Positions 1 to 39,442 of a stretch of DNA of 39,442 nucleotides are shown here, in pieces. Below the pieces are notes generated by a model that was not told the origin of the DNA, did no database searches, and saw nothing but the letters and a program-made list of their open reading frames with translations. The DNA comes from an uncultured Bacilli bacterium (GTDB lineage Bacteria > Bacillota_I > Bacilli_A > RF39 > UBA660): the NCBI GenBank assembly GCA_947588685.1, contig CANPYM010000009.1:1-39442 (forward strand), written 5' to 3'. The position numbers and the translations under genes are program-made. Numbering within the stretch: position 1 is the first letter of the stretch; each line of letters opens with the position of its first letter.

Positions 1-11
1 TTATTTTAAAA

Positions 12-40
12 GTATAAAAAGAAAATAACGAGACAAGATA
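12..40 (+). promoter_or_regulatory. possible forespore (sigma-G/F-like) promoter of spoVT
   Basis: GTATA at 12-16 and CAAGATA at 34-40 are separated by 17 nt. This resembles the sigma-G pattern GyATR / CATnHTA with one mismatch in the -10. spoVT is sigma-G dependent in B. subtilis. The match is short and could be chance in AT-rich DNA. Confidence 0.3.
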
Positions 41-57
41 TTAAAGAAGGTGATGAA

Positions 58-588
58 ATGGTAAATACTGGTATTATTCGTAAAATTGATGGTCTTGGTC
101 GCATTGTTATTCCTAAAGATATTCGGGAACAACTCCATCTTAAAGAAAATGATTATCTAGAGTTTTTAGTCTTTCAAGAAGGTTTTACTTTAAAAAAATA
201 TTCCAAAATTGGAAGATTACAAGGCTTAGCTCAAGAGTTAACGGATACTTTAAACCATTTTTTAGATGCCGAAGTACTTATAGCTGATCGTGATAAAATC
301 TTAGCTTATAGTGGTAAAGAACGATCTAAATACCTAAATCAAGATACCAGTATTAAGTTAGCTAAAGCGATTAGGCGTCGTGAATCTTTATTTGAACCAT
401 ATCGTAAAGAATTAGAAATTATTAATGGTGAGATTATTGAATGCTCCTACATTAATGAGACAATTATTTCGGATAGTGAAGAAGCCGGCATTATCACATT
501 ATATCGGACGGACAAAAGTGTTTCTGAAGAGGATCTTAAGATTGTCGGTATTGTCGCTGACTTTTTAACAAAGTATCTTGAACAATAA
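58..588 (+). CDS. spoVT: stage V sporulation protein T, AbrB-family regulator
   Basis: This is a DNA-binding regulator of late forespore gene expression. Residues 1-50 form an AbrB-type swapped-hairpin domain with the typical run GLGRIVIPKDIRE at about residues 12-24. Residues 60-176 match the GAF-like sensor half of SpoVT, ending in a segment (IVGIVADFLTKYLEQ) close to the B. subtilis C-terminus. The length of 176 aa compares with 178 aa in B. subtilis; plain AbrB is about half that size, so SpoVT is the better call. The ATG at 58 has an AGAAGGTGA ribosome site just upstream. It is transcribed alone; the -35 of the next promoter lies in its last codons. In Bacillus, abrB rather than spoVT sits beside metS, so the neighbourhood may reflect either paralogue. 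Confidence 0.93.
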   Translation: MVNTGIIRKIDGLGRIVIPKDIREQLHLKENDYLEFLVFQEGFTLKKYSKIGRLQGLAQELTDTLNHFLDAEVLIADRDKILAYSGKERSKYLNQDTSIKLAKAIRRRESLFEPYRKELEIINGEIIECSYINETIISDSEEAGIITLYRTDKSVSEEDLKIVGIVADFLTKYLEQ

Positions 589-606
589 TTTTTCCTATGT
601 TATAAT
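578..606 (+). promoter_or_regulatory. vegetative promoter of the T-box operon
   Basis: TTGAAC (578-583), a 17-nt spacer and TATAAT (601-606), with TG at 598-599 giving an extended -10. The -35 lies in the last codons of spoVT. Transcription should start near 613, just upstream of T-box stem I. Confidence 0.72.
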
Positions 607-612
607 AGCGTT

Positions 613-827
613 GATTAAGGCGATGAAGGAAAGAAGAATAGAGATTATTTAATAGAGAGCTTGGTTAGGTGAAAGCAAGCAAATAGGAACTATTTCGAAT
701 GGGTCTGGAGCTTCTTAGGGGATAATCCTAAGACGTTAACGGCGTTAAAGTTTTAAGGTAAACAATTGTTTACGAATAAAGGTGGTACCACGGCTTTTCG
801 TCCTTTTTTGGATGGCCGTGTTTTTTT
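613..827 (+). promoter_or_regulatory. T-box riboswitch leader, methionine specifier, with terminator
   Basis: This tRNA-sensing leader controls the dUTPase-like and metG genes. Stem I shows the AGAGAG bulge (654-659) and a GGTG distal loop motif. The specifier aligns to ATG at 699-701 when lined up with the B. subtilis glyQS leader through the shared GAGC end. A hairpin lies at about 714-734. The conserved T-box is at 778-793 with the acceptor-pairing TGGT at 783-786, which fits a tRNA with discriminator A, such as tRNA-Met. The terminator pairs CACGGC (789-794) with GCCGTG (815-820), has an extra helix inside and ends in seven T. Uncharged tRNA-Met should favour the antiterminator. A one-base shift would read TGG (Trp), but the downstream metG and the TGGT bulge favour Met. 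Confidence 0.93.
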
Positions 828-839
828 GTAGGTGATAAT

Positions 840-1301
840 ATGCGAAAATTTGAAAAGATTTCTTTTGCGCAATTTAAAAAGGATATTTTAGATGATCGAA
901 TGCTTTATGATAGTTATAGCTTACCCAAAAGAGAAACAAGATGCGCAGTAGGTTATGACTTTTATGCACTATGCGATTATATTATTCATCCGGGGGAGAT
1001 TAAAAAGATACCGACCGGTGTTAAAGCCCAAATGGAAGATGATGATGCATTATTCCTTTTAGATCGTAGTAGTATGGGCTTTAAATGGAATGTTCGAATG
1101 TGCAACCAAGTTGGTGTCATTGATGCCGATTATTATAATAATATTGATAATGAAGGTCATTTATGGATTTGTATCCAAAATGAAGGTGAAAAAGATTATG
1201 TAATTAAAAAGGGCGATGGAATATGTCAAGGTGTCTTTGTTAAATATTTAGTAACCGATGATGACAAGATCAAAGACGTAGCCAGACGCTCTACTTATTA
1301 G
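840..1301 (+). CDS. dUTPase-like protein (dUTPase/dCTP deaminase superfamily)
   Basis: This is probably a dUTP diphosphatase, which hydrolyses dUTP to dUMP and keeps uracil out of DNA. Trimeric dUTPase motifs can be followed in order: motif 1 AVGYDFYA (about 36-43), motif 2 DRSSMGFKW (about 75-83), motif 3 GVIDADYYN (about 92-100) with the catalytic Asp in GVID, and motif 4 GDGICQGVF (about 125-133). The protein ends at ARRSTY, and the glycine-rich motif 5 (usual form RGxxGFGSTG) is not recognisable, so activity is uncertain. The length of 153 aa is normal for a dUTPase. The ATG at 840 follows GGTGATA directly after the T-box terminator. It is cotranscribed with metG, 8 nt downstream, and so should respond to methionine starvation. 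The nearby ung fits a shared role in uracil exclusion. Confidence 0.75.
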   Translation: MRKFEKISFAQFKKDILDDRMLYDSYSLPKRETRCAVGYDFYALCDYIIHPGEIKKIPTGVKAQMEDDDALFLLDRSSMGFKWNVRMCNQVGVIDADYYNNIDNEGHLWICIQNEGEKDYVIKKGDGICQGVFVKYLVTDDDKIKDVARRSTY

Positions 1302-1309
1302 GAGGACTT

Positions 1310-2866
1310 ATGGAAAAGAAAAAATATTATATTAGTACAGCGATAGCTTATACTTCAGGTAAACCACATATTGGTAATACTTATGAAATTATTTTAGCTG
1401 ATGCTATCGCACGTTATAAAAGGGCTTTAGGCTATGATGTTTATTTTCAAACCGGTACTGATGAACATGGTGAGAAAATCGAGCTTAAAGCTAAAGAAGC
1501 AGGTGTAACACCTCAAGAATATGTTGATAAAGTAGCTGCTGATATCAAACGTATTTGGGATAAGATGAACACGAGCTATGATCGTTTTGTCAGAACAACT
1601 GATAAACGTCATGAAGAGCAAGTTCAAAAGATATTTAAGAAAATGTATGATAAAGGTGATATTTATAAAGGTGAATATAAAGGATTATATTGTACACCTT
1701 GTGAATCTTTCTGGACAGAATCACAATTAGTTGATGGAAAATGTCCAGATTGTGGAAGAGAAGTTAGTGTAGCTAGTGAGGAAGCTTACTTCTTTAAATT
1801 ATCAAAGTATCAAGATCGTTTAGTTGAATATATTGAATCACATCCTGATTTTATTCAACCAGAATCACGTAAAAATGAAATGTTAAATAACTTTATCAAA
1901 CCAGGTCTACAAGATTTATGTGTTTCTAGAACATCATTTAAATGGGGTATACCCGTAACTTTTGATGAAAAACATGTTGTTTATGTTTGGTTAGATGCTC
2001 TAACGAACTATATTACTAATATTGGTTTTGATGTTGATAATCCAACGGAAGAATTTAAAAAATGGTGGCCAGCTGACTTACATTTAATCGGTAAAGATAT
2101 CATTCGTTTTCATACTATTTATTGGCCATGTTTCTTATGGTCATTAGATGTTTCTTTACCACATCAAGTATTTGGACATCCTTGGCTTTTAACTAATAAT
2201 GATAAGATTGGTAAAAGTAGAGGTAACGCTATTTATGCCGATGATTTAGCTGATTTATTTGGTGTTGATGCGGTAAGATATTATGTTTTACACGAAATAC
2301 CATTTGCTAATGACGGTAATTTAACTTATGATTTATTAATTGAACGATATAACTCTGATTTAGCTAACATTTTAGGTAATTTAGTTAACAGAACTATTTC
2401 TATGGCTAAAAAATACTTTGAAGGAATTGTTCCTAAGGCTAATGCTTTGGAAGATGTGGATAACGATTTAATTAATACCGTTATAAATGCTTATCCTAAA
2501 ACGACAGAAGCTATGGATAACTTAAGAATTGCTGATGCGATTGATAATGTCTTTGAAATATTTAGACGTAGTAATAAATATATCGATGAGACAACTCCTT
2601 GGACTTTAGCTAAAGAAGGAAATATAGAGCGCCTTAGTACGGTTATCTATAATTTATTAGAAGCCATCAGGATTGGCGCCATCTTACTTCATCCTTTCTT
2701 ACCAGAGACAGCTGAAAAAATATTTGCCCAATTAAATACCGCTTTAACGGATTTTGCAAGCATTGAAACATTTGGTGGCTTAGAAAGTGGTAAAGAATTA
2801 AATGATCCAACACCATTATTTGCTCGGATTGATAAAGAAAAATTTTTAGAGGAATTAGCGCAATAA
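1310..2866 (+). CDS. metG: methionyl-tRNA synthetase
   Basis: This enzyme charges tRNA-Met with methionine using ATP. It is a class I synthetase with the HIGH-type motif HIGN at residues 20-23 and the KMSKS loop as KIGKS at 299-303. A four-cysteine zinc knuckle is present (C128, C131, C145, C148). The anticodon-binding helical domain runs from about 350 to 518. At 518 aa the protein lacks the C-terminal EMAP/Arc1p-type tRNA-binding domain that makes the B. subtilis enzyme about 660 aa; shorter forms of this kind occur in several bacteria. The ATG at 1310 follows an AGGAGG site. It is the second gene of a T-box operon with a Met specifier, so it is autoregulated through uncharged tRNA-Met. A terminator overlaps its stop codon. 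Confidence 0.97.
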   Translation: MEKKKYYISTAIAYTSGKPHIGNTYEIILADAIARYKRALGYDVYFQTGTDEHGEKIELKAKEAGVTPQEYVDKVAADIKRIWDKMNTSYDRFVRTTDKRHEEQVQKIFKKMYDKGDIYKGEYKGLYCTPCESFWTESQLVDGKCPDCGREVSVASEEAYFFKLSKYQDRLVEYIESHPDFIQPESRKNEMLNNFIKPGLQDLCVSRTSFKWGIPVTFDEKHVVYVWLDALTNYITNIGFDVDNPTEEFKKWWPADLHLIGKDIIRFHTIYWPCFLWSLDVSLPHQVFGHPWLLTNNDKIGKSRGNAIYADDLADLFGVDAVRYYVLHEIPFANDGNLTYDLLIERYNSDLANILGNLVNRTISMAKKYFEGIVPKANALEDVDNDLINTVINAYPKTTEAMDNLRIADAIDNVFEIFRRSNKYIDETTPWTLAKEGNIERLSTVIYNLLEAIRIGAILLHPFLPETAEKIFAQLNTALTDFASIETFGGLESGKELNDPTPLFARIDKEKFLEELAQ

Positions 2867-2876
2867 TTCCTTTTTT
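2851..2876 (+). terminator. intrinsic terminator of metG
   Basis: GGAATTA (2851-2857) pairs with TAATTCC (2864-2870), loop GCGCAA, then six T. The 5' arm is coding sequence and the metG stop TAA starts the 3' arm. Confidence 0.87.
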
Positions 2877-2920
2877 GTTGTAAAGTGATGTAAAATGTAT
2901 GCATTTGTCGATAACAATTT

Positions 2921-2949
2921 TAAGCATAATTTTTTTAGTATGTTATACT
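2921..2949 (+). promoter_or_regulatory. extended -10 promoter upstream of the small ORF and tatD
   Basis: TATACT at 2944-2949 has TG at 2941-2942. The best -35 at 17-nt spacing is TAAGCA (2921-2926), which is weak. Confidence 0.45.
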
Positions 2950-2971
2950 TAAAACTGTTAGGAGAGATTTT

Positions 2972-3133
2972 ATGATAACCAAAGATAAGTATGCGATGAA
3001 AGTAGTTTTAAATTTTATTCTATTTTTACTATTCATAATTATTGGAAGTTTTGTTGTAAGCTTAGAATGTATTGATTTAGCATACGTTATTGCTTTTCTT
3101 ATCTTTGCTTTTAAATTCTTTAGATTGGATTGA
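2972..3133 (+). CDS. small membrane protein (53 aa), unrecognised
   Basis: A 53-codon frame starts at an ATG preceded by TTAGGAGAG at good spacing and ends with TGA. The product begins with a short charged stretch (MITKDKY). It then has two hydrophobic segments, at about residues 11-30 and 37-50, joined by a short loop containing Glu and Asp. It ends in FFRLD. Its stop lies 4 nt before the tatD start, and tatD has no strong ribosome site of its own, so the two may be translationally coupled. I recognise no family. It could instead be only a leader peptide. Support rests on the ribosome site, the promoter and the clean two-helix pattern. Confidence 0.55.
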   Translation: MITKDKYAMKVVLNFILFLLFIIIGSFVVSLECIDLAYVIAFLIFAFKFFRLD

Positions 3134-3137
3134 TAGT

Positions 3138-3884
3138 ATGATTGATACCCATTGTCATATTTTCAAAGAATACTATAGTGACATTGAAGATGTCATAAAT
3201 AGGATGAATGGATATATGATTGTTGCTGGTTGTGATGATAAAACTAATTTAGAAGTGGTTGAACTTGTAAACAAATATGATAAAGTATTTGGTGTTTTAG
3301 GTATTCAACCCGAAGAAGTTGATAAAGTAACTAAAGATAGTTATAAAATCATTGAAGATAATTTAAACAATCCTAAAATTGTTGGTTTTGGGGAGATTGG
3401 CTTAGATTATCATTATGGTGAGACTAATAAAGATAAGCAACAAACAATTTTTAGAAAAATGATGGAATTAGCTGATAAATATCATAAAACAGCTGTTATT
3501 CATAGTCGTGATGCGATTAATGACACCTTAGATATAATTAAGGAATATCCAAATGTTAAATGTGATCTTCATTGTTATTCTTCAAGTTTAGAAATGGCGC
3601 ATGAGTTTGTTAAAAGAGGATGTATGTTAGGTATAGGTGGGGTTTTAACATTTAAAAATGCTAAAAAACTTGTCCAAGTTGTAAGCGAAATACCTTTAGA
3701 ATACCTTCTTTTAGAAACCGATAGTCCATATCTATCGCCCGAACCACATCGTGGGGAAGTAAACGATCCGATGAATGCTCGTTTAGTTGCTCAAAAAATA
3801 GCTGAAATAAAAGAAATTTCTTTAGAAAAAGTCCTTGAAGTTACAACTGATAATGCCATTCGTCAATTTGACTTGCCACTATAG
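3138..3884 (+). CDS. tatD: TatD family metal-dependent hydrolase/DNase
   Basis: This is a metal-dependent hydrolase of the TatD/YcfH family; related proteins act as 3'-5' exonucleases in DNA repair. Motifs are THCH at the N-terminus (residues 4-7, first metal ligands), GEIGLDYHY (acidic ligand and conserved core), HSRDA (His ligand) and LLLETDSPYL (last Asp ligand). The length of 248 aa is typical. I chose the ATG at 3138, which gives the usual start MIDTHCH; the longer frame from TTG at 3090 would add a hydrophobic stretch that overlaps the small upstream ORF. The order metG-tatD-3D protein is as in Bacillus (metS-yabD-yabE). The -35 of the next promoter lies in its last codons. Confidence 0.92.
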   Translation: MIDTHCHIFKEYYSDIEDVINRMNGYMIVAGCDDKTNLEVVELVNKYDKVFGVLGIQPEEVDKVTKDSYKIIEDNLNNPKIVGFGEIGLDYHYGETNKDKQQTIFRKMMELADKYHKTAVIHSRDAINDTLDIIKEYPNVKCDLHCYSSSLEMAHEFVKRGCMLGIGGVLTFKNAKKLVQVVSEIPLEYLLLETDSPYLSPEPHRGEVNDPMNARLVAQKIAEIKEISLEKVLEVTTDNAIRQFDLPL

Positions 3885-3896
3885 GTATGATAAAAT
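3868..3896 (+). promoter_or_regulatory. promoter of the G5/3D protein gene
   Basis: TTGACT (3868-3873), 17-nt spacer and TAAAAT (3891-3896), with TG at 3888-3889. The -35 is inside the 3' end of tatD. Confidence 0.63.
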
Positions 3897-3921
3897 TATT
3901 TAAGTCAAATGAGGTGACTAT

Positions 3922-4626
3922 ATGGATATATATTTGCTTCAACTTTTAGGAAATTGGCTATCAGTATTATGTGTAACATTAACATCTTTTTTTGGCATTA
4001 ATGTCTATAAAGAAGATAAACAAGATATTGAAAACACCAGTTACACAAAGACAGCTACCGTTGTCAATCAAGTTGTTGGATATAAAACGGAATATGTTTA
4101 TAATAATAAAAAGCCATCTGATTCAACTCCGGAAGTTCTTCAAGAGGGTGAATATGGCTTAATTTATAATTATGAAGACGGAAAGACAAGTGTCTTACGT
4201 AATAGTGTTAATAAGATTGTAGAAGTTGGTACAGCTAAAGCAAGCAAATATACTGGCCGAATAACTACTTATACACCATATTGTGCAGGATGTAGTAAAG
4301 CTGGTAACGTAGCTTGTTATACGAAAGATCATAAAAAGTTTAGTCTTAAGAAGAATGGTCACTTTTATGTTGATGATGAATATGGTCAAGTTAGAATATT
4401 AGCAGCAGCTTTAACCGTTTTCCCTTGTGGAACTATTATTCAAGTTGATACTGGTATGACCGCACCATTTAATGCTGTTGTCTTAGATACCGGCGGAACA
4501 ATGCGTAAAGCTATGCGTAATGGTTATGTTTGGATGGATTTAGCTTTTTCTAAACCAAACAAAGCCGAAGCTAAAAAAATAAGTACCAAAAATGCAAAAT
4601 TTACAGTTCAAAGATGGGGTTGGTAA
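3922..4626 (+). CDS. membrane-anchored G5/3D-domain protein, YabE-like
   Basis: This is a probable extracellular cell-wall-active protein. An N-terminal hydrophobic segment (about residues 5-26) would anchor or export it. Residues 40-100 resemble a G5-type domain (VVGYKTEYVYNNKKP, then EGEYGLIYNYEDGK). Residues 110-234 form a 3D domain, named for three aspartates, seen here in QVDTG, VLDTGG and WMDLAF. 3D domains occur in YabE/Rpf-type proteins, in SpoIIQ-type wall enzymes and in MltA-type lytic transglycosylases. The position after tatD and before ksgA matches Bacillus yabE. The domain has extra cysteines (TPYCAGC, VACY, FPCG) that could form disulfides or bind metal. RBS is GAGGTGA; a terminator overlaps the stop. 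Confidence 0.82.
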   Translation: MDIYLLQLLGNWLSVLCVTLTSFFGINVYKEDKQDIENTSYTKTATVVNQVVGYKTEYVYNNKKPSDSTPEVLQEGEYGLIYNYEDGKTSVLRNSVNKIVEVGTAKASKYTGRITTYTPYCAGCSKAGNVACYTKDHKKFSLKKNGHFYVDDEYGQVRILAAALTVFPCGTIIQVDTGMTAPFNAVVLDTGGTMRKAMRNGYVWMDLAFSKPNKAEAKKISTKNAKFTVQRWGW

Positions 4627-4639
4627 CTCTATCTTTTTT
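4610..4639 (+). terminator. intrinsic terminator of the 3D protein gene
   Basis: A stem of about 12 bp (4610-4621 with 4625-4636) contains a few G-U pairs and encloses a tight GGT loop, followed by T. The stop codon lies at the top of the hairpin. Confidence 0.7.
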
Positions 4640-4644
4640 ATATC

Positions 4645-4673
4645 TTAACAAAAAAATAAAAATATTATATAAT
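4645..4673 (+). promoter_or_regulatory. promoter of the lipoprotein gene
   Basis: TTAACA (4645-4650), 17-nt spacer and TATAAT (4668-4673). Confidence 0.72.
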
Positions 4674-4704
4674 TAACATAGACAAGGTTAAAAAGGAGTA
4701 ATGT

Positions 4705-5391
4705 ATGAGAAGGATATTTAATGCTTTATTTGTTTTAACATTTATGATAATTGCCCTTAATTGTTTGACGGGTTGTGATACGGATAGTAGTTATGATTTT
4801 GATGACTCATTAGATGAAGAGGAAGAAACGATTAATGAAGATATGGAAGCATTAAATAAAAACATTGTCGGTAGAGGTGCTATTATGGCTAATGGCAAAT
4901 TCATTGTTTTGTTAACAAATAATAATGCTATACCTGTTGCGATAACATATAATGTTGAATTTTATGATGAAGATGAGAACATAATTGATACTTTTGATGG
5001 TAATTCAGATTGCGTTGGAGCTAACCAAACGTTTCTTGATGAATTATATGATGCTCCAGACACATTTGCAAAATACAAAATATATGTAAAAACTAATAGC
5101 TCAATATATATGTCATACACAGATAAAGTTAACATAACTTCTAACAATGATCAAAGCAAAATAAATATTCACTTAAGCAATCCAACCAGCCATCATTTTA
5201 GAAGAATTGAACTTGCTGTTTTATATTATCAAGGTGATAATATTGTTGGATATAAGATTGAAAGATCAATTGAACTAGATGCTAAAGCAACAGAGGATGT
5301 TATTTCTTATTATGTTAGTGATAAGAGTTATAATCATGTTAAGTTCGATAATTACAAAGTTTTCGTAAACAAAGCTTATGTATATGATTAA
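4705..5391 (+). CDS. acidic lipoprotein of unknown function
   Basis: The N-terminus is a clear lipoprotein signal: RR, a hydrophobic run, then the lipobox LTGC with Cys24 as the lipidated residue. It should sit on the outer face of the membrane. A strongly acidic linker (about residues 25-50) follows. The rest looks like two beta-rich halves: residues 52-140 contain GRGAIMANGKFIVLLTNNN, typical of a FxLAK-like or immunoglobulin-like fold, and 145-228 contain a similar pattern (SNPTSHHFRRIELAVLYY). The halves resemble each other loosely and may be a duplication. I recognise no specific family. It stands between the yabE-like gene and ksgA, where Bacillus has rnmV. It has its own promoter and terminator, with RBS AAGGAG. 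Confidence 0.8.
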   Translation: MRRIFNALFVLTFMIIALNCLTGCDTDSSYDFDDSLDEEEETINEDMEALNKNIVGRGAIMANGKFIVLLTNNNAIPVAITYNVEFYDEDENIIDTFDGNSDCVGANQTFLDELYDAPDTFAKYKIYVKTNSSIYMSYTDKVNITSNNDQSKINIHLSNPTSHHFRRIELAVLYYQGDNIVGYKIERSIELDAKATEDVISYYVSDKSYNHVKFDNYKVFVNKAYVYD

Positions 5392-5399
5392 TAATTAAT

Positions 5400-5425
5400 G
5401 AGTCTTTATTAGGACTCTTTTTTTT
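5400..5425 (+). terminator. intrinsic terminator of the lipoprotein gene
   Basis: GAGTC (5400-5404) pairs with GACTC (5413-5417), followed by eight T. The T-tract runs into the ksgA promoter. Confidence 0.8.
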
Positions 5426-5433
5426 GTTATAAT
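5425..5433 (+). promoter_or_regulatory. extended -10 of the ksgA promoter
   Basis: TGTTATAAT begins at the last T of the preceding terminator tract. Only 15 nt separate it from the ksgA ATG. No good -35 is seen. Confidence 0.55.
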
Positions 5434-5448
5434 TGAAGTGGTGATTTT

Positions 5449-6282
5449 ATGGAATATTCGCCTAAAAAGATGCAAGAACATTTAGATAGTGAATCTTTTC
5501 ATTTAAAGAAACAATTTGGTCAAAACTTTATTGTTGATGAAAATATTATTGATAGTATTATAAGAAAAGCCTTTATTGATAAAGATACGCTTGTCATTGA
5601 AATAGGGCCCGGTGCGGGATCACTAACTTATAAATTAGCGCAGGTTGCCCAAAATGTTTTATGTTATGAAATAGATACAACCCTAGAAAATATTTTAAAG
5701 ACTAATCTAAAAGATTGTTCTAATGTTGAGGTAAAGTATCAAGATTTTCTAAAGGCTGATGTTTTAATTGATTTAAAAAAATATACTTATAAAAAAATAT
5801 ATGTTGTTGCGAATCTTCCATATTACATAACCACCCCAATTATTATTAAAATTATTGAAGATAAATTACCGATTGATAAAATTGTAGTTATGGTTCAAAA
5901 GGAAGTTGGCGATCGCTTTAAAGCTAAACCAGGTACTAAAGATTATGGCTCTTTATCTGTATATTTAAATTATTACTATGAAGTTCAAAAATTAATGGAT
6001 GTTAGTCGTAATGTTTTTATTCCTAAACCTAATGTTGATAGTATCGTTGTATCATTTACCCGTAAAGATACGCAAGATAAAGTTTTAAATGAAGATATTT
6101 TCTTTAAATTGATAAGAGATAGTTTTAATCAAAAACGTAAGACTTTAAAGAATAATTTAAGAGATTATGATTTAGATTGTATTGAAGAAGTACTTAAAAA
6201 ATATCATCTTGATTTAAGCGTTCGGGCCGAAGCTTTAAGTATTGAAATATTTATTGATATAGCTAATGCATTAAGTAGGTGA
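5449..6282 (+). CDS. ksgA: 16S rRNA (adenine1518-N6/adenine1519-N6)-dimethyltransferase
   Basis: KsgA dimethylates two adjacent adenines in the last helix of 16S rRNA during small-subunit maturation, using SAM. The N-terminal KKQFGQNFIVD (about 24-34) and the SAM-binding motif EIGPGAGSLT (about 50-59) are typical. NLPYYITTPI (about 124-133) carries the catalytic NLPY. The helical C-terminal domain includes FNQKRKTLKNNL. The length of 277 aa is normal. Its place after tatD and a yabE-like gene is the Bacillus order minus rnmV. ung follows 3 nt later, with its ribosome site (TAGGTGAAGT) spanning the ksgA stop TGA, so the two are cotranscribed. Confidence 0.97.
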   Translation: MEYSPKKMQEHLDSESFHLKKQFGQNFIVDENIIDSIIRKAFIDKDTLVIEIGPGAGSLTYKLAQVAQNVLCYEIDTTLENILKTNLKDCSNVEVKYQDFLKADVLIDLKKYTYKKIYVVANLPYYITTPIIIKIIEDKLPIDKIVVMVQKEVGDRFKAKPGTKDYGSLSVYLNYYYEVQKLMDVSRNVFIPKPNVDSIVVSFTRKDTQDKVLNEDIFFKLIRDSFNQKRKTLKNNLRDYDLDCIEEVLKKYHLDLSVRAEALSIEIFIDIANALSR

Positions 6283-6285
6283 AGT

Positions 6286-6936
6286 ATGATTAATAAAAAA
6301 TGGGATGAAGTTTTAAAAGATGATCTTAAGCAAGATTATTTTCGTAAGCTTGGTATCTTTGTTAAAAATGAGTATAGAACGAAAAGATGCTTTCCACCTT
6401 ATGAAAACATCTTTGATGCTTTAAGATTTACGGATTATGATGAGGTTAAAGTGGTCATATTAGGTCAAGATCCTTATCATGGCTTAGGAGAAGCTCATGG
6501 CTTGTCATTCTCGGTTAAAGAAGGTGTTCCTATGCCACCATCACTTCAAAATATTTTTAAAGAATTAGAAGATGATTTAGGTATTAAAAGAACTAAAAGT
6601 GATTTAACCGATTGGGCTAAAGAAGGGGTTTTACTTTTAAACTCTATTATGACAGTTCAAAAAGACCGCCCTTTGTCTCATAAAGATCAGGGCTGGGAAA
6701 TATTTACTGATAACATTATTAAATATTTAAATGATCGTGAAAAACCAGTTATCTTTGTCTTATGGGGTAGCTTTGCTAGAAGTAAAAAAGCATTGATAAC
6801 GAATAAGAGACATTATATCATTGAATCACCCCATCCATCACCTTTATCCGCATACCGTGGATTCTTTGGTAGTAAGCCTTTTAGTAAGATTAATAAAATA
6901 TTATCAGAAAATGGTGAAAAACCCATTAATTGGTAA
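6286..6936 (+). CDS. ung: uracil-DNA glycosylase
   Basis: This family 1 uracil-DNA glycosylase starts base-excision repair by removing uracil from DNA. The catalytic water-activating motif GQDPYHG is at about residues 58-64. The uracil-recognition region LLLNSIMTVQ is at about 109-118. The leucine-loop motif HPSPLSAYRGFFG is near residue 182. The length of 216 aa is normal. It is second in an operon with ksgA. A dUTPase-like gene upstream in the window would act in the same pathway of limiting uracil in DNA. A terminator overlaps its stop codon. Confidence 0.97.
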   Translation: MINKKWDEVLKDDLKQDYFRKLGIFVKNEYRTKRCFPPYENIFDALRFTDYDEVKVVILGQDPYHGLGEAHGLSFSVKEGVPMPPSLQNIFKELEDDLGIKRTKSDLTDWAKEGVLLLNSIMTVQKDRPLSHKDQGWEIFTDNIIKYLNDREKPVIFVLWGSFARSKKALITNKRHYIIESPHPSPLSAYRGFFGSKPFSKINKILSENGEKPINW

Positions 6937-6954
6937 GATTTATTAATCTTTTTT
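6935..6954 (+). terminator. intrinsic terminator of ksgA-ung
   Basis: AAGATT (6935-6940) pairs with AATCTT (6945-6950) around TATT, then T. The stem begins inside the ung stop codon. Confidence 0.67.
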
Positions 6955-6958
6955 CGTG

Positions 6959-6987
6959 TTGTAAAAAAGGGCGTTTTATATTACAAT
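6959..6987 (+). promoter_or_regulatory. promoter of tilS-ftsH
   Basis: TTGTAA (6959-6964), 17-nt spacer and TACAAT (6982-6987). Only 16 nt lie between the -10 and the chosen tilS ATG. Confidence 0.75.
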
Positions 6988-7003
6988 ATAAGTGGTGGTT
7001 TGG

Positions 7004-8320
7004 ATGAAAGAGGTTTTGGATTTTATTCATTTTAATACCAAGTTAGAAGCTGGTGATAATGTTATCATTGGCCTTTCTGGTGGACCAGATTCTATGACTC
7101 TTTTAAATCACCTTTTAAAAATTAGAGATGAAGTACCTATCAACATTGTCTGTGCTCATGTTCATCATAACTTACGCAAAGAAAGTGATGATGAAGCTAG
7201 ACTTGTTGAAAAATATTGTCATAAACATAAGGTTATTTTTGAAATGCGTAAACTTGATAAAGATCTTAAGTTTACTGAAGCTTTAGGACACGAAATGCGT
7301 TACGCTTTCTTTGAAGAACTTATTATAAAATATCATGCTAAATATCTATTTACCGCTCATCATGGTGATGATTTAGTTGAAACGATTTTAATGCGATTAG
7401 TAAGAGGTTCAACAATTAAAGGTTATGCTGGCTTTAAAAGTGTTGTTAAAAGAAAAAACTATACTATTTTAAGACCTTTAGTTAGTCTTTCTAAAGAACA
7501 AATTATCGACTATGCGAATCGTATGAAAATACCTTATGTGATTGATAATAGTAATGTCGATTTAAGTTATACGAGAAATCGCTTTCGAAAATATTTTCTA
7601 CCAATGTTAAAAGAAGAAACAGATAATGTTCATCTTAAATTTTTAAAGTATAGTGAAATGTTAAATGAGTATAACGATTATGTTAATAAACAGATCGATA
7701 ATGTCTATTCTATTATTGTAACTAATTCTATTATCAATATTGATTTATTAAAAAAGGAACATATTGTCATTATTAAAGGCATTTTAAACCGGTGGCTTCA
7801 TAAAGAATATGGCAGTGATATCAAGTTAATTAATGATACACATACGGATAGCATTATTAAATTAATGTATAGTGATAGACCTAATGCTTATGTTCATTTA
7901 CCAAATTACCGCGTTGTTAAAGCCTATAATCGCCTTTATATTGAAAGAAACATTAATCGTTATTCTTATGAATATACTTTAGATAGTGATGTCTTACTAC
8001 CCAATAAGCGTATAATTGCTATTATTAAAGAGACTAATTTAACAAGTAACTATGTAACCCATTTAAATAGTGAAGATATTAAACTACCTTTATATGTCCG
8101 TAATTACCATCCAGGTGATAAAATGCAAGTTAAGAATATGCAAGGGCATAAAAAAATTAGTGATATTTTCATTGATGAAAAGGTTGATTTTTTAGATCGT
8201 GAGACCTATCCTGTTGTTGTTGATAGTGCAGGTGAAATAATTTGGTTACCAGGTATTAAAAAGTCTGTATTTGATAGCAAAAATACGGGAAAGTATGATA
8301 TAATACTAGAGTATCGTTAG
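7004..8320 (+). CDS. tilS: tRNA(Ile)-lysidine synthase
   Basis: TilS converts cytidine-34 of the CAU-anticodon tRNA-Ile to lysidine with ATP and lysine, so that the tRNA reads AUA. The PP-loop SGGPDS lies at about residues 25-30, with the supporting AHVHHNLR and FTAHHGDDLVET motifs. A middle domain follows, and the C-terminal TilS domain includes RNYHPGDKM and KKISDIFID. The length of 438 aa is typical. I chose the ATG at 7004 (MKEVLDF) with GTGGTGG upstream; the GTG at 6992 would start inside the expected transcription start region. The pair tilS-ftsH is conserved in Bacilli, where hprT often sits between them; hprT is absent here. The AT-rich genome makes AUA codons frequent, so the gene is expected to be essential. 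Confidence 0.95.
   Translation: MKEVLDFIHFNTKLEAGDNVIIGLSGGPDSMTLLNHLLKIRDEVPINIVCAHVHHNLRKESDDEARLVEKYCHKHKVIFEMRKLDKDLKFTEALGHEMRYAFFEELIIKYHAKYLFTAHHGDDLVETILMRLVRGSTIKGYAGFKSVVKRKNYTILRPLVSLSKEQIIDYANRMKIPYVIDNSNVDLSYTRNRFRKYFLPMLKEETDNVHLKFLKYSEMLNEYNDYVNKQIDNVYSIIVTNSIINIDLLKKEHIVIIKGILNRWLHKEYGSDIKLINDTHTDSIIKLMYSDRPNAYVHLPNYRVVKAYNRLYIERNINRYSYEYTLDSDVLLPNKRIIAIIKETNLTSNYVTHLNSEDIKLPLYVRNYHPGDKMQVKNMQGHKKISDIFIDEKVDFLDRETYPVVVDSAGEIIWLPGIKKSVFDSKNTGKYDIILEYR
8296..8304 (+). promoter_or_regulatory. possible extra promoter for ftsH inside tilS
   Basis: TGATATAAT at 8296-8304 is a perfect extended -10 in the 3' end of tilS, 30 nt before the ftsH start. No convincing -35 is seen. Confidence 0.33.
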
Positions 8321-8334
8321 AAAGAGGAGTAATT

Positions 8335-10350
8335 ATGAATAAAAAAACAGTTAAAAAGAATGTCCTTTCCTACGTTGTGTTCTTTGCGCTAATTGCTTTT
8401 ATTGCTATTTTTGCTGGAACATTTAGTAATAAAACTCATAATTTAACCTATTCAGAATTCATTGAAAAAATGGAAGATCAAGAAATTGAAAAAGTTACCA
8501 TCACACCAAGTCAAGATGCTGGTGTCTATGAATTAACAGGAAAATTAAAGGACTATAAGGAAAAAGAATCATTTTATGTAAATTCACCACTTTCTGATTC
8601 AACTATCGATGTCATCTATGATGGAAGTCAAAAGTATGGATTTGCAATTAAAACGGAAAAAGACCCAGGATCTAGTCTTTTACTAGTTATCCTTGTTCAG
8701 GTTTTACCACTTGTCTTACTTGCTGGTGTCGCTATTTTCTTTGTTACAAGACAGATGAGCGCTAATAGCAAGTCAATGGATTTCGGTAAGAGTAAAGCTC
8801 GATTAAGTGACGATAGAAAGAAAGTAACTTTCAAAGATGTTGCTGGTCTTACTGAAGAAAAAGAAGAAGTTGCAGAATTAATTGAATTCTTAAAACATCC
8901 AAAGAAGTTTCAACGAATGGGAGCTCGTATTCCTAAAGGTGTCCTATTAGTAGGTCCTCCTGGAACGGGTAAAACTTTATTAGCTAGAGCTGTAGCCGGT
9001 GAAGCTAATGTACCATTTTACTATATAAGTGGATCTGACTTCGTTGAGTTATTTGTCGGTGTTGGTGCTAGCCGGGTTCGGGATATGTTTAAACAAGCTA
9101 AACATAATGCCCCTTGCTTAATCTTTATTGATGAGATTGATGCTGTGGGTCGTCAAAGAGGTGCTGGTTTAGGTGGCGGACACGATGAACGTGAACAAAC
9201 TCTTAACCAATTATTAACCGAAATGGATGGCTTTGGTGAAAACGAAGGTATTATCGTTATCGCTGCTACAAACCGTCCGGATGTTCTAGATCCCGCCTTA
9301 CTTCGTCCAGGTCGTTTTGACCGCCAAGTAACGGTTAACTTACCAGATATTACAGGTCGTAAAGAAATCCTTGAAGTTCACGCTAAAGGTAAGACTTTCG
9401 CCCCTGGTGTAACACTAGATAATATTGCTAAAAGAACGGTTGGCTTTAGTGGTGCTGATCTTGAAAACTTACTTAATGAAGCCGCTTTATTAACTGTTAG
9501 ACGTAATAAAGATGCTATTACGATGGCAGAAATTGATGAAGCACATGATCGCGTGCTTATGGGTCCAGCTAAAGTTACAAAGAAGTATACGGATAAGGAA
9601 AAGAAAATTGTTGCTTATCACGAAGCTGGCCATGCTGTGGTTGGTATTAAGTTAGAAGGAGCTAACGAAGTTCAAAAAATCACGATTATACCTCGTGGTC
9701 AAGCCGGTGGTTACAACTTGATGTTACCTCGTGAAGAAACATTCTTACAAACCAAAAATGAATTACTTGAAACGATTAGTGGCTTGTTAGGTGGTCGTGT
9801 AGCTGAAGAAGTAGTCTTTAATGAGATTACAACTGGAGCGCACAATGACTTTGAAAAAGCTACTAAGATAGCGCGTGCTATGGTTACAGAATATGGTATG
9901 AGTGATTTAGGACCAGTTCAATTTGAACATCAAGAATCAAGTGTCTTCTTAGGCCGTGATTATAATAAGAGTCATAATTTCTCAAGTGAAGTTGCTTTTG
10001 AAATTGACCAAGAACAACGTAAAATCATTAACGAATGTTATGAAAAAACCCGTGAAATTATTTCTCATAATCGGGATTTGCTAGATTTAATTGCTAATAC
10101 TTTATTAGAGTATGAAACAATTACTAAAGAACAAATTGAATATTTAGTTAAAAATGGTCATATGCCAGAAGAACCAAAAGAAGAAGAAAAAGTAGTTCCA
10201 AAGAAAGAAGAGGAAGAAGTTCAAGAAGTTGTTCTTGATGATCTAACCGAAGAAGAATTACGCGAGTTAGCTAAAGATGAGAATATTGATAATGCTGATA
10301 GTATGAGTAAAGATGAATTATTAAAGGCTTTATCAGAAGAAGATAAGTAA
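8335..10350 (+). CDS. ftsH: ATP-dependent zinc metalloprotease FtsH
   Basis: This membrane-bound AAA+ protease degrades misfolded or regulatory membrane and soluble proteins. Transmembrane segments lie at about residues 10-30 and 113-137, with an external domain between them. The AAA module has Walker A GPPGTGKT (207-214), Walker B LIFIDEID and the second region of homology [17 protein letters not shown]. The zinc site HEAGH is at 429-433, with the third ligand region later ([12 protein letters not shown]). After an acidic Glu/Lys-rich linker (about 610-640) the last 30 residues ([16 protein letters not shown] and [10 protein letters not shown]) look like a SAP/Rho-N helix-turn-helix element, which is not usual for FtsH. 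RBS AGAGGAG; cotranscribed with tilS. The stop codon lies in the loop of the terminator. Confidence 0.98.
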
Positions 10351-10364
10351 TTATCTTCTTTTTT
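10337..10364 (+). terminator. intrinsic terminator of tilS-ftsH
   Basis: A perfect 10-bp stem (10337-10346 with 10351-10360) has the tetraloop GTAA, which contains the ftsH stop codon. A T-tract follows. Confidence 0.87.
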
Positions 10365-10396
10365 GTAAGAAAAAAGAATAGTTTAATTACTATTCT
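10365..10396 (-). terminator. intrinsic terminator of the FemAB-like gene
   Basis: On the minus strand AGAATAG pairs with CTATTCT (10396-10390 with 10381-10375), followed by T-rich DNA. The stop codon of the minus-strand gene lies in the loop. Confidence 0.75.
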
Positions 10397-11453
10397 CTTT
10401 TTTGCGTTTAACTTCTTTATTTAAAAAGTATTGAAATTTGTTTATAACTAGACTATAGTGACCAATATATTTAATAGGAAAGCATTGAAAGTGCTCAACA
10501 TAATAGTCAGTATTTAAATTAATATTTGATATTTTAATAAAGTTACAACCAAATTTTTGAGCTTCAATCATCGCTTGATATAATAAGCCATCTTCTACTT
10601 CTAAGTCTTTAAATAGAGGCTTAACGGTATTGTAAATATATTCACAAATATTATTTTTAGTATTAAATGGAAGAATGATTAAAGCACATCCAATATCCAT
10701 TTCATCACCGATGACATCAATTAATTCATCGATTTTAGCAAGATCAGCTTTAGGTGCTCCTTCATCATTTAAATAAGCATAGTAAAAGGGTAGATTAATT
10801 TTAGCGATGATAATTTTAACACGTTCTTTAAAGTTCATCATTAAATTACCTACTAAATCATCACTAAAATATTCATCATCAATTATTTCACTTAAACGTC
10901 TGATATCTTCTAGACTATCACTAACTTCAAATGATATACCTCGTCTTAAATAGAAATCTCTTTTTTCATATTTCTTCTTTAATTCTGTCTTAGTAACTTT
11001 TTTCTTTCCTTTATAAAGAGGAAATAAGACATTGTTAGTTGCATCAATATATTCATTAAACCAACGATAAGCATTATCCGTTAAGTTATTATGAATAATA
11101 TTAAAATTAGTGTTTTTAGTTGAAATATTTGGATAGACATCAATAACATAAGCATGATATTTCTTAGCTAATCCTTTGATATTTTCCGTAAAAAATGTAA
11201 CTAATGGTTTATTACTAAAATCTAATAAAAATCCATTTGGTATATAAAATTGATCGCCACTTTTTTTCTTATTGATAATTATTTGCGCTGTCGCACATAG
11301 CTTATTATCATCATAGACACCGACAACTAAGTAATTTTTATACTCCTTTGTTTTAGCCCATAAGTTTTCTTGCATAAATGACAAATAATCACAATTTTTT
11401 ATAAAATCTACATACTCTTTATATGCTATTTTCTCTTTAAATATATAACCCAT
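10383..11453 (-). CDS. FemAB-family aminoacyltransferase
   Basis: This is a probable peptidoglycan branch-forming transferase. FemAB proteins move amino acids from aminoacyl-tRNA onto the stem-peptide lysine of lipid II. The segment FMQENLWAKTKEYKN (about residues 26-40) matches the FemAB start pattern (F-Q...W...K). It is followed by a GNAT-like first half (LCATAQIIINKKKSGDQFYIPNG) and a second GNAT-like half with KKYEKRDFYLRRGISFEV and YYAYLNDEG. A charged stretch near KGKKKVTKTELKKKYEKRD could be a short version of the usual coiled-coil arm. I chose the ATG at 11453 behind AGGTGAGGG; a GTG nine bases upstream is less likely. It lies next to a divergent lipid II flippase-like gene, which fits a wall role. 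The exact amino acid added cannot be told. Confidence 0.75.
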   Translation of the reverse strand: MGYIFKEKIAYKEYVDFIKNCDYLSFMQENLWAKTKEYKNYLVVGVYDDNKLCATAQIIINKKKSGDQFYIPNGFLLDFSNKPLVTFFTENIKGLAKKYHAYVIDVYPNISTKNTNFNIIHNNLTDNAYRWFNEYIDATNNVLFPLYKGKKKVTKTELKKKYEKRDFYLRRGISFEVSDSLEDIRRLSEIIDDEYFSDDLVGNLMMNFKERVKIIIAKINLPFYYAYLNDEGAPKADLAKIDELIDVIGDEMDIGCALIILPFNTKNNICEYIYNTVKPLFKDLEVEDGLLYQAMIEAQKFGCNFIKISNINLNTDYYVEHFQCFPIKYIGHYSLVINKFQYFLNKEVKRKKENSN

Positions 11454-11470
11454 AACCCTCACCTATTATA

Positions 11471-11500
11471 AGTATACAACAAACGAAATGTCATTTGCAA
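11471..11500 (-). promoter_or_regulatory. promoter of the FemAB-like gene (minus strand)
   Basis: TTGCAA (11500-11495), 18-nt spacer and TATACT (11476-11471). The palindromic -35 hexamer is shared with the plus-strand promoter. The -10 ends 17 nt before the ATG. Confidence 0.72.
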
Positions 11501-11523
11501 CAATTAATAAATGATAGTATAAT
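11495..11523 (+). promoter_or_regulatory. promoter of the flippase-PAP2 operon
   Basis: TTGCAA (11495-11500), 17-nt spacer and TATAAT (11518-11523). It uses the same palindromic TTGCAA as the divergent gene. Confidence 0.78.
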
Positions 11524-11546
11524 TATTAGCGAGGAGAGTTGATGTA

Positions 11547-13217
11547 ATGAAAAAGGACGATTTTCTAAAGGGTGCCTTTGTTGCAACAGTATGTCTCATT
11601 ATAACAAAAATATTGGGTGCACTTTATGTCATCCCTTTTTATGCTATCGTAGGTTCTAAAGGAACCATTTTATATGGATCAGCATATAATATATATGCCA
11701 TTTTTTTAAACTTATCAACACTTGGATTACCACTAGCTATCAGTAAAATGGTAAGTGAATATCAAACTCTAGATTATCAAAGCGTAAAAAAAAGAGCTTA
11801 TAAAATAGCCGGAAGACTTATGATTGTAATGTCCTTGTTAACGACCGTTATTCTTTTTTTAGCAGCTCCTTTTTTAGCTCAAAATATTATTAAAACAAAT
11901 ATTGATATTAATAGTTATGCCCCTTTAGGCGCTTTTAGTTTTGCTTTTAGTGAATTAATAGAAACGAAGATGATGATTGAAGGTATTACGACCGTTATGA
12001 GGGTATCCGCTCTAGCCATTGTCTTTGTTACTTTATTAAGTATGATGCGTGGTTACCTTCAAGGTATGAAGTATATAACCGCTTCATCTATATCGCAGGT
12101 TATCGAGCAAATAATTAGAGTTATTATAATCGTTTTAGGATCATATTTATGTGTTAAAGTCTTTAATACAACTATCACAACCGCAATTGTTTGGACGATT
12201 ATTGGAGCGATTATTGGCGCAATTGTTGCTTTCATTTATCTATTATATAAGAAGAGTCAAGTCCCTGAAGTTTCTAATTACGAGATAAAAGAAGAAGAAA
12301 AGAAGATTACTAATAAAGATATTTTAAAGAAAGTTGCGACTTATACCGTACCATTAATTATTATGGAATTAATTGGTATGTCATTCCAATTAGTTGATAT
12401 GTTTACCGTTGTAAGAACACTTACGGCACACGGTTTTTCTGTAACAGATGCTTCTAATATTATGAATATTGTAACCACTTTAGGTATTAAATTAAATGTA
12501 ATTGTCATGACAATTGCTAATGGTATTGTTATCAGTTTATTACCTAATTTAACAAGTGATTTTGTATCTGGTAATATTGAAGCCGTTAGAAGTAAAATAA
12601 CAAGAACAATTGAAGTAATTTGTTATATAACGATTCCGATGGCCATTGGTTTATCTTTCTTAGCTGAACCAGCTTGGACGGTTTTCTATGGACCAGATTT
12701 CTATGGCCCAAGAGTTTTCTGTGTTAGCGTCTTTGTTGCTGTTTTCGGTAGTATCTTCACTAATGTTATGATTATGATGCAGTCTTTAAACCGTTATAAA
12801 AAGATGTATTTAGCGCTTTTCATCGGTTTTGGTTTTAATGCTATTATGAATATACCTTTTATGGTTTTCTTTGGTGAGATTGGCCTAAAAATGTATTATG
12901 GTAACCTTATTGCTACTATGATTGGTTATGGTTTAGCTATTACTATTTGCCTAATTGATTTAAAGAAAGCTTTCCATATTCATTATGGTAAAACATTGAA
13001 ATATTTAGCTTATACCATCTTAACTTCATTATTTATGGTTGCTATGCTATCTGTTCTTAAAACGGTTGTACCAATTAGTAATCCATCACGGCTTATATCT
13101 TTACTTATCGCCATTCTTTATGCTGGTGTTGGCGCTATTATCTATTTTGCTATTACTTATAAACTTAAAATGTATGATGATATTATTGGTATAAAACTAA
13201 AATTAAAAAGGAAATAA
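11547..13217 (+). CDS. MurJ/SpoVB-type lipid II flippase-like membrane protein (YtgP-like)
   Basis: This is a MOP-superfamily polytopic membrane protein with about 14 hydrophobic segments over 556 aa. The N-terminus (KGAFVATVCLIITKILGALY, then VIPFYAIVGSKG and the segment ending LGLPLAISKMVSEY) closely follows the B. subtilis YtgP pattern. YtgP is the MurJ functional counterpart that moves lipid II across the membrane, and SpoVB is its sporulation paralogue. I cannot separate the two by eye; the vegetative promoter and the divergent FemAB-like gene favour a general lipid II role. RBS CGAGGAG; a PAP2 phosphatase follows after 2 nt, which would fit recycling of the undecaprenyl carrier. Confidence 0.88.
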   Translation: MKKDDFLKGAFVATVCLIITKILGALYVIPFYAIVGSKGTILYGSAYNIYAIFLNLSTLGLPLAISKMVSEYQTLDYQSVKKRAYKIAGRLMIVMSLLTTVILFLAAPFLAQNIIKTNIDINSYAPLGAFSFAFSELIETKMMIEGITTVMRVSALAIVFVTLLSMMRGYLQGMKYITASSISQVIEQIIRVIIIVLGSYLCVKVFNTTITTAIVWTIIGAIIGAIVAFIYLLYKKSQVPEVSNYEIKEEEKKITNKDILKKVATYTVPLIIMELIGMSFQLVDMFTVVRTLTAHGFSVTDASNIMNIVTTLGIKLNVIVMTIANGIVISLLPNLTSDFVSGNIEAVRSKITRTIEVICYITIPMAIGLSFLAEPAWTVFYGPDFYGPRVFCVSVFVAVFGSIFTNVMIMMQSLNRYKKMYLALFIGFGFNAIMNIPFMVFFGEIGLKMYYGNLIATMIGYGLAITICLIDLKKAFHIHYGKTLKYLAYTILTSLFMVAMLSVLKTVVPISNPSRLISLLIAILYAGVGAIIYFAITYKLKMYDDIIGIKLKLKRK

Positions 13218-13219
13218 AG

Positions 13220-13825
13220 ATGACAAAGAAGGATGCTTTATATATTGCGGGACCAACAATTATTCAAAGTCTTTTATACTTCGGTGTTAAATTAATTTGT
13301 GGTAGTCCTAATTTACTTATATCAACTTTTGATAATCATTTACCATTTGTATCATACTTTGTCTATTTCTATGTCTTTTGGTATGTTATGCTTATTTTTG
13401 TTCCTTATTTAATTTATCGTTATGATAAAGAATTATTAAGGAAATATAATAAAATTTTTATTCTTGATAGTGTCATTTGCATTTTAATCTTTTTAATCTA
13501 TCCAACCACTATTAACCGGGCTAGTTTTGATGTTAATAGTCTTTCAACTTGGATTGTAAATCTTATCTATTATTTTGATACCCCAGTTTTAAATTGTTTT
13601 CCTAGTTTGCACGCTTTAAATAGTTTACTTTGGATTATTGTAATGTTAAATAATAAAAAAATACCTAAGTTATGGCGTGGTATCGTTATTTTCTTATCAA
13701 CGGGTGTCATTTTATCAACCATCTTTATCAAACAACACGTTATCTATGATTTAATAGGTTCGGTTGGTGTTTTAATTATTAGTTATTTAATTTTAAAGAT
13801 AATTAGTCTTATCCGTAAGAAGTAA
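13220..13825 (+). CDS. PAP2-family membrane phosphatase
   Basis: This is a membrane phosphatase with five or six hydrophobic segments over 201 aa. The PAP2 second motif appears as PSLHA (with the conserved His) and the third as KQHVIYD (catalytic His and Asp), placed between membrane helices as usual. The first motif (KxxxxxxRP) is not clear; NRASF near residue 97 is the nearest candidate. The family includes undecaprenyl-pyrophosphate phosphatases, phosphatidylglycerophosphate phosphatases and inositol-phosphoceramide-type enzymes. Cotranscription with a lipid II flippase-like gene suggests lipid carrier recycling, but this is inference. A ribosome site (AAAAGGA) lies in the 3' end of the upstream gene. 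Confidence 0.8.
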   Translation: MTKKDALYIAGPTIIQSLLYFGVKLICGSPNLLISTFDNHLPFVSYFVYFYVFWYVMLIFVPYLIYRYDKELLRKYNKIFILDSVICILIFLIYPTTINRASFDVNSLSTWIVNLIYYFDTPVLNCFPSLHALNSLLWIIVMLNNKKIPKLWRGIVIFLSTGVILSTIFIKQHVIYDLIGSVGVLIISYLILKIISLIRKK

Positions 13826-13845
13826 TTATCTTTTTTGTTTGGTTA

Positions 13846-13854
13846 TGATATAAT
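13846..13854 (+). promoter_or_regulatory. extended -10 of the rpiB promoter
   Basis: TGATATAAT follows the six-T tract after the PAP2 gene. Sixteen nt separate it from the rpiB ATG. The tract itself has only a weak hairpin (AAGA/TCTT), so termination there is doubtful. Confidence 0.55.
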
Positions 13855-13870
13855 CATAGGGGAGGTACTT

Positions 13871-14308
13871 ATGAAAATAGGAATAGCTAATGATCATCAC
13901 GGCGTTACCATCAACAAGGAATTGACAAATTATTTAACTGATAAGGGGTATGATGTATATAATTATGGACCAGAGACGACAGAACCTGTAGATTACCCTA
14001 TATATGCTTTTAAATTAGCGGAAGCCGTTAGTAATAAAACTCTTGATTATGGAATTGTTATTTGCAATACGGGCATCGGTGTAAGTATTGCTTGTAATAA
14101 AGTAAAAGGTGTACGATGCGCTAAAGTAAATGATGAATGGGAAGCTAAAATGACACGGCAAGATAACGATGCTAATGTCTTAGCGTTAGGATCAAGGTTA
14201 ACAACTGATGAAATGCATAAAATTATCGATGTCTTTTTAACAACCGAATGTTCAATGGAAGAAAGGCATGTAAGAAGAAGAAACTTACTAGATAACTATA
14301 ATGGGTAA
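13871..14308 (+). CDS. rpiB: ribose-5-phosphate isomerase B
   Basis: RpiB interconverts ribose-5-phosphate and ribulose-5-phosphate in the pentose phosphate pathway. The N-terminal IGIANDHHGV, the active-site loop CNTGIGVSIACNK (with the catalytic Cys) and ANVLALGSR are family hallmarks. The length of 145 aa is typical of RpiB/LacAB enzymes. I chose the ATG at 13871, preceded by GGGGAGGT; the frame upstream has no function. It heads a run of genes that continues into ywzB and spoIID, with an 8-nt overlap with ywzB. The LacA/LacB subunits of galactose-6-phosphate isomerase are close relatives but are encoded in pairs, so RpiB is the better call. Confidence 0.93.
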   Translation: MKIGIANDHHGVTINKELTNYLTDKGYDVYNYGPETTEPVDYPIYAFKLAEAVSNKTLDYGIVICNTGIGVSIACNKVKGVRCAKVNDEWEAKMTRQDNDANVLALGSRLTTDEMHKIIDVFLTTECSMEERHVRRRNLLDNYNG

Positions 14309-14498
14309 AGTAACTTTATATTTAATTGTTGTACCTTTTGTTATTTGGGTTTTAGAAGGCTTACGGATTGAAACACTATTTCGTAAAGGCCGTGAGGTAA
14401 AAATAAAAATCTTTTATGTCTTAATATCTTTAGGCCTATCGTATTTAGTTGTTAATTGTTTATACGATTTTTCATTCTATTTTAATAACTTAATGTAG
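14301..14498 (+). CDS. DUF1146 membrane protein, YwzB-like
   Basis: A 65-aa protein with two hydrophobic segments (about residues 4-18 and 36-54) separated by a basic loop. The loop signature LEGLRIETLFRKGREVKIKI followed by a second helix ending in LVVNCLYDF is the DUF1146/YwzB pattern. In Bacillus ywzB lies between the atp operon and murAA-spoIID, and here spoIID also follows, so synteny supports the call. Function is unknown. The start overlaps the end of rpiB by 8 nt and no clear ribosome site is visible, suggesting translational coupling. Confidence 0.8.
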   Translation: MGKVTLYLIVVPFVIWVLEGLRIETLFRKGREVKIKIFYVLISLGLSYLVVNCLYDFSFYFNNLM

Positions 14499-14520
14499 TA
14501 TGTTTTTTATAGGAGGACTT

Positions 14521-15435
14521 ATGAAAAAAATACTGCTTTTTTGTTTGCTTTTCATTATCATTCCGGTTATCATTATTTCTTATTTAATAACAGAAGCAAA
14601 TGAACCTGACTTCACTTTTAGTAAAAATACGATGGTTAGAATATATCGTTCCAAAACGAAAAAAATTGAAGTTGTTCCTTTAGAAGAATATGTCAAAGGT
14701 GTTGTTGCGGGCGAAATGCCGGCATCTTTTAAAGAGGAAGCTTTAAAAGCTCAAGCTGTTGCTGCTAGAAGTTACGTTATGTATAAAATTGAGCGAAGTA
14801 CCAAAAATAAATATGATGTTGTTGATACCGTTATGAATCAAGTTTATATGGATGATGCATCCTTAAAAAAGAAATGGGGCAAAAATTATGACACAAATAA
14901 AGCTAAAATTGAGAAGGCTGTCTTAGATACTGCTTATCAGTATATAACTTATCAAGGAAAGATTGCCCAAGCTTTTTTCTTTTCAACAAGTAGTGGATAT
15001 ACAGAGAATAGTGAAGATGTTTTTGTGAGTAAAGTCCACTATTTAAAGAGTGTCAAAAGTGACTGGGATAAGATTTCACCAGTCTTTAGTGAGCAAGAAG
15101 AGTTCAAAATTAGTGATTTTTGTAAAAAATTACAGATACCTACTACAAATAAAGTAAATATTAAAATAACCGATAAGTCAAAAACCGGTCGTGTTAATAA
15201 GATTTTAATCAACAATAAGGAGTTTACAGGTAAAGAAGTAGTCAATTTACTAGGACTTCGAAGTGTTAATTTTGATGTGACGGTAGCAGATAAAGTTATC
15301 ATTACAACCAAAGGATATGGACATGGTGTTGGGATGAGTCAATATGGTGCTGAAGGTATGGCTAGAGCTGGTTATACATATGATGCGATTTTAAAATATT
15401 ATTATACTGACGTCGAAATTGAAAAAATAAAATAA
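14521..15435 (+). CDS. spoIID: stage II sporulation protein D (peptidoglycan lytic enzyme)
   Basis: SpoIID cleaves the glycan strands of septal peptidoglycan during engulfment, working with SpoIIM and SpoIIP in the mother cell. An N-terminal membrane segment covers about residues 3-22. The SpoIID domain starts near residue 35 (TMVRIYRSKTKKIEVVPLEEY). The catalytic Glu is in AGEMPASF (E65), corresponding to E88 of B. subtilis. Further family marks are KAQAVAARSYV and, near the C-terminus, GYGHGVGMSQYGAEGMA. The length of 304 aa is a little shorter than the usual 340. I chose the ATG at 14521, directly behind TAGGAGGACTT. spoIIM and spoIIP are not in the window. Confidence 0.95.
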   Translation: MKKILLFCLLFIIIPVIIISYLITEANEPDFTFSKNTMVRIYRSKTKKIEVVPLEEYVKGVVAGEMPASFKEEALKAQAVAARSYVMYKIERSTKNKYDVVDTVMNQVYMDDASLKKKWGKNYDTNKAKIEKAVLDTAYQYITYQGKIAQAFFFSTSSGYTENSEDVFVSKVHYLKSVKSDWDKISPVFSEQEEFKISDFCKKLQIPTTNKVNIKITDKSKTGRVNKILINNKEFTGKEVVNLLGLRSVNFDVTVADKVIITTKGYGHGVGMSQYGAEGMARAGYTYDAILKYYYTDVEIEKIK

Positions 15436-15486
15436 AGTAAGTATAAATTATTCATTATGGTTAACACTCTTAATAGAGGTGAAATA

Positions 15487-16107
15487 ATGAAAAAAAGAAT
15501 TGTAATGTATTCAATATATGGTATTTGTCTACTTTTAATGATTGGTTTATTAGTTGCTTATAATGTAACGTCAACTACTAATAATAGTCCTGCTATCTTA
15601 ACAGATTATGATTACGCTATTGACATTTTTAAAAACACTTTAGCGCCTGTCGTTAGTCAAACAGAAGAAGTGACAATTTCAAGACCTTACACAGCTGAAG
15701 GTGTTAAGATTGTCCGTAATTATTATGATTATCGTGATGATGAAAAAGAACAACAAAAAGCTATCATTTATTATGATGGAACATATATGCAAAGTACCGG
15801 CATTTACTATGCCGCTGATAAAGAGTTTGACGTTTTAGCCGTCTTATCTGGTGAAGTTACCGAAGTGTTAACCGATGAGTTAGTTGGCAATTCTATTACC
15901 ATTAAACACGATGATAATACATATAGTATATATCAAAGTCTTAAAGATATAACTGTCAAAAAAGGGGATCGTGTTAACCAAGGTGATAAATTAGCTACAA
16001 CAGGAACGTCAAATATTAATAAAGACTTAAATAACCATTTATATTTTGAACTTATGATTGGTGGATTAAGTGTCAATCCTGAAGAGTATTATGATGCAGC
16101 ATTATAA
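15487..16107 (+). CDS. spoIIQ: stage II sporulation protein Q, degenerate LytM domain
   Basis: SpoIIQ is a forespore membrane protein that binds mother-cell SpoIIIAH to form the channel or zipper between the two cells. A short N-terminal tail is followed by a membrane helix (about 6-25). Residues 95-206 form an M23/LytM-type domain: QSTGIYYAADKEFDVLAVLSG, GNSITIKHDDNTYSIYQSL, VKKGDRVNQGDKLA and HLYFEL. All three usual zinc ligands look replaced or disturbed: the HxxxD site reads QSTGIY and HxHFE reads HLYFE. B. subtilis SpoIIQ also lacks a ligand and is structural. I chose the ATG at 15487 behind AGAGGTGA. It sits between spoIID and spoIIID and has its own terminator. Confidence 0.88.
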   Translation: MKKRIVMYSIYGICLLLMIGLLVAYNVTSTTNNSPAILTDYDYAIDIFKNTLAPVVSQTEEVTISRPYTAEGVKIVRNYYDYRDDEKEQQKAIIYYDGTYMQSTGIYYAADKEFDVLAVLSGEVTEVLTDELVGNSITIKHDDNTYSIYQSLKDITVKKGDRVNQGDKLATTGTSNINKDLNNHLYFELMIGGLSVNPEEYYDAAL

Positions 16108-16117
16108 TACTCTTTTT
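16082..16117 (+). terminator. intrinsic terminator of spoIIQ
   Basis: A perfect 11-bp stem (16082-16092 with 16104-16114) has an inner ATG/CAT pairing and is followed by five T. The spoIIQ stop lies in the 3' arm. Confidence 0.87.
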
Positions 16118-16118
16118 A

Positions 16119-16126
16119 CATATAAT
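16119..16126 (+). promoter_or_regulatory. -10 element of the spoIIID promoter
   Basis: CATATAAT can be read either as a vegetative TATAAT or as a sigma-E-like -10 (CATACAnT). It starts 2 nt after the spoIIQ terminator T-tract and lies 16 nt before the spoIIID ATG. No -35 is convincing for either factor. Confidence 0.42.
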
Positions 16127-16142
16127 AATACTAGAGGTGCTT

Positions 16143-16418
16143 ATGAACTCAGGTATTATTAGGCGTGTTTTAGAAGAAAGTGCATATATTTTAGACACCA
16201 ATGAGACAATAAGAGATATGGCTCTAGTATTTAATGTTTCCAAAAGTACAATTCATAAGGATTTACATGAACGCTTAAAACAAATTGATATGGCCTTATT
16301 TAATAAGGTAAAAAAGGTGTTACAATACCATATTGATGTAAGGCATATCAGGGGTGGCGAAAAGACAAAACAAAAGTATTTAAAATTAAATGAGCATTAT
16401 GAAAAAAATGTGTTATAA
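16143..16418 (+). CDS. spoIIID: stage III sporulation protein D, mother-cell transcription factor
   Basis: SpoIIID is a small DNA-binding regulator that modulates sigma-E and sigma-K genes in the mother cell. The helix-turn-helix TIRDMALVFNVSKSTIHKDL corresponds to the B. subtilis region ending GVSKSTVHKDL. The later YHIDVRHIRGGEKTKQKY corresponds to the C-terminal DNA-contacting part. The length of 91 aa compares with 93 in B. subtilis. I chose the ATG at 16143 behind AGAGGTG; the GTG six bases upstream overlaps that ribosome site. The gene directly precedes mbl, as in Bacillus, and its stop codon lies inside the mbl -10 element. Confidence 0.95.
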   Translation: MNSGIIRRVLEESAYILDTNETIRDMALVFNVSKSTIHKDLHERLKQIDMALFNKVKKVLQYHIDVRHIRGGEKTKQKYLKLNEHYEKNVL

Positions 16419-16419
16419 T
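16411..16419 (+). promoter_or_regulatory. extended -10 of the mbl promoter
   Basis: TGTTATAAT at 16411-16419 contains the spoIIID stop codon (TAA, 16416-16418). It lies 25 nt before the mbl ATG. Confidence 0.55.
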
Positions 16420-16444
16420 AGTGTCATATTGGAGGTTGAGTCAT

Positions 16445-17437
16445 ATGTTTTCAAAAGACATCGGGATTGATTTAGGAACTGCCAATGTATTAATTTATAT
16501 TAAGGGTCAGGGAATAGTTTTGGATGAACCAAGTGTTGTCGCACTTGATTCAGATACGAAAAAAATTGTTGCAATCGGTAAAGAAGCAAGAGAAATGCTT
16601 GGAAGAACCCCAGATAAAGTTCAAGCCATTAGGCCTATGAAAGATGGGGTAATTGCTGATTTTGAAGTAACTGATATTATGCTTAATCATTTTATTAAGA
16701 AAGTTAAAGGAAGAAATTTATTTGGACGACCTAGAATTTTAATATGTTGTCCATCAAATATTACGCAAGTAGAAAAGAATGCTATTAGAATGGCTGCTGA
16801 TGCTACGGGAGCGAGACGAGTATTCTTAGAAGAAGAACCTAAAGTAGCCGCTATTGGAGCTGGTCTTGATATTGCTAAACCAAGTGGTAATATGGTTATT
16901 GATATCGGTGGTGGAACAACAGATATTGCTGTTTTATCATTAGGTGGTATTGTTAAAAGTGCTTCAATTAAAATAGCTGGTAATGTTTTTGATAATGACA
17001 TTATTAAATATATTAAAAATAAGTACAAGCTTTTAGTTGGTGAAAGAACAGCGGAAGAAATAAAGATGAAAATAGGAACTGTTTTTCCAGAAAATATTGA
17101 TGAAAAAATGGAAATAAAAGGTCGTGATCTCGTTACAGGCTTGCCTCATTCGGTAACCCTATGCTCTGCTGAAGTTGAAGAAGCCCTAAGAGAAAGCACT
17201 TATGAAATTATTAGTCAAGCTAAAACGGTTTTAGAAGAGACACCACCTGAGTTATCATCTGATATTATTGATAAAGGTATTGTCTTAACCGGTGGTGGGG
17301 CTTTGGTTAATGGAATGGATAAATTATTAGCGCATGAACTTAAAGTACCTGTTTTCTTAGCCGATAGTCCTCTTACTTGTGTTGTTGAAGGTACGGGCGT
17401 TATGCTTGAAAACCTTGAACTAATTGAAGATAAATAA
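16445..17437 (+). CDS. mbl: MreB-family rod-shape actin homologue, Mbl-like
   Basis: This actin-like protein forms membrane-associated filaments that direct lateral peptidoglycan synthesis. Hallmarks are DIGIDLGTANVLIY at the N-terminus (phosphate-1 loop), EEEPKVAAIGAG, VIDIGGGTTDIAVLSLGG (phosphate-2 loop) and VLTGGGALVNGMDKLL near the C-terminus. The length of 330 aa compares with 333 for B. subtilis Mbl. I chose the ATG at 16445 behind GGAGGTTGA. MreB, Mbl and MreBH are close paralogues; the spoIIID-mbl order is the main reason for choosing Mbl. It has its own promoter and a terminator with a GAAA loop. Confidence 0.93.
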   Translation: MFSKDIGIDLGTANVLIYIKGQGIVLDEPSVVALDSDTKKIVAIGKEAREMLGRTPDKVQAIRPMKDGVIADFEVTDIMLNHFIKKVKGRNLFGRPRILICCPSNITQVEKNAIRMAADATGARRVFLEEEPKVAAIGAGLDIAKPSGNMVIDIGGGTTDIAVLSLGGIVKSASIKIAGNVFDNDIIKYIKNKYKLLVGERTAEEIKMKIGTVFPENIDEKMEIKGRDLVTGLPHSVTLCSAEVEEALRESTYEIISQAKTVLEETPPELSSDIIDKGIVLTGGGALVNGMDKLLAHELKVPVFLADSPLTCVVEGTGVMLENLELIEDK

Positions 17438-17441
17438 ATAA

Positions 17442-17465
17442 AGGATGATGAAAGTCATCTTTTTT
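17442..17465 (+). terminator. intrinsic terminator of mbl
   Basis: GATGAT (17444-17449) pairs with GTCATC (17454-17459) around a GAAA tetraloop, followed by six T. Confidence 0.77.
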
Positions 17466-17560
17466 GATCCAACAAAAAAGAGCTATTACCTAGTTCTTTA
17501 TTACTTAACAAATACTTTATATTATCTTGCATATTACTATTATTAGATAATGTATCTGAT

Positions 17561-17642
17561 TTGACATTATTGTTAGATTGTGATATATTATCTTCAGTTG
17601 AACCCAACTGCGAAGTTATATTCGTACTTGGGTTCATTTTTT
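17561..17642 (+). ncRNA. candidate small structured RNA, unit A, with promoter and terminator-like hairpin
   Basis: TTGACA (17561-17566), a 17-nt spacer and TATATT (17584-17589) with TG at 17581-17582 make a good promoter. The expected start near 17596 falls just before a hairpin. There GAACCCAA (17600-17607) pairs with TTGGGTTC (17628-17635), and above one C-C mismatch TGCGAA (17609-17614) pairs with TTCGTA (17621-17626) around GTTATA. Six T follow at 17637-17642. A transcript would be about 45 nt, almost all hairpin. Whether it is expressed is unknown. Confidence 0.42.
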
Positions 17643-17678
17643 GTTAAAATTCTATTATTGTTAGATAACATATTATAG

Positions 17679-17778
17679 TTTCTATTTTTACTAGATTGTG
17701 ATACATTATTCGCAGACAACGAATTAATGGGGTTTGGCAATTGTAGCCACTGTCCATTGATTCGTTGTTTTTAGTTTT
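17679..17778 (+). ncRNA. candidate small structured RNA, unit B, with promoter and terminator-like hairpin
   Basis: The arrangement repeats unit A. TACATT (17702-17707) has TG at 17699-17700, and TTTCTA (17679-17684) lies in the -35 position at 17-nt spacing. A hairpin begins about 9 nt after the -10: 17716-17730 pairs with 17754-17768 over 15 bp with one U-G pair. An inner TGGC/GCCA helix (17735-17738, 17746-17749) sits inside. TTTTTAGTTTT follows. The hairpin sequence is unrelated to unit A; only its position and shape are kept. Confidence 0.4.
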
Positions 17779-17783
17779 AATCA

Positions 17784-17812
17784 CAAAAAGAAATGCTCAT
17801 TTGAACATTTCT
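17784..17812 (-). terminator. intrinsic terminator of the cotJ operon
   Basis: On the minus strand a 9-10 bp stem (17812-17803 with 17798-17789) encloses a loop of four and is followed by five T. It begins directly after the cotJC stop. Confidence 0.82.
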
Positions 17813-18385
17813 CTACATTTGATCTTCTTTATTATACTTTTGTTTATAATATTCTCTTAATTCTTTAAATCTTTGGTAATGTACAACTTCTCTTTGTCTT
17901 AAGAAAGAAAGAGGACCTAATAAATCAGGATCATTCGTCATTCGCATTAAGTTTTCATATGTAACTTTAGCTCTTTTTTCGGCAGCCATATCACTAACTA
18001 AATCAGCATCCCAGTCACCAGTTGTTTCAATATAAGTTGCGGTAAAAGGAACACCAGCCGCATCAACAGGGAATAAGGCATGGTCATGTTCAACATATTG
18101 AGCATTTAAACCAGCTGCTTCTAATTCTTCTATAGAAGCTCCCATCATAAGTTGTTTGACCATTGTTGCAATCATTTCAACGTGAGCCATTTCTTCGGTA
18201 CCAATATCGGTTAGTAAAGCTTTACCTCGTTCATCTGGCATATTAAAACGTTGATTTAAATAACGCATTGCTGCAGCCCATTCCCCATCAGGTCCACCAT
18301 ATTGCGCTAATAAGTTTTTAGCCATCGTTAATTCTTTGTGACGAACATTAACAGGATATTCTAACTTTTTAACATATTTCCACAT
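17813..18385 (-). CDS. cotJC: spore coat protein CotJC, manganese catalase-like
   Basis: CotJC is an inner spore coat protein of the ferritin-like Mn-catalase family. It is made in the mother cell and thought to help protect against peroxide. The start MWKYVKKLEYPVNVRHK and the core QYGGPDGEWAAAMRYLNQR are typical. Metal-ligand motifs are GTEEMAHVEMI (about residue 62) and EVVHYQRFKEL near the C-terminus. The length of 190 aa matches CotJC (189 in B. subtilis). I chose the ATG at 18385. Its ribosome site GGGAGGTG is formed by the last codons of the upstream gene (Trp-Glu-Val), with 2 nt between the genes. Confidence 0.95.
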   Translation of the reverse strand: MWKYVKKLEYPVNVRHKELTMAKNLLAQYGGPDGEWAAAMRYLNQRFNMPDERGKALLTDIGTEEMAHVEMIATMVKQLMMGASIEELEAAGLNAQYVEHDHALFPVDAAGVPFTATYIETTGDWDADLVSDMAAEKRAKVTYENLMRMTNDPDLLGPLSFLRQREVVHYQRFKELREYYKQKYNKEDQM

Positions 18386-18387
18386 TA

Positions 18388-18744
18388 TTACACCTCCCAA
18401 GGCCAAGGTGTTTCATCCCAAGACCATGGCCGTGCTTCCAATGCTTTACTAGCTAAAGTTAGAGGTCCATAACTTTCTTCATATTGCTTTTTAATTTTTT
18501 TCTTTTCTTCTCTTAATTGATTATAAAGTTGAATCATTTGAATATTATCAGGATCAATATCAAGGTATAGTCCTAAATCAATACAAGCAAAATCTAACAT
18601 ATCAATATATGTTAATAACTCAGCTTGTTCATTCATTGGTTTAATTTCATATACTTTGCCAAAGGAACTATATAAATCTTGGAACATATTACCACGAATA
18701 AAGCCTTGATATGGTTCAAATAAATTACCATTTTCATTATACAT
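18388..18744 (-). CDS. CotJA-CotJB fusion spore coat protein
   Basis: The protein joins two coat components that are separate in Bacillus. Residues 8-33 (LFEPYQGFIRGNMFQDLYSS) match the CotJA core, a short motif with a 'G..F.dLY' pattern. Residues 38-118 match CotJB: ELLTYIDMLDFACIDLGLYL, DPDNIQMIQLYNQL, YEESYGPLTLASK and the tryptophan-rich end (WSWDETPWPWEV). At 118 aa it is longer than CotJB (about 87) and shorter than both proteins together (about 170), so the CotJA part is reduced. It is directly upstream of cotJC, as expected. Start ATG at 18744 behind GAGGTG, with TATAAT at 18763-18758 on the minus strand. Sigma-E control is known for cotJ in Bacillus but no clear sigma-E promoter is visible. 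Confidence 0.83.
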   Translation of the reverse strand: MYNENGNLFEPYQGFIRGNMFQDLYSSFGKVYEIKPMNEQAELLTYIDMLDFACIDLGLYLDIDPDNIQMIQLYNQLREEKKKIKKQYEESYGPLTLASKALEARPWSWDETPWPWEV

Positions 18745-18793
18745 TTTCTAACACCTCATTATATTTTATGTATAAGAGGAAAATCGGTTAATT

Positions 18794-18826
18794 AAAAAGT
18801 AATGGCTATTCTAAAACCATTACTTT
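18794..18826 (-). terminator. intrinsic terminator of the 223-aa protein gene
   Basis: On the minus strand AAAGTAATGG (18826-18817) pairs perfectly with CCATTACTTT (18805-18796) and T follow. The gene's stop codon is in the loop. Confidence 0.82.
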
Positions 18827-19477
18827 TTCTTTATCTTCCATTATTTCTGGTTCACCTTGTAAATGAAGGGAAGTTGAAAAACCATTACGTTTTAACATTT
18901 GACAAACCTTTTTAGGTGAGATTTCAATTCCTTCATCACATATGATGTTGATAATCTTATCATCAGTTTCAATTAAGCCTTTAAAAACACGGCCATAAAT
19001 AGATGTTTCTTCCTCGCTGATTGACATGGTATAAGATAAATCTAAGTAACCGGGTAAATAAGGATAGTAGTCAGCACCATGACTATGACGCTCTTTGCTA
19101 TCTTTAAGTCCCTCTTCGATATCTTTTAAATCGCGGGCAAACCACATTTCTTTAATGTTATAATCATTTTTATATAAATCTTGATTCTTTTCAAATGTTA
19201 CTTGAGTATATGGTGTATTAACTTTATCAAGATAGTCCATAACTTCGTTCATTGATACTTCGCCATCGCGCATAAGTAAAATAACGATACCACTTTCTTC
19301 ACTACATAAAAAAGAATCAAATTGACGACTATGAATATGTTGTGAGCCAAGTTGTAAATGACATTTCGTATTGCTAAACAAAATGACATCTCTTGCTCCT
19401 TTTTTTAAGTGTCCTAAAGCTTTGTATAAATCTTCAGGATATTTTTGGACAGCATACACATCTAATGTGTGTTTCAA
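18806..19477 (-). CDS. unrecognised 223-aa protein next to the cotJ genes
   Basis: I do not recognise this protein. It has no signal peptide or membrane segment and looks soluble. Residues 1-100 read as an alpha/beta domain (GARDVILFSNTKCHLQLGSQ, then SGIVILLMRDGEV). Residues 100-140 are charged and end in a His-rich patch (KERHSHGADYYPYLPGY). Residues 150-223 form a second small domain (SIYGRVFKGLIETDDKI, ISPKKVCQMLKRNGFSTS). The frame must start at TTG 19477: an in-frame TGA lies just upstream, the next Met is far inside, and GGAG stands at suitable distance. An overlapping out-of-frame ATG lies nearby. It has its own vegetative-type promoter, so it need not be sporulation specific despite lying upstream of cotJ on the same strand. 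Confidence 0.75.
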   Translation of the reverse strand: MKHTLDVYAVQKYPEDLYKALGHLKKGARDVILFSNTKCHLQLGSQHIHSRQFDSFLCSEESGIVILLMRDGEVSMNEVMDYLDKVNTPYTQVTFEKNQDLYKNDYNIKEMWFARDLKDIEEGLKDSKERHSHGADYYPYLPGYLDLSYTMSISEEETSIYGRVFKGLIETDDKIINIICDEGIEISPKKVCQMLKRNGFSTSLHLQGEPEIMEDKEKVMVLE

Positions 19478-19504
19478 ATTTCATCATCTCCGAAAACAAG
19501 CAAT

Positions 19505-19532
19505 ATTGTATCACATTTTAATATTTTTGCAA
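19505..19532 (-). promoter_or_regulatory. promoter of the 223-aa protein gene (minus strand)
   Basis: TTGCAA (19532-19527), 16-nt spacer and TACAAT (19510-19505), preceded by TGA to give an extended -10. Confidence 0.66.
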
Positions 19533-19547
19533 ATTTACACATTTTAC

Positions 19548-19576
19548 TTGCAAAATCAATGGTTTATTGATATAAT
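19548..19576 (+). promoter_or_regulatory. promoter of the tRNA-His gene
   Basis: TTGCAA (19548-19553), 17-nt spacer and TATAAT (19571-19576) with TG at 19568-19569. Close to consensus, as expected for a tRNA gene. Confidence 0.8.
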
Positions 19577-19596
19577 GATACTGCGTATTTCAAATG

Positions 19597-19672
19597 GCGG
19601 ACATGGTGAAGGGGTTAACACGGTGGATTGTGGTTCCATTATGCTAGGGTTCGAATCCCTATGTCCGCCCCA
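19597..19672 (+). tRNA. tRNA-His (anticodon GTG)
   Basis: A full cloverleaf can be drawn. Acceptor GCGGACA pairs with TGTCCGC (19662-19668). The anticodon stem GTGGA/TCCAT encloses TTGTGGT, with anticodon GTG at 19630-19632. The T arm is TAGGG-TTCGAAT-CCCTA. The CCA end is encoded (19670-19672). The base before position 1 is G (19596) and the discriminator is C (19669); this extra G(-1):C73 pair is the identity element of tRNA-His and confirms the call. It is a single-gene unit with its own promoter and terminator. Confidence 0.97.
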
Positions 19673-19683
19673 GTAGGTAGAAG

Positions 19684-19707
19684 ACGGCTAATGTTAGCCG
19701 TTTTTTT
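19684..19707 (+). terminator. intrinsic terminator of tRNA-His
   Basis: ACGGCT (19684-19689) pairs with AGCCGT (19696-19701), with two more A-T pairs possible inside, followed by seven T. Confidence 0.87.
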
Positions 19708-19733
19708 GTTGATTATATATCTTTATCCATTTA

Positions 19734-19742
19734 TGTTATAAT
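19734..19742 (+). promoter_or_regulatory. extended -10 upstream of the zinc-ribbon protein gene
   Basis: TGTTATAAT, 32 nt before the ATG at 19775. No good -35 at 17 nt. Confidence 0.47.
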
Positions 19743-19774
19743 AATCTATAGAGTAGGTATGAGGGAGTGATGTT

Positions 19775-20599
19775 ATGATATGTAATCGGTGTGGTAGTTA
19801 TGAACAAGAAGGAACACGCTTTTGTAGTCGTTGTGGTAATTGTTTAATCAATCCAACCTATCCAAATGTTAACTATAATAATTATAATAACAATTATGGC
19901 GGTAATTATAGTGGCAATTACAACAATAACTACAATAATAATGGAAAACAAGGACCAGATGGTATGGCGATTGCTTCTTTAATTATTGGGGTGGCTACGG
20001 TTTTATTATCTTTTATCTTTAATATTTTTGTAATTCCTGTAGCGATTGTCGGCTTTATTTTGGGAATTGTTAGTAAAGCTAAAGGTATGAAAATTGCCGG
20101 AATTATTTTAAATATATTAGGTGCAATTATTGGTATTACGGTTCTTGCTTTATATATGATATACGAGTATAGAGATGATTTAGATTATGATTATGATCAC
20201 CATTATTATGATTCTAGCGAAAAAGAGCCAGAAAAAGAAAGCAATTATGTAAGCGGGGTATGGAATTGTAAAAGTTTTGACGGCTCTGGCCCTGGTGACG
20301 AGTATATCGTTACTATGAAGCTAAATGATGATTTAACCTTTACTTGGAATAAATATAATGACGAAAAGAATAATCATGTTTATGGCCATTATACATATGA
20401 AGATGAGCATAAACAAAATCAAAGTGGTGACTATAAATATTATATGGTTGATTTTGATGGTGATGAGTTTGTCAACGAAGGTGAACTACAGGATCAAAAA
20501 TATGCCTCACAGTATGAAATGGGTATCAATGAAGAACTAGGTGAAGCAATTGTTATGAATGTTAAAACCTATAATATGTATTATTGTTTTAAAGATTAA
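19775..20599 (+). CDS. zinc-ribbon membrane protein with Asn/Tyr-rich linker
   Basis: The N-terminus is a zinc ribbon with two CxxC knuckles (CNRCGSYEQEGTRFCSRCGN, residues 3-22). Residues 28-57 are a low-complexity Asn/Tyr/Gly linker. Two membrane segments follow (about 66-93 and 100-125), with the GMAIASLIIGV start and the IPVAIVGFILGIVSKAKGMK pattern of DUF4190-type proteins. An acidic Asp/Tyr/His-rich stretch (132-150) leads to a C-terminal beta-rich domain (about 155-274, with GVWNCKSFDG, LNDDLTFTW and MYYCFKD) that probably faces outward. Zinc-ribbon plus DUF4190 proteins are common in low-GC Bacillota, but their function is not known. The acidic stretch might bind metal. RBS GAGGGAG; monocistronic between terminators. 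Confidence 0.82.
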   Translation: MICNRCGSYEQEGTRFCSRCGNCLINPTYPNVNYNNYNNNYGGNYSGNYNNNYNNNGKQGPDGMAIASLIIGVATVLLSFIFNIFVIPVAIVGFILGIVSKAKGMKIAGIILNILGAIIGITVLALYMIYEYRDDLDYDYDHHYYDSSEKEPEKESNYVSGVWNCKSFDGSGPGDEYIVTMKLNDDLTFTWNKYNDEKNNHVYGHYTYEDEHKQNQSGDYKYYMVDFDGDEFVNEGELQDQKYASQYEMGINEELGEAIVMNVKTYNMYYCFKD

Positions 20600-20621
20600 G
20601 TACTTTCATAAGTGCTTTTTT
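20598..20621 (+). terminator. intrinsic terminator of the zinc-ribbon protein gene
   Basis: AAGTACTT (20598-20605) pairs with AAGTGCTT (20610-20617), one U-G pair, loop TCAT, then T. The stem begins in the stop codon. Confidence 0.75.
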
Positions 20622-20622
20622 C

Positions 20623-20651
20623 TTGTCTTATTATGTAGCTTATGTTAAAAT
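20623..20651 (+). promoter_or_regulatory. promoter of the two-repeat protein-glycosidase operon
   Basis: TTGTCT (20623-20628), 17-nt spacer and TAAAAT (20646-20651) with TG at 20643-20644. Confidence 0.62.
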
Positions 20652-20680
20652 GAATAGGAAGTCTAAAGTAGTGGTGTTGT

Positions 20681-21883
20681 ATGAAAAATATAAAGAAATA
20701 TTTAAAAATAGCTTACATTGTTGGAAGTATTTGTTTTCTATCGTTTATGGTTATTTTTTATGGTTATCGTCTAGTTCACTTTTATATTAAAGAACATAAG
20801 CCTAAAGATATAACTTATAGTATGATTGGCTATTTAACTGATGAGGTAAACTTAATTAATAATAAGTTATTAAAAGATGAAGATCGCTATTATTTTAGAA
20901 AAGATGCTCAAAATAATTATTTATTGTTTAGTGGCATATTATATCGTATTTTATATTTAGATGATAGTAATATCTATCTAATTAGTGATGAACCAGTTAC
21001 CAATTTAAAATATGGTATAACAAATGAATATGATAAATCTAATATTAAAGATTGGCTTGAAAATGTTTATCTTAAAAACTTAGATCGTAATAGTCTAACA
21101 AGTGATAAAGTTTATTTGCTAGATAAAGAATTATATCAAAAAGTTGGTGCTGATGAAAGTTATCTTGTCGGCCAGGATTTTTGGATGGCTGATGATAATC
21201 AGGGTTTAATTGTTGATGAAGATGGCGCTATTAAAGTTCCTAACAACTATGAGACCTTTTTAGGTGTTCGACCTATCATTGAGTTAAATGGTTATAAAGC
21301 TTATTTAAAAGGTGACGGAACTAAAGATAATCCATATCTAGTTCAAGATATGGAACGTGAAAAATTAAGTGATTTAGACATCGGAGCTTATGTGGAATAT
21401 AAAGATCAAGTCTTTAGAGTTATTGCGAAAGATAATACAGCTGTTAAACTATTAAAAGTTGAAAAATTAGATACCCAATATCTTTATTCTAAAACGACAA
21501 ATGTCTATAATATTAAAAATAACACGGATTTAGCATATTATTTAAACAATACTTATCTTGAAACACTTAACCGGGATGATTTTGTATTAACAAAATGGGC
21601 AATTGGCGATTATCATATAGATTATAAAGAAACAAAGGCAGTTATGGTTGATAGCTATGTCGGTTTATTATCCATTGGTGATTATTTTATTACGGATGCT
21701 TTAAATAGTCATTTACTTAATATCAGTAATAAAAATATTTATAGTATTTCCAAAGATGGTTATTTAATGGTAACAAGTCCCAAGGCCATCTTAGATGTTT
21801 ATCCGGTCATTGCCTTAAAGCCGGATCTTCATATTCAAAGTGGCGATGGAATGATAAGTAGTCCATATGTAGTAGGTGATTAG
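20681..21883 (+). CDS. membrane-anchored protein with two tandem exported repeats
   Basis: An N-terminal membrane helix (about residues 9-32) anchors an extracellular part made of two related domains. Domain 1 (about 70-225) runs from GILYRILYLDDSNIYLISDE through WLENVYLKNL to VRPIIELNGY and GDGTKDNPYLV. Domain 2 (about 232-400) runs from YKDQVFRVIAKDNTAVKLLK through YLNNTYLETL to VYPVIALKPD and GDGMISSPYVV. The pattern resembles the DUF6273-type domains found in surface proteins of Bacillota; I hold that name loosely. No catalytic motif is evident, so a binding or scaffolding role is more likely. The downstream glycosidase starts right after its stop (TAG-ATG), so the two form an operon and may act together outside the cell. 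Confidence 0.78.
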   Translation: MKNIKKYLKIAYIVGSICFLSFMVIFYGYRLVHFYIKEHKPKDITYSMIGYLTDEVNLINNKLLKDEDRYYFRKDAQNNYLLFSGILYRILYLDDSNIYLISDEPVTNLKYGITNEYDKSNIKDWLENVYLKNLDRNSLTSDKVYLLDKELYQKVGADESYLVGQDFWMADDNQGLIVDEDGAIKVPNNYETFLGVRPIIELNGYKAYLKGDGTKDNPYLVQDMEREKLSDLDIGAYVEYKDQVFRVIAKDNTAVKLLKVEKLDTQYLYSKTTNVYNIKNNTDLAYYLNNTYLETLNRDDFVLTKWAIGDYHIDYKETKAVMVDSYVGLLSIGDYFITDALNSHLLNISNKNIYSISKDGYLMVTSPKAILDVYPVIALKPDLHIQSGDGMISSPYVVGD

Positions 21884-22957
21884 ATGAAAAGAAAAGAAAA
21901 AGAAACACCTAAAACTGATAAACCAAAGAAGAAAATGTCCAAGGCTAAAAAGGTCCTATGGCTAATGATTATTTTAGGTGTTTTAGACGTTGGGGCGATT
22001 GGTTGTCTCGTTTTAGCATATGGTCCTAATGAAGACTTTAAAGAGTTTTTAATAACAACGGCAATGTCGACGATGCACCATAAATATTTAGCAAGAATGA
22101 TTTATGATGAGGAAACTATTAATCAGGTTTTAAGAGAAAATACGATTGTGGAAATCGATGAAGAAACTAATACCGATGCGATTCAAATTGGTAGCTATGA
22201 AACTAAAAATTATGAATCAGAATATGAACGGCAAATTTTGGAAAAAGATGAAGGTAACGATGTTTATAAAATATTTTCCTTTAAAGAAAATAAAAATACT
22301 TACTATATAACAGTTGTTTATGATCCATCAAGAATAAGTTTAGCTTTATCGTCTAAGTTTGGTCGTAAAGGTGAGACCATTAAAACTATCGTTAGTAAGA
22401 ATAAAGCTTTAGTTGGTATTAATGCAAGTGGTTTTGAAGATCCTAAAGCTCATGGTGACGGGTCTAGAGCAACCGGTATTGTTATACATAATGGTAAAGT
22501 TGTATGGCGTGGTATTGGCCATAGTTGGGGTAAAGGTTTTGTTGGCTTTAATAAAGAACATAAACTTATTTTGACTAAGACAACGGCTGATAAAGCTATC
22601 AAGAGTGGCATTGTCGATGCTGTTCAATTTGGACCATTTTTAATTGTTAATGGCAAAAGTATGACTATTAAAGGTAATGGCGGTGGCGTTCACCCTAGAA
22701 CCGTTATTGCGCAGCGTCGTGATGGTATTGTCTTGTTTGTTACTATTGATGGTAATGGTCATCGTGGCGGATATCGAGGTGGCGCTTCGTATAAAGAGAT
22801 TATTAAAGTTTTAGAGCGCTATAAGGTTTATAATGCATCTAATCTAGATGGTGGTGCTTCAACTATTCTAGTTGAAAAAGATAAAATTATAAATAAACCT
22901 GTCGGTTATGGACCTACGGGTGAAAGATCACATCCAACTGCTTGGATTGTAAAATAA
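21884..22957 (+). CDS. exported phosphodiester glycosidase family protein (NAGPA/DUF2233)
   Basis: This protein belongs to the family of the human uncovering enzyme (NAGPA). Bacterial members hydrolyse sugar phosphodiester bonds, probably in wall polymers or exopolysaccharides. A lysine-rich cytoplasmic tail (residues 1-27) is followed by a membrane helix (about 28-48). The catalytic domain (about 165-357) shows ALVGINASGFED, ATGIVIHNGKVV, QFGPFLIVNGK, HPRTVIAQRRDGIVLFVTID, NLDGGASTILV and the C-terminal HPTAWIVK, all typical of the family. The upstream stretch 80-160 is acidic. It abuts the preceding gene with no gap; the ribosome site GTAGGTGA lies within the upstream 3' end. A strong bidirectional terminator covers the stop. 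Confidence 0.9.
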   Translation: MKRKEKETPKTDKPKKKMSKAKKVLWLMIILGVLDVGAIGCLVLAYGPNEDFKEFLITTAMSTMHHKYLARMIYDEETINQVLRENTIVEIDEETNTDAIQIGSYETKNYESEYERQILEKDEGNDVYKIFSFKENKNTYYITVVYDPSRISLALSSKFGRKGETIKTIVSKNKALVGINASGFEDPKAHGDGSRATGIVIHNGKVVWRGIGHSWGKGFVGFNKEHKLILTKTTADKAIKSGIVDAVQFGPFLIVNGKSMTIKGNGGGVHPRTVIAQRRDGIVLFVTIDGNGHRGGYRGGASYKEIIKVLERYKVYNASNLDGGASTILVEKDKIINKPVGYGPTGERSHPTAWIVK

Positions 22958-22985
22958 AATCACATCAATGCGATGTGATTTTTTG
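22956..22985. terminator. bidirectional intrinsic terminator
   Basis: An 11-bp perfect stem (22956-22966 with 22972-22982) with five-base loop has T on both strands. It serves the convergent glycosidase and ABC transporter genes and starts inside the glycosidase stop codon. Confidence 0.87.
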
Positions 22986-22987
22986 TG

Positions 22988-25612
22988 TTATTTATTTAAA
23001 ATGGCATCAATAGGTTTCATTTTTGCTATCCTTTTAATTGGAATAATTGATGCGATAATATAGACCATAAAACACATAATATAGATAACGGCAAATTGTC
23101 TAAATCCAAGAATGAATAGACCAATTACCATATCAACGTGATTGATTAATATATCATTACAGAAACCAGTGAAGAATACTAGAAGGATAGAGGCAATCGC
23201 ACTAGATATGAAAGCAATTGTTAATCCTTCCCATAAGAATATCTTAATAACATCCAAGCTTGTTGCGCCTAATGCTCTTAAAACACCAATTTCCTTTTTA
23301 CGATATTGAATACTATTAACAATGAAGTTGCTAGCTAAAATAATGGTGAAAACAAAGAAAACTAAACTCATATATAATAGCAATTTATCAAATTCGTGAG
23401 TAAACTCTTCAATATAATATATTTGGTCAGAATACTTTGACGTAGCCGTAATCTCATTATTATAGTTATATTTTTTTAAGATATTTTTAGTATCATTAAC
23501 ATTGTTAATAGGTACTAAAATGCCACCAAGATATAATTGTTTCGTTTTATACTCGTTTGCAATATTATCAGATATATAGATTTGATTATCCTCATTATTT
23601 GGATTTGTAACGCCAATAATGGTAAGATCTTTGTAATTAGCTTTTTCTTCATCATTATAAAAGTCATAGGAAACTTTAAATGATACTTTTCTACCAATAA
23701 TGTTATGGCTATTGATGTAACTTTCAAAGAATTTCTTTTTTAAAGAATCTTCTTTTTGAAACCATTTGTCGAAGCCTATTTTTGCTATTTGTTTAGACTG
23801 ATAATCTCCTAGTTCGGCATTATAGTCATCAAACTCATTCATACGATTTAAGTCTAATATAACAGTATTGTCATCTAAATGATTTGTCTTTACCCATTTT
23901 TTACCATCGAAATATTCAATTGTCTTGTTTAAGGCTGAAAAAGAATCATAGTCTAATCTTTCTACCGTTGTAGTTTCACCTATAGTTGTATTACCATCCG
24001 TTTTAACTGTAACATTACTATTATCTTTATTATCAACACTAGTTATCAAACTATAATCATAAATACTTATTAAATGATTATCATCAGGGAAAGTGAGATT
24101 CTTGATAAAATCTTCGGTTACGAAAATTTGCTTATATGTATCTTCTATTTTATCCATTAATTTGTTATAAAGATTATCATCTTGTGAGGTCATTTGTGCA
24201 TAACTATTAATTGCTTTTAATTTTTCGTATTTACTTAAATCATAATTAATAATTCCGACAATTTTAACTTTGTTTTGATCACCCATATAGAATGTATAAT
24301 TAGAATTAATGATATCGTCATAATTTTGAGGTTTAAAATAATGTTTATTATCTTTGTTAGATGTTACTTCATATACATTAATACCATATTTTATAATATT
24401 ATCAGCTACAAAGTTAGATATGACTATTTCATTTTTTTCTTTAGCGTTACGGCCAATTATTGTTTCATCAACAATTTTATTAGCGTCATCACAAGCTATA
24501 AAGTTGATATTGAAATCTCTATAGTATAGGGAACCATCTATATCATTATTGTTTATATGTAATAAATTGTATAAAGAGAATTTAGAATCTAATTCATAGA
24601 CATTAAAATATTCTCCTTTAATAGTGTTTTTAATATCTTTAATGTTATTTTCCGATATTTCAACAATGGTATCAGTGCTTTCATCTTTAATCATTTGATA
24701 TTGATTTAAAACGATATAATTTTCCTTTTTATCTAACAGTAGTCTAGCATGAGCAAGGGGAATATCGCGATGAAATAGCGTATCAGAGGCACTAAAGAAA
24801 CCTAAACTTATGATTGTTAATAAGATGGTGAAAAAGAGTTTAATCTTTTTATGGCGTAAACTTCCTAGACCTAATTTAAAACTATCTTTAAAAGGTAGAT
24901 GTGATTTTATAGTTTGATATTCTTCTTTTATATCATCTGTTTTATCGTTAGTGTCATTAATAATTTTACCATCGCTTATTTCAATAATGCGATCACCATA
25001 TTCTTTAGCTGATTCTTCATCGTGTGAAACGATGATAACAAGCTTTTCTTTACTGATTTCTTTTAGTAAATCAAGAACTTGTTTACCTGTTTTACTATCG
25101 AGATTACCAGTAGGCTCATCAGCTAAAATAATTTTAGGATTTTTAATTAGCGCTCTAGCAATAGCAACCCTCTGTTTTTGCCCACCGGACAGCTCATTTA
25201 CTCTTCGCTTCTTTAGATCAGTTAGTTCAAGTTTATCAAGTAAATCATTGATTTCTTTTTCATTAATTTCTTTTTGTTGAAGTTGAAGAGCAAGAACAAT
25301 ATTTTCATATACATCATAGTCTTCTAAAATGTTAAACTCTTGAAAAACAAAACCGACATAAGTATTACGGAAAGAATCAAAATCCGCTTGATTAAACTTC
25401 TTTGAACTCTTACCTAAAATAATCATATCGCCACTATCATATTTATCTAGGCCACCTAAAATATTAAGTAAAGTTGACTTTCCGGAGCCACTTTTACCAA
25501 GAATAAAAGTCATTCCTTTACTATTAAACTTAAGGGAAATATCATCTAAAGCTTTGGTTTTAAGACCCTTTTGAGATTTATATGTTTTACTTACATTCTT
25601 TAACTCAATCAT
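22988..25612 (-). CDS. MacB-type ABC transporter, ATPase and FtsX-like permease in one protein
   Basis: The protein joins an ATPase and a permease. Residues 1-220 are an ABC ATPase of the LolD/MacB/FtsE class: Walker A GKSGSGKST (about 39-47), Q-loop FVFQEFN, signature LSGGQKQR, Walker B ILADEPTGN and H-loop VSHD. A first membrane helix is at about 256-276. A large extracellular region follows (about 280-750). Three more helices at the C-terminus contain the FtsX-like signature YRKKEIGVLRALGATSLDV and end in IKRIAKMKPIDAI. This is MacB topology; such proteins extrude or sense peptides or work as mechanotransmitters rather than pumping through a membrane channel. There is no neighbouring two-component system of the bacitracin-resistance type. 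RBS AAGGAG at ATG 25612; divergent from the methyltransferase gene. Substrate unknown. Confidence 0.92.
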   Translation of the reverse strand: MIELKNVSKTYKSQKGLKTKALDDISLKFNSKGMTFILGKSGSGKSTLLNILGGLDKYDSGDMIILGKSSKKFNQADFDSFRNTYVGFVFQEFNILEDYDVYENIVLALQLQQKEINEKEINDLLDKLELTDLKKRRVNELSGGQKQRVAIARALIKNPKIILADEPTGNLDSKTGKQVLDLLKEISKEKLVIIVSHDEESAKEYGDRIIEISDGKIINDTNDKTDDIKEEYQTIKSHLPFKDSFKLGLGSLRHKKIKLFFTILLTIISLGFFSASDTLFHRDIPLAHARLLLDKKENYIVLNQYQMIKDESTDTIVEISENNIKDIKNTIKGEYFNVYELDSKFSLYNLLHINNNDIDGSLYYRDFNINFIACDDANKIVDETIIGRNAKEKNEIVISNFVADNIIKYGINVYEVTSNKDNKHYFKPQNYDDIINSNYTFYMGDQNKVKIVGIINYDLSKYEKLKAINSYAQMTSQDDNLYNKLMDKIEDTYKQIFVTEDFIKNLTFPDDNHLISIYDYSLITSVDNKDNSNVTVKTDGNTTIGETTTVERLDYDSFSALNKTIEYFDGKKWVKTNHLDDNTVILDLNRMNEFDDYNAELGDYQSKQIAKIGFDKWFQKEDSLKKKFFESYINSHNIIGRKVSFKVSYDFYNDEEKANYKDLTIIGVTNPNNEDNQIYISDNIANEYKTKQLYLGGILVPINNVNDTKNILKKYNYNNEITATSKYSDQIYYIEEFTHEFDKLLLYMSLVFFVFTIILASNFIVNSIQYRKKEIGVLRALGATSLDVIKIFLWEGLTIAFISSAIASILLVFFTGFCNDILINHVDMVIGLFILGFRQFAVIYIMCFMVYIIASIIPIKRIAKMKPIDAILNK

Positions 25613-25669
25613 AACATTACTCCTTCGCTAGTTATATGATATTAGAATTCTTAAAATTAATCAAGTAAA

Positions 25670-25698
25670 TTGTTAAAAGTAGTTGATTATGCTACAAT
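25670..25698 (+). promoter_or_regulatory. promoter of the methyltransferase gene
   Basis: TTGTTA (25670-25675), 17-nt spacer and TACAAT (25693-25698) with TG at 25690-25691. Confidence 0.72.
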
Positions 25699-25730
25699 AT
25701 AACTAATTTATTAAGAAAGGCTGATTTTTA

Positions 25731-26420
25731 ATGCAAGAATATAAAGAGTTTGCTAAATATTATGACCGGTTTTATCAAAAGAAAGATTATCAAAAAGAAG
25801 TTTTATTTTTAACACATTTTTTGACGCCTAAAAGTCATATTTTAGATGTTGGTTGCGGAACCGGTGTTCACGCGTCTTTATTAGAGAAAGAAGACTTTAA
25901 GATTGATGGTGCGGATTTAAATCAAGAAATGTTAGATATAGCCAAAACTAGAATGACCGGAGAACTTTTCTTACAAAATGTTTTAGATTTAGATATTCCT
26001 AAAAAATATGATGCCATTATATCGATGTTTGCGGTTATGAATCATTTAAGTAATCTGGAAGAATTAAAACAGGCATTAATAAAAATGAAGGAACATATAA
26101 AAGATGATGGATGGATAATGATTGATCTTCATAATCCTCAAGCATCAGGAGAGAAAACTGATATCTTTGATAATATTAAGAGAAAGATGCTTTGGGAATA
26201 TGATACTGAAAAACAAATTGAAACAAGTCATATCCTTTTTACTATTAATAATACTACTTATCATGATAAACATATTTTTCGAATTTTTGCGATTGATGAA
26301 GTAAAAGAAGCGGCTAAAAGCGTGGGATTAGAAGTACTAGCTGTCTATGAAAATTATGATTATAACAAGCAAGGGGTAAAAACATCTAAAAATTTACAAT
26401 TTTTTATGCGGAAGATATGA
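25731..26420 (+). CDS. class I SAM-dependent methyltransferase
   Basis: The protein has the Rossmann-type SAM-binding fold. Motif I HILDVGCGTGVHASLL is at about residues 36-51, with an acidic motif II position in DGADLNQEMLDIA and motif IV-like YDAIISMFAVMNHL. The N-terminal YKEFAKYYDRFY is common in small-molecule and tRNA methyltransferases of this group. The length of 229 aa is typical. No substrate can be inferred. It stands alone between the divergent ABC transporter and its own terminator, with the stop codon TGA in the stem. RBS GAAAGG. Confidence 0.85.
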   Translation: MQEYKEFAKYYDRFYQKKDYQKEVLFLTHFLTPKSHILDVGCGTGVHASLLEKEDFKIDGADLNQEMLDIAKTRMTGELFLQNVLDLDIPKKYDAIISMFAVMNHLSNLEELKQALIKMKEHIKDDGWIMIDLHNPQASGEKTDIFDNIKRKMLWEYDTEKQIETSHILFTINNTTYHDKHIFRIFAIDEVKEAAKSVGLEVLAVYENYDYNKQGVKTSKNLQFFMRKI

Positions 26421-26435
26421 TTTCATATCTTTTTT
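26412..26435 (+). terminator. intrinsic terminator of the methyltransferase gene
   Basis: AAGATATG (26412-26419) pairs with CATATCTT (26424-26431) around ATTT, then T. The TGA stop is at the stem-loop boundary. Confidence 0.77.
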
Positions 26436-26441
26436 GTTGGC

Positions 26442-26470
26442 TTGAAATTTTAAGGTATAAATGATAAGAT
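26442..26470 (+). promoter_or_regulatory. promoter of the 750-aa/98-aa operon
   Basis: TTGAAA (26442-26447), 17-nt spacer and TAAGAT (26465-26470) with TG at 26462-26463. Confidence 0.66.
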
Positions 26471-26498
26471 GTTTATATGCATAATAGGGGTTGATATT

Positions 26499-28751
26499 AT
26501 GGGTTTAAAAAGGATGGATAATGCTTTAGAACGTCTTAAAAGTATCATTGCTTATAAGAAGAATGTTTGTCAAAATAAGCTTAATCTTTTAGAGAAGAAA
26601 AGAGAAATCGAAAAAATTGTTTTAAAATATCCTAGCAATCCTTTACGAGGTTTAATTGAATTAGATGTTGATGAAATTAACGTCTTGTTCTCATATTTTA
26701 TGAAAGAAAAGTACGCTACTGATGACCTTAAAATGAAAAAGTATTGGATGCAAGAAGCTGAAATGTCTCCATCTTTATATCAAACAGATCGGTATAAAGA
26801 AGCCAACGCCCTATTTACTAAATTGATGGATAAATTACAAGAGTACTTAGATAATCTAGTAGATATGAGTACAGATAGTAGTGACTATCAAAAAGATATG
26901 GAATTATTAGATGACTTAAGTGATAAGTTAGATAATCATAAGATTATTAGCGATTTAGAAGTTTATACGCCTATTTTAAAACCATCTCTTACGCTGACGA
27001 GCCATGATATATGTGAATTATTTATCGCTATGAGTCTTACAAATAGTGGTAAAAAAGGTGAAACAAATCCAAATGGCGTTATAGATAAAGATGTAAAACA
27101 ATATTTGATCTCACTTCTTCATAAAGTTATTAATGATGCAATGCCTATTAATACGGAAGATGATACCACCATACTTACTTCTTTAACGCAAATCGCATCG
27201 GAAGTAGAAAATGATGCTACAAAATTATTGGATTATTACCCTGTGACATTAGAAGAACTTTTAAATAAGGTTTGTGATCAAAAAGAAGTTGAACTTTTAA
27301 TTGAACATTTGCGAGTTCCCGTTACGGTTATTCGTGGTCAAAGTCAAGGACTAGATTTAACTTTTAATGATGAAGATCTTAACATTATGACAAGTTTCCT
27401 TGAACTATTAAAGACCAAGATTGATGTTTTACAAAAGAAAAAGACCAATAATTATGATGCTAGTGATGATTTAGTTACGTGTACAGCTAATCTTATCGAC
27501 AAATTAGAAGGACGTGTGGATAGTGCTTTTAATAAAGATGATTTTTATACTATCCTCGAATTGTTAGAAGAAGAGCAAAAGACGACTAATTATATTATTA
27601 GTGTTATTGATGTCTTAAATCGTCTTAATTTAGGATTATTAAGTTTAAGTGAAAACGAAAGTGTTAAAACTGAAAATACTTTAGTCATTCCTGACCCTGC
27701 TCCGGAAGAAGAAAAAACGCTTGCATCTCTTTTGACAAGTTATGGCTATGATTATGATAATTTTCCTAAAAATATCTTAGATAAAATTACAAAGCATATG
27801 ACATTAGACCAACTTGAAGATATGCTTAAATATATTGATGAGCATCAAGAATTATCCTTTGTCAAACCACGCCATTATAATCTTGAGGTATCTAAATTAG
27901 ATCAAAAAATAAAAGAGACTAGTTATATGTGCCTCTATCTATTACTTGTTTATTCTAATAAAAATATTCTAGATAATTTAATAGATATTGCGAAAGAGAC
28001 TAATTTATCAGTAAAAGATCTTTTCGCTATTCCTAAGGTATATATTAGTGTTGATGATAATGGTACTTATGAATATTTTATGAAAAATATGCGCCTTATT
28101 AGATACCAATATCCAACTATTTTAAAGCAACTCATTTTGCGCTCACCGGCAACATTAGGAACGAATAGTGATTTGTTTAGACAAAATATTGATGCCACAG
28201 AATCTTATGGTATGCGCATTGAAGCTGATAAAAAGGGAGCTTTCCCCTCACCACGAGCTTTAGCAGCGCCAAAGTTTGAGTTCGTCATTGATCGTTATAT
28301 TGAGCTAGGTGAGTTTGATTATATTGAACGTTTTCGTAATCAATTAGAAACTAATTATGAAGTAGCCTTACGCTTTAGGTATCTTCAAATTAAAAGGTTT
28401 GATATTAAGAAGCACGAATATGTGAATATTGATAGTCGTTTTAACGATCAAATTAGAGATTATGCCAAAGATGCAAGTCTAGAAAATATTGCGGTTGGTA
28501 TTAATGATGAAAAAATAAAATGGCTAGATAGTCTTAACGAAGCTCCTCTTGATTATCAAAATATTTATTATTTATTAAAGGGTATTTATATATCAAGACC
28601 TAAAGTTCTTAAATACTTTAGTACGTTATTAATTAATAATTATCCAGATAAAGATGAAGCTCTTTTATACAGTATGGTTAAAGATAGCTTTTTAACGGAA
28701 GAAGAGTTTAAGACGATTCAAGGTTTATTTGCGTCAAGGAGGGATATATAA
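26499..28751 (+). CDS. large unrecognised helical protein (750 aa)
   Basis: I do not recognise a family. The product is soluble, with no signal peptide or membrane segment, and is rich in Leu, Asp, Lys and Asn with predicted long helices. Residues 1-50 are basic and heptad-like. Residues 90-260 and 290-400 hold helical stretches with acidic surfaces (DMELLDDLSDKLDNHK). Near 415-470 lies a segment (LLTSYGYDYDNFPKNILDKI, MTLDQLEDMLKYI) resembling a single mTERF-like or TPR-like helical repeat. The C-terminal 180 residues contain a more compact, mixed region (SPRALAAPKFEFVIDRYIEL, RFRYLQIKRFDI). I chose the ATG at 26499 behind AGGGGTTGA; the frame upstream lacks a ribosome site. A 98-aa gene follows after 1 nt. 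Confidence 0.8.
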   Translation: MGLKRMDNALERLKSIIAYKKNVCQNKLNLLEKKREIEKIVLKYPSNPLRGLIELDVDEINVLFSYFMKEKYATDDLKMKKYWMQEAEMSPSLYQTDRYKEANALFTKLMDKLQEYLDNLVDMSTDSSDYQKDMELLDDLSDKLDNHKIISDLEVYTPILKPSLTLTSHDICELFIAMSLTNSGKKGETNPNGVIDKDVKQYLISLLHKVINDAMPINTEDDTTILTSLTQIASEVENDATKLLDYYPVTLEELLNKVCDQKEVELLIEHLRVPVTVIRGQSQGLDLTFNDEDLNIMTSFLELLKTKIDVLQKKKTNNYDASDDLVTCTANLIDKLEGRVDSAFNKDDFYTILELLEEEQKTTNYIISVIDVLNRLNLGLLSLSENESVKTENTLVIPDPAPEEEKTLASLLTSYGYDYDNFPKNILDKITKHMTLDQLEDMLKYIDEHQELSFVKPRHYNLEVSKLDQKIKETSYMCLYLLLVYSNKNILDNLIDIAKETNLSVKDLFAIPKVYISVDDNGTYEYFMKNMRLIRYQYPTILKQLILRSPATLGTNSDLFRQNIDATESYGMRIEADKKGAFPSPRALAAPKFEFVIDRYIELGEFDYIERFRNQLETNYEVALRFRYLQIKRFDIKKHEYVNIDSRFNDQIRDYAKDASLENIAVGINDEKIKWLDSLNEAPLDYQNIYYLLKGIYISRPKVLKYFSTLLINNYPDKDEALLYSMVKDSFLTEEEFKTIQGLFASRRDI

Positions 28752-28752
28752 G

Positions 28753-29049
28753 ATGGACTTCCTTTTAGAATGTGGTATTGATAATGAGACTTTAACAAAA
28801 ATTCGCTTGAATAACTCTAGCCAATTAATTATTGATGCTGAGTGGAATATCGAACGTGTTGTTAATACCATTAATTATTTGCGAAAAATTGGTATAAACG
28901 TTATCGATAAAATTCTTATTAATCGTTTTGATATTATTTTAAGAGGTGAAGATAGCTTACGAGAATCTTTTAATAAGACGAATCAAAGTAAACTTATTCA
29001 GATGATTAATAAGGATATAAAATACTTATATTACTTAGATTTATATTAA
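28753..29049 (+). CDS. unrecognised 98-aa helical protein, mTERF-repeat-like
   Basis: This small soluble protein starts at ATG 28753, 1 nt after the upstream stop, with ribosome site AAGGAGGG inside the preceding gene. The pattern of two short helix pairs (FLLECGIDNETLTKIRLNNS and TINYLRKIGINVIDKILINR, then FDIILRGEDSL) is like mTERF repeats: 'L..GI....I' followed by 'I..P.IL' units. I see this as analogy, not homology. It may extend or partner the helical 750-aa protein, with which it is translationally coupled. A GGGG/CCCC terminator lies at its stop. Confidence 0.75.
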   Translation: MDFLLECGIDNETLTKIRLNNSSQLIIDAEWNIERVVNTINYLRKIGINVIDKILINRFDIILRGEDSLRESFNKTNQSKLIQMINKDIKYLYYLDLY

Positions 29050-29067
29050 GGGGTATACCCCTTTTTA
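29048..29067 (+). terminator. intrinsic terminator of the 750-aa/98-aa operon
   Basis: AAGGGG (29048-29053) pairs with CCCCTT (29058-29063) around TATA, then T. It begins in the stop codon. This is one of the few GC-rich stems in the window. Confidence 0.82.
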
Positions 29068-29069
29068 TA

Positions 29070-29098
29070 TTGTAAAAATTTATTTAATAGTGTATTAT
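29070..29098 (+). promoter_or_regulatory. promoter of the 524-aa/206-aa operon
   Basis: TTGTAA (29070-29075), 17-nt spacer and TATTAT (29093-29098). Confidence 0.66.
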
Positions 29099-29123
29099 TA
29101 TATTAGAATGCCGAGGGGATAAA

Positions 29124-30698
29124 ATGAGTGAAAACTATGAAGTTTATCAAATGGCTTTAAAGACATTGAATGAAGTTTTAGATACTATTATCCAATATCA
29201 AAAAGATAGTATTAGCTATTATCAAGATAGGATTAATACTATTAAAGAAGATACGACGTTAGATGATCAAGAAAAGGAAGAAGCCGTTAATAATTTTTTA
29301 GCTTCCATTGCTGATGTTCACAATCTTTTAAAGGCTAACAATCGTCTTATTAACGAAATGGGTGAGTGTCTAGATGCCTTAGTTAATAATGTTGATATGA
29401 TTGTAGCTATCGAACATAAAGAAAAGGTTCTTATTGATGAAGTGAGCCATGAAGTTGATAACGCTATCGGTGTGGAAGAAGATGCTAAAGCCTTAATTGA
29501 GTCACTAGCTACTAATGATGATAGTGATTTAAGACGTGTTTTAGAGTTTGAATGTCAACGTTTAACGCGTTTAATTACCGAAGTTGATGGAATTATATCA
29601 AGTATGGATACATTAGATGAAAGTGGTAAGTACCATCTTAATGATTTAGTTTTATCAGAGAAAGATCGAGCTCAAGAAATAAGTGATAAAGCTCATAAAA
29701 TGTTAGACTATTGCAGTAATCATATTATTACTTCTAAAGAAGTTGCAACATTTGCTAATTATCTTAAGGAAAATTACGATGATTTAGTTGAAAAGAAAGC
29801 GGAAGTTAGTAATCTTAGTGTTGAAATGAAACATAAAGGTTCATTAAAGGCTGATCAAATTGCCCTTAGTTTAATTCAAGAAATTATCGATGAAGAAGTT
29901 CGCCGTGTTAATAGCTGCCTTAGTAAGATTACAGATGTTAGTGCTGATGATGGTCGTGATGAATTAGTAAGAATGATTGATGAAGAGAATCGCCGATTAG
30001 AAGCTTACGGCGATAAGTTAAAAGGCGCTCTTAAAGATATATCAGAGGGACGAAAAGATCTTAAAAATATCGTGGCTGATTTAGCTGATTCACCAATTAA
30101 TACCTATGCTGATTTACCTTTTACCAATCATAATAATGATTATAATGATAAAGCTAAAGATGCTGATGATTACAAAAAATATAGTACAGTTTTAAATAAA
30201 AGCTTTTGGGAAGCTAGAAGTTTAGCTGCCAATGATAACATTAAATATCCAAGTGCATTATATGAGCAAAGAGTTAAAGAATATCAAAATGATTATTTAA
30301 TTAAAAATTATAATATTAGTTTAGAAGAACTAGAAGATAACATTGATGAATATCGGGATAAATATGCTGAAGATGTCTATATGGATGAACTTTATGATAA
30401 GGCTTTAAATGACCTACGTAAAGAATCATCAGCTTCCGTTCAAGAATTATGTGAAGAAGTTGGGGGTTTGAGCTTAGTTGATGACCGCGTTTATCAACTT
30501 CTAGAAAAAGACTTAGACAAAACGCAAAAGGATATTGAAAAGGCTAAAGCTGATGAAAATATTGATTCATCTTTAGCTATTAATGAATATCGTAAATCAT
30601 TTAAAGTAGGACAATTGTTAGATCATAAAGAAATGATTGAACGACAATTAGAACTCTTTAAGAAAAGAGCTAAACGTTTAGAAGAAGATATTTATTAG
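29124..30698 (+). CDS. unrecognised coiled-coil protein (524 aa)
   Basis: I do not recognise a family. It is soluble, strongly acidic and almost entirely helical. Residues 1-110, 140-210 and 225-320 show heptad-like patterns typical of long coiled coils. About 325-400 is a looser linker rich in Asn and Asp (PFTNHNNDYNDKAKDADDYK). The C-terminal 120 residues are again helical (LEKDLDKTQKDIEKAK, MIERQLELFKKRAKRLEEDI). There is no membrane segment. It begins with a segment SISYYQDRINTIKED, echoed at the start of the next gene's product. RBS CGAGGGG. A scaffold or chromosome/cytoskeleton-associated role would fit the shape, but nothing in the sequence proves it. Confidence 0.78.
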   Translation: MSENYEVYQMALKTLNEVLDTIIQYQKDSISYYQDRINTIKEDTTLDDQEKEEAVNNFLASIADVHNLLKANNRLINEMGECLDALVNNVDMIVAIEHKEKVLIDEVSHEVDNAIGVEEDAKALIESLATNDDSDLRRVLEFECQRLTRLITEVDGIISSMDTLDESGKYHLNDLVLSEKDRAQEISDKAHKMLDYCSNHIITSKEVATFANYLKENYDDLVEKKAEVSNLSVEMKHKGSLKADQIALSLIQEIIDEEVRRVNSCLSKITDVSADDGRDELVRMIDEENRRLEAYGDKLKGALKDISEGRKDLKNIVADLADSPINTYADLPFTNHNNDYNDKAKDADDYKKYSTVLNKSFWEARSLAANDNIKYPSALYEQRVKEYQNDYLIKNYNISLEELEDNIDEYRDKYAEDVYMDELYDKALNDLRKESSASVQELCEEVGGLSLVDDRVYQLLEKDLDKTQKDIEKAKADENIDSSLAINEYRKSFKVGQLLDHKEMIERQLELFKKRAKRLEEDIY

Positions 30699-30716
30699 AG
30701 AATAAGAGGGGATAAT

Positions 30717-31337
30717 ATGCATAAAAAAAATGATGTTTATGCGTATATAGTGGAACAAATCGATAAGTTGCTTGTCCAGGGAATTGATTATTATCAAGAT
30801 AAAGATGAAAAACTTAAGACTAATCTTATTGATATGCAAAACCATTTAAAATCTTTAAATCAGGTATGTGAGCAACCCAAACCACAAGTAGTTAAAAAAG
30901 ATGTCGATAAGCATCAAGTTGATACATTAACTAAAGATTTTATGAATAAGTTAGCTAAAATTAAAATCGATGTTCTCAGTTTAGATATGGAAGATTATCC
31001 ACATCATCCACCAGTTGTTAAAGAAAAGTTGAAACCTGTGGCTAGGACATCGGTCTTTTCATCATTTTTAGAAAAACTTAATTTGGAAGATTTTACAACA
31101 ATTGCTGTTGATGATCCTAACACTTATCAGCCTGATGATAATAGCGCTAATCGTAATAGTAAATTGCATAGCTTGGATTTAACGCCCTTAGCCGCTCATC
31201 CTAAAGATAGTGTTAATGTTAATCCTACTCCAATGATGACCGAAGATATGGATGAGGAGTTTTGGAAAGATAATTTTGATATTAGTACAAGTTTAGAAGA
31301 CTTTTCCAATATGATATTTGATGATAAAAAAGAGTGA
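30717..31337 (+). CDS. unrecognised 206-aa acidic protein, partner of the coiled-coil gene
   Basis: No family recognised. The N-terminal 55 residues are helical and contain GIDYYQDKDEKLKTN, which resembles the N-terminus of the preceding gene's product. A Lys/Pro/Val linker follows (EQPKPQVVKKDVDK). The second half is low-complexity and probably disordered, with Pro, His, Asn and Asp runs (YPHHPPVVKEKLKP) and an acidic C-terminal patch (TEDMDEEFWKDNFDI). Such an end often serves as a docking peptide. It is cotranscribed with the 524-aa gene (18-nt gap, RBS AGAGGGGA). It is convergent with a PP2C phosphatase gene and shares a terminator with it. Confidence 0.75.
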   Translation: MHKKNDVYAYIVEQIDKLLVQGIDYYQDKDEKLKTNLIDMQNHLKSLNQVCEQPKPQVVKKDVDKHQVDTLTKDFMNKLAKIKIDVLSLDMEDYPHHPPVVKEKLKPVARTSVFSSFLEKLNLEDFTTIAVDDPNTYQPDDNSANRNSKLHSLDLTPLAAHPKDSVNVNPTPMMTEDMDEEFWKDNFDISTSLEDFSNMIFDDKKE

Positions 31338-31360
31338 TTCATTTGAATCACTTTAATTTT
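31331..31360. terminator. bidirectional intrinsic terminator
   Basis: AGTGATTC (31333-31340) pairs with GAATCACT (31345-31352) around ATTT. T-rich DNA follows on the plus strand and CTCTTTTTT on the minus strand. It serves the 206-aa gene and the convergent PP2C gene. Confidence 0.76.
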
Positions 31361-32162
31361 GGATAGATTTTATATATAAAGCTACAGAAGCATTATCTTT
31401 ACCATTTATGACATCGCGGAAATAAGAACCTTTAGGAACGATATCACCCTGTTTTTGATGAACAGCTTCATAAATAATCCTTGATGCGATATCTTTATCC
31501 TCGCCGGAATGGACAAGGAACTTTATTTTTTCATCTGATAAACAATCGGTAACGCCATCAGTAAATAATAATAAACCATCATAATTATTGTTACTTATTC
31601 TTGATATGATTGGTTTTGTGTTGTAGTAGCGTCCAACACATTTGGTAATGACACTACTTTGATTATGGAAACGCATATCATCTTTAGATAATTTTCCATG
31701 TTCATAGTAGTACCAAACTAGAGAATCATCGCGAGTTAATTGTGTAACCTCACCATTATGAACGGAATAGGCTCTAGAATCACCAATATTAGCAATAATG
31801 GTATCTTTTTCTGTAACAATCGCGCATGTTAGGGTTGTCCCACATCCTGATTTCTTAGCTTCCTGTTTAAATAAGGCATTATTAATATCAATAATGGTTT
31901 GATATAATGTTCTAGCCGTTAAAAGAGTTGATGAAAACGTTAAAACATTTTCGTTAACAAACCATTTTTTTAACGCTTGCGTAACAAAATGCGATGCGAC
32001 CTCACCATCTTCAAGGCCACCCATTCCATCAGCTACAGCTAATAGTTTAATCTTCTTATTTCGCGGATGGTTAATAGTAAGAACTGCATCTTCATTATTC
32101 TTTCTAATTAGTCCAATATCAGATAATGATGTAAATACATCTTTTTGTTTAAAAAAACTCAC
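31353..32162 (-). CDS. PP2C-family Ser/Thr protein phosphatase
   Basis: This is a metal-dependent phosphatase (PrpC/Stp type). Motifs in order are GLIRKNNEDA (Asp/Glu of the metal site), VADGMGGLEDGEVAS, GCGTTLTCAI, ANIGDSRAY, LLLFTDGVTD and GKDNASVALY with the last metal Asp. The length of 269 aa is typical. In most Bacillota prpC is followed by the kinase prkC and rsgA; here neither is present and the gene stands alone. The start is a GTG at 32162 (MSFFKQK) behind AAGGGTGA. It is divergent from a TPR protein gene, so a link to that gene is possible but unproven. Confidence 0.93.
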   Translation of the reverse strand: MSFFKQKDVFTSLSDIGLIRKNNEDAVLTINHPRNKKIKLLAVADGMGGLEDGEVASHFVTQALKKWFVNENVLTFSSTLLTARTLYQTIIDINNALFKQEAKKSGCGTTLTCAIVTEKDTIIANIGDSRAYSVHNGEVTQLTRDDSLVWYYYEHGKLSKDDMRFHNQSSVITKCVGRYYNTKPIISRISNNNYDGLLLFTDGVTDCLSDEKIKFLVHSGEDKDIASRIIYEAVHQKQGDIVPKGSYFRDVINGKDNASVALYIKSIQN

Positions 32163-32241
32163 GGCTATTCACCCTTCTTTGCGTGCTATATATACTAACA
32201 TTTAATATTTTGTTTGTCAATTTCTTATTTATAGAGTAAAA

Positions 32242-32270
32242 TTGACTTTTTTATAATTACTTGTTAAAAT
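32242..32270 (+). promoter_or_regulatory. promoter of the TPR protein gene
   Basis: TTGACT (32242-32247), 17-nt spacer and TAAAAT (32265-32270) with TG at 32262-32263. Confidence 0.72.
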
Positions 32271-32293
32271 AACACACTCGAGGAGTGGGGAAA

Positions 32294-33469
32294 ATGGATA
32301 CTATCAAAAACACACCATTTAGTGAAGATGATATTGCTTTGTTAGCATCTAGTCGTGAAGAATATTATCAATATTATAGTTTAGCTAAGTTATATATTGA
32401 TAAAGAAGACTATCCTAAGGCCATTGCCAATATAACAAAATATGAAGAGGCAACGGGTGCTGATTGTCAAATATATATCTGTTTACTTCGAACTTTGATG
32501 GGTCTACCTACAAATCAGGTTAAAGAACCATCAGGTTTGGTTGCTAAAACAAAAATGAGTAAAAGAGTCTTAAATAATTATCGAATGTTTATTCAAGCTG
32601 TTAATATTCAAGATTATGATCTAGCCGAAAAACATTTAGCGGTTTGTATTAAATTACTTGATATTAATAATTATCGTTTTGATTTAACATATTTAATGAA
32701 ACTAGTTTTAAAAATAAAAACAATGTTTGAGCAAGATAAACGTAAGGAAGAAATTGCTTCTTTAAAATCATATGTTATGACTAGTAAGAACTTAGGCCGT
32801 AACTATATTTTACTTAAAAAATTATATGAATTAGAACCTAATAATGTTGATACTTTAATTCTTCTAGTTGAAATACTTATTGGCTTTGAAAATTATATGG
32901 AAGCTAAATATTATGTTAATATTGCTTTAAAGTTAAGACCAGATAACGTTAGATTACAACATAATTTAGCGATTATTAATGAAAAAAATAAGACAGCTAG
33001 CGATTTTATTAGAGAAACACGAATTGATAATCAAATTGATAGTTTTTTAGCTGAAGGAAAAAATCAAAGAGCGATTAAGGTAGCTGAAAAAGCTTTTGAA
33101 GATACCGGTAATTATGACTTTATTTATCGTATTGGAATTATTTTATATACGATGGGAGAGTATCAACAAGCTAAAAACTTTTTTATGAAGTATGTAAATA
33201 GTGGTAAACACATTTATTTAAAACAAGTATATTACTATTTATTCTATATTAACCGCTTTTTAGGTGAAGATAATGATGAAGTCTTAAAACAGGTATATGC
33301 TTTATCATCATTTGATGGCATTGTTATTCCTTATCTACATTTTATTGATACTTTAAATAAGGATTGGCTTTTTAATGATCGAATGATTGACAGCATCGAA
33401 AGAGAATTATATGTTCAAGAACAATCTAAAGCTCCCGAAAAAACGATTGGGGCTTTAAAAGAAGAATAA
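32294..33469 (+). CDS. TPR-repeat protein
   Basis: The product (391 aa) is soluble and built from helical pairs. TPR-like units can be seen at about residues 25-60 (YYQYYSLAKLYIDKEDYPKA), 165-235 (LLKKLYELEPNNVDTLILLV, then NYMEAKYYVNIALKLRPDN) and 270-310 (YDFIYRIGIILYTMGEYQQA). TPR domains bind other proteins. No catalytic domain is attached. I chose the ATG at 32294 behind CGAGGAG; the GTG at 32285 overlaps that site. A methyltransferase-like gene follows after 13 nt, so the two are probably an operon. The divergent neighbour is a PP2C phosphatase. Confidence 0.85.
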   Translation: MDTIKNTPFSEDDIALLASSREEYYQYYSLAKLYIDKEDYPKAIANITKYEEATGADCQIYICLLRTLMGLPTNQVKEPSGLVAKTKMSKRVLNNYRMFIQAVNIQDYDLAEKHLAVCIKLLDINNYRFDLTYLMKLVLKIKTMFEQDKRKEEIASLKSYVMTSKNLGRNYILLKKLYELEPNNVDTLILLVEILIGFENYMEAKYYVNIALKLRPDNVRLQHNLAIINEKNKTASDFIRETRIDNQIDSFLAEGKNQRAIKVAEKAFEDTGNYDFIYRIGIILYTMGEYQQAKNFFMKYVNSGKHIYLKQVYYYLFYINRFLGEDNDEVLKQVYALSSFDGIVIPYLHFIDTLNKDWLFNDRMIDSIERELYVQEQSKAPEKTIGALKEE

Positions 33470-33482
33470 AGGGGAAGTTACT

Positions 33483-34193
33483 ATGCGTGTGATACCATCT
33501 CAGCGTTTAATTTATACGCAAATGTTAAGGGATTATTTAAATAAATATCGTGAGAAATACTCACCGGGCGCAATCGAATATATTATCAATAACTTTTTAA
33601 ATCACGAAGATTTGAAAGGTGAAGCTGATATTTTGATGCAGATATATGATCTTTTAGGATTGCTTGATAAAAGTGAAAATTATTATTTAGGATTTGCTGA
33701 AACAGTAGCAAAGAAATACGGCCTTGATTGTCGTTTTCTCGAAGTTGGTGGCGGGTATTTTCCAGCCTTTTCATATCATCTCGATCAATTACAACAAGAA
33801 GCCAATAGTTCAGGAACGATTACGGTATATGATCCTAAATTAGTTGTCACGGGTCTTGGAAATGTTCACTTACGGCATTCAATGTTTACATCAGAAACAT
33901 CGATTGATGAGTTTGATGTCTTAGTAGGTATTATGCCTTGTGATGCGACGAAAATAATGATAAAAAAAGCGACGGAAGCCCATAAAGAGTTTTATATTGC
34001 TATGTGTGGTTGTATTCCTGATAATGAGTTATCTAAATATTCTTATATGATGATGTATACCTCACCGATACCTTTTTGGATAGATGACGTTTATGGTTTA
34101 GCTAAAGAACAAACAAAAGATGGATTTGAAGTAACATATGAAGATAATCCATATGGCGCTCCATATCCTGTTATAAGTAGTCGAAAAAGATAA
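33483..34193 (+). CDS. methyltransferase-like Rossmann-fold protein, substrate unknown
   Basis: The middle of this 236-aa protein has a SAM-binding-like motif, CRFLEVGGGYFPAFSYHL (about residues 82-99), followed by an acidic position in TITVYDPKLV. The next part (SIDEFDVLVGIMPCDATKIM) is where a motif IV would sit. The first 75 residues are helical. The C-terminal part has an unusual Pro/Tyr-rich end (YTSPIPFWIDDVYGL, NPYGAPYPVISSRKR). I do not recognise a family. It resembles a small class I methyltransferase, but the glycine motif (EVGGG) is slightly different from the usual D/E-x-G-x-G. Cotranscribed with the TPR gene. Confidence 0.68.
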   Translation: MRVIPSQRLIYTQMLRDYLNKYREKYSPGAIEYIINNFLNHEDLKGEADILMQIYDLLGLLDKSENYYLGFAETVAKKYGLDCRFLEVGGGYFPAFSYHLDQLQQEANSSGTITVYDPKLVVTGLGNVHLRHSMFTSETSIDEFDVLVGIMPCDATKIMIKKATEAHKEFYIAMCGCIPDNELSKYSYMMMYTSPIPFWIDDVYGLAKEQTKDGFEVTYEDNPYGAPYPVISSRKR

Positions 34194-34211
34194 GCAAAAT
34201 TATCTTTTTTT
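34187..34211 (+). terminator. intrinsic terminator of the TPR-methyltransferase-like operon
   Basis: AAGATAA (34187-34193) pairs with TTATCTT (34200-34206) around GCAAAA, then T to 34211. The stop codon is in the 5' arm. Confidence 0.82.
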
Positions 34212-34219
34212 GGTATAAT
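34211..34219 (+). promoter_or_regulatory. extended -10 of the SDR-ynbB promoter
   Basis: TGGTATAAT starts at the end of the preceding terminator T-tract and lies 16 nt before the SDR ATG. The -35 at 17 nt (TAAGCA, 34191-34196) would lie inside the terminator hairpin. Confidence 0.57.
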
Positions 34220-34235
34220 GATAAAGAGGTGGCTT

Positions 34236-34967
34236 ATGGAAAAGAAAGTTGTTTTAATTACCGGTTCTTCACGGGGTATTGGAGCTAGTACAGCTCTTAA
34301 GTTTGCTACAGAAGGTTATAATGTTGTTATTAATTATAAAGAAAATCTAGTATCAGCTAATCAAGTAAAGGAAGAAACCTTAAAATATGGAAGTGATACT
34401 TTGGTTATTAAGGCTGATCTTGCAAACGAGACAGAAATTAATCAAATGGTTGATGAAATTGTTAAACATTATGGTCATATTGATGTCTTAGTTAATAATG
34501 CTGGTATAGCAATTGATACAACGCTTGAAGATAAAACAAAAGATAATTTTATGAAAATATTAGATACCAATCTTATTGGACCGTTCTTTCTTTCCCGAGC
34601 TTGTGCTAAATATATGCCTGAGGGTAGTTCAATTATTATGGTATCTTCAACCAATGGTATTGATACTTATTATCCTTATAGTCTTGATTATGATGCATCT
34701 AAAGCAGGTTTAATCTCTCTGATGCATAATTTAGCTGTTTCTTTAGCGCCAAATATTCGGGTCAATGCTGTTTGCCCAGGTTGGGTTAATACTGATATGA
34801 ATAAGGAATTAGATGAAGAAACCATTAAGGAAGAAGCTTCCAAGTGTCTTTTAAAGCGCTTTGCTCAACCTGACGAAATTGCCAATGCTATTTATTTTTT
34901 AACAACTGATGAAGCAAGTTATATTAATAATACGACTATTAGAGTTGATGGAGGTATGAAATGTTAG
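34236..34967 (+). CDS. short-chain dehydrogenase/reductase (FabG-like)
   Basis: A classical SDR of 243 aa. The cofactor motif TGSSRGIG is at about residues 9-16, NNAG near 86-89, the catalytic Ser in MVSSTNG, the YxxxK pair in YDASK, and a C-terminal VDGG. It most resembles 3-oxoacyl-ACP reductase (FabG), but SDRs of this type have many substrates and no other fatty-acid gene is near. I chose the ATG at 34236 behind AGAGGTGG. Its last seven bases overlap the start of the next gene, a PLP enzyme, so the two are translationally coupled and may act on one pathway. Confidence 0.88.
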   Translation: MEKKVVLITGSSRGIGASTALKFATEGYNVVINYKENLVSANQVKEETLKYGSDTLVIKADLANETEINQMVDEIVKHYGHIDVLVNNAGIAIDTTLEDKTKDNFMKILDTNLIGPFFLSRACAKYMPEGSSIIMVSSTNGIDTYYPYSLDYDASKAGLISLMHNLAVSLAPNIRVNAVCPGWVNTDMNKELDEETIKEEASKCLLKRFAQPDEIANAIYFLTTDEASYINNTTIRVDGGMKC

Positions 34968-36217
34968 ACGAATTAACTTTTAGTGATACAACAATATCTT
35001 TGATTGAAGAAGCTGAACATGATTTAAAAGATATCTTTGAAAAAGTTGATATGATGGCTAAACAAAATAGTTTAAGAGTCTTAAATGCTTTTAAGAAAAA
35101 TAAAGTATCAACGAATCATTTTGCATCTACGACTGGCTATGGTTACGATGATCTTGGAAGAGAAGTAATTGAAAAAGTTTTTGCTGATGTCTTAGGAGCA
35201 CCCGATGCTTTGGTTCGAAATCAATTTGTTTCCGGTAGCCATGCTCTTACTGTTTGCTTATTTGCTCTTTTACGTCCTAATGATTTAATGCTTAGTATTA
35301 CGGGTACCCCATATGACACTTTGCATGAAGTTATCGGTATTAAAGATAATCCTAGCTCACTAGCTTCTTTTGGTATTAAATATGATGAAATAGATCTTGT
35401 TGATAACGATTTTGATTATGAAAAAATAGCTGAATATTTGAAAAAAAATAAGGTAAAATTGATTGCTATTCAAAGATCAAAAGGATATTCAACCCGTCGT
35501 AGTCTCACCATTGATGCCGTAGAAAAAGTTATTAAACATATTCGGTCAATCGATCAAGATGTTATTATTATGGTTGATAATTGTTACTGTGAATTAGTTA
35601 GCGCTAAAGAGCCAACGATGGTTGGAGCAGATATTATGGTTGGATCCCTAATTAAAAATCTTGGTGGCGGCATTGCTCCTAATGGTGCCTATATTGCCGG
35701 ACGGAAGGATTTAGTGAATCTATGTGGAGAAAGACTAACCTTACCAGGTGAAGGACGTGAGGTAGGACCTACTTTAGGTATAAATCGCTCTTTATTACAA
35801 GGCCTTTTCTTAGCGCCATCGGTTGTAGCTAGCAGTTTAAAAACAGCTATTTTAACGAGTAAAGTTCTAGAAAAATTAGGTTATGAAGTTGAACCTAAAT
35901 GGAATGATGAGCGAGCTGATATTGTTCAAAATATTATTTTTGGTAATCCTGAAGACCTTATAAAATATTGTGCTGGTATTCAAATGGCTTCTCCTATCGA
36001 TTCCTTTGCTAAACCAGAACCGGGGGATATGCCAGGTTATGCTGATAAAGTTATTATGGCTGCCGGTACTTTTACGCAAGGATCATCAATTGAACTATCT
36101 TGTGATGGCCCAATAAGAAGTCCCTATATAGCTTATCAGCAAGGGGGCCTTACTTATGAATATGGCCGTTTAGGAGTTATGATGGCTATTGAAGAACTAA
36201 CAAAAAAGATTTCCTAA
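34961..36217 (+). CDS. YnbB-type PLP-dependent enzyme (methionine gamma-lyase family)
   Basis: This fold-type I PLP enzyme belongs to the family often annotated as aluminium resistance protein or methionine gamma-lyase-like (B. subtilis YnbB). The PLP lysine should be the one in GSLIKNLGGGIAPNG (about residues 227-241). Other family marks are the N-terminal NHFASTTGYGYDDLGRE, RNQFVSGSHALT, MVDNCYCELV and the C-terminal MAAGTFTQGSSIELSCDGP. The length of 418 aa is normal. The true substrate of the family is not established. It overlaps the SDR gene by 7 nt. In Bacillus ynbB is near hfq and glnR, not near an SDR, so this pairing is lineage specific. The stop codon is in the terminator loop. Confidence 0.9.
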   Translation: MLDELTFSDTTISLIEEAEHDLKDIFEKVDMMAKQNSLRVLNAFKKNKVSTNHFASTTGYGYDDLGREVIEKVFADVLGAPDALVRNQFVSGSHALTVCLFALLRPNDLMLSITGTPYDTLHEVIGIKDNPSSLASFGIKYDEIDLVDNDFDYEKIAEYLKKNKVKLIAIQRSKGYSTRRSLTIDAVEKVIKHIRSIDQDVIIMVDNCYCELVSAKEPTMVGADIMVGSLIKNLGGGIAPNGAYIAGRKDLVNLCGERLTLPGEGREVGPTLGINRSLLQGLFLAPSVVASSLKTAILTSKVLEKLGYEVEPKWNDERADIVQNIIFGNPEDLIKYCAGIQMASPIDSFAKPEPGDMPGYADKVIMAAGTFTQGSSIELSCDGPIRSPYIAYQQGGLTYEYGRLGVMMAIEELTKKIS

Positions 36218-36230
36218 GGGAATCTTTTTT
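36206..36230 (+). terminator. intrinsic terminator of SDR-ynbB
   Basis: A 9-bp stem (36206-36214 with 36218-36226), one U-G pair, has as its loop exactly the TAA stop codon. Six T end 2 nt before the next -35. Confidence 0.82.
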
Positions 36231-36231
36231 A

Positions 36232-36260
36232 TTGCTTTCATATCTTTTGCGTGCTATAAT
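36232..36260 (+). promoter_or_regulatory. promoter of the 297-aa protein gene
   Basis: TTGCTT (36232-36237), 17-nt spacer and TATAAT (36255-36260) with TG at 36252-36253. It directly follows the ynbB terminator. Confidence 0.77.
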
Positions 36261-36288
36261 AAACGGCGTATTATTGAAGAGGTGTCCT

Positions 36289-37182
36289 ATGTATAATTCA
36301 CAAATAAGACAAATCATTAATGGTTGGGTAAATGAAGGTATCCAAAAGGGCTATAGTGTTAAAGCTAGTCTTAAGGATAAAGTTACGGACATCTATCTAT
36401 TATTCGGTACTGAAAAAACATCAGATATAGTAAGTATATCAATGCTTTTATCCATTATATATGTTGATAGTTTTATGATTTATTCTTATCGTCAAAAAGA
36501 AGCAATTAGTTTAGATAGTGACACTGAGATTTTAGCGCAATTATATGATATCGATGATCTTACACAGCTATATAATGATGCTAGTATTGATCCTAACTTA
36601 TTATGCGCTATGCTAGAAGCTAGTTATCAGTTTTATAATATGAATTTTTTAGGTAAGGCAACCATTGTCAAGTCTTTATCGCCTTCTGAAAATGCATGGT
36701 TACTATCCAAGTTTTCTAATCATCAACAAAATCTTGATTTGTATGGTGGGGAGATATTTATTGGTACTTTAGTTCGAGAATGTCAAAAAATGATTAAGTA
36801 TCAACGTGAAAAAATGTTGATGCGTTTTGATGAAGCCGTTAATACAAGTATTTTAGGTTTTGTTCGTAATCTTTGTAAAATTGATCCCGTCAATGCCGCT
36901 TCTCTTTTATATGGAATTGGTCGCATTGATTATATGGCATCTAAATATTTAGTTGGCCAAGGTCTTACTGATGAAACCTTAACTGATCACATTGATTGTT
37001 ATGAGAACTATGATATCGATGATGTTCTTGATTTGCTTTCCATTAATCAAAATTTCTTAATGGATGCGATTATTATGATGACAGCTGTTTATGCTCATAA
37101 AGAATATGGCGGTAAAAAAATTGACGAAGATGCTATTACAAGTTCTGGTGTAAGTGGTTTTACCAAAAAAATGAGAATATAA
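36289..37182 (+). CDS. unrecognised soluble protein (297 aa)
   Basis: I do not recognise a family. The product is soluble and mainly helical. Its first 60 residues (IRQIINGWVNEGIQKGYSVK, then ASLKDKVTDIYLLFG) and the core (IVSISMLLSIIYVDSFMIYS) suggest compact helices rather than membrane spans. The sequence IYVDSFMIYSYRQKEAI could be taken for a membrane helix but is short and flanked by charges. The C-terminal half includes MLMRFDEAVNTSILGFVRNL and a Gly/Lys-rich tail ending in FTKKMRI. I chose the ATG at 36289 behind GAAGAGGTG; the longer frame from 36232 covers the promoter. Monocistronic, convergent with rnr. Confidence 0.78.
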   Translation: MYNSQIRQIINGWVNEGIQKGYSVKASLKDKVTDIYLLFGTEKTSDIVSISMLLSIIYVDSFMIYSYRQKEAISLDSDTEILAQLYDIDDLTQLYNDASIDPNLLCAMLEASYQFYNMNFLGKATIVKSLSPSENAWLLSKFSNHQQNLDLYGGEIFIGTLVRECQKMIKYQREKMLMRFDEAVNTSILGFVRNLCKIDPVNAASLLYGIGRIDYMASKYLVGQGLTDETLTDHIDCYENYDIDDVLDLLSINQNFLMDAIIMMTAVYAHKEYGGKKIDEDAITSSGVSGFTKKMRI

Positions 37183-37209
37183 AAACATATCGCTTTAAGT
37201 GATATGTTT
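37183..37209. terminator. bidirectional intrinsic terminator
   Basis: AAACATATC (37183-37191) pairs with GATATGTTT (37201-37209), with more pairs inside, and T/A runs on both sides. It serves the convergent 297-aa and rnr genes. Confidence 0.86.
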
Positions 37210-37211
37210 TT

Positions 37212-39347
37212 TTAACTAGCTCGATATACTTTTTGCTTTTCTTTAATACCTCTTAAGGTAAACTCAATCTTACCAGTTTCTTTATCAGCTTTGACGAGTT
37301 TAGCATCAAGCGCATCACCAATATTGATCTTGGTTTGATTTTTGATATTAACAAGACGAATATGTTCACTATCATAAACATAACCTTGTTCCCTTAAAAC
37401 GCTCATTTCAATTTTACCGGAAATGTAGTTATCAGTTTTAACGGCCAAACCAGACTTACTAATATAGGCTACAAAGCAATTAAAATGTTCCCCGATATGA
37501 CTTTCCATATATTCGGCCATTTTATAGTGACTAACATCGCGTTCTGTTTTATCCGCAATCCGCTCTTTAGCTGAAATGTTTTGACATATTCCTTTTAATT
37601 CTTCATATAAAGCATCGGTATCAATTTTGGTTATATCTTCTCGCATCGCCCGGTCAATATATTGATTGTATTTATCACCATATCTTCGAATTGGTGAGGT
37701 TACTTGCATATACCAAGGTAGTGCTAAACCAAAGTGACCGATGTTATCATCAGGATTATAGTAAGCTCGGCGCATTGTTTGCAACAATAAATCACTATAG
37801 ACATTAGCCGGATCGTATCTGCATACCTTATCTAAAAGTTCTTGGAAAACTTTAGGATTCTTTATTACTTTTGGTGTACTCATATTAAGATGAATAAGAC
37901 TAAGCGTTTGTCTAATAGCTTTCGCTTCAGGCGTTGGGTGAACTCTAAAAACACCCGGCATATTGAACCAGTGAAAATATTCGCCCGCGCATTCGCCTAA
38001 TAGAATCATCGAGTTTTCAATCGCTCGTTCAGCAACGCCTCTTTTTTTAGGTTCAATATCAATAGGAATACCATCAATATCTTTAAAATAGACTTCGCTA
38101 CTTCCAAACTTAACATAACCTCGTTTTTGTCGACGACGTTCGAGAACCTCACCCCACTCTAAGAATAAAGCTAAATCATATAAGTATGGTTCATATTCAG
38201 GGTGGGGGATATGTCTTTCAAAAATATCGTTAACATCTTCATAACTCATTTTCATCTTTGATTTAATGATCCCATCAAAGCGTTCAAAGTTGACGACCTC
38301 ACCATCGGGAGTTAACTCAACCAAATATGAGAAAGTTAAACGATCAACATCAGGGTTAAGGGAACAAATACCATTCGTTATATTTCTAGGAAACATTGGT
38401 ATGGAAAACTTATAAGGATAGCCACTTGTTCCTCTTCTTCGCGCTTCTAAATCAAGGGTTGTATTGGCGGGAATCCAATAGTCAACATCGGATATATGAC
38501 CAATAAAAACAAAATTGCCATTAGCTTTTTTAGTAATTTGAAAAGCATCATCCATATCCTTACAAGTTTTACCATCTAAAGTAAAAACATTAGCTGAACG
38601 AAAATCGACGCCACCATTACTAAGACGTTTTTCAATATCTAGATTAGTTACATAATCACTAATTTTACTTGCTTGTTGAAGAGCTGCTTCACTAAACTCG
38701 ATTTCCATGCCATTACTTCGGGCAATCGTGGCAATATCAAAAGTTGGATCATCTTTATGACCGATGAAATCGACAATATGTCCTAGATAAGCATCATCTA
38801 TTTTGTCTAAACCAATTTTAATGACAATGCGTTCACCATCAATCAGTTTAGCCATTTCTGCATCAGGAATAGTTACATTAATAGCTGTTGGCCAATTATA
38901 GGGAATGAGCTCACCATTAACATAGTCAAAAATTATCTCACCATGATTACGTTTTAATATTTTATCAATACTACCTCTTGAGTTTCCTAAAGCTTTGTAG
39001 TTATTACGACGAACAATGACAATATCGCCGACAATCGCTCCATTTAAATAACTATCTGCAATAAAAATGTTATTACGACCTACAACGACATAAGCTTTAC
39101 CTTTGCTGTTACATCTAACTTCGCCAATGGCTAATTCTGGTAGCTTATCAAATAACATATATTCATCATAATCATTTAAATAAAGATAACCACTTACTTC
39201 AAGATCATACAAGGAACTTTTTAAAATGGTTAAGTCTTCCTCACCATCAATATGGAGATATCTTTTAATTTGCTTAAAAGTCAAATTTTTGTTTTTATTT
39301 TTTAGCAATTCCATAATTTGTTTTTGCAATGCTGTTAACTCACTCAC
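37212..39347 (-). CDS. rnr: ribonuclease R
   Basis: RNase R is a processive 3'-5' exoribonuclease that degrades structured RNA and acts with tmRNA. The N-terminal 70 residues form a winged-helix-like domain. Cold-shock domains follow at about 75-225. The RNB catalytic core includes TLDGKTCKDMDDAFQI with the metal-binding aspartates and PWYMQVTSPIRRYGDKYNQY near residue 545. The C-terminal S1 domain starts near 625. The length of 711 aa is within the usual range. I chose GTG 39347 (product MSELTALQKQI) behind AGAGGTGAGGGTT; the GTG nine bases upstream overlaps the ribosome site. The FemAB-like gene has the same 11-base leader before its ATG. The usual neighbours secG and smpB are not in the window and may lie beyond the end. 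Confidence 0.96.
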   Translation of the reverse strand: MSELTALQKQIMELLKNKNKNLTFKQIKRYLHIDGEEDLTILKSSLYDLEVSGYLYLNDYDEYMLFDKLPELAIGEVRCNSKGKAYVVVGRNNIFIADSYLNGAIVGDIVIVRRNNYKALGNSRGSIDKILKRNHGEIIFDYVNGELIPYNWPTAINVTIPDAEMAKLIDGERIVIKIGLDKIDDAYLGHIVDFIGHKDDPTFDIATIARSNGMEIEFSEAALQQASKISDYVTNLDIEKRLSNGGVDFRSANVFTLDGKTCKDMDDAFQITKKANGNFVFIGHISDVDYWIPANTTLDLEARRRGTSGYPYKFSIPMFPRNITNGICSLNPDVDRLTFSYLVELTPDGEVVNFERFDGIIKSKMKMSYEDVNDIFERHIPHPEYEPYLYDLALFLEWGEVLERRRQKRGYVKFGSSEVYFKDIDGIPIDIEPKKRGVAERAIENSMILLGECAGEYFHWFNMPGVFRVHPTPEAKAIRQTLSLIHLNMSTPKVIKNPKVFQELLDKVCRYDPANVYSDLLLQTMRRAYYNPDDNIGHFGLALPWYMQVTSPIRRYGDKYNQYIDRAMREDITKIDTDALYEELKGICQNISAKERIADKTERDVSHYKMAEYMESHIGEHFNCFVAYISKSGLAVKTDNYISGKIEMSVLREQGYVYDSEHIRLVNIKNQTKINIGDALDAKLVKADKETGKIEFTLRGIKEKQKVYRAS

Positions 39348-39442
39348 AACCCTCACCTCTATCTTAAATATATAATAAAATTAATATCAAAGTAAAGATA
39401 AATAGGGAAAATTTTGATATTTTTTTAATTATAAATATTTTT

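What the first reader, a model, noticed from the sequence alone, without database searches (positions are those of the whole stretch)
17543..17780. Two tandem, diverged promoter-hairpin-T-tract units between mbl and cotJC
Seen: two units with a 118-nt period. Each has TTAGATAA, exactly 23 nt, TAGATTGTGATA, then a hairpin and a T-tract. The conserved 12-mer overlaps an extended -10 (TGATATATT in A, TGATACATT in B), and unit A has TTGACA exactly 17 nt upstream. The hairpins start 9-10 nt after the -10 in both, where transcription should begin. Their sequences differ, yet both are strong: 15 pairs with one mismatch in A, 15 bp with one U-G in B. Inference: each unit may make a tiny hairpin RNA of about 45-65 nt, or the pair may be a decoy or insulating element. 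Conserved architecture with unrelated stem sequence is the notable point. A decayed minus-strand S/N-rich gene is the main alternative.
Basis: partly seen in the sequence, partly recalled or inferred. Interest (0 to 1): 0.72.

Follow-up and report, generated by a model that had tools for sequence, protein, structure and literature searches.

The report
Orphan hairpin RNAs from phage toxins
Two short promoter-plus-hairpin units between mbl and cotJC are leftovers of a previously undescribed family of tiny RNAs encoded on the opposite strand at the end of phage RNase-like toxin modules, probably as antidotes; the toxins are gone here but the RNA units remain.

Summary
Unit A is TTGACA-N17-TG-A-TATATT, a strong hairpin and six T (12/12 promoter match); unit B has lost its -35. 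The DNA is a decayed minus-strand gene: a sister genome carries large polyvalent-gene modules at this site, and an 88% copy lies inside a 2758-aa prophage protein in the same genome. But "promoter-hairpin-T-tract" is not decay debris. The same unit, with unrelated stems, sits antisense at the 3' end of predicted-RNase modules (MuF_C, PBECR3) and an LPD3 module in about 30 loci: Bacilli, Clostridia, viral contigs, and three stand-alone MuF_C genes. All 33 compared have a 17-nt spacer. Hairpins survive a protein-preserving codon test (18/20, z<=-1.96), show compensatory changes, and are more stable as the + strand RNA (p=3e-4). RNA shape follows toxin family. Best reading: a ~47-nt (A) and a ~60-nt (B, promoter weakened) orphan RNA gene, ancestrally antidotes of injected phage RNases. 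Transcription and antidote action are inferred. No Rfam family matches; the one directly relevant paper read does not mention it. I score it high.

The parts
17561..17566 (+). -35 element of unit A, TTGACA
   Evidence: 12/12 promoter match with 17-nt spacer; identical in intact prophage copy L002 and in sister genome G011
17584..17589 (+). -10 element of unit A, TATATT, with TG extension at 17581-17582
17596..17642 (+). predicted tiny RNA A (~47 nt): hairpin 17599-17636 plus U-tract 17637-17642
   Evidence: fold -20.6 kcal/mol, z -5.6; same apical class as L124, L063, L139a with 7 of 16 pairs compensatory; start position inferred from -10
17679..17684 (+). decayed -35 of unit B (TTTCTA)
   Evidence: position homologous to 17561-17566; 3/6 match
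17702..17707 (+). -10 of unit B, TACATT, TG-extended
17714..17773 (+). predicted tiny RNA B (~60 nt): hairpin 17714-17770 with apical GGCAAUUGUAGCC, then T-rich tail
   Evidence: fold -29.3 kcal/mol, z -6.2; apical class shared with MuF_C units L135, L313, L314; no difference from sister genome G011 over 17637-17875
17455..17637 (-). remnant of polyvalent-protein linker A (NPSTNITSQLGSTEDNISQSNNNVKSDTLSNNSNMQDNIKYLLSNKELGNSSF...), toxin domain deleted
   Evidence: ORF; window 17476-17595 is 88% identical to prophage gene in L002
17644..17770 (-). remnant of linker B (QRINGQWLQLPNPINSLSANNVSQSSKNRNYNMLSNNNRILTK), toxin domain deleted, in another frame
   Evidence: translation
16421..17437 (+). 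mbl (MreB/Mbl), left neighbour
   Evidence: PF06723, E 1e-145
17813..18406 (-). cotJC (Mn-catalase family), right neighbour; its terminator hairpin is 17787-17814
   Evidence: PF05067; terminator

Best explanation
The segment is a deletion remnant of a phage 'polyvalent protein' gene lying on the minus strand. Each remaining unit is the RNA half of a two-part module. In intact modules a predicted RNase (MuF_C, PBECR) or LPD3 domain is followed, on the opposite strand and overlapping its 3' end, by a sigma-A promoter (TTGACA-N17-TG-n-TATATT) that fires 6-11 nt before a stable hairpin ending in a U-tract. The transcript is therefore almost only a terminator hairpin of about 45-85 nt. Shown by comparison: conserved promoter geometry, selected RNA structure, bias to the antisense strand, RNA shape matched to toxin family, and units still present after the toxin ORF has decayed. 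Inferred: that it is transcribed; that the RNA is an antidote keeping the prophage or host safe from its own RNase module; that it acts mainly by binding the RNase (type III-like in action) rather than by pairing with the mRNA. In the window the toxin domains are deleted. Unit A keeps a full promoter and hairpin and should still make its ~47-nt RNA; unit B keeps the hairpin but only an extended -10. Separate confidences: conserved RNA unit 0.93; A transcribed 0.85; antidote role 0.55; direct binding 0.4.
For: Remnant: 88% copy inside a 2758-aa prophage ORF beside head and tail genes; G011 carries larger modules at the same mbl-cotJC site, G005 and G007 none. Unit is general: behind MuF_C and phage-type PBECR3 domains found by HMM alone, 18 of 19 have hairpin z<-2; hairpins and antisense promoters exceed 15 stand-alone PBECR3 controls (p=1e-4 and 6e-6). 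33 of 33 units have a 17-nt spacer, 32 have at least 9/12 promoter match, 28 have at least 5 T in 8 after the stem. Not coding-driven: with the protein fixed, 18 of 20 hairpins have z_syn<=-1.96, 13 with 0 of 200 resamplings. The -35 GTCAA is kept through different codons (NVK, KSQ, KVN); the NVK valine is GTC in 11 of 11 against about 10% of Val codons; units persist where frames are closed (L138-L141, L320, L324, L327). Compensatory changes: 7 of 16 pairs including window A, 10 of 25 in the PBECR3 class. Strand: antisense RNA more stable in 24 of 33, G.U 71 vs 26, Wilcoxon p=3e-4. Stand-alone MuF_C genes with upstream promoter/RBS-like sequence plus the unit: L138, L140, L141. Orphan or decayed-toxin units: window A and B, L041, L064, L168, L287, L109, L309. 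PBECR/MuF-C are predicted RNases (PMC5512222).
Against: No RNA data. Toxicity and neutralisation untested. Unit B lacks a -35, as does its homologue in G011. L316 (weak MuF_C) has no hairpin; L319 and L299 fail the synonymous test. PBECR3 phages of Rhodobacter, Rhizobium and Helicobacter show no clear unit, so it is not universal. Control and test groups were separated by sequence type after inspection, and some units were found with a promoter pattern. Persistence after toxin loss could simply mean recent loss.
Confidence: 0.55

Rival explanations
1. The tiny RNA is a classical cis-antisense silencer: it pairs with the 3' end of the toxin-module mRNA and blocks or destabilises it (type I-like, as in yonT/SR6), without touching the protein.
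For: Location: convergent and overlapping the 3' end of the module ORF in all intact cases. Precedent for a 3'-overlapping antisense antitoxin in prophage SPbeta (PMC5848175). Any such RNA is perfectly complementary to its target.
Against: Pure pairing does not need RNA shape to follow the domain family or G.U pairs biased to the antisense strand. Loops are short and the stems lock nearly the whole RNA. Orphan units would have no mRNA target.
Confidence: 0.25
2. The hairpin is a DNA- or RNA-level boundary mark: a recombination site for swapping modules, or a transcription stop that protects or insulates the gene; the promoter-like match is incidental or minor.
For: Modules are swapped next to conserved linkers; between the window and G011 the hairpin A sequence is exchanged while promoter and T-tract side are unchanged. 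Hairpins resemble intrinsic terminators on the + strand.
Against: A -35 at exactly 17 nt spacing is kept through different codons and where the frame is closed. G.U asymmetry points to a single-stranded RNA of one strand. Apical loops are conserved by toxin type.
Confidence: 0.1
3. Only a decayed minus-strand S/N-rich gene; promoter and hairpins are by-products of A/T-rich coding repeats.
For: The coding origin is real. Linker repeats explain the 118-nt period.
Against: Synonymous resampling with protein fixed destroys the hairpins; compensatory changes; units retained in closed frames and behind stand-alone genes.
Confidence: 0.04

Closest known systems
Type I toxin-antitoxin pairs with 3'-overlapping antisense RNA (yonT/SR6, PMC5848175)
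   Same: Prophage-linked, convergent antisense RNA overlapping the 3' end of a toxin ORF in Firmicutes
   Different: Those toxins are small (yonT 58 aa) and SR6 is about 100 nt; here the protein is a predicted RNase or LPD domain, alone (about 220-245 aa) or inside proteins of up to 2758 aa, and the RNA is only a terminator hairpin
SymE/SymR (PMC1891008) and RalR/RalA (own knowledge)
   Same: Antisense RNA controlling a nuclease-like toxin rather than a membrane peptide
   Different: SymR is encoded opposite the 5' end (own knowledge); neither is known as a repeated module of phage structural proteins, nor has family-specific RNA shapes
Type III toxin-antitoxin systems (ToxIN, CptIN, TenpIN; own knowledge)
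   Same: Small structured RNA paired with an RNase; proposed mode of action (direct binding)
   Different: Type III antitoxins lie upstream, same strand, as tandem repeats processed by the toxin; here the RNA is antisense, single-copy per module, with its own promoter
Polyvalent proteins with PBECR, MuF-C and LPD domains (Iyer et al. 2017, PMC5512222)
   Same: Host genes of the units; predicted RNases injected by phages; solo versions known
   Different: That paper contains no occurrence of 'antisense'
Orphan immunity genes of polymorphic toxin systems (PMC3482391; own knowledge for orphan arrays)
   Same: Antidote parts remaining after the toxin part is lost
   Different: Here the retained part would be an RNA

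Membership tests
Type I toxin-antitoxin | RNA encoded opposite the toxin gene with full complementarity | tested here: met
   All intact units overlap the 3' end of the module ORF on the opposite strand; in the window no toxin ORF remains
Type I toxin-antitoxin | RNA blocks translation or stability of toxin mRNA | not testable with these tools
   needs experiment
Type I toxin-antitoxin | Small, usually membrane-active toxin peptide | tested here: not met
   MuF_C PF18819 / PBECR3 PF18812 predicted RNases, 183-247 aa frames or parts of giant proteins
Type III toxin-antitoxin | Antitoxin RNA upstream on the same strand as tandem repeats | tested here: not met
   Antisense, 3' end, one hairpin per module
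Type III toxin-antitoxin | Antitoxin RNA binds the RNase protein | not testable with these tools
   Only indirect: RNA shape follows toxin family
Type III toxin-antitoxin | Match to a curated RNA family | tested here: not met
   No Rfam hit for window or unit loci
Polyvalent protein remnant | Homology to a large multidomain gene in a phage structural context | tested here: met
   88% DNA copy in 2758-aa ORF next to major head and tail proteins; LPD3, PBECR3, MuF_C domains in homologous modules (LPD3 below Pfam's cut-off)
Polyvalent protein remnant | Toxin domain present in the window | tested here: not met
   Upstream sense frames of A and B hold no domain, only linkers
Sigma-A promoter | -35 and -10 hexamers with 16-18 nt spacer, conserved in homologues | tested here: met
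   Unit A 12/12, TG-extended; conserved in 32 of 33 units; unit B 8/12

The most novel reading that the evidence does not exclude
A previously unknown class of RNA antidotes: phage-injected RNase modules each carry a tiny antisense-encoded hairpin RNA of family-specific shape that binds and inhibits that RNase. Host genomes keep orphan RNA units, such as the two between mbl and cotJC, as heritable immunity against phages that inject the matching RNase.
Probability: 0.25. Interest if true: 0.93.

Novelty: new variant of a known kind. Interest (0 to 1): 0.8.

Why it matters
Phage polyvalent proteins are predicted to inject RNases into cells, but how the producing lysogen survives its own RNase modules has been open. 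A conserved antisense RNA gene inside each module is a simple, directly testable answer, and would add a widespread RNA family that coding-gene annotation hides because it lies antisense within ORFs. Orphan units would be an RNA form of toxin immunity. Clones of stand-alone MuF_C genes with and without the unit can test it at once.

Tried and rejected
Rfam search of window and unit loci: nothing. tblastn of MuF_C, L115-type and LPD3 modules in named phages and of the L115-type module in plasmids: nothing; PBECR3 found one human gut phage with the unit (L346) and Proteobacterial phages without a clear one. The search for related loci in viral contigs with single domains: almost nothing. Simple sigma-A pattern scans return mostly ordinary promoters; only those with a hairpin 4-10 nt downstream belong. 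Considered and rejected: intergenic sRNA restricted to mbl-cotJC (absent in G005 and G007); a frameshift signal of the sense mRNA (hairpin abuts the A-tract, and units persist in closed frames); attC-like recombination sites (promoter conservation, G.U asymmetry); insulator or decoy (no support). MAFFT alignment of all units together is meaningless because stems are unrelated; only class alignments were used. Literature searches for an antisense RNA at PBECR or MuF genes found none in the held library.

Full report
OBSERVATION. Everything described at 17543-17780 is present. The 57-nt repeat has period 118 and 74% identity. TAGATTGTGATA is exact at 17574 and 17692 only. Unit A has TTGACA-17-TATATT with TG, the best promoter-like site in the surrounding 2.4 kb. 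The hairpins fold at -20.6 (A) and -29.3 (B) kcal/mol with z of -5.6 and -6.2 against dinucleotide shuffles. Unit B's -35 is degraded to TTTCTA.

ORIGIN OF THE DNA. Window 17476-17595 is 88% identical to a segment of contig C1 of the same genome. There it lies inside a long minus-strand ORF, which is 2758 aa long and sits beside a major head protein and tail proteins: a prophage polyvalent protein. The shared stretch encodes a Ser/Asn-rich linker (DNISQSNNNVKS-TLSNNSNMQDNIKYSL). A very close genome, G011 (Mbl protein 100% identical), has at the same mbl-cotJC site a longer array of such modules, including a PBECR3 domain, interrupted by a transposase gene at contig ends. More distant relatives (G005, G007) have mbl directly followed by cotJC.

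THE UNIT IS MORE THAN CODING DEBRIS. In intact genes elsewhere the linker is preceded, on the coding strand, by an A-tract and a strong hairpin of unrelated sequence. To avoid selecting for the feature, I looked behind MuF_C domains found only by HMM: L135 and L137-L141 all have a strong hairpin, and five of these six have TTGAC[A/T]-N17-T.TATT on the antisense strand. The same holds for phage-type PBECR3 domains. Over 19 HMM-found loci, 18 have hairpin z<-2, and both hairpin and antisense-promoter scores exceed those behind 15 small stand-alone PBECR3 (DUF4258-like) genes from the same search (Mann-Whitney p=1e-4 and 6e-6). Caveat: the split into test and control groups was by protein type but made after looking. 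Pooling 33 units, all have a 17-nt spacer, 32 have at least 9/12 promoter match (the exception is window B), the stem begins 6-11 nt after the -10, and 28 have at least five T in the eight bases after the stem. Some of these were found with a promoter-containing pattern or by similarity to the window, so the promoter statistics of the pooled set are not independent.

NOT A PROTEIN CONSTRAINT. Resampling synonymous codons with the protein fixed removes the hairpin: 18 of 20 in-frame units have z_syn<=-1.96 and 13 beat all 200 resamplings. The valine of the NVK motif is GTC in 11 of 11 units with that motif (5 of these found without any promoter pattern or similarity to the window), against about 10% of valine codons in the same ORFs. 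Where residues differ, the same GTCAA (the complement of TTGAC) is built from other codons, for example AAA AGT CAA (KSQ) or AAA GTC AAC (KVN). The unit also persists where the frame is closed by stops (L138-L141, L320, L324, L327).

RNA STRUCTURE AND STRAND. Class alignments show compensatory changes: 7 of 16 pairs in the class containing window A and 10 of 25 in the PBECR3 class, which includes a human gut phage. Shape follows protein family: MuF_C units are single hairpins with apical CUGCG..CGUAC (window A, L124, L063, L139a) or GGCAAUUG.AGCC (window B, L135, L313, L314); PBECR3 and LPD3 units are Y-shaped with two inner hairpins. The antisense transcript is more stable than the sense one in 24 of 33 units (Wilcoxon p=3e-4), with 71 G.U pairs against 26. 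This is expected only if the antisense RNA is what is selected.

HOW IT MOST LIKELY WORKS. MuF-C and PBECR are predicted RNases of the BECR fold, thought to be injected with phage DNA; solo versions exist (PMC5512222). L138, L140 and L141 are stand-alone MuF_C genes of about 220-245 aa, with promoter- and RBS-like sequence upstream (clearest in L138 and L141), each with the antisense unit at its 3' end: the anatomy of a toxin-antidote pair. I infer that the RNA is made constitutively from the sigma-A promoter, is little more than a free terminator hairpin, and neutralises the RNase. I favour direct binding over mRNA pairing because RNA shape tracks the domain family, the selected strand is asymmetric, stems lock nearly the whole molecule, and units remain where toxin is decayed or gone (window A and B, L041, L064, L168, L287, L109, L309). 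The alternative, antisense silencing as in yonT/SR6, remains open. Between the window and G011, unit B and its surroundings (17637-17875) are identical, the promoter of A is identical, and all changes at A lie in 17596-17636, where the hairpin has been exchanged for another class.

WHAT IT IS NOT, AND NOVELTY. It fails type III membership by layout and type I by toxin kind; it may work like either. No Rfam family matches, and the literature searches found no description of an antisense RNA at these genes; the library is incomplete. I rate it a new variant of RNA-controlled toxin systems, with a possible new immunity use.

LIMITS. No transcript or activity data. Loci are mostly from metagenome-assembled genomes. 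Proteobacterial PBECR3 phages lack a clear unit. L316, L319 and L299 are exceptions in one test each.

Noticed in passing
L287:627-958 (G338:C5): An orphan RNA unit plus about 330 nt of phage-gene fragment lies as a giant 'spacer' between CRISPR repeats (GTTTTAATACCATTTAAAATGTCATAGAACTAAAAC). Either a real unusual insertion into the array or an assembly chimera.
   Followed up: partly
L253:192, L263:701, L233:701, L292 (minus strand), L293:701, L154:594, L155:1501, L156 and L172 (minus strand): A strongly conserved promoter (TTGACATAGA-N13-GTGATATATT or ATGATATATT) drives an unannotated ~65-nt RNA (ATGCAAGGAAAAAATG...GGGGTCTATTTT..GGATAGAGCCCTATTTTT) in at least eight genomes of the family; no Rfam match.
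   Followed up: partly
G000:C1:48000-66000 (L039): Prophage with major head and tail genes and a 2758-aa polyvalent protein without any Pfam or PHROG hit over its whole length; one module is a weak LPD3 match.
   Followed up: partly
G011:C22 and C20 (L040, L041): Sister genome has a transposase-bearing insertion within the polyvalent-module array at the mbl-cotJC site; contigs end in it.
   Followed up: partly
L138, L140, L141: Stand-alone MuF_C genes with upstream promoter-like sequence and the antisense hairpin unit: candidate autonomous toxin-antidote loci.
   Followed up: yes
L139 / L307 (G104:C16): Two antisense hairpin units about 700 nt apart, the second with most of its toxin module replaced by another gene; a sister genome (L168) keeps a near-identical second unit.
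   Followed up: partly
L194, L195 (IMG/VR contigs): Four exact promoter-pattern matches spaced 0.7-1.2 kb on each contig, with only weak hairpins behind them; nature unknown.
   Followed up: no
window 614-808 and 19597-19669: T-box leader and a tRNA gene found by Rfam.
   Followed up: no
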